24,707 nt of DNA. Origin: a virus. Position numbers and translations under genes: made by a program. The notes under the pieces are model-generated. The model searched no databases, was not told the origin of the DNA, and saw nothing but the letters and a program-made list of their open reading frames with translations. This document shows, in pieces, positions 1 through 24,707 of this stretch. The stretch covers positions 1 to 24,707 of IMG/VR virus record IMGVR_UViG_3300028925_005779. One strand, given 5' to 3'. How positions within the stretch are numbered: position 1 is the stretch's first letter; each line of letters starts with the position of its first letter.

Positions 1-1
1 A

Positions 2-34
2 GTCCCTAGTGGCTCAAATTGGGTGGTAGTATAA
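2..34 (+). CDS. C-terminal end of an upstream virion gene (partial)
   Basis: The first bases read in one frame as the last ten residues of a protein (VPSGSNWVVV) followed by TAA, one base before the next ATG. Tight packing and the tail-fibre-like composition make it likely to be the tail end of another fibre or baseplate gene. Too little is present to name it. Confidence 0.4.
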   Translation, partial: VPSGSNWVVV

Positions 35-35
35 T

Positions 36-626
36 ATGGCGACAATAATAAATGCAGACACAAGCACAGGATTAAATCTAACATCAGATACTTCTGGAGT
101 AATATCTTTCCAGTCGGCAGGTGTTACAAAAGGTGGAGTTAATTCTACAGGTCTTACTGGAGATGGCTCTCAACTAACTGGAATTGCTAGTGGAGGTGTA
201 ACCCATTTAGGAACTATGACTACAACTTCAGGAACATCACAAACGATTACAGGATTAGATTTTACTGATTTAAACATGTTAATTTTTATAGTTGCACAAT
301 GTAGCCATTCTGATGGTACAAGTAGAAAATTATCAATAGGTGTTGCAGGAGGAGCAAATTTAGCTATAGGAGATGCTGTTGCAGCAGGAAATTGCTCTAT
401 AGGACAGTACATACTTGATTTAAGATCAAATATAGGTCATTTCCCACAATCACCAGGTAATGCTCCAATTACATCAGGCTCTGATTTTGTAGGTGGAGGT
501 ACAGGACATGCTCGTTATTTAATAGGAACAAATTTAAGAGCTTCTTCAAGCACATCAGTAACTGTTGCTTTTGAGGGTGGAGTAACATTTGACAATGGTA
601 AAGTAGAAGTTTATGGACTTAAATAA
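36..626 (+). CDS. Phage tail fibre-like protein
   Basis: Predicted 196 aa virion appendage protein. The N-terminal third is rich in Ser, Thr and Gly, with beta-rich repeats (LNLTSDTSGVISFQSAGV and the motif GDGSQLTGI) of the kind found in shafts of phage and cyanophage tail fibres. The C-terminal part (from about residue 60) is a compact beta-rich domain ending FDNGKVEVYGLK, plausibly a knob or receptor-binding tip. It is the first complete gene of a run of five appendage genes. Fibre function is inferred from composition and neighbours; the receptor is unknown. No catalytic motif is visible. Confidence 0.6.
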   Translation: MATIINADTSTGLNLTSDTSGVISFQSAGVTKGGVNSTGLTGDGSQLTGIASGGVTHLGTMTTTSGTSQTITGLDFTDLNMLIFIVAQCSHSDGTSRKLSIGVAGGANLAIGDAVAAGNCSIGQYILDLRSNIGHFPQSPGNAPITSGSDFVGGGTGHARYLIGTNLRASSSTSVTVAFEGGVTFDNGKVEVYGLK

Positions 627-645
627 TTAACTAGGAGAAATAAAA

Positions 646-900
646 ATGGCAGCAGAACAAAACACAATAGTAACCCATCATTCAGATGGAACAACAACTA
701 CAGAAGTTGTAGATTGGACAGCAGAAGAATTAGCAGCTCATGCAGAAGCAGAAGCTAACGCATGGAAAGGTAATAGAATAGCAGCTTATCCATCTACAGG
801 AGACCAATTAGATATGCAATATTGGGACAGTGTAAATAGCACAACAACATGGGCAGATGCAATAACAAAAGTAAAAACAGATAACCCTAAACCAGAATAA
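646..900 (+). CDS. Small conserved tail-region protein
   Basis: 84 aa, preceded by an AGGAG ribosome-binding site about 8 bases upstream. It has a short beta N-terminus, an acidic Ala-rich helix (residues about 25-40), then the pattern AAYPSTGDQLDMQYWD and a C-terminal helix ending VKTDNPKPE. The YPS-GDQLDM...VK..NPKP pattern is common in small proteins encoded among phage tail-fibre genes (XkdW-like or fibre-assembly type), where function is usually unassigned. A role as fibre assembly chaperone or small structural subunit is inference from position between two fibre genes. Confidence 0.55.
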   Translation: MAAEQNTIVTHHSDGTTTTEVVDWTAEELAAHAEAEANAWKGNRIAAYPSTGDQLDMQYWDSVNSTTTWADAITKVKTDNPKPE

Positions 901-909
901 GGACAATAA

Positions 910-1455
910 ATGTTTGGTATAAGTGCATTTTCACAATCTCCTTATTCATCTTTAGCAGGTGGTATTAAAGCTGGTATAGCTTCTATAACTGGTTCTGCTA
1001 CTGTTACAGTTTTAACCTCTGGACAGTTTGTTGAAGGTGTTGCAAGTATTAATAGTACAGCAACAGTATCAGTAATATCTGCTGGACAAATAGTTCTTGG
1101 AATAGGAAATATATCTGGAACAGCAACTCTTGGTGTTATTACAAGTGGTCAGATTGTATTAGGTACTGGTGCAATAGTAGGAACAGGAACAGTTGTTGCT
1201 TTATCAGCAGGTCAATTTGTAAATGGTTCTGCACAAATATCTGGTGCTGCTACATTGCAAGGTTTAGGTGGTATGGATGCCATTGGAACAGCATCATTTA
1301 GTGGCAAAGCTACTGTAACATCAAGTGCTGTAGTAATATTTTCTGGAGATGCTTCAATATCAGCAACAGCAACAATAGTAGCAGATGGTCATATTCAAGG
1401 TAACAATTGGACAGTAATACCTGTAACTTCAAACACATGGAATAGGATAGGATAA
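910..1455 (+). CDS. Repetitive beta-rich tail appendage protein
   Basis: 181 aa. After a 23-residue leader the protein is almost wholly built of tandem repeats: four 21-residue units (residues 24-44, 45-65, 66-86, 87-107) followed by three 20-residue units (108-127, 128-147, 148-167) and a 14-residue end (TVIPVTSNTWNRIG). The consensus unit is A.ISGTATV.V.SAGQIV.G. Such regular hydrophobic/Gly/Thr alternation predicts a beta-solenoid or trimeric fibre shaft. The start has an AAGGA site and follows the previous gene closely. Virion appendage is the best reading; no enzyme motif is seen. Confidence 0.6.
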   Translation: MFGISAFSQSPYSSLAGGIKAGIASITGSATVTVLTSGQFVEGVASINSTATVSVISAGQIVLGIGNISGTATLGVITSGQIVLGTGAIVGTGTVVALSAGQFVNGSAQISGAATLQGLGGMDAIGTASFSGKATVTSSAVVIFSGDASISATATIVADGHIQGNNWTVIPVTSNTWNRIG

Positions 1456-1457
1456 TT

Positions 1458-1928
1458 ATGAGTAGAGATAAAATATCAGAATGGTCAGCAACGGCAGGTT
1501 CTAATACCGATGTTGGTGGAGTGAATATTAACGAAGGTTGCCCTCCAGCTACGATCAATAATGCTTTAAGAGAAATAATGGCTCAAGTAAAAGATTTTTC
1601 TACAGGCTATGATAACGATAATCTTGTAGTTGGTGGTAATCTTACAGTAGATGGGACAACAACTTTAACAGGAATTCCTACTGGACCAACAGCAGCTTCC
1701 GCAACAAATACAACTCAATTAGCTACAACAGCTTTTGTTGTTGCTAAAGTAGGTACTATAGGAACAATGGCTGCTCAAGCATCTAATTCAGTTAATATTA
1801 CAGGTGGCACTATTTCTGGAACAACTATAAATTCAATTACTGTAGGAAGTAATGGTTCTGGCACAAAAACAGTATCTACTGGAAACCCTACTGGTGGCTC
1901 TGATGGTGATATTTGGTATAAGGTTTAA
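1458..1928 (+). CDS. Tail fibre protein
   Basis: 156 aa. The N-terminal half has the motif INNALREIMAQVKDF, widespread in phage tail-fibre N-termini, preceded by a Pro/Cys turn (EGCPPAT). It continues with beta-strand repeats (NLTVDGTTTLTGIPTGPTA), the TNTTQLATTAFV segment common to phage fibres, and ends GGSDGDIWYKV, a typical fibre C-terminus. It begins two bases after the previous stop. Fibre identity is well supported by composition and motifs; which host surface it binds cannot be read. Confidence 0.7.
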   Translation: MSRDKISEWSATAGSNTDVGGVNINEGCPPATINNALREIMAQVKDFSTGYDNDNLVVGGNLTVDGTTTLTGIPTGPTAASATNTTQLATTAFVVAKVGTIGTMAAQASNSVNITGGTISGTTINSITVGSNGSGTKTVSTGNPTGGSDGDIWYKV

Positions 1929-1930
1929 TT

Positions 1931-2851
1931 ATGCCTATCTTTGTTAATGATGGTGGCACTAATAAAAATGCTAATGAAGTCCATGTTAATGATAGTGGTA
2001 CTTGGAAAAGAGCAAATGAAGTATATGTTAAAACTGGTGGAGCTTGGGAGTTAGCATTTGGCGTTACTTATGTTAGTTTATCTAATGCCTCTCTTTCTGG
2101 TGTAAATATGGGGTATATAAAAAACTTTAATTTAGGGACTTATTTAGGATTGTCTAGTCCAACAATTATTGTGGTAACAGTAACATCAGGAACAAATTTT
2201 GTTTCAACTAGTAATACAACACCAGCATTTGATGTTGGAACTTTACCTACTGGAACTTCTGTAGAAATATCTTTACCTAGTGATGCTAGTATTACTGGCA
2301 GAGGTGGTAATGGTGGTTATGGCTCAAATAGTGAAGGTAATCAATCTATGGCAGGCGACTTTGGTGGCACAGGACTATACACAAGATTCCCAATAGCATT
2401 AACTAATAATGGAATTATTGGTGGTGGTGGTGGAGGTGGTGGTGGAGCTGGAGGTCGTAGAGTTTATAATGCAGCTGGAAATGGTGGTGGTGGAGCAGGT
2501 GGCTATCACGAATCAATAGACTCTAATCAAATTGTAGCATCAGATGGTACAACAGGTTTATCACCAGGAACAAATGTAACTGTACCAGCAGGGTATGGTG
2601 GAATAGGAGCTGGACCAAGAACAGATGGCAGTACATCACCTAGAGCTTCTGATGGAACTAAAACAAATGGTGGTTTAGGTTCGGATGATGCACTAAATAT
2701 AGGAAATAGAATAGGTGGTACTGGTGGTAATTTAGGAGTTGCTGGTTTAGCCGTTGTAGCGGCAGGTGGAGCAGCAGGTAATGCTGTAGATGGTCATTCA
2801 TATATTACCTATGTTACATCAGGAACAATATCAGGAGGGCAAGTAAACTAA
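1931..2851 (+). CDS. Glycine-rich tail fibre adhesin
   Basis: 306 aa. The N-terminus holds three imperfect repeats of about 13 residues (VNDGGTNKNANEV, VNDSGTWKRANEV, VKTGGAWELAF). The middle is beta-rich. From about residue 115 the protein becomes very Gly-rich, including an uninterrupted run of nine glycines followed by AGG near residue 170, and further GGNGG and GGAGG blocks. Such polyglycine sheets form the receptor-binding tips of some phage adhesins (T-even gp38 type is the known example); homology to that family is not claimed. Its TAA overlaps the next ATG (TAATG). Likely the host-range determinant. Confidence 0.65.
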   Translation: MPIFVNDGGTNKNANEVHVNDSGTWKRANEVYVKTGGAWELAFGVTYVSLSNASLSGVNMGYIKNFNLGTYLGLSSPTIIVVTVTSGTNFVSTSNTTPAFDVGTLPTGTSVEISLPSDASITGRGGNGGYGSNSEGNQSMAGDFGGTGLYTRFPIALTNNGIIGGGGGGGGGAGGRRVYNAAGNGGGGAGGYHESIDSNQIVASDGTTGLSPGTNVTVPAGYGGIGAGPRTDGSTSPRASDGTKTNGGLGSDDALNIGNRIGGTGGNLGVAGLAVVAAGGAAGNAVDGHSYITYVTSGTISGGQVN

Positions 2852-4284
2852 TGCCTACTAAACGAGTTCAGTTCACAGATTGGCTACCAGATCAGCCAGA
2901 TAATTCAGGTGCTTTAAATGAAGCTAAAAATGTAACACCAGTATCTGTTGGCTATCAACCTTTTCCTAATGCAGAAGATTTTAGTGGTGCAGCATCAGAA
3001 AATTTAAACTCTGTTTTTGTAGCAAAGTTTGACACAGAGGTTGTATTGTTTGCAGGTGGTGCTACTAAAATATTTAAGTTTAATTCAACTACAGAAGCGT
3101 TAGAAGATAAATCTAAATCAGGTGGTTATACAAGTGCATTTCCTTGGAAATTTTCGCAATTTGGAAAAACTGTGTTGGCTGTAAATGGTACAGCACCTAT
3201 TCAATATTGGACAATAGGAACTTCAACAGCTTTTGCAGATGTATCAACATCACCTACAGCTAAACATATTACTGTAGTAAGAGATTTTGTAGTTACAGGG
3301 AGTGTAGCAGCAGGAACTTTAGGAAGGTCTACAGTAAGGTGGTCTGACATTAATGATGAGACTGACTGGACAGCAGGTGCTACATCACAATCAGATATTC
3401 AAGTAATTGCAGATGGTGGTAATGTTGTAGGCCTTACAGGTGGTGAATTTGGTTTAATATTTTTAGAAAAATCAATCCAAAGAATGTCATATGTAGGAAG
3501 TCCTTTATTCTTCCAATTTGACAATATATCAAGAGGATTAGGTTGTTTAAATGGAAGTTCTATTTGCCAATACAATCAAGTTTCATTCTTTTTAAGTGAT
3601 GATGGATTTTATTCTTGTGATGGTAATCATGTATCGCCGATTGGAAACGAAAAAATTTATCGTTGGTTTTTTGAGGATGTAGATTTAAGTCTATTAAGTA
3701 ACATGACTGCTTCTATAAACCCAGCATTAAATATTGCTATTTGGAATTATGCTAATGTAGGTGGCGGAAGAAGTATGTTAGTTTATAATTGGACACTAGG
3801 TAAGTGGTCTAGAGTAGAAACTACAGCCACTGTTCTAGGCAATATAGCGACTGTAGGAACGACTTTAGAAGGTTTAGGTACTCTAGGGTACACCGACATA
3901 GATGTTATGCCAGCTTCTTTAGACGCAAGACTTTGGGTAGGTGGTAAATTTTTATTTGCTGGTGCTACAGGTACAAAAATATCTACATTTACAGGCTCAA
4001 CATATAATAGTGAATTAGTAACAACTGATCTTGAAGTTGGTTACAATTCTGTGATTAATTTATTAAGACCACAAATAGATAATGGTAGTGCAGATGTTTC
4101 TGTAGCTAGTCGTAGAGAATTAGATGATTCTGTTATATTTGGCGCAGAGGTCTCTACTACATCAGAAGGTAGAGTTAATTTAAGAACTGGTGGTAGGTAT
4201 CATAGAGTATCTGTTAAACCAACAGGCTCATGGACAAATGCTATGGCTATAGATGTAGACTTTAAACCACAAGGCAATAGATAA
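2851..4284 (+). CDS. Probable P22 gp10-like tail hub / DNA stabilisation protein
   Basis: 477 aa virion protein. It opens KRVQFTDWLPDQPDNSGALNEAKNV-like and contains many short beta repeats (FAGGATKIFKF, TVLAVNGTAPIQYW, VVRDFVVTGS, VRWSDINDETDW, GLIFLEKSIQRM, FFLSDDGFYSCDG), a propeller-like pattern. The order 'not-yet-known state, then query of a named condition' seen here is common to the P22 gp10-like stabilisation family in short-tailed phages. Such proteins cap the portal and join the tail. The start overlaps the previous stop by 1 nt, and its own stop overlaps the next start the same way. Family assignment is moderate; virion structural role is firmer. Confidence 0.55.
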   Translation: MPTKRVQFTDWLPDQPDNSGALNEAKNVTPVSVGYQPFPNAEDFSGAASENLNSVFVAKFDTEVVLFAGGATKIFKFNSTTEALEDKSKSGGYTSAFPWKFSQFGKTVLAVNGTAPIQYWTIGTSTAFADVSTSPTAKHITVVRDFVVTGSVAAGTLGRSTVRWSDINDETDWTAGATSQSDIQVIADGGNVVGLTGGEFGLIFLEKSIQRMSYVGSPLFFQFDNISRGLGCLNGSSICQYNQVSFFLSDDGFYSCDGNHVSPIGNEKIYRWFFEDVDLSLLSNMTASINPALNIAIWNYANVGGGRSMLVYNWTLGKWSRVETTATVLGNIATVGTTLEGLGTLGYTDIDVMPASLDARLWVGGKFLFAGATGTKISTFTGSTYNSELVTTDLEVGYNSVINLLRPQIDNGSADVSVASRRELDDSVIFGAEVSTTSEGRVNLRTGGRYHRVSVKPTGSWTNAMAIDVDFKPQGNR

Positions 4285-4592
4285 TGGCAAGAATGTATAG
4301 AACTTTGCCATATCAAGGTGGAGAGCCTAGAGCTGTTGCAGAAGTAGTAAATAATGCTGTTAATGGGAAGACCAATAATACTGGGAGTGTTCTTTTGAGA
4401 GCTTCTAATACAACCACAACATTAAATGATGAAAGATTAGGATTTGATAGTGTTGTTTTGCTATCACCTTTAACTGCAAATGCAGCAGCACAAAATCCTT
4501 ATATTTCTACTAAAGCTAAAGGGAGTGTAGTAATAACACACACAAGTGTAGCAAAGGCAGATTTAAACTTTGATTATATTATAGTAGGTTAA
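4284..4592 (+). CDS. Small conserved virion-associated protein
   Basis: 102 aa, starting in a TAATG overlap with the preceding structural gene. Visible pattern: LPYQGGEPRAVAEVVNNAVN, GKTNNTGSVLL, a Thr run with LNDERLGFDSVVLLSP, and a C-terminal beta strand pair (GSVVITHTSVAKADLNFDYIIVG). I have seen the same layout in small proteins next to stabilisation and internal virion genes of short-tailed phages, normally of unknown function. A trimeric beta-rich structural part is plausible. No motif indicates an enzyme. Confidence 0.6.
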   Translation: MARMYRTLPYQGGEPRAVAEVVNNAVNGKTNNTGSVLLRASNTTTTLNDERLGFDSVVLLSPLTANAAAQNPYISTKAKGSVVITHTSVAKADLNFDYIIVG

Positions 4593-4608
4593 GTGTTATT
4601 ATTGTTTT

Positions 4609-5013
4609 ATGAAATTATATATTGTACCAACAACTCATGTACAACAATATTGGCATCTAGCTGAACCATTATTACAACTAGCTTTAGATAAAGGTAATGA
4701 CGAGTTCACAGCAGATCAATTAAAGTTAATGGTATCACAAGGGCAACAACAATTATTACTCTTAATGAAAGATGATAAATGTTACTGTGCTTTAACTGTG
4801 CAATGGATTATGTACCCTAATGACAGGGTATGTTACATCACTTATATTGGTGGTAAGAATACTAAAAAAGGATTTGAACAATTTAAAAATTGGGCAAAAA
4901 GTAATGGTGGAACTGCAATACAAGGCTCTACTAAATTTGAAAGCATAGAACGACTTTGGACACGATTATACAACTACAAAAAGAAGTACACACTTATGGA
5001 GCTAAAATTATGA
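4609..5013 (+). CDS. GNAT-like protein of the internal virion gene cluster
   Basis: 134 aa. Secondary structure pattern resembles the GNAT acyltransferase fold: an N-terminal strand, two helices (HLAEPLLQLALDKG; TADQLKLMVSQGQQQ), a strand pair (LLLLMKDDKCYCALTVQW; RVCYITYIGG), then a helix (KGFEQFKNWAKSNGG) and IQGSTKFESIERLWTRLY. Proteins of this form sit just before ejection proteins in many short-tailed phages, and T7 gp13 is a known virion-assembly protein with this type of fold. The acetyl-CoA loop is not convincing, so the role may be structural. There is no clear ribosome site before the ATG. Its end overlaps the next gene by 4 nt (ATGA). Confidence 0.55.
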   Translation: MKLYIVPTTHVQQYWHLAEPLLQLALDKGNDEFTADQLKLMVSQGQQQLLLLMKDDKCYCALTVQWIMYPNDRVCYITYIGGKNTKKGFEQFKNWAKSNGGTAIQGSTKFESIERLWTRLYNYKKKYTLMELKL

Positions 5014-5822
5014 TGCACGATTACTTTCCAGAACTAGATGGAAACCAATCTATTGACAATGGGAAAATGGGTAGACAACTCCATAAAGGTGGAGGTGGTG
5101 GGCAAACTCAAAACACTAAACAAGAAATTGACCCTATGTTAAAACCATACATAAGCTATGGATTAGATGAAGCACAAGGCTTATATGAAGCAGCTGGTCC
5201 AACATACTATCCAGGTCAAACTTATGTAGACCAATCAGCACAAACAACAGAGGGTTTAGGTTTAGCAGAAGCAAGAGCAAGAACAGGAAGTCCATTAATT
5301 CCAGCTGCCCAAACTCAAGCATTAAGCACAATACAAGGTGATAGATTATCAGCAGGCAACCCTTATTTTGCATCAATGATGTCAAGTGCAGCTAAACCAA
5401 TCGTATCAGAATTTAATACAGCTATTAGAGATATTGGTAGCAGAACAGCATCATCAGGAAGATATGGTTCTGGAGCTATGGGTGAGATGGAATCACAAGC
5501 ATCAGAAAATCTAGCAAATGCTTTATCTTCAAGAGGTTCAGAATTGGCTTATCAGAATTACGCTAATGAAAGAGGTAGACAAGATCAAGCAATAGGAAAT
5601 GCTGGAGCAATAGCAGGACAAGATTATTCAGATATTCAGCAACTAATGAATGTAGGTCAAGCAAATGAAGCTCAAAGTCTAAAACAATTACAGGGTGACA
5701 TTTCAAGATATGATTATGGACAAAATGCACCTCAACAAAAATTACAAAATTATCTAGGTTCAGTTTATGGAGCTCCAACACCTATGAATTCAACAACTAC
5801 CTCTAGCGGAGGTGGTAAATAA
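5010..5822 (+). CDS. Probable internal virion (DNA ejection) protein
   Basis: 270 aa from the ATG at 5010, which overlaps the previous TGA in an ATGA; an upstream in-frame ATG at 4956 lies deep inside the preceding gene and is less likely. The protein is Gln/Ala/Ser-rich and helical, with a Gly run near residue 30, the segment RTASSGRYGSGAMGEMESQ in the middle, and helices of the form LAYQNYANERGRQDQAIGNA and YSDIQQLMNVGQANEAQS. The same GRYGSGA...NYANER arrangement recurs in internal virion proteins of short-tailed phages. Ejection role is inferred from composition and position. Confidence 0.55.
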   Translation: MMHDYFPELDGNQSIDNGKMGRQLHKGGGGGQTQNTKQEIDPMLKPYISYGLDEAQGLYEAAGPTYYPGQTYVDQSAQTTEGLGLAEARARTGSPLIPAAQTQALSTIQGDRLSAGNPYFASMMSSAAKPIVSEFNTAIRDIGSRTASSGRYGSGAMGEMESQASENLANALSSRGSELAYQNYANERGRQDQAIGNAGAIAGQDYSDIQQLMNVGQANEAQSLKQLQGDISRYDYGQNAPQQKLQNYLGSVYGAPTPMNSTTTSSGGGK

Positions 5823-6493
5823 TGGCTTGGTGGATTCCTTTAGCTATGGCTGCAGGTGGTTATGTTATTGATAAACAAATGGGTGGCGATGGAAAGAAAG
5901 GAGCTTTAGCAGGTTTAGCTGGTGGAACAATGCTTCCTGCAGCACCAGCATTAACTTCTGGAACTTTAGGACCTACAGGAGCTACCATGACAGGATTTGG
6001 TGGAGCTGGAGGTTCAGGTTTATTAGGTGGAACTACTACCGCTGCAAATCTTGGTGGCGGATATGCTTCTGGCTCATTAGGGGGTATGACAGGATTTAGT
6101 CCAGCTGTAAAAACTGCTTTACCTAGTGCAATGCCTGTGGCTGCTACAGGTAGCTATCCATCTTCATTAACAACAGGTGGTCAAGGTGTTCTTACTAATG
6201 ATTTAAGTAGCTTATTCACAAAAAGTAAAGATTATGTTACTGATGGATTTAATGATATGTCTTTTGCTGACAAGGCACAAGTAGGTATGCAAGCACAAGG
6301 ATTACTTAATAGACCGACACAACAAATGCAAGCACCTGCAATTCAACAAGCAGAGAATAGAACACAAATCCCTTTAACGGGAAATGGATTAATAACACAG
6401 ATACAAGATAATAATATAATTAATCTACGGAACGAAGCAGAAGAAGAAGAATTAAGATCACAATATTTAAACCGACCTAACTTTTACGGATAA
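5822..6493 (+). CDS. Gly/Ala-rich probable internal virion protein
   Basis: 223 aa, start in a TAATG overlap. The N-terminus is hydrophobic (WWIPLAMAAGGYVIDKQMGG), resembling a glycine-zipper membrane segment, followed by a long Gly/Ala/Thr/Leu low-complexity region to about residue 125. The C-terminal third is polar and Gln-rich (AQVGMQAQGLLNRPTQQMQ), ending with an acidic helix (NEAEEEELRSQYLNR). Glycine-zipper N-termini are seen in ejected virion proteins that enter the cell envelope. No family recognised; function is inferred from neighbours. Confidence 0.5.
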   Translation: MAWWIPLAMAAGGYVIDKQMGGDGKKGALAGLAGGTMLPAAPALTSGTLGPTGATMTGFGGAGGSGLLGGTTTAANLGGGYASGSLGGMTGFSPAVKTALPSAMPVAATGSYPSSLTTGGQGVLTNDLSSLFTKSKDYVTDGFNDMSFADKAQVGMQAQGLLNRPTQQMQAPAIQQAENRTQIPLTGNGLITQIQDNNIINLRNEAEEEELRSQYLNRPNFYG

Positions 6494-6499
6494 AAAAAC

Positions 6500-7894
6500 A
6501 TGGCATTTAACCCACTAGATTTCTTTTCAAATTTACTACCAAAAGACACATCTCTTTTTGGAGGGGCTCCTAGTAGTAGCGTTTCAAGACTACAGCAATT
6601 AGGATTGCTTGATGCTGACGCAATAAATAAAGCCAAAAATCAATCTAATATGCAAGGATTATTACAGCTTGGATTAGGTTATTTAGCTCAACCTAAAAAT
6701 CAAGGGTATGGAAGCATGCTACCTTATTTAGCAAAAGCAGCAATTCCAGCAATTCAACAAAGTCAAAAACCTTATGATAACTTACTTGATGAAGCTAATG
6801 TAAATCAGCAAGTTCAACAATACACAGATAATGAATCTCGTAAATTAGGGTTAGAGAATTTTTCATCAGGGTGGGGTGTTCCAAATTCAAACACAACTCA
6901 AACAAGTTACACTGGAAGCGGTCAAGTTCCTAGAGATATTATGCAAAATCAAGACAATGTTTCTCCTTACACAAATTCACAATTAACAGAAAATGCAGCG
7001 CCACAATTTAACACACCAGTTACTACAAATACAGGAATTTTTAATAAAGATAAATATTTTGCAGATCAGTTAGCACAAAAAAATATCACTTTAGATGATT
7101 ATGTTAAATATTCTCCAGTATTAAATCCAGCACAAACATTTACATCTGTCGCTGATGGTGCTTCTTTGGTTAATGCAGTAGGGGAAGAAGTTTACAACAA
7201 TCCAAAAGATGGAAGTGAAAAAAGTAATCTAACAGGCGACATGGCTAACTGGTACAATTTTAACGGTAAATTAAAAGCAGCAGGTGAAAGCCCTTTATCA
7301 TACGAACAATTTAAAAACACATTTCTAGGTGACTCTGCAAGCAGCAAATCTGGCTATAACAAAGGCTTGGATTTGATGCCAGACATAATTAATAATGCAG
7401 CGACTGCCAATGCTGAACTAGGGCTAACAACTGATTTATTAGATAAAATAAACAATGAAGATTATGATTATTTTTCAGGAGCCATGTCTGATGTAAAACT
7501 ATCAATAGCTAAATTTGCTGATAATTTTGGTCTGTTATCAGAGGATTATAAAACAGCAGCGAATAATACAGAATTTATTAATGCTGTATCAAGAGCTGGT
7601 GTATTTAAATTACTTAAACCATTAGGAATAGGAGCAAGAGGGCTTGATACTCCAGCAGAAAGAGATTTCTTAATTGCTGTTTTAACTGGTGATGCTACAA
7701 AAATGCGAAGCACATTTAAGATTATGTTAGAACAAAGACAAGAAACATTTAATGGTGATTTAAGAAAATACAATCAGAATTTAAATGATGGAAATTTAGA
7801 TAAAATGAAAGGCGTATTATCTTATAGAACTACACCATATAATCTAGGGAGTGGTTCATCCACATCTGACTTTAACATTATTGATGTGAGGTAA
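6500..7894 (+). CDS. Probable internal virion / ejection protein
   Basis: 464 aa, no recognised domain. Residues 1-90 hold a hydrophobic helix region (MQGLLQLGLGYLAQPKN; LPYLAKAAIPAIQQSQ). A Gln/Asn/Thr-rich linker follows to about 190. The C-terminal half is a helical domain containing NNAATANAELGLTTDLLDKIN, FKLLKPLGIGARGLDTPAERDF and RSTFKIMLEQRQETFNGDL. The GARGLDTPAE motif region resembles helical parts of large internal proteins in other short-tailed phages. Ribosome site is weak. Its TAA overlaps the next gene by 1 nt. Likely part of the ejectosome; not certain. Confidence 0.5.
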   Translation: MAFNPLDFFSNLLPKDTSLFGGAPSSSVSRLQQLGLLDADAINKAKNQSNMQGLLQLGLGYLAQPKNQGYGSMLPYLAKAAIPAIQQSQKPYDNLLDEANVNQQVQQYTDNESRKLGLENFSSGWGVPNSNTTQTSYTGSGQVPRDIMQNQDNVSPYTNSQLTENAAPQFNTPVTTNTGIFNKDKYFADQLAQKNITLDDYVKYSPVLNPAQTFTSVADGASLVNAVGEEVYNNPKDGSEKSNLTGDMANWYNFNGKLKAAGESPLSYEQFKNTFLGDSASSKSGYNKGLDLMPDIINNAATANAELGLTTDLLDKINNEDYDYFSGAMSDVKLSIAKFADNFGLLSEDYKTAANNTEFINAVSRAGVFKLLKPLGIGARGLDTPAERDFLIAVLTGDATKMRSTFKIMLEQRQETFNGDLRKYNQNLNDGNLDKMKGVLSYRTTPYNLGSGSSTSDFNIIDVR

Positions 7895-9837
7895 TGATGC
7901 TGAAAACTTATACAGTAGAATTTAAAGGAAAAACTTATACGCTTGAGGGGAATAAACCACCCACAAGAAAAGATTTAGTTAAAATTGAAGAATTGCAAAA
8001 AATTAAAAGAATGAAGGAGTCGATTCCAGAAACTGACCAAATTATTAAAGGCGGTCTTATTAATTTAGTTCCAAGCACTTTAGGTGTTGCTAAAGATATT
8101 GGTACTGCAATCATTAATCCTATTGATACACTTTACGATATGAAAGACACTATTTTAGGCGGTGTTAATAATTTAGCTAAAAATGCTGGCATGGATTCGT
8201 GGGATGAGGGAAGAAGAAAGAAGTACGATAGAGAATCTCGAGGTCTTTTCAAAAAAGCAAGAGAGGCGTACGATGCAGGAGATAAAGAGGCTTCTGAAGA
8301 ATTTATTATGAAAGCAACTGAAGTTTCTAACTTATTTGACAAACAAACAAACAACGCATCTGGGGTGTATGAATATTTTAATAAAAAATACAATGATGAA
8401 AAAGGATTTAAAGATACGTTGAAAAATGATCCAGCATCAATTTTGTTAGATTTAAGTGCAATTATTAGCGGAGGGGGTACCCTTGTTGGAAAACTTGCCA
8501 CTTTAAGTTCAAAAGCTAACTTGTTAAGAAGTAAAAAATTAAAACAACCAAAAATATCAAAAACAGACAATAAATTTAATTTACAAAAATCATTAGTTGA
8601 TCAAAATATTGTTACATCAAAAAGACAAGCAGCACCACAAAGAGATTTTTCAGGAATATTTAAAAACGCCTCTGTAGAGAGTGGTCTTCGTGGAGCAAGC
8701 AATGTGCTAAACAAAACAGCAAATGCTATTAACCCAATCAATTACGGAATGAAAGCAGTTACTGGTACAGGTAGCTTATTGGCTCCAGTAGTAAGTGCAT
8801 TAACAACCAGAGGTGGTCCAGGAACTATAAGCACAGCTTTAAGATCTGGTCAAAAAGATATATTAAATACACTTAATCCTTTTTCTAAAAATGAGCCTAA
8901 ATTCTTTTTAGACCAAATGAGAGGAAAATCTAGTCCTGCACAGCTTGTTGATACAGCTAGAGATGCCTTGAGAAGTGTTGTAGCTGGTAAGAATAGGGAT
9001 TATAATACAGGAAAAATTAAGTTAGCAAAGAACGAAACTGCATTGTCTTTTGCAGGCATTGATAAGGCATTAATTACTGCAAGAGATAAATTCTCAATAT
9101 ACAAAGGTCAAATTGTTAATTCTGAAGCAAATAAAATATTAAATACCATTCAAAAAGATATTACTACATGGAAAAAGAATCCAGAGCTACATTCAGCTAT
9201 TGGAATGGATAAATTAAAACAAAAGGTACAAAGCCATATAGAAAGCATAGACCCTAAAAATAGACAAGCTGTAACTGCTGGTAAATCAGTAAGGGCAGAA
9301 ATTGCAAAAACTATCTCAAAACAAGCGCCTGAATATAGTAAAATTATGAAAGAATATGGTAGAGCCTCTGATGTAGTTAAAGAATTAGAAGCAGCATTAT
9401 CTTTAGGAACAAAAAGTGGCGTAGATCAAGCTATAAGAAAATTAACTTCTATTACTAGAAATAATGTCAATACCTCATTTGGCAGAAGAATAGATTTAGT
9501 AAAATTATTAGAAGACGCAGGTGGAAAAGGGCTGATGGAAGAAATTGTTGGCGCATCTTTTCAAGGCTTTAAGCCTAGAGGGTTAGAGGGAGCAATGTCG
9601 CAAAGTGTCGCAGGGTTAGGGGTTGGTGCTGGAGCTGTTGCTGGTGTAGTTAGCCCAGGATTAGTTCTTGGTTTGTTAGCCACGCAATCACCTAGAGTTA
9701 TTGGAGAGATATTGTATAAATTAGGACAAACAGGGGGAGTTCCAGCTAAATTAGTTACTGAATTAGCTAGAATGCCTAAATTTAGAAGTGTAGTGGCTCC
9801 GTATCTTGTGGCTTCTGAAAAGAGCAAGGAACAATAA
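7894..9837 (+). CDS. Large probable internal virion / ejection protein
   Basis: 647 aa, the largest protein here. Residues 1-40 form a small lysine-rich domain (YTVEFKGKTYTLEGNKPPTRKDLVK). There follows a helical region with a charged coiled-coil stretch (about 100-150), then the Lys/Asn-rich centre. The C-terminal 100 residues include a strongly hydrophobic Gly/Ala/Val block (VAGLGVGAGAVAGVVSPGLV) likely to enter membrane. Size, place just before lysis genes, and amphipathic build fit a DNA ejection channel component like T7 gp15/gp16 in role, not in demonstrated homology. Two adjacent in-frame ATGs (7894, 7897) follow a GAGG site; the first gives a TAATG overlap. Confidence 0.5.
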   Translation: MMLKTYTVEFKGKTYTLEGNKPPTRKDLVKIEELQKIKRMKESIPETDQIIKGGLINLVPSTLGVAKDIGTAIINPIDTLYDMKDTILGGVNNLAKNAGMDSWDEGRRKKYDRESRGLFKKAREAYDAGDKEASEEFIMKATEVSNLFDKQTNNASGVYEYFNKKYNDEKGFKDTLKNDPASILLDLSAIISGGGTLVGKLATLSSKANLLRSKKLKQPKISKTDNKFNLQKSLVDQNIVTSKRQAAPQRDFSGIFKNASVESGLRGASNVLNKTANAINPINYGMKAVTGTGSLLAPVVSALTTRGGPGTISTALRSGQKDILNTLNPFSKNEPKFFLDQMRGKSSPAQLVDTARDALRSVVAGKNRDYNTGKIKLAKNETALSFAGIDKALITARDKFSIYKGQIVNSEANKILNTIQKDITTWKKNPELHSAIGMDKLKQKVQSHIESIDPKNRQAVTAGKSVRAEIAKTISKQAPEYSKIMKEYGRASDVVKELEAALSLGTKSGVDQAIRKLTSITRNNVNTSFGRRIDLVKLLEDAGGKGLMEEIVGASFQGFKPRGLEGAMSQSVAGLGVGAGAVAGVVSPGLVLGLLATQSPRVIGEILYKLGQTGGVPAKLVTELARMPKFRSVVAPYLVASEKSKEQ

Positions 9838-10040
9838 TGGATAGCATAAACCCAGTAGAGTTTGGCAAAATGAAAGAGCAGATCGAACAATTACAAAAAG
9901 GTCAGGACGAACTTCGAAAAGACATGAAAGAAATGCTTGCTTTAGCTAATAAATCTAAAGGTGGTTTTTGGATGGGTATGGGGATAGCTTCGTTTGTGGG
10001 TGGCTTAATATCTATAGCTATTAGGAACTGGATTCAATAA
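9837..10040 (+). CDS. Small coiled-coil membrane protein, lysis-region
   Basis: 67 aa. Residues 8-40 form a heptad-like helix (KMKEQIEQLQKGQDELRKDMKEM) and residues about 45-66 a single membrane segment (FWMGMGIASFVGGLISIAI). The layout 'coiled coil then one C-terminal TM' is common in small phage proteins beside holins, sometimes haemolysin XhlA-like. Starts and ends in TAATG overlaps, so it is translated with its neighbours. Probably an accessory lysis protein; may act with the next membrane peptide and the 3TM holin. Confidence 0.55.
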   Translation: MDSINPVEFGKMKEQIEQLQKGQDELRKDMKEMLALANKSKGGFWMGMGIASFVGGLISIAIRNWIQ

Positions 10041-10165
10041 TGAATACAAAACAAGAGTCTTTTGATAAGCTATTTAGTAAGCCAGTAATAATAACAGTTG
10101 CTCTATTAGCAGCACTACCTATTACTCCTGTTATTTTAGCTTTAATTTATGGATGGAGTAACTAA
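10040..10165 (+). CDS. 41-residue membrane peptide, lysis-region
   Basis: Short gene of 41 codons. It starts at the last A of the previous TAA (TAATG) and its own TAA shares its last base with the next ATG, so it is locked into the translational relay. After a polar N-terminus (NTKQESFDKLFSKP) it has one hydrophobic segment of about 23 residues with two prolines (VALLAALPITPVILALIYGW). The predicted topology is one membrane span. Accessory holin or antiholin is a reasonable guess from position; the sequence itself does not identify it. Confidence 0.55.
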   Translation: MNTKQESFDKLFSKPVIITVALLAALPITPVILALIYGWSN

Positions 10166-10536
10166 TGTTAGCAGCACTTATATCACCAGTCGCAGCACTA
10201 CTAGACAAGTTTATACCTGATGCAGACACTAAAAATAAACTAGCACATGAGATAGCTACACTTGCAGAAAGACAAGCACATGAAATTGCATTAGCACAGA
10301 TAGCAGTAAACAAAGAAGATGCTAAAGGTGCATGGTTTCAAGCAGGTTGGCGACCAGCAGTAGGTTGGGTTTGTGTTGCAGGGTTTGCTATAAACTTTCT
10401 TATATCACCATTAGCTGCACCTTTTGGTGTAATAATTCCACAAGCTGATACAGCTACTATGTTACCTGTGTTAATGGGTATGCTAGGTCTAGGTGGTTTA
10501 AGATCATACGAAAAGAAAAATGGTTTAAATAAATGA
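10165..10536 (+). CDS. Holin of the 3TM family
   Basis: 123 aa inner-membrane protein that would form the lesion letting the endolysin reach the cell wall. The N-terminal half is a helix with amphipathic stretch (LAHEIATLAERQAHEIALAQIAVN). The diagnostic part is the GAWFQAGWRPAVGWVC segment at about residues 55-70, followed by two hydrophobic spans (GFAINFLISPLAAPFGVII and MLPVLMGMLGLGGL) and a short basic tail. This matches the Holin_3TMs family layout (PF11351 by recollection). The endolysin gene begins inside its stop codon (ATGA). Confidence 0.8.
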   Translation: MLAALISPVAALLDKFIPDADTKNKLAHEIATLAERQAHEIALAQIAVNKEDAKGAWFQAGWRPAVGWVCVAGFAINFLISPLAAPFGVIIPQADTATMLPVLMGMLGLGGLRSYEKKNGLNK

Positions 10537-10976
10537 TAATGGCAAGTCCTAATTTTAGTATGGATGAATTAACTCATTCAGACACAGCAGCAAGGCATGG
10601 TATAGACAATACACCTAATGATAATGAAAAAGAAAACCTTTATAAATTAGCAATGGAGATGGAAGATGTTAGAGAACTTCTTAATAATAAGCCTATTTTT
10701 GTTAGCAGTGGCTATCGTTGTTTGGCTCTTAATGAATTACTCGGTAGTAAAAAAACATCTGCTCACACTAAAGGATTGGCTGCAGACCTTACTTGTCGTC
10801 AGTACGGAACTCCTAACGAAATTGTATTCGCTCTTATTAATTCCAGTATTCCTTATGACCAGGTTATCTTGGAGTTTAATAGATGGGTCCATATCTCTTT
10901 TTGTGAAGATCAAGAAACACCTCGCAGACAGGCTTTAATTATCAACAAACAAGGCACAATGTTATACTCTGATTAG
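10533..10976 (+). CDS. Endolysin, M15-family zinc peptidase
   Basis: 147 aa cell-wall peptidase (Peptidase_M15_3 type) that would cleave peptidoglycan cross-links at lysis. It begins FSMDELTHSDTAARHGIDNTP, the usual start of this family. The three zinc ligands are visible as His78 and Asp85 in SAHTKGLAADL and His120 in RWVHIS, with the SSGYRC motif at 58-63. No signal peptide, so export depends on the upstream holin. Start at 10533 overlaps the holin stop (ATGATAATGGC); the second ATG at 10539 is an alternative. Length is normal for a single-domain phage endolysin. Confidence 0.88.
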   Translation: MIMASPNFSMDELTHSDTAARHGIDNTPNDNEKENLYKLAMEMEDVRELLNNKPIFVSSGYRCLALNELLGSKKTSAHTKGLAADLTCRQYGTPNEIVFALINSSIPYDQVILEFNRWVHISFCEDQETPRRQALIINKQGTMLYSD

Positions 10977-10999
10977 AATATTAAAGAGGTAACTTATTA

Positions 11000-11740
11000 A
11001 TGAAGATACTTATTTTAGATATAGAAACATCTCCGCATACAGGATTTCATTGGGGACTGTTTCAACAGAACATTAGCATAGGTCAGCTAATAGAAAGTTC
11101 TACTGTGTTATGTTGGGCAGCTAAATGGTTAGGTGAAAAAAAGGTACATTTTTCTAGTGTATACGACACAACTCCAATTAAGATGATTAAAGAAATACAT
11201 AAGCTTATAGATGAGTCTGATGCAATTATTACTTACAATGGCAAACGATTTGATATGCCAACGCTTAACAAAGAATTTCTTATTCACAAACTACCACCAC
11301 CTAGTCCATACAAAGACATTGATCTGATTAATACTGCTAGAGGTAAATTTAAATTTGCTAGTAATAAATTAGATTATATTGCTCAAACGCTAGGAATAGG
11401 ACAAAAAACCTCTCATCAAGGTATGCCATTATGGATTGAGTGTATGGCTAAAAATCCTAAAGCATGGAAGCTGATGAAAAGATATAATATTAATGATGTA
11501 AAATTAACAGAAGAAGTTTATGATAGATTAAAGGGTTGGATTAACATTCACCCTAATCACAATATATTATCAAAAGGTGTAGTTTGCCCTAATTGTGGTG
11601 GCAATCATTTACAGAAAAGGGGAACATCATTAGCTCTAACAAAAGTTTGGCAAAGGGTTCAATGCCAAGACTGCGGCAAGTGGTCAAAACTAAACAAACC
11701 AATAGAAACAAAAAAATCAGACTCGGCTACTCCCATATAA
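11000..11740 (+). CDS. DnaQ-like 3'-5' exonuclease with C-terminal zinc ribbon
   Basis: 246 aa RNase H-fold exonuclease. Metal-binding residues are visible: Asp7 and Glu9 in LDIETSP, the second motif in ITYNGKRFDMPTL, and the late Asp in YNINDVKLTEEVY. A four-cysteine zinc ribbon follows (Cys196-Pro-Asn-Cys199 and Cys222-Gln-Asp-Cys225). This exonuclease-plus-ribbon layout is familiar in phages; the substrate is presumed DNA and the role may be in replication, repair or host DNA breakdown. It begins a new transcription or translation block after a 23-nt gap with an AGAGG ribosome site. The C-terminal 12 residues overlap nothing. Confidence 0.78.
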   Translation: MKILILDIETSPHTGFHWGLFQQNISIGQLIESSTVLCWAAKWLGEKKVHFSSVYDTTPIKMIKEIHKLIDESDAIITYNGKRFDMPTLNKEFLIHKLPPPSPYKDIDLINTARGKFKFASNKLDYIAQTLGIGQKTSHQGMPLWIECMAKNPKAWKLMKRYNINDVKLTEEVYDRLKGWINIHPNHNILSKGVVCPNCGGNHLQKRGTSLALTKVWQRVQCQDCGKWSKLNKPIETKKSDSATPI

Positions 11741-11751
11741 GGAAAATGCAA

Positions 11752-11913
11752 ATGGACATTCAACTTATTGCTATAGCTATGGAAGGAAAAACTATTGAAG
11801 CAATTGATGTAGTTTATGGCGAAGATACTATGGTAATCCATTTATCAGACGGCAGTTCTGTAGAGCTTATTATTGATTCAGCATATATGAACATTCAAGA
11901 CCTTGATGACTAA
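11752..11913 (+). CDS. Small hypothetical protein
   Basis: 53 aa from the ATG at 11752, chosen because AAGGA at 11739-11743 lies 8 nt upstream; the ATG at 11746 would sit only 2 nt away. Longer readings in the same frame would run back through the end of the exonuclease gene. Sequence is beta-rich and acidic (TIEAIDVVYGEDTMVIHLSDGSSVELIID), suggesting a small beta-sandwich or barrel. No family recognised. Confidence 0.5.
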   Translation: MDIQLIAIAMEGKTIEAIDVVYGEDTMVIHLSDGSSVELIIDSAYMNIQDLDD

Positions 11914-12145
11914 CAAAGACCTCTTTGTATCAAAAACAATTAAAGAACGCAACATGAAGCTGGTGACACTTCCAGATGGCACTAAAACAGATACTTGGAG
12001 TAAAGAATATATGCTGTACTGCGAAGCATTGGATTTATCTAGGAAACCTATAGAAAAGCGTAGGGAATGGCTAAACAGATTAAAAAATAAAGACAGGGTG
12101 GATGGATTAAAAACTTGGCTACGATTAATATGGAAAAATAAATAA
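11906..12145 (+). CDS. Small basic hypothetical protein
   Basis: 79 aa, ATG at 11906, overlapping the previous gene by 8 nt. The pattern LPDGTKTDTWSKEYMLYCEA followed by RKPIEKRREWLNRLKNK and RVDGLKTWLRLIW is seen in short proteins of many phages and prophages, where the acidic/aromatic YMLYCEAL core is followed by a basic helix. Function unknown; a nucleic-acid-binding helix bundle is possible. Its TAA overlaps the next ATG by 1 nt. Confidence 0.55.
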   Translation: MTNKDLFVSKTIKERNMKLVTLPDGTKTDTWSKEYMLYCEALDLSRKPIEKRREWLNRLKNKDRVDGLKTWLRLIWKNK

Positions 12146-13152
12146 TGGGACTACTAGATTTATTACAACAAGGCTATCAAAAATACAAACAATCTGACAC
12201 GCCAGTTGCTACATTATTGCGTAACAAACCCAAAAATTTTATTCCATCAGTAGCTAGAAATTTAGATCAACAACTTTCATTGTTGCAAACACCAGAAGGA
12301 GTATTAGATTTAGTAAATCCTGTATCAAAAATAGGAGGATTATTGGGCTCAATCAATATGGGAAATAAAAGTTTTTCTCAATTTTCTCCAAAAGCAGTTA
12401 TGGCATTTAAACAAGCTAATGATATACCAAAACCAAAAAGAATAAGTAGTAGGCCAATTCCTAATGAAATAATTAAAGAAAGAAACGCATTAATAGATGG
12501 AACAATTACAAATTCTGAATATTACGCTAAACAAAATAAACTTTATCCTTTTACTTATTTTAAAGAAGTACCTAAACTAACAAATGTATTTGATATTGGA
12601 AAAGCATTAAAGCACTCAAAGTTGCCTTCTGAAGAAGCAATAAAAGGACAAGTAAAAGGTGGTAGAGCTATTTTAGGATTAGGTGCAAGTATTGATGATG
12701 GAACAAAGATAACATCAAGATTAGATATTGATGCTTACGATATATATAATGTATGGTCAGCTAGTATAAGAGGTGCTACAAAGGCAGGTAAAGATACAAC
12801 TGTTTATGGACAAGCAGCACACTTAATAAGCAAAGGTAAAGATAAAGTAAAACTTAAAGGCTCGGCACAAAAATCATTAAAAATAGCAGAAGGTGGTGGA
12901 AAAAGTCCATTTGCTGTAATGGATGGATATTGGAAAGCAAATTCACCAGAAACTATAAGAGAATTAGCAGTAAAATATATTGACAATCCTGAATGGGTGC
13001 AAGTTGCTTTTAATCCAACAAAATCAGGTCATTTTATGGATAAAATAAAAGGAATACCAGTAACTGAAGCAGATGAAGTTATACAAATTGGACCTTTAGT
13101 ATTGGGGAAAAATGTAAAATATGATTTAAACCTTCAACCATTTAGCAAATAA
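12145..13152 (+). CDS. Late protein with polyvalent-protein-like C-terminal domain
   Basis: 335 aa, start in TAATG overlap. The first 75 residues look like an internal-virion leader (LLDLLQQGYQKYKQSDTPVATLL, then LVNPVSKIGGLLGS). The C-terminal third reads WVQVAFNPTKSGHFMDKIKG followed by IPVTEADEVIQIGPLVLGKNVKY. I recognise this 'NP..SG.F.D...G.PV..ADEVIQIGPLVL.K.V.Y' pattern from very large polyvalent proteins of phages and conjugative elements that are carried into recipient cells. Function of that domain is not established to my knowledge. Expressed late and next to a kinase-domain protein, it may be an ejected effector; this is inference. Confidence 0.5.
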   Translation: MGLLDLLQQGYQKYKQSDTPVATLLRNKPKNFIPSVARNLDQQLSLLQTPEGVLDLVNPVSKIGGLLGSINMGNKSFSQFSPKAVMAFKQANDIPKPKRISSRPIPNEIIKERNALIDGTITNSEYYAKQNKLYPFTYFKEVPKLTNVFDIGKALKHSKLPSEEAIKGQVKGGRAILGLGASIDDGTKITSRLDIDAYDIYNVWSASIRGATKAGKDTTVYGQAAHLISKGKDKVKLKGSAQKSLKIAEGGGKSPFAVMDGYWKANSPETIRELAVKYIDNPEWVQVAFNPTKSGHFMDKIKGIPVTEADEVIQIGPLVLGKNVKYDLNLQPFSK

Positions 13153-13161
13153 AAGAATATT

Positions 13162-14547
13162 ATGACACTAGAAGAATTACAAAAAATAATAGGACAACAA
13201 ACTTCTAACTTGCAATTAAAAATGCCTGCAAGAGAAACTAATCCTAATTACGAGTACGACAATATGGGTCAGCCAATTATTCCAGAATTTAGGGAAAATA
13301 TACCTAATCAAGCATTAAAAATTGGTGGGAACATAATAAACAAAACAAAAGATTTGTTTAACATAAAACCTAAAAATGATATGCTTGGTGAAGATTTTGT
13401 ATATGTTAGAGGTCAGCCTATTCCAATCACAAAAGATGAAAAAGAAATGAGGCAGGAAAATCCACCAGCTGGAATTTTAGGTGATATGATGATTGGTAGC
13501 GGGGGAAATGCTTTAGAAGATTTGGCGTATGGTTATAAACCAAAGACAGAAAATTTAGTAGATTTAGGCTTACTTGGTATTACTCCGTTTTTAGGTGGCA
13601 TTAAAGGGCTTGCGTCAGCCGTAAAAAATACAAACAAGATAACAGATTTTATTCCTAAAAATTATAACAAATTAGATCAAGACTTACTTTTTAACAGTAG
13701 AGTAGATAATAACTTTGTTCCATTAGAAATGGGCTATAAAAATATACCAGACACTTTAGGCGGCAGAAGAATAGATACAGACATAGCAAGGGAGCTAATG
13801 CCAGAATATAACTCTGGCAATATTTTAGAAAGGATGCTTGGTATAACAGGAAGTCGTTATCGCTCTAGTGATGCACATCAAGGAGCTAGTAATTTTAGCT
13901 CACGCCTTTTTGATGAATTATTAAAAGACCCTATACCAAAAGGAATTAGTGATAAGGCTACATTTACTAGTGGTGGAGCTGGCTCTGGAAAAACAAGCAG
14001 CCTAACAAAGCTAATTGATCCTTCTTCTAAAGTAATTCGTGATACAACTTTATCTAATTACCCAAAAGCAGTAAATCAAATTGACAATGCTATAAAATCT
14101 CATACTGGCAAAACACCTGTAGATATTTTTTATGTAAACAAAAGCCCAATAGATTCTTTTGAAAATATTATAAAAAGAACTTCACGACAAGTAGAAGAAT
14201 TTGGTAGTGGCAGAATTGTGAATATTGATGAAGCAAAAAGGACTCACTCAAACTCTTTAAAAACAATTAAAAAATTAAAAAGACATTACAAAAATAACGA
14301 TTTAGTTAATATTAAAATTGTTGATAATAATAAAAAAACCCCTAAAATATCATCATTAGATAAACTTCCTAAATCAATAAAGCCTGAAATTCTTGAAAAT
14401 AAGTTTATAGATATATTAACGGAAGCAAGAAAAAGTGATAAAATTGATCAAGATGTTTATACAAAAATGCTAAATGGAAGAACTGACCCTTTAGCTATAA
14501 AGCCAACTATAGGTGAAACAGTTGGCGATATAATATATGGCTTTTAA
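13162..14547 (+). CDS. Late protein with zeta-toxin-like P-loop kinase domain
   Basis: 461 aa. Residues 1-200 are a non-enzymatic leader with Pro-rich start and a hydrophobic helix (VDLGLLGITPFLGGIKGLAS), like internal virion proteins. A P-loop kinase domain follows: TFTSGGAGSGKTSS (Walker A, residues 271-278), VIRDTTL (291-297) in place of the early acidic motif, and GRIVNIDEAKRTHSNS (from 350) matching the 'GR.V....H' lid region of zeta toxin-type kinases, with a strand near 385 (LVNIKIVDNN). Zeta toxins phosphorylate UDP-activated peptidoglycan precursors; whether this one does is unknown. No antitoxin neighbour is evident. The C-terminus is Lys-rich. Confidence 0.6.
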   Translation: MTLEELQKIIGQQTSNLQLKMPARETNPNYEYDNMGQPIIPEFRENIPNQALKIGGNIINKTKDLFNIKPKNDMLGEDFVYVRGQPIPITKDEKEMRQENPPAGILGDMMIGSGGNALEDLAYGYKPKTENLVDLGLLGITPFLGGIKGLASAVKNTNKITDFIPKNYNKLDQDLLFNSRVDNNFVPLEMGYKNIPDTLGGRRIDTDIARELMPEYNSGNILERMLGITGSRYRSSDAHQGASNFSSRLFDELLKDPIPKGISDKATFTSGGAGSGKTSSLTKLIDPSSKVIRDTTLSNYPKAVNQIDNAIKSHTGKTPVDIFYVNKSPIDSFENIIKRTSRQVEEFGSGRIVNIDEAKRTHSNSLKTIKKLKRHYKNNDLVNIKIVDNNKKTPKISSLDKLPKSIKPEILENKFIDILTEARKSDKIDQDVYTKMLNGRTDPLAIKPTIGETVGDIIYGF

Positions 14548-14549
14548 AA

Positions 14550-14639
14550 TCAGCCTAGTCTAGGTATTGATATTCTAATAAATCTTTCTGCCATTACAAA
14601 TATTATTATTACCCATATCATTGCAGTAGTTACGTTCAT
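14550..14639 (-). CDS. 29-residue membrane microprotein
   Basis: Minus-strand gene of 29 codons, convergent with the kinase-domain gene and ending 2 nt from it. Support comes from a very strong ribosome site (AAGGAGGG, 6 nt before the ATG) and a clean hydrophobic segment (AMIWVIIIFVMAERFIRI) with a basic end. It would be a single-span membrane peptide and the last gene of the minus-strand run from 15408. No family recognised. Confidence 0.5.
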   Translation of the reverse strand: MNVTTAMIWVIIIFVMAERFIRISIPRLG

Positions 14640-14679
14640 TTAAAACCCTCCTTTATATTTTATTATAACACCCTCTGTA

Positions 14680-14931
14680 TTAATCCCAAAAGTTACCTTC
14701 TGCTAAATAGTAATCTGATCCATTCCCATCATCAAACCATGCAAAATTTACAACACCTGTTAGCTTGTAAACTCTTTTATTCATAGCAGTCATGTAACAT
14801 GGGTCAGGGTTTTTGTAGCCAGACTTTTTATAATGTCCAAAGTCATTATATTTTTCAGCTACTTGTTTAGTAATTTTGTGAACTTTCTTACCAATTCTAA
14901 ACAATCCATAATCTTTATTTGCATATCTCAT
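14680..14931 (-). CDS. Hypothetical early-region protein
   Basis: 83 aa with a GGAG site just upstream. Basic N-terminal half (YGLFRIGKKVHKITKQVAEKY) and an aromatic/acidic end (NFAWFDDGNGSDYYLAEGNF). Contains one Cys (NPDPCYMTAMNKRVYKL). The leader sequence before its start is a perfect copy of the one before the next upstream gene. I recognise no family. Small basic early proteins of this sort often bind host factors, but nothing here shows it. Confidence 0.55.
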   Translation of the reverse strand: MRYANKDYGLFRIGKKVHKITKQVAEKYNDFGHYKKSGYKNPDPCYMTAMNKRVYKLTGVVNFAWFDDGNGSDYYLAEGNFWD

Positions 14932-14955
14932 TATCTTTCTCCTTTTAAAATTACT
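14928..14955. repeat. 28-bp direct repeat, copy 1 (translation-start cassette)
   Basis: Identical to 15178-15205. On the minus strand it runs from an A/T leader through AAAAGGAG to the ATG and next base of the 83-aa gene. Here the copy is non-coding upstream of the ATG, whereas in copy 2 the same bases encode the end of a gene. Confidence 0.85.
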
Positions 14956-15181
14956 AAAATATTACAAATGGTGAAACTGCCCATTTTGGATTGGCTTTTT
15001 TGTTTAACTGATTTACTTTTTCTTGAGCCTCTTTCTCGTTTTCAAACTTCACACATTCACCAGACTCATCTTTGTAAAATTCTGTTGGTTGGTAAGTTTT
15101 AGTAAATTTTTTTCCCGATCTGTATGTTCGTATTTCACTAATTTCATGTCCCAACCTATTAATTTCAAATCCTTTTTTCAT
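14954..15181 (-). CDS. Hypothetical early-region protein
   Basis: 75 aa from the ATG at 15181, chosen because GGAGAAAGATA precedes it; a start at 15214 would lie inside the previous gene without need. Sequence: basic N-terminal part (KKGFEINRLGHEISEIRTY), then a beta-rich section with conserved-looking FTKTYQPTEFYKDESGECVKF-like text and a helix (ENEKEAQEKVNQLNKKAN). Its ATG shares the A with the preceding TAA (TAATG). No family recognised. Confidence 0.5.
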   Translation of the reverse strand: MKKGFEINRLGHEISEIRTYRSGKKFTKTYQPTEFYKDESGECVKFENEKEAQEKVNQLNKKANPKWAVSPFVIF

Positions 15182-15205
15182 TATCTTTCTCCTTTTAAAA
15201 TTACT
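15178..15205. repeat. 28-bp direct repeat, copy 2 (translation-start cassette)
   Basis: Identical to 14928-14955. On the minus strand it encodes the final residues (GER then TAA) of the 15181-15408 gene and simultaneously provides the ribosome site and ATG for the next gene. Confidence 0.85.
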
Positions 15206-15408
15206 TCTTCCCATGTTAATACGTTAATAAATTCTTTTAAATTATCTGCATCAGATTTTTTATTGTCATTAAGTAATTCAGCAATAGCACAAATCATAAA
15301 ATCTTTTTTCATAGATTTTGATGCAGCCACTTTTTCTATAAATAGCCCAACTTGATCAGGTGTAATATTATATTGATCTGCGTTGTATTTTCTTGTATCT
15401 TCAGCCAT
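15181..15408 (-). CDS. Hypothetical early-region protein
   Basis: 75 aa, ATG at 15408 with AGGAG 7 nt upstream; an in-frame GTG at 15414 is a less likely start. The protein appears all-helical: a Tyr-rich start (RKYNADQYNITPDQVGLFIEKV), a middle helix with one Cys (DFMICAIAELL), and LKEFINVLTWEEVI at the end. First gene of the leftmost minus-strand run. No family recognised. Confidence 0.5.
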   Translation of the reverse strand: MAEDTRKYNADQYNITPDQVGLFIEKVAASKSMKKDFMICAIAELLNDNKKSDADNLKEFINVLTWEEVILKGER

Positions 15409-15593
15409 CTTCACTCTCCTTTATTTAAAAACCCTACATACACACAATAGCAGGTATGTACTTATATGCAAGTCTTTTTACAAATCATTTTAATATACAT
15501 TTATAATGCTATAAAGAAACTTAACAAATAACTTGCAATTAATAAATATACCATTAATATAAGAAGTGAGGTTAATAACAAAGGAGAAACAAA
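15409..15593. promoter_or_regulatory. Divergent control region between minus-run gene and plus-strand island gene
   Basis: 185 bases without an ORF. Plus-strand candidates: TTTACA (15477-15482) with TATAAT (15502-15507, 19-nt spacer), and TTGCAA (15533-15538) with TAATAT or TATAAG near 15555-15563. Minus-strand promoters are not clear; TTGCAT with TATTGT at 16 nt is possible. The 11-mer TAATAAATATA (15540-15550) and the words TTGCAA and AAATAACT recur in the other divergent region at 19853-20012, which hints at shared control, though AT-rich chance matches must be allowed for. Confidence 0.45.
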
Positions 15594-15962
15594 ATGCCAT
15601 TTAATCAAGCAGACATACTTGTAACAAGGTTTGGGACTAAAAGCCTTACTAAAGGTTGTGTAAAGGTTACTATCGAAGGAATTAATGTTCCTTTTGGTTA
15701 TTTAAAAGAAGAGGCTAGTAATAAAGCGCCACTTTATAAACTTGTTTGCAGGCAGCAGTATGGTGTACACCTTGAGCCAGTAGATCAACCAGACGGCATG
15801 GTTGGACCAATGTCAAATGGTGTTTATGCTGATGTTTCAGGTGGGTGCAGCGCCTTTATTAAACCAAAAATTGAAAAATTGCTAGGTTATCCTTGCCCTG
15901 ATTTAATTCCTGTGTTTGACAGGTTTGAAACTCAAGAGCAATACAACAGCAATTGTATATAA
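15594..15962 (+). CDS. Hypothetical protein, plus-strand island gene
   Basis: 122 aa, preceded by a perfect-looking AAAGGAG site 7 nt before the ATG. Unusual in being transcribed against the surrounding minus-strand genes. Sequence begins FNQADILVTRFGTKSLTKG with a beta-rich core (CVKVTIEGINVPFGYLK), two Cys-containing segments (YKLVCRQQYGVH; DVSGGCSAFI) and LLGYPCPDLIPVFDRF at the end. No family recognised. Its own leader and a terminator directly after it make a self-contained transcription unit, as seen for phage morons; function cannot be read. Confidence 0.6.
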   Translation: MPFNQADILVTRFGTKSLTKGCVKVTIEGINVPFGYLKEEASNKAPLYKLVCRQQYGVHLEPVDQPDGMVGPMSNGVYADVSGGCSAFIKPKIEKLLGYPCPDLIPVFDRFETQEQYNSNCI

Positions 15963-15980
15963 TTTTTAACTAGGAGAATT

Positions 15981-16006
15981 AAAGGGAGCTTTGGCTCTCT
16001 TTTTTT
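15981..16006. terminator. Bidirectional intrinsic terminator
   Basis: Hairpin AAAGGGAGC / GCTCTCTTT (one G-T pair) around the loop TTTG, followed on the plus strand by seven T's. It ends the 15594 island gene. The minus-strand gene that converges on it has its stop at 16005-16007, within the T run, so the same stem may also end that run, with a weaker T tract. Confidence 0.8.
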
Positions 16007-16328
16007 AAGCATCTATTCTTCTGCTGGCAATATCCAATAAATTTTCCATAGCTAACTTAAATTTTACCTCATAAAATACAGGTTGTTTTTCGCCTAAAAA
16101 ATTAGCATAAATAGCCTGTCTTTGATCTGTTGGTAATGAGCCAATGATAGCATCTAATGTTTTTACATTTTTTTTGTCGGCTACTTCAACCATATCATCA
16201 AATACATTCGCAGAATAGCCGCCTGTAGACATATAACTAACCTTACTAGGGTAACCTAGTTTGTGGTTATCCATTTTGTGCCAGCGAACCCAATCATTAA
16301 TAATTTCATTAAGTCTAGAAATTCTCAT
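16005..16328 (-). CDS. Possible antiterminator / sigma-like regulatory protein
   Basis: 107 aa helical protein. Visible pattern: LNEIINDWVRWHKMDNHKLGYPSK, then GGYSANVFDDMVEVADKK and LDAIIGSLPTDQRQAIYANFLG. The layout 'helix with W..W, GYPS, then D..I..LP...R..I...YL' is reminiscent of phage late-gene regulators of the antitermination-Q or RinA type, which carry a region-4-like helix pair. This is a pattern resemblance, not a firm assignment. It is the last gene of the second minus-strand run and overlaps the preceding gene by 4 nt. Confidence 0.45.
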   Translation of the reverse strand: MRISRLNEIINDWVRWHKMDNHKLGYPSKVSYMSTGGYSANVFDDMVEVADKKNVKTLDAIIGSLPTDQRQAIYANFLGEKQPVFYEVKFKLAMENLLDIASRRIDA

Positions 16329-16747
16329 TCGTTCCCATAATCATAAACAACAAATGAGTTACGATTGTTTGATACAGAAAGGGGGTAGCTTACATTTAAA
16401 CCATCTTCAACTTTGTATAATGTTCTTTTTAATACTTTAAACTTTATAGAGGATTTTGGATGATATAACTCTGCTAATAAACATTTAGGTTCTTTAAAGT
16501 AAACAGTTTGTTTATTTTTTCCACTGCTCTGTCTACTTAATCTTGATTGTACACAAAGCCTTCTTATAACATGAGTAACAACCTCACGCTCCATTCCTAT
16601 TTTTTCAGACACTTCTTTAACGGTTAATCTTTCAGTGTTAAATAATTTCTCTACTAAAGGCGCTAATTTATTCATCTGCATCTTTGTTCCATTATTAAAC
16701 ACATACCAATGAAAATTAGACTGATCTTGCAACCTTTGATATTTCAT
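16325..16747 (-). CDS. Winged-helix DNA-binding protein
   Basis: 140 aa. A helix-turn-helix is visible at about residues 40-70: LTVKEVSEKIGMEREVVTHV followed by IRRLCVQSRLSRQ, with a wing (KNKQTVYFKEP). The N-terminal part (FHWYVFNNGTKMQMNKLAP) and the C-terminal basic/aromatic part are not recognised. Starts in an ATGA overlap with the upstream microgene and ends in one with the next gene. Probable transcription regulator of the phage; operator unknown. Confidence 0.55.
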   Translation of the reverse strand: MKYQRLQDQSNFHWYVFNNGTKMQMNKLAPLVEKLFNTERLTVKEVSEKIGMEREVVTHVIRRLCVQSRLSRQSSGKNKQTVYFKEPKCLLAELYHPKSSIKFKVLKRTLYKVEDGLNVSYPLSVSNNRNSFVVYDYGNE

Positions 16748-16905
16748 TTAAATTTCCCTTTGGTGATAGTTCGGCCACTTAACTCATGAATAATTTGAAA
16801 GTCAGATTTGTTGTAAACCATAATGTAGCCATAACCTTCATAAATATACTTATGCTCACGCCATTCCTCATTGTTCTTTTTTAGAATCTTTTTGCCTTCT
16901 GTCAT
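16744..16905 (-). CDS. 53-residue hypothetical protein
   Basis: Short gene between two others. It starts at 16905 with AAAGGGG about 9 nt upstream, overlapping the end of the zinc-ribbon gene by 38 nt in another frame, and ends in an ATGA overlap with the HTH gene. Lys-rich N-terminus (EGKKILKKNNEEWREHK) then aromatic stretch YIYEGYGYIMVYNKSDF and LSGRTITKG. The end overlap and ribosome site are the support; no family recognised. Confidence 0.5.
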   Translation of the reverse strand: MTEGKKILKKNNEEWREHKYIYEGYGYIMVYNKSDFQIIHELSGRTITKGKFK

Positions 16906-17035
16906 TATTGCAGACCCCTTTTAAATTAAAATTGCCAATATCTGTCGTTACGCCACACCACCATTTCTTATAATATAGGGCAGCAGGCTCACCACATTTA
17001 TTACAAACAGCTTTACCTGCTTTAATCTTCGTCAT
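16868..17035 (-). CDS. Small zinc-ribbon-like protein
   Basis: 55 aa from the ATG at 17035 (17044 is an equal alternative; neither has a strong ribosome site). Cys-X2-Cys (CNKCGEPAALYYKKWWCG) and a later Cys (GVCNNDRR) form a four-cysteine pattern typical of small zinc ribbons. A role in nucleic acid or protein binding is likely but unspecified. Overlaps its upstream neighbour by 14 nt and the downstream gene by 38 nt. Confidence 0.5.
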   Translation of the reverse strand: MTKIKAGKAVCNKCGEPAALYYKKWWCGVTTDIGNFNLKGVCNNDRRQKDSKKEQ

Positions 17036-17315
17036 GAAACTCATCAAGTCTTTGTTCAAATATAATTTCTTCTATTTTTTTTAATGCTTCATCATCATCC
17101 TCAACATGAGCAATAAGGTGATCTAGATACCATCGAGCTTTTCTTAAATCTCCAGCCCCTTCTTTTTTCTTCCAGCGCCATAAATACTTAAAAATGTTAC
17201 CTGTATTTGTGGCTTCTATTCCAACTAATCCTTCAACCAATCCCTCGATACAGTCAATGCACTCCAAACCTTTTTTGGATTTGTAATGCTTTGGGTTTAC
17301 TAAAAAGTCTGTCAT
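17022..17315 (-). CDS. DUF3310 family protein
   Basis: 97 aa. Start at 17315 because GGAG sits 6 nt before it; the ATG at 17327 would leave the site inside the gene. Matches the DUF3310 (SaV-like) pattern: NPKHYKSKKGLECIDCIE near the N-terminus, then NTGNIFKYLWRWKKKEGAGD and LRKARWYLDHLIAHVED. The family is widespread in phages, often near nucleotide-metabolism or replication genes; the biochemical function is not settled. The Asp/Glu-rich end (EEIIFEQRLDEFHDED) is an add-on. Confidence 0.8.
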   Translation of the reverse strand: MTDFLVNPKHYKSKKGLECIDCIEGLVEGLVGIEATNTGNIFKYLWRWKKKEGAGDLRKARWYLDHLIAHVEDDDEALKKIEEIIFEQRLDEFHDED

Positions 17316-17316
17316 T

Positions 17317-17532
17317 TTATTCTCCATTTAAACAAGTTTCATGTTGTTTCTTTACAAACACTTTACTGCCTGGCGTGGCAGATTTAAACAACTTATCATT
17401 ACTGTTACAAATATAATTATAATGATCTACATTGTATGATACATACATATCCCACATCTTAAAACAAATAGCAATAGTAATTAAATAAACCACTAACCCT
17501 TTTGTAATAATATTCTGAATCCATTTAAGCAT
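17317..17532 (-). CDS. Small membrane protein
   Basis: 71 aa with a TAAAGGAG site upstream. One N-terminal membrane segment (GLVVYLITIAICFKMWDMYV) preceded by a short basic end (LKWIQNIITK), then a polar Cys-containing tail (NYICNSNDK; HETCLNGE). Two Cys in the tail could form a disulphide in the periplasm. First gene of the second minus-strand run, divergent from the pqqA-like gene. No family recognised. Confidence 0.5.
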   Translation of the reverse strand: MLKWIQNIITKGLVVYLITIAICFKMWDMYVSYNVDHYNYICNSNDKLFKSATPGSKVFVKKQHETCLNGE

Positions 17533-17556
17533 TTTACTTATACTCCTTTAATGTAT

Positions 17557-17586
17557 TTGACATCTTGTTTCTTGATATAATAATAA
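17557..17586 (+). promoter_or_regulatory. Candidate promoter of the pqqA-like gene
   Basis: A consensus -35 box TTGACA (17557-17562) is followed by TATAATAATAA (17576-17586). A TATAAT would sit at only 13 nt, but TAATAA at 17581-17586 gives an 18-nt spacer and AATAAT a 16-nt one. The region is the only one upstream of the island gene, so a promoter is expected here. Confidence 0.5.
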
Positions 17587-17622
17587 AAGTTACATTTTAT
17601 TAATTATAAATAAGGAACTATT

Positions 17623-17694
17623 ATGTGGACAACACCAGCAGCAACAGAAATGCGTTTTGGATTTGAAGTAACCATGTACGTTATGAACAAGTAA
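17623..17694 (+). CDS. pqqA: Coenzyme PQQ precursor peptide PqqA
   Basis: 23-codon gene, ATG with AAGGA 6 nt upstream. The peptide begins MWTTPAATEMRF and ends GFEVTMYVMNK. Length and key positions fit PqqA: Trp2, Pro5, Arg11, Gly13, and the EVT.Y core with Glu15 and Tyr19, the two residues that PqqE cross-links to make the PQQ ring system after PqqD binds the peptide. PqqA is the source of the whole cofactor and is used up one per PQQ. Here it is on the plus strand, alone, with candidate promoter and terminator, between minus-strand genes, and without pqqB-E. So host enzymes would have to process it. Identity is strong; benefit to the phage is inference. Confidence 0.88.
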   Translation: MWTTPAATEMRFGFEVTMYVMNK

Positions 17695-17720
17695 AAAAAT
17701 GGGCATCTAGGATGCCCTTT
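17693..17720. terminator. Bidirectional intrinsic terminator after pqqA
   Basis: A perfect 7-bp stem, GGGCATC / GATGCCC, with loop TAG (17708-17710), flanked by seven A's (17693-17699) on one side and TTTCTAATTT on the other. It would stop pqqA transcription on the plus strand and the first minus-strand early run on the other. The stop codon of the minus-strand HTH gene (17707-17709) is within the hairpin. Confidence 0.85.
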
Positions 17721-17949
17721 CTAATTTATATTCAGCAAAAGAACATTTCTTACCAAATCTATTAATAGATTTTTTTGTTATTGTTTTAATATCATGTCCT
17801 TGATTTCTCAAATCATTTATTCTTGAAGCCAACCTTCTAACACCATATTTTTCTCTTGCAATGTTATCGTTAATTACTTTTCTTGATCCACTAAACCAAT
17901 GCTTACTTTCTAAATAAGACAAAATCATTTTATTTTGCGAGGTAGACAT
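17707..17949 (-). CDS. HTH protein of the HTH_39 type
   Basis: 80 aa with an AAAGGAG site 7 nt upstream. The pattern MILSYLESKHWFSGSRKVIN, then YGVRRLASRINDLRNQGHDI, matches small phage helix-turn-helix proteins of the HTH_39 family, where 'RLASRI.DLR..G..I' is the diagnostic part. Presumed DNA-binding regulator. Last gene of the first minus-strand run; its stop lies in a terminator hairpin. The start overlaps the end of a membrane microgene by 25 nt. Confidence 0.7.
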   Translation of the reverse strand: MSTSQNKMILSYLESKHWFSGSRKVINDNIAREKYGVRRLASRINDLRNQGHDIKTITKKSINRFGKKCSFAEYKLERAS

Positions 17950-18044
17950 TTTTCAACTCCTTTAGTAATTAAAAAAATACAAATAAACACCCAAGACAGC
18001 AATGCAGCAATACCCATTACAAATAACGCTGCAAATAAAAACAT
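17925..18044 (-). CDS. 39-residue membrane microprotein
   Basis: Short minus-strand gene whose ATG follows the ssb stop codon by one base, suggesting translational coupling in the absence of an obvious ribosome site. Residues 1-27 are strongly hydrophobic (FLFAALFVMGIAALLSWVFI and on), followed by a basic Cys-containing end (KGVEKCLPRKIK). The ribosome site of the next gene lies within it. One membrane span, perhaps two. No family recognised. Confidence 0.5.
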   Translation of the reverse strand: MFLFAALFVMGIAALLSWVFICIFLITKGVEKCLPRKIK

Positions 18045-18045
18045 G

Positions 18046-18384
18046 CTAGAAAGGAACATCATCTTTCATGTCAGCTATATCTTGAACTGGCGCCGATTGA
18101 TTTGATTCTCCATACAAGCTTTCTGGTAAATTATTTTTTGTAGGAGCTTTTGATTCCCCTTGCCAAAATACTTTAGTGTTTCCTAATATAACCCCCCTTG
18201 TGCCAGACTCTCTTTCTTCTGAGGTAACTGATTGAGTAATCATGCCGTTGTTGTCATATTGATCTTTATTGTCAAGATCTACAAAGGCTGTGATATTTAA
18301 ATAAGTCCCTTTTTTACCTTTAATAAGTTTTTCTTTATCAATTTTTGTTACATCTATACTTCCCGAAATTCCTACTGTAGCCAT
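18046..18384 (-). CDS. Single-stranded DNA-binding protein
   Basis: 112 aa from the ATG at 18384, preceded by AAGGAG; a longer reading from 18456 would overlap the exonuclease gene without need. Begins ATVGISGSIDVTKIDKEKL, then GKKGTYLNITAFVDLDNKDQ, the strands of an OB fold. The end DMKDDVPF is the acidic tip that recruits partner proteins in SSBs. With the annealase and exonuclease upstream it forms a recombination set. It resembles phage-type SSBs with the KGKKGTY motif rather than classical bacterial SSB. Confidence 0.78.
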   Translation of the reverse strand: MATVGISGSIDVTKIDKEKLIKGKKGTYLNITAFVDLDNKDQYDNNGMITQSVTSEERESGTRGVILGNTKVFWQGESKAPTKNNLPESLYGESNQSAPVQDIADMKDDVPF

Positions 18385-18385
18385 T

Positions 18386-18970
18386 TTATTTCTCCTTGTT
18401 AAAATTAAACTCTGGTTTCCTCTTGTAGCGAGGTGGTTCTTTATCCTCTGAAACATACCTTAAAAAATCTATAGCTAAAGGCATATACCAGTCAATAAAT
18501 TCTTGATCGTATTGTACCAACTTCGTATGAAAATCATTTGGTGTCCATACAACAAAATGTGCTGCAACTGCGTTTTTATATCCGTTTGCTTGTGCTACTA
18601 ACATCTGTATCTGCATTTGTACCCAGTATCTATCTGGTATAGTGGGATAAATCTTTTGAGTGAATGGACATTTTATCTCAACAGGGACTCCGTTAAGAAA
18701 GCCGTCTGCTGATGCCCCTATAGGAAAATTAGGATGTACCAAGAGCTTATTACCATTCTCACATATATCATTCATGTGTTTTTCAAAGGCTTGTAGTGCA
18801 GTTTCCTCGTGGTCATTCCCCCACTGGGTCATAATATTACCTTTAAAAGGTGCATCACGCAAGGTCTTTTCGCGCCATAGCTTTTTTCTTTCAAAGACTG
18901 ATCCCCATGCAGCTGAAGCAGTTACTATATTATGCCTGCGATTGTCTTTAAGATGATTTTTTGAGTTCAT
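18386..18970 (-). CDS. YqaJ/lambda-type recombination exonuclease
   Basis: 194 aa PD-(D/E)XK nuclease. Start at 18970 (ATG, with AAGGGA 8 nt upstream); a TTG at 18976 is possible. Motifs: WGNDHEETAL (Glu55), IGASADGF (Asp89) and VEIKCP (Glu98, Lys100), followed by YWVQMQIQMLVA, all as in the YqaJ viral recombinase family. It would resect double-strand ends to feed the ERF annealase encoded just upstream; the two genes overlap by 23 nt, and SSB follows. Confidence 0.88.
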   Translation of the reverse strand: MNSKNHLKDNRRHNIVTASAAWGSVFERKKLWREKTLRDAPFKGNIMTQWGNDHEETALQAFEKHMNDICENGNKLLVHPNFPIGASADGFLNGVPVEIKCPFTQKIYPTIPDRYWVQMQIQMLVAQANGYKNAVAAHFVVWTPNDFHTKLVQYDQEFIDWYMPLAIDFLRYVSEDKEPPRYKRKPEFNFNKEK

Positions 18971-19487
18971 TAGCAAAGTCCCTTAATTCAGTTTGTTGGG
19001 TAGCTGATAGTTCAAAAAAGGCAGTATTTAAAGATTTCATTTCGTACGCCTCTCTTAAAGTTTGCTTTGCATCTTCAAGTTCTTTTTTTGATGATGGCTT
19101 ATTTTCGTCAGTATTGTCTGTTGTATCTGCGTCTTTAGTGTCATCAAGAAGTAATAAACCTGCTAACGCATACTTTCTTGCATAGGAAGATGAACTACCA
19201 AAGCTCTGGGCGATATCCATACCTTTACGATTTGGATTAATACCTGCTTGAGCTTTAACACTTATAGATTCCTTTTCTACTGCAAAAACTACAGTTGCTT
19301 CAATGTACATATATTCGTTTACAGATTTAACTTCATCTGTGATCAATATAGTGGCATTATTTTTAGCTAATAAAGGTTTAACTGCTTCTAATATATCTTC
19401 ACAACTGCGATATTTATAATTACCAAATTTATTCATTTGTCCTTTTGGCACCTTTATTTCTTTCTGAATTTCAATTAATTCTTTCAT
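18948..19487 (-). CDS. erf: ERF-family ssDNA annealing recombinase
   Basis: 179 aa. Shows the family's core: FGNYKYRSCEDILEAVKPLL near the start, a strand set (ATILITDEVKSVNEYMYIEA), and AQSFGSSSSYARKYALAGLL with LLDDTKDAD, the hallmark 'G...SYARKYAL..L......DAD'. ERF proteins (P22 type) anneal single strands to circularise or repair phage DNA. An acidic linker (DADTTDNTDENKPSSKKE) and a C-terminal helix domain follow. Has an AAAGGAG site. Overlaps the exonuclease gene. Confidence 0.9.
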   Translation of the reverse strand: MKELIEIQKEIKVPKGQMNKFGNYKYRSCEDILEAVKPLLAKNNATILITDEVKSVNEYMYIEATVVFAVEKESISVKAQAGINPNRKGMDIAQSFGSSSSYARKYALAGLLLLDDTKDADTTDNTDENKPSSKKELEDAKQTLREAYEMKSLNTAFFELSATQQTELRDFANELKKSS

Positions 19488-19505
19488 ACTAATAATCTCC
19501 TTTGA

Positions 19506-19664
19506 TTAAAAATCTTCTAATACTTTTTTAAATGATTTGCCTGTTTCTATTTTTGTGTAAATTAGAACTCCAAAAAAACTAATTGTAGAACCAATTAATA
19601 AATAGATATAAAAGACAATTATAAATGCTAAATCTGAATCTGATAAACTAGGTAACCAATCCAT
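19506..19664 (-). CDS. 52-residue membrane protein
   Basis: Short minus-strand gene with a clear AAAGGAG site upstream. An acidic start (DWLPSLSDSDL) precedes one membrane span (AFIIVFYIYLLIGSTISFFG and on to VLIYT), then a basic tail (KIETGKSFKKVLEDF). The N-out/C-in orientation is suggested by charges. Lies between an unknown gene and erf. No family recognised. Confidence 0.55.
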   Translation of the reverse strand: MDWLPSLSDSDLAFIIVFYIYLLIGSTISFFGVLIYTKIETGKSFKKVLEDF

Positions 19665-19666
19665 AA

Positions 19667-19852
19667 TTACACTCCTTTAATTACACTTATTAATTCTTCT
19701 TTAGCTTCTAGTTCCATTTGTCCTAATACTGAAGCAGGACCTTCAGATAAAACTAACCTAGAAAACTCTTGAATAATAACAAAATTATAATGCTCTTCTT
19801 CCTTTCTGTTATCTTCTTGCTGTTCTAAATAATCGTTATGTAATGAACTCAT
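19667..19852 (-). CDS. First gene of the minus-strand early run, hypothetical
   Basis: 61 aa with AAAGGAG just upstream. Charged N-terminal helix (YLEQQEDNRKEEEHYNF) and a second helix (PASVLGQMELEAKEELISVI). It ends two bases before the next start. As the gene nearest the divergent control region it would be among the first expressed. No family recognised. Confidence 0.5.
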   Translation of the reverse strand: MSSLHNDYLEQQEDNRKEEEHYNFVIIQEFSRLVLSEGPASVLGQMELEAKEELISVIKGV

Positions 19853-20012
19853 TTGTTTCTCCTTTGTTTATATTGCATAACCACAATAAAGCATAACAAT
19901 TAATAAAGCAACAACTTTCTTACAAACATTTTTAATAAATATATTGCAAATAACTTTCCTTTGATATATGGTAGTAAGAAATGCAATAAAGCATTTACTA
20001 AAAGGAAAACAA
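19853..20012. promoter_or_regulatory. Divergent early control region
   Basis: 160 bases between the minus-strand early run and the Cro-like gene. AATAAAGCA occurs three times (19885-19893, 19902-19910, 19985-19993). TATTGCAT (19871-19878) has its inverse ATGCAATA at 19981-19988, and TTCTTAC (19917-19923) its inverse GTAAGAA at 19974-19980. A plus-strand -35-like TTGCAA (19944-19949) precedes TATATG/TATGGT. These are plausible operators for the adjacent regulator; none is proven. Confidence 0.55.
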
Positions 20013-20228
20013 ATGACCTACACAGAGGCAATAAAACTATACGGTGGTAGCAGAAGAAAGATGGCTGAACATTTAGGATTAAGCGTGCAGGCAGTGCAAC
20101 ACTATTCTAAAAATCCAGATCAAGACTTACCAGCAGCTAGGGTTTTTATGATTAAAACTTTGCTTGGTATAACTGATACGCCAAAAATGCCTAGAGTGAT
20201 TATTACTGCTAAAGGCGAAATAGTATAA
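20013..20228 (+). CDS. Cro/YdaS-like HTH regulator
   Basis: 71 aa from the ATG at 20013, with AAGGA 5 nt upstream; an upstream in-frame ATG (19968) would run through the control region. Residues 5-35 hold a helix-turn-helix: AIKLYGGSRRKMAEHLGLS then VQAVQHYSKNP, like YdaS/Cro-type proteins. Followed by a helix (PAARVFMIKTLLG) and a basic tail. Encoded opposite the minus-strand early run, it likely represses one or both directions. No CI partner is in the window. Confidence 0.75.
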   Translation: MTYTEAIKLYGGSRRKMAEHLGLSVQAVQHYSKNPDQDLPAARVFMIKTLLGITDTPKMPRVIITAKGEIV

Positions 20229-20249
20229 ACATAATTACAAAGGGGTAAT

Positions 20250-20840
20250 ATGTACAAGATTAAAAATTGGGAAGAGTTTCAACCACCATTAAGACCAGAT
20301 AGGAATGTTATTTGGATTAAGCTTTATAGAAAGGTTTTAGATGATTTTAACTGGAGCAATTTAACTGATAGTAATAAAGCAACCCTTATAGAGTTGTGGC
20401 TATTAGCATCAGAAAAAGAGGGTAATTTACCAGCAGTTGATGAAATTGCTTTTAGATTAAGGCGAGATAAATCTTTTATAAACAAACAGTTAGAACAGTT
20501 GTCGTCATTTGTTTTACGAGATGATGCCGATACGCTGCCGACTCGGTTGCCTAGAGTAAGAGTAAGAGTAAGAGTAGAGAAAGAGTTAGAGAAAGAGATA
20601 GAGGTAGATAATGGGTTCGATTTGTTTTGGAAAAATTATCCAAAAAGAATAGGTAAAGGCAAAGCTCAACTAGCATGGAAAAAACATAAGCCAGATATTG
20701 ATGAAGTTTTAAAAACACTTTTTTGGCAGCTAGAGTCTAAAGAATGGTTTAATGAGAATGGAAAATTTATACCACATCCAACCACCTGGATTAACGCTAA
20801 AAGATGGCTAGATGAGCCAACAGAGGTGCAAACGTTTTGA
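20250..20840 (+). CDS. Phage replication initiator-like protein
   Basis: 196 aa, with AAAGGGG upstream. N-terminal winged-helix part: RPDRNVIWIKLYRKVLDDFN, then TLIELWLLASEKEGNLPAVD, the usual opening of phage replisome-organiser proteins. C-terminal part: FDLFWKNYPKRIGKGKAQLA followed by WKKHKP, and FIPHPTTWINAKRWLDEP, the domain shared with DnaT-like and phage primosome proteins. Between them a simple linker encodes RVRVRVRV and EKELEKEIE. Likely binds the origin and loads the helicase with the next gene product, which begins within its stop codon. Confidence 0.78.
   Translation: MYKIKNWEEFQPPLRPDRNVIWIKLYRKVLDDFNWSNLTDSNKATLIELWLLASEKEGNLPAVDEIAFRLRRDKSFINKQLEQLSSFVLRDDADTLPTRLPRVRVRVRVEKELEKEIEVDNGFDLFWKNYPKRIGKGKAQLAWKKHKPDIDEVLKTLFWQLESKEWFNENGKFIPHPTTWINAKRWLDEPTEVQTF
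20553..20576. repeat. (AGAGTA)4 hexanucleotide repeat
   Basis: Four exact copies in frame, encoding alternating Arg-Val in the linker of the replication protein. Purine-rich GAGAAAGAGTTAGAGAAAG continues for about 30 more bases. Confidence 0.9.
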
Positions 20841-21172
20841 TTAATTCTAACAAACCACAGTTTAAGGAAATGCTAGACACTTTGTTTGAGATTTATAATA
20901 GGCGACACGCAGATCAAAGTTTAATAAGGGTTTGGTGGCATAAATTAGATAAGTATTCAATAGATATTGTAAGTAAATCATTTGATATATGGACTAGCAG
21001 CTCTAATAAGGCTCCAACACCTTACGATATTATATTGATATGTAGAAACAAGAGCCAGGAGATGTTAGCTGCCAAACAGCCTAAGATAGAAAACTTGGTA
21101 AGTAAACCAATACCAAAAGAGCTAAAACTTAAAATGCAAAAAATATTAAATAAGTTTAGGAGCAAAGCATGA
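20837..21172 (+). CDS. Replicative helicase loader-like protein
   Basis: 111 aa if the TTG at 20837 is used, which overlaps the previous TGA as TTGA; the first in-frame ATG is at 20870 and would have AAGGA only 1 nt away. Helical pattern: MLDTLFEIYNRR, then LIRVWWHKLDKYSIDIVSKS, FDIWTSSSNKAPTPYDIILI and a Lys-rich C-terminal helix. 'W...L..Y....V...F..W.....KAPTPYDI' is the form of phage helicase loaders (G39P-like/DUF families). Ends in an ATGA overlap with ninB. Confidence 0.6.
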   Translation: MINSNKPQFKEMLDTLFEIYNRRHADQSLIRVWWHKLDKYSIDIVSKSFDIWTSSSNKAPTPYDIILICRNKSQEMLAAKQPKIENLVSKPIPKELKLKMQKILNKFRSKA

Positions 21173-21531
21173 TTAATTTTACATTAGGCAAAAACAATTT
21201 AGATGGCTTAATTCTTAAATTAAAAGAATTAGATCCAGAACAACTTTGGACTGTAAAAATAACACCATATAAATCTACAAGGTCGTTAGATCAGAATGAA
21301 TATTACTGGCGATTGGTTACAGAGCTTGCAAATTATTTTGGATTAAAGTCTAAAGATGAGATGCACCAAGTTTTATTATACAAATTACTTTCAGAAGAAA
21401 AACAAATTAAAAATTTAAAAGTAATAACTGTTGGCAGCACTACTAAATTAAATGTAAAAGAATTTAACAAGTACCTAGAAAAAGTAAAAGATTTTGCAAT
21501 GAGTTATGGATTTAAATTAAACGAGGAGTAA
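21169..21531 (+). CDS. ninB: NinB recombination protein
   Basis: 120 aa. Contains the family signature TPYKSTRSLDQNEYYWRLV, followed by a helix (ELANYFGLKSKDEMHQVLLY) and the C-terminal FNKYLEKVKDFAMSYGF. In lambda NinB (Orf) binds single-stranded DNA and SSB and can replace RecFOR in recombination. Start overlaps the helicase-loader stop (ATGA). Confidence 0.88.
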   Translation: MINFTLGKNNLDGLILKLKELDPEQLWTVKITPYKSTRSLDQNEYYWRLVTELANYFGLKSKDEMHQVLLYKLLSEEKQIKNLKVITVGSTTKLNVKEFNKYLEKVKDFAMSYGFKLNEE

Positions 21532-21534
21532 ATT

Positions 21535-21942
21535 ATGTCCACACAACAAAGTTTAGAAATGTTTGACAAAGAAGAAAATGATCTTATTGAAACAACTTAT
21601 ACAAAAAAAATTGATGTGCCATTATATGTACCTACATATAAAAAGCCAAACATTCACGAACTTGCAAGTTATTTAAAATCTACAAAATTAACGCAAGCAA
21701 TAAAAAATTCTAATGTAACAGAAGAAGAAAAAAACTTTTTAATTCAAGCAGCTTATAGGCACACAATATTTAATTTTGCAAAAATTGCTGATTATTACGC
21801 ACACGCAGACAAAGAAATGCAAGAATTAATGGAACAAAGTGCTTTAGTTATTGTTGATTTTGATAAAGCCATTGAATGTGGATTTGTTGCTTTAAATGAT
21901 CAGCTTTCAAATCAATATTTAGAGGAACAAAATGCTAAATAA
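21535..21942 (+). CDS. Small conserved protein of the DNA-modification neighbourhood
   Basis: 135 aa with a GAGGAG site. After a polar acidic start (LEMFDKEENDLIETTY) comes KIDVPLYVPTYKKPNIHELA, a helix region (NVTEEEKNFLIQAAYRHTIF), and the well-marked FAKIADYYAHADKEMQELME followed by ALVIVDFDKAIECGFVAL. I recall that YYAH...LME.SALVI.DFD.AIE.GFV text from phage proteins near or fused to ParB/DNA-methylase-type genes; this is memory, not a search. Function unknown. It overlaps the glycosyltransferase gene by 11 nt, suggesting joint expression. Confidence 0.55.
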   Translation: MSTQQSLEMFDKEENDLIETTYTKKIDVPLYVPTYKKPNIHELASYLKSTKLTQAIKNSNVTEEEKNFLIQAAYRHTIFNFAKIADYYAHADKEMQELMEQSALVIVDFDKAIECGFVALNDQLSNQYLEEQNAK

Positions 21943-22810
21943 TTTTTGTGTTTTTATTTTAACTCATAATCGACATGATAGAGTTTACACATACAAAACT
22001 TTGAGAGATAAAAATTACACAGGAAAAATTTTTATTATTTTAGATGATGAAGATAAATCTTATGATGAGTATGTAAAGTTATACAAAGATCAAGTTATTG
22101 TGTTTTCAAAAAAAGAAGCAGAAAAAACTTTTGATATAGGTGATAATTTCAATGATAGACGAGCTGTTGTTTTTGCTAGAAATGCTTGTTTCAATATTGC
22201 TAAAAAATTAAATTACAAATATTTTTTAGTGCTTGATGACGATTACACTGATTTTAGATGGTCTTTTGATAACAACAAAAAATATGTAACAAATAAATAT
22301 ATGAAAAATCTAAACAAAATATTTGAGATCATGTTAAATTTTTACAAAAAAACATCTTTTACCAGTATCTGTATGGCGCAAGGAGGTGATTTTATTGGAG
22401 GAGCCGGAAGCGGATTAAGTCAAACATTCATAAATGGTCAAATTTCAAGAAAAATTATGAATAGTTTTTTGTGTTCAGTTGATAGACCTTTTCAATTTGT
22501 AGGAAGAATCAATGAAGATGTAAATGCTTATTGTTATTTTGGTAACAAAGGACATTTATTTATGACTGTTGCCCAATTAAGGTTGGAGCAAAAAGCAACA
22601 CAAAGTAATGCGGGTGGCTTAACTGATATATATTTAGGCTCAGGAACTTATGTAAAAAGTTTTTATTCTGTGTTATATAACCCTTCCAGTGTTAAGGTAA
22701 GACTAATGGGTCAAAGTAATAAAAGATTGCATCACAGCATTAATTGGGATGCTACAGTACCTAAAATTATTTCTGAAAAGTTTAAAAATTATGGCAAAGA
22801 AAAAGAATAA
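21932..22810 (+). CDS. TET-associated-type DNA glycosyltransferase
   Basis: 292 aa. Reads as the TAGT (TET-associated glycosyltransferase) family, related to the GREB1 C-terminal domain, known to add sugars to oxidised 5-methylpyrimidines in phage DNA. Motifs: CVFILTHNRHDRVYTYKTL (residues 6-24), IFIILDDEDKS (33-43), FDIGDNFNDRRAVVFARNAC (67-86), LVLDDDYTDFRW with the metal-binding Asp triplet (102-104), and GRINEDVNAY near residue 190. GAGGAAC before the ATG is the ribosome site, inside the previous gene. No TET/JBP dioxygenase or hydroxymethylase lies in the window. Sugar and base are unknown; general type is well supported. Confidence 0.75.
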   Translation: MLNNFCVFILTHNRHDRVYTYKTLRDKNYTGKIFIILDDEDKSYDEYVKLYKDQVIVFSKKEAEKTFDIGDNFNDRRAVVFARNACFNIAKKLNYKYFLVLDDDYTDFRWSFDNNKKYVTNKYMKNLNKIFEIMLNFYKKTSFTSICMAQGGDFIGGAGSGLSQTFINGQISRKIMNSFLCSVDRPFQFVGRINEDVNAYCYFGNKGHLFMTVAQLRLEQKATQSNAGGLTDIYLGSGTYVKSFYSVLYNPSSVKVRLMGQSNKRLHHSINWDATVPKIISEKFKNYGKEKE

Positions 22811-23084
22811 AACAAAAGACGAAAAACAGTGGCTCAATAAAATGTCAGAGTTTGGATGCTGCATATGTAAAAGATACTATGACGAGATTGATGCACCACC
22901 TGCAAATTTACATCACATTAGAGAAGGTATGGGCATGGGTCAAAAAAATAATCACTTTATGGTTTTACCACTTTGCCATCATCACCATCAAGGTAAAGAT
23001 GGGTTTCATACAAGTCCAAAAAAATGGGTTGAAGCATATGGAAAAGAAAGCAAAATGCTGGAATGGGTATTGGAGAGCTTATGA
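22791..23084 (+). CDS. Ref-type HNH nuclease
   Basis: 97 aa from the ATG at 22791, which overlaps the glycosyltransferase end by 20 nt; an earlier in-frame ATG at 22749 is less likely. The family pattern is plain: FGCCICK (Cys23, 24, 26), LHHIREGMGMGQKNNHF (His41-His42), LPLCHHHHQG (Cys62, His63-66) and GFHTSPKKWVEAYG, as in the RecA-dependent nuclease Ref of phage P1. This is the short form, lacking the N-terminal extension of P1 Ref. The last residues (LEWVLESL) are repeated in a second version after the next gene. Ends in an ATGA overlap. Confidence 0.85.
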   Translation: MAKKKNKTKDEKQWLNKMSEFGCCICKRYYDEIDAPPANLHHIREGMGMGQKNNHFMVLPLCHHHHQGKDGFHTSPKKWVEAYGKESKMLEWVLESL

Positions 23085-24007
23085 AGGTGTTACCAATACA
23101 ACATTATGAAACTAAAGAATGGTTATTAAAAAAACATTACGCAAAGCGTATGCCTCAAATTTCTTATGCTTTTGGATTGTACATTAATAACGAGCTTGTT
23201 GGTGTTTGTACATATGGTATGCCACCAAGCAGCACTTTAGCTGAAAGTATTGCAGGTAAAAACTTAAAAAAAAATGTATTGGAATTAAACAGATTAATTA
23301 CAACAGATAATTTACCTAAAAATTCTTTATCATACTTTGTATCACAAACATTAAAAATGTTGTCTAATAATTTTATAATTGTATCTTTTGCAGATTCAAA
23401 TGTTGGACATAATGGATATATTTACCAAGCAACTAATTTTATTTACACAGGAATGTCTACAAACACTTCAAAATTAATTGATAAAAATGGAAATGAATTT
23501 CATTTTAGAAATATAGGTCACTACCAACAAAATAATAAACTAAATGTTAAATTAGTAAAACGAAGGGCTGATGAAGGAAATGTTGATCAAATTGATTTGG
23601 CTAATTATCTAAAATTATACAAAGGCAAATGGACAGCTAAACAATTAGATAAAGAGTTTGGTTATAAAGACACTTGCTCTCATTGGTTCAGGACTGATTC
23701 TGGATTTAGTTTTCCAAAGGTAGATGATTGGAAAAAACTTAAAAAAATATTAAAGTTTTGTGATAAATATGACAAAGTAATGACTGCATATAAAATGACT
23801 CCTTGCCCAAATGAAATAATTAAAAAATTAGAATTAACAAAAGTAAAGATTTTACCGAAACATAGGTATATTTATATTACTGGCAATAAAAAATTTAAAA
23901 AACAAGTAACAACAAATTTAAAATTAACACAATTACCTTACCCAAAAAATAAAAATCGTAATTATGATGTAGGTAAAAATGTAAAAACCCAAAAAGTTTT
24001 ATTTTAA
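23081..24007 (+). CDS. Mom-like DNA-modification enzyme with inserted HTH-like domain
   Basis: 308 aa; the ATG at 23081 makes an ATGA overlap with the Ref stop and has GGAGAG 3 nt upstream (23063 is a poorer start). The N-terminal 125 residues match the Mom GNAT-fold family: HYAKRMPQISYAFGLYIN, ELNRLI (68-73), SYFVSQTLKML and SFADSNVGHNGYIYQATNF (102-120). Mu Mom converts adenine in DNA to a carbamoylmethyl form that blocks restriction. Residues about 163-237 form an additional domain (DLANYLKLYKGKWTAKQLD, FGYKDTCSHWFRTDSGFSFP), a pattern I know from phage DNA methylases. The end (KHRYIYITGNKKFKKQ; LPYPKNKNRNYD) is again Mom-like. Confidence 0.78.
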   Translation: MKVLPIQHYETKEWLLKKHYAKRMPQISYAFGLYINNELVGVCTYGMPPSSTLAESIAGKNLKKNVLELNRLITTDNLPKNSLSYFVSQTLKMLSNNFIIVSFADSNVGHNGYIYQATNFIYTGMSTNTSKLIDKNGNEFHFRNIGHYQQNNKLNVKLVKRRADEGNVDQIDLANYLKLYKGKWTAKQLDKEFGYKDTCSHWFRTDSGFSFPKVDDWKKLKKILKFCDKYDKVMTAYKMTPCPNEIIKKLELTKVKILPKHRYIYITGNKKFKKQVTTNLKLTQLPYPKNKNRNYDVGKNVKTQKVLF

Positions 24008-24037
24008 GAGTTGGAATGGGTATTAGATAATTTATAG
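24008..24037 (+). pseudogene. Remnant of a second Ref C-terminus
   Basis: Directly after the Mom stop codon the sequence reads GAG then ELEWVLDNL-type codons (LEWVLDNL) to TAG. It parallels the true Ref end (LEWVLESL, 23057-23084). TGGAATGGGTATT is identical in both (23059-23071 and 24012-24024). Of the remaining differences two are synonymous (CTG/TTG, TTG/TTA) and two conservative (E/D, S/N), so it looks like a piece of a related, once-functional ref gene. Confidence 0.7.
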
Positions 24038-24048
24038 GAGGATAGATT

Positions 24049-24330
24049 ATGTTAGCAGAAGGAATATTTATATTAACTGTAAGTTTAAGTGGTAATTATG
24101 ATGATCTAGAATTTGTAGGATATTTTAATGATTGTCCTACTGCTATGATTTATTTTAAAGAAAATTGTTCAGAGCATAAAGCAGCGAGTTGCTTACTAAA
24201 AGAATACAGCAATATACCACCTGACCATGTATCACCAAGTCAATTTGATTTTGATACGATTAGAGAAGGGCAGAGTTGTGGTTTTGTTGGAGTAGATACA
24301 CGAACTTTTATAGGAGAAGATGATGATTGA
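24049..24330 (+). CDS. Hypothetical protein, larger of two paralogues
   Basis: 93 aa with AGGAGG 7 nt before the ATG. Begins with a hydrophobic strand (GIFILTVSLSGNYDDLEFVG) and YFNDCPTAMIYFKENC, then a Cys-containing middle (AASCLLKEY) and SCGFVGVDTRTFIGEDDD. The opening and the 'F..C..A..Y' spacing recur in the next gene. Cys residues and the hydrophobic start may indicate export, though no clear signal peptide. No family recognised. Confidence 0.55.
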   Translation: MLAEGIFILTVSLSGNYDDLEFVGYFNDCPTAMIYFKENCSEHKAASCLLKEYSNIPPDHVSPSQFDFDTIREGQSCGFVGVDTRTFIGEDDD

Positions 24331-24481
24331 ATTTATTTTATTAGTGAGTTTAAGTGGTATGCCATCAGGAAATGTTTATGCTGGATCGTTTAACTCCTGC
24401 CAGGAAGCATTTACTTATGCAGATGTACACTATGCTGATTGGCGCGGCAGAACTTGTGTTAGGGAAATAAGTAATGGGTAA
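24323..24481 (+). CDS. Hypothetical protein, smaller of two paralogues
   Basis: 52 aa; ATG at 24323, 6 nt after AGGAG, overlapping the previous gene by 8 nt (24320 is an in-frame alternative). Text IEFILLVSLSGMPSGNVYAG then SFNSCQEAFTYADVHY mirrors the larger gene's opening FILTVSLSG and FNDCPTAMIYF. Ends RGRTCVREISNG. Looks like a tandem duplicate retaining only the first domain. Function unknown. Confidence 0.55.
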   Translation: MIEFILLVSLSGMPSGNVYAGSFNSCQEAFTYADVHYADWRGRTCVREISNG

Positions 24482-24647
24482 AGGAAGCAGTCGCAGACCA
24501 ACAGACGATAAAAAGTTTTCAAATGCTTATGATCGAATATTTGGTGCTGTTAAAAAACAACCAAAAATTAACAACAAACAGGATAAAGATGGCAAAGACA
24601 AGTCCGACTCAAAGAACGCTGGCAAGGTTAAAAAAAGAGAATTATGA
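24474..24647 (+). CDS. Small basic hypothetical protein
   Basis: 57 aa, ATG at 24474 overlapping the previous gene by 8 nt, with AGGGA nearby. Very basic and hydrophilic: GKGSSRRPTDDKKFSNAYDR then IFGAVKKQPKINNKQDKDGK and a Lys-rich end. Likely disordered; nucleic-acid binding possible. The next gene starts inside it with a long 59-nt overlap. Confidence 0.45.
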   Translation: MGKGSSRRPTDDKKFSNAYDRIFGAVKKQPKINNKQDKDGKDKSDSKNAGKVKKREL

Positions 24648-24707
24648 TCTTATAGCAATTACTGAACGCTGGAACCCTTGGGCAAAAGTCCGACAGGATT
24701 TGTATGG
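24589..24707 (+). CDS. N-terminus of a possible PD-(D/E)XK-type nuclease (cut by window end)
   Basis: ATG at 24589 with AGGA 6 nt upstream; open to the right edge. Text: AKTSPTQRTLARLKKENYDL then IAITERWNPWAKVRQDLYG. I have seen 'SPTQR.L..L....Y....TERWNP.A..R.DL.G' at the start of phage/bacterial proteins of VRR-NUC or resolvase-like nuclease form. Only 39 residues are visible, so the family is tentative. Confidence 0.45.
   Translation, partial: MAKTSPTQRTLARLKKENYDLIAITERWNPWAKVRQDLY

Follow-up and report, generated by a model that had tools for sequence, protein, structure and literature searches.

A 23-codon pqqA gene on a viral DNA fragment: a candidate auxiliary metabolic gene in phages of methylotrophic bacteria

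The pqqA unit and its phage neighbourhood

The DNA analysed here is a linear IMG/VR virus fragment of 24,707 bases, and this whole stretch is referred to as the window. It contains a short gene, pqqA, that is flanked by phage genes on either side, as judged by scans of the window proteins, and tail, holin, endolysin and DNA-modification genes are found elsewhere in it. The features in and around pqqA are as follows.

17317-17532, minus strand: divergent neighbour, open reading frame of 71 aa, no Pfam match
17557-17584, plus strand: sigma-70-like promoter candidate, TTGACA-16-AATAAT (scan; consensus match 11/12)
17612-17617, plus strand: Shine-Dalgarno AAGGAA, 5 nt 5' of the ATG (read from the sequence; invariant in relatives)
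17623-17694, plus strand: pqqA, 23 codons and stop, PQQ precursor peptide (PF08042, E 3e-10; TIGR02107, E 5.6e-10; identical to chromosomal PqqA of Methylophilaceae)
17701-17717, either strand: G+C-rich hairpin of 7 bp that resembles a terminator on both strands; lies between pqqA and its converging neighbour (scan; perfect pairing in the fold)
17707-17949, minus strand: converging neighbour, winged helix-turn-helix protein (HTH_39; PF14090, 4.8e-10)
18046-18384, minus strand: 112-aa recombination-block protein, resembling SSB only in its position (open reading frame; no Pfam match)
18386-18976, minus strand: YqaJ/RecE-like exonuclease (PF09588, 1.7e-14; phrog_434)
18948-19487, minus strand: ERF ssDNA-annealing protein (PF04404, 4.3e-34)

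The coding sequence extends from the ATG at 17623 to the stop codon at 17692-17694 and specifies 23 aa (MWTTPAATEMRFGFEVTMYVMNK). A preliminary description of this DNA had identified the product as PqqA and proposed a comparison with the family models, which confirmed that the feature is real and is PqqA. Both curated cut-offs were exceeded at full length (Pfam PF08042, 40.3 bits, cut-off 21.1, profile positions 1-19 of 19; NCBIfam equivalog TIGR02107, 38.8 bits, cut-off 20, positions 1-21 of 21), and the peptide contains both Glu15 and Tyr19, the E-x-x-x-Y motif joined by PqqE. This gene is the only PqqA match in the 24.7-kb record. That no other pqq gene lies alongside, as also claimed, holds for the fragment, which represents an incomplete genome with the remaining phage genes outside view: PqqE is absent, and no other pqq gene was found among 30 further window proteins scanned.

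The gene had been described as a stand-alone unit, and its signals agree with this: a TTGACA-16-AATAAT promoter candidate, a Shine-Dalgarno sequence and a hairpin with a T-rich tail, with both flanking genes on the minus strand. Promoter-like sites are not above chance by count in the region (4 found, 5.4 expected), and the candidate in the window therefore rests on its quality (11/12) and on the invariance of both hexamers in five close relatives, among which one spacer base varies. Terminator-like hairpins number 2 in the region, against 0.2 expected. Because a T-rich tail is present on both strands of the hairpin, it can terminate pqqA and the converging minus-strand gene alike. The unit showed no unusual RNA fold (z -0.13) and no match to Rfam.

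DNA similarity to Methylophilales phage Venkman (EXVC282S, MT375522) amounts to 81% over two pieces near pqqA and 79% over 503 bases elsewhere, but near-identity alignment covers only ∼2% of the window. Venkman contains an unannotated pqqA at 9977-10045, encoding a peptide 91% identical to that of the window, and this gene likewise lies between minus-strand genes, beside the YqaJ recombinase block and in the same orientation. The window shares with phages of the Venkman/P19250A type DNA matches as well as the kinds of neighbour and the orientation around pqqA. These sequence comparisons are best explained if the window comes from a Venkman-like phage whose host is an OM43-type methylotroph (Methylophilaceae). 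Two host guesses had been offered at the outset; OM43-type Methylophilaceae are indicated by the closest phage as well as by the host peptide of identical sequence, which favours the methylotroph and speaks against an alphaproteobacterium. The latter was rejected, as a PqqA query of alphaproteobacterial type had no match in phage records and few viral contigs. Elsewhere in the window, a Mom-family DNA modification protein (23063-24007) and a TET-associated glycosyltransferase (21932-22810) are encoded, making hypermodified phage DNA possible, and a zeta-toxin-like domain is present in a 461-aa protein (13162-14547).

Distribution, selection and unit signals of viral pqqA

A tblastn search of PqqA against 50,697 phage records returned Methylophilaceae phage P19250A, Methylophilales phages Venkman, MEP301, MEP401 and MEP402, four Melnitz variants and one unassigned spring phage (Manatee Spring). 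pqqA is annotated as such in none of these records and is unmentioned in the published descriptions of Venkman, Melnitz, MEP301 and MEP401/402; it was overlooked because 23-codon genes are not called. Antisense hypothetical ORFs, probably spurious, are annotated over pqqA in a Melnitz record (L008, 2461-2556, minus strand) and in the Manatee Spring phage (L005, 2067-2195, minus strand). Every OM43/LD28 phage type found by the search has pqqA (P19250A, Venkman, MEP301, MEP401/402, Melnitz), a statement that leaves out MEP431-434, EXVC038S, RSA-MFP1 and MG-MTP1 and does not extend to all cultured methylophages. The positive records bear differing family labels (Zobellviridae, Kyanoviridae, unassigned Caudoviricetes), and the trait therefore crosses phage lineages; the Venkman/P19250A type, MEP301, Zobellviridae and Kyanoviridae are unrelated among OM43 phages.

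In IMG/VR, an exact motif scan detected at least 120 contigs with pqqA. When records were instead gathered via the neighbouring RecE-like gene, PqqA was present in 22 of 41 and was not seen in the other 19, with many short fragments in the set. One near relative of the window phage (L014) has neither pqqA nor the adjacent HTH gene, which indicates gain or loss of the gene among relatives. PqqE was found in 0 of 46 pqqA-bearing virus records. Based on these sequences, pqqA appears to be a general trait of the OM43/LD28 phage types examined, beyond a single report from 2020. A single record was labelled as a phage of a non-methylotroph (Acinetobacter phage MD-2021a, CAKLQF020000010.1) and was discarded; it contains a full pqqBCDE operon and ppk and is probably mis-filed bacterial DNA. 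A different PqqA type (RLGFEVTMYFK..) occurs on five viral contigs (L319, L321-L324), suggesting phages of other PQQ makers, and a contig from a bacterial bin (L279, CAIYXB010000030.1) resembles phage P19250A around pqqA (80% over 379 nt) and is probably a phage contig.

Selection was estimated from 21 distinct coding sequences comprising the RecE-neighbour set and the isolates, and thus collected mainly by a neighbouring phage gene. dN/dS is ∼0.11, synonymous sites are near saturation and the peptide is nearly constant. Glu15 and Tyr19 are invariant in all 21, which answers a check proposed in the preliminary description, namely whether related phages keep the two residues. Since pattern scans fix part of the motif, selection was measured outside the pattern (dN/dS 0.20) in addition to this set. 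Judged by these substitution patterns, purifying selection acts on the pqqA coding sequence, and its target is the protein sequence.

Unit signals were surveyed at 126 viral pqqA loci with distinct flanks, the controls being mechanical ORFs on the same contigs, some of which are possibly not genes. A perfect G+C-rich hairpin followed by T occurs within 70 nt of 48/126 viral pqqA genes and 51/2245 other ORFs, and TATAAT is found in the 100 nt upstream of 53/126 and 135/1919, respectively. The excess of hairpins is seen both where the following gene runs in the same direction (23/53 vs 31/1308) and where it runs in the opposite direction (24/68 vs 9/211). Orientation varies, with 43 loci along both neighbours, 43 opposed to both and 29 mixed. 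'Stand-alone' therefore describes the signals, and opposition to the neighbours, which had been put forward for this gene and is evident in the window, is common but not universal. The consensus promoter, the hairpin and the family-wide enrichment of signals make the window pqqA a candidate autonomous transcription unit. A further motif, TTGATTAAC...AAC before the Shine-Dalgarno, was dropped, as the pattern used found it in only 4/162 viral copies.

A leader RNA and a group I intron in T4-like relatives

In T4-like relatives, pqqA is preceded by a leader element of the form CUCAAG - stem - CYU - hairpin - stem - UGANYUG, with a covarying stem of 5-6 bp and conserved flanks. It is located 31-42 nt upstream of pqqA in the phage type. 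Representative positions are:

L110, 6019-6062: leader, T4-like methylophage
L124, 3033-3076: leader, T4-like methylophage
L105, 626-669: leader, T4-like methylophage
L077, 811-854: leader, T4-like methylophage
L170, 9650-9702: leader, T4-like methylophage
LSUCC0665, 875354-875401, minus strand: leader in the host, before the OM43 tandem pqqA

In an alignment of fifteen phage and host sequences, 98.7% of cells pair in the 5-bp stem and 21 double changes occur. Covariation scores 0.80, compared with 0.26 for shuffles (0/500) and no more than 0.19 on sliding. With a covariance model, the element is detected upstream of pqqA on T4-like phage contigs; in 6/10 OM43/Methylopumilus genomes it occurs once, preceding a pqqA copy in tandem arrangement, and genome G045 gives an additional two matches of weak score (E 0.009 and 0.58). 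A scan of IMG/VR that left three bases free on each side of the stem gave 78 matches, and all five pairs are formed in 76 of them. After these 76 leaders, pqqA follows in every case with enough downstream sequence, intron-split copies included; some of these genes were read from the sequence where automatic start finding gave none. The element has no match in Rfam, and the model gives no match at the window pqqA. By these scans the leader RNA seems specific to pqqA and common to phage and host, no other gene having been found with it. In leader-bearing copies a further hairpin often lies directly before the Shine-Dalgarno, which suggests translational control.

The leader also bears on the origin of the viral gene. 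In the T4-like contig L170, where pqqA is adjoined by sliding clamp and clamp loader genes, the 100 nt preceding pqqA are 88% identical to OM43 chromosomes. This host-like leader DNA is direct evidence that the phage took pqqA from its host together with the leader. The same contig carries an hsp20 gene, and ROSE_3 RNA thermometer matches are present on two other T4-like methylophage contigs (L124, 1445-1510; L110, 4506-4572).

Some T4-like copies are interrupted. In eight contigs (L354, L357, L368, L373, L396, L397, L418, L419) an intron interrupts the standard 23-codon frame between bases 1 and 2 of codon 14, and in three more (L390, L400, L407) the split gene is truncated or no exon 2 was found. 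Intron coordinates are:

L357, 2241-2473, minus strand
L354, 5423-5662, minus strand
L396, 4040-4317, plus strand
L418, 719-950, plus strand
L419, 2509-2748, minus strand

The introns score as group I in Rfam (93.9 bits in L418, 70.0 in L354 and L419, 65.3 in L390; gathering score 50), are 232-278 nt long and have no long ORF. Exon and guide covary: the exon ends UUGGGU, UUGGUU and UUGGCU pair with the guides GCCCAA, GACCAA and GGCCAA, the splice site being marked by a U.G wobble. Joining the exons gives back full PqqA, and we infer from these features that the introns splice. T4-like replication genes are present on the intron contigs checked (L368, L354). In three contigs (L371, L382, L403) the same leader precedes a pqqA without interruption, and the window pqqA has no intron. 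A dedicated regulatory RNA, either a riboswitch or a protein-binding control captured by the phages, might govern phage and host pqqA, and splicing may gate production; we hold this tentatively, at slightly under an even chance.

Host copies and the proposed role of phage pqqA

The window peptide is identical to the chromosomal PqqA of many Methylophilaceae genomes, OM43-type among them, and 3 of the 69 coding nt are changed relative to the closest host copy. Host copies also resemble the window in being short units with a hairpin terminator (100/127), but the window pqqA is embedded in DNA that does not look like the host's. Each of ten OM43 or Methylopumilus genomes, some of which are incomplete, has 1-5 pqqA copies. 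The complete OM43 genome LSUCC0665 has three (at 52 kb and 875 kb) and a single pqqBCDE operon at ∼765 kb with no pqqA beside it. The likely host group thus encodes PqqB, C, D and E, the absence of which had been named as evidence against a metabolic role. Cultured Methylophilaceae have 3-12 pqqA copies and usually one pqqBCDE set (PMC4109929). Since every PQQ uses up one PqqA, these bacteria already have its dose raised, and a phage copy increases that dose further. In the hosts, pqqA is present in 1-5 copies at dispersed sites and pqqBCDE, where examined, as a single operon, so that the phage copy adds substrate and not enzymes.

These data suggest how the gene could act. A Venkman-like phage would bring a complete host-type pqqA furnished with a promoter, a ribosome-binding site and a terminator of its own. 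In the infected cell, a short transcript would be translated into PqqA, a normal substrate for host PqqD and PqqE, which would form the Glu15-Tyr19 cross-link. The remaining host enzymes would finish the cross-linked peptide to PQQ, and PQQ would supply the methanol dehydrogenase XoxF, the main energy source of the host. PqqA is the only pathway component used mole for mole, and substrate alone would therefore be the cheapest way to uphold PQQ while host transcription is taken over. We infer expression of pqqA in infection, processing by host enzymes and benefit via XoxF from the gene, its host-type peptide, selection on that peptide, the family-wide enrichment of signals and the host gene content (several pqqA, a single pqqBCDE operon), all of which are observed. 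A host-derived metabolic gene, with a host-identical peptide, lies inside a phage genome, as expected of an auxiliary metabolic gene by location. We consider it probable, from sequence comparison, that the window pqqA is such a gene and sustains PQQ supply for XoxF; several pqqA copies already present in hosts, the relative L014 without the gene and the RecE-set records without pqqA were counted against this. A 72-kb phage contig (L336, IMGVR_UViG_3300025120_009955) combines pqqA with genes for a XoxF that shares 87.5% identity with that of OM43 (5990-7864) and for a formate dehydrogenase alpha subunit (7944-10784); curli-like repeats and groEL are also present on it.

Host DNA acquired through recombination could have been retained without function. 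The gene is tiny and its cost low, relatives of the L014 type do without it, and L170 captured host leader DNA along with it. A passenger is nevertheless unlikely given a dN/dS of ∼0.11, retention in unrelated phage lineages and at least 120 contigs, and promoter and terminator signals far above background. PqqA might instead serve uses of PQQ beyond methanol oxidation, such as an antioxidant or other quinoproteins, and several PQQ-domain matches in one Methylopumilus genome fit this. However, the energy metabolism of these methylotrophs centres on XoxF, and L336 carries pqqA, XoxF and formate dehydrogenase together, making such uses quite unlikely as the explanation.

The preliminary description had raised a decoy that ties up PqqD/PqqE as an alternative. 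By occupying them, the phage peptide would lower PQQ or divert the pathway, weakening the host or excluding other phages. The PqqA precursor binds these proteins by design, and inhibition of host enzymes by phage products is known in general. In an inhibitor, the reacting residues should be lost or changed, but the peptide equals the host substrate with Glu15 and Tyr19 kept, and one phage (L336) pairs XoxF with pqqA. Identity to the host peptide and purifying selection disfavour the decoy, which we regard as very improbable. Least probable of all is an activity of the transcript itself, or of the peptide without modification, in the manner of a small RNA or a signal, with the PqqA sequence incidental. 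A very short transcript with strong terminators and the structured leader in some phage relatives would suit this reading, but selection is on the protein sequence, with synonymous sites near saturation and a nearly constant peptide, and the window unit has neither an unusual fold (z -0.13) nor an Rfam match.

As an auxiliary metabolic gene sustaining PQQ, pqqA would be among the smallest possible. The cyanophage genes psbA and psbD are single-subunit auxiliary metabolic genes, and there too the phage provides the component with the fastest turnover and the host the remaining machine; they encode protein subunits, whereas pqqA encodes a consumed peptide substrate of a cofactor pathway. If the proposed role is correct, PQQ in infected cells should be limited by the supply of PqqA, and methanol oxidation in the sea and in fresh water should be influenced by these phages. 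Venkman or Melnitz on H5P1 are phage-host pairs in culture that suit such tests.

Phage PqqA as a kind is already known, and the clearest prior art found is a Lake Baikal study from 2020, which reported PqqA in phage population VP_266 and methanol dehydrogenase in VP_266 and VP_139 (PMC7678222). As here, PqqA occurred in a predicted Methylophilaceae phage and was proposed to support methanol oxidation; pqqA and XoxF on L336 are consistent with that pairing (PMC7678222). The Baikal phages are T4-like metagenomic contigs, whereas the window derives from a probable small Venkman-like phage without a visible methanol dehydrogenase, and neither the spread to all OM43/LD28 phage types examined nor the autonomous unit was described there (PMC7678222). 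pqqA is also listed among virus-encoded genes in a 2026 paper (PMC13188868). The generality of the trait and the two unexpected RNA features of relatives, leader and intron, add to this picture.
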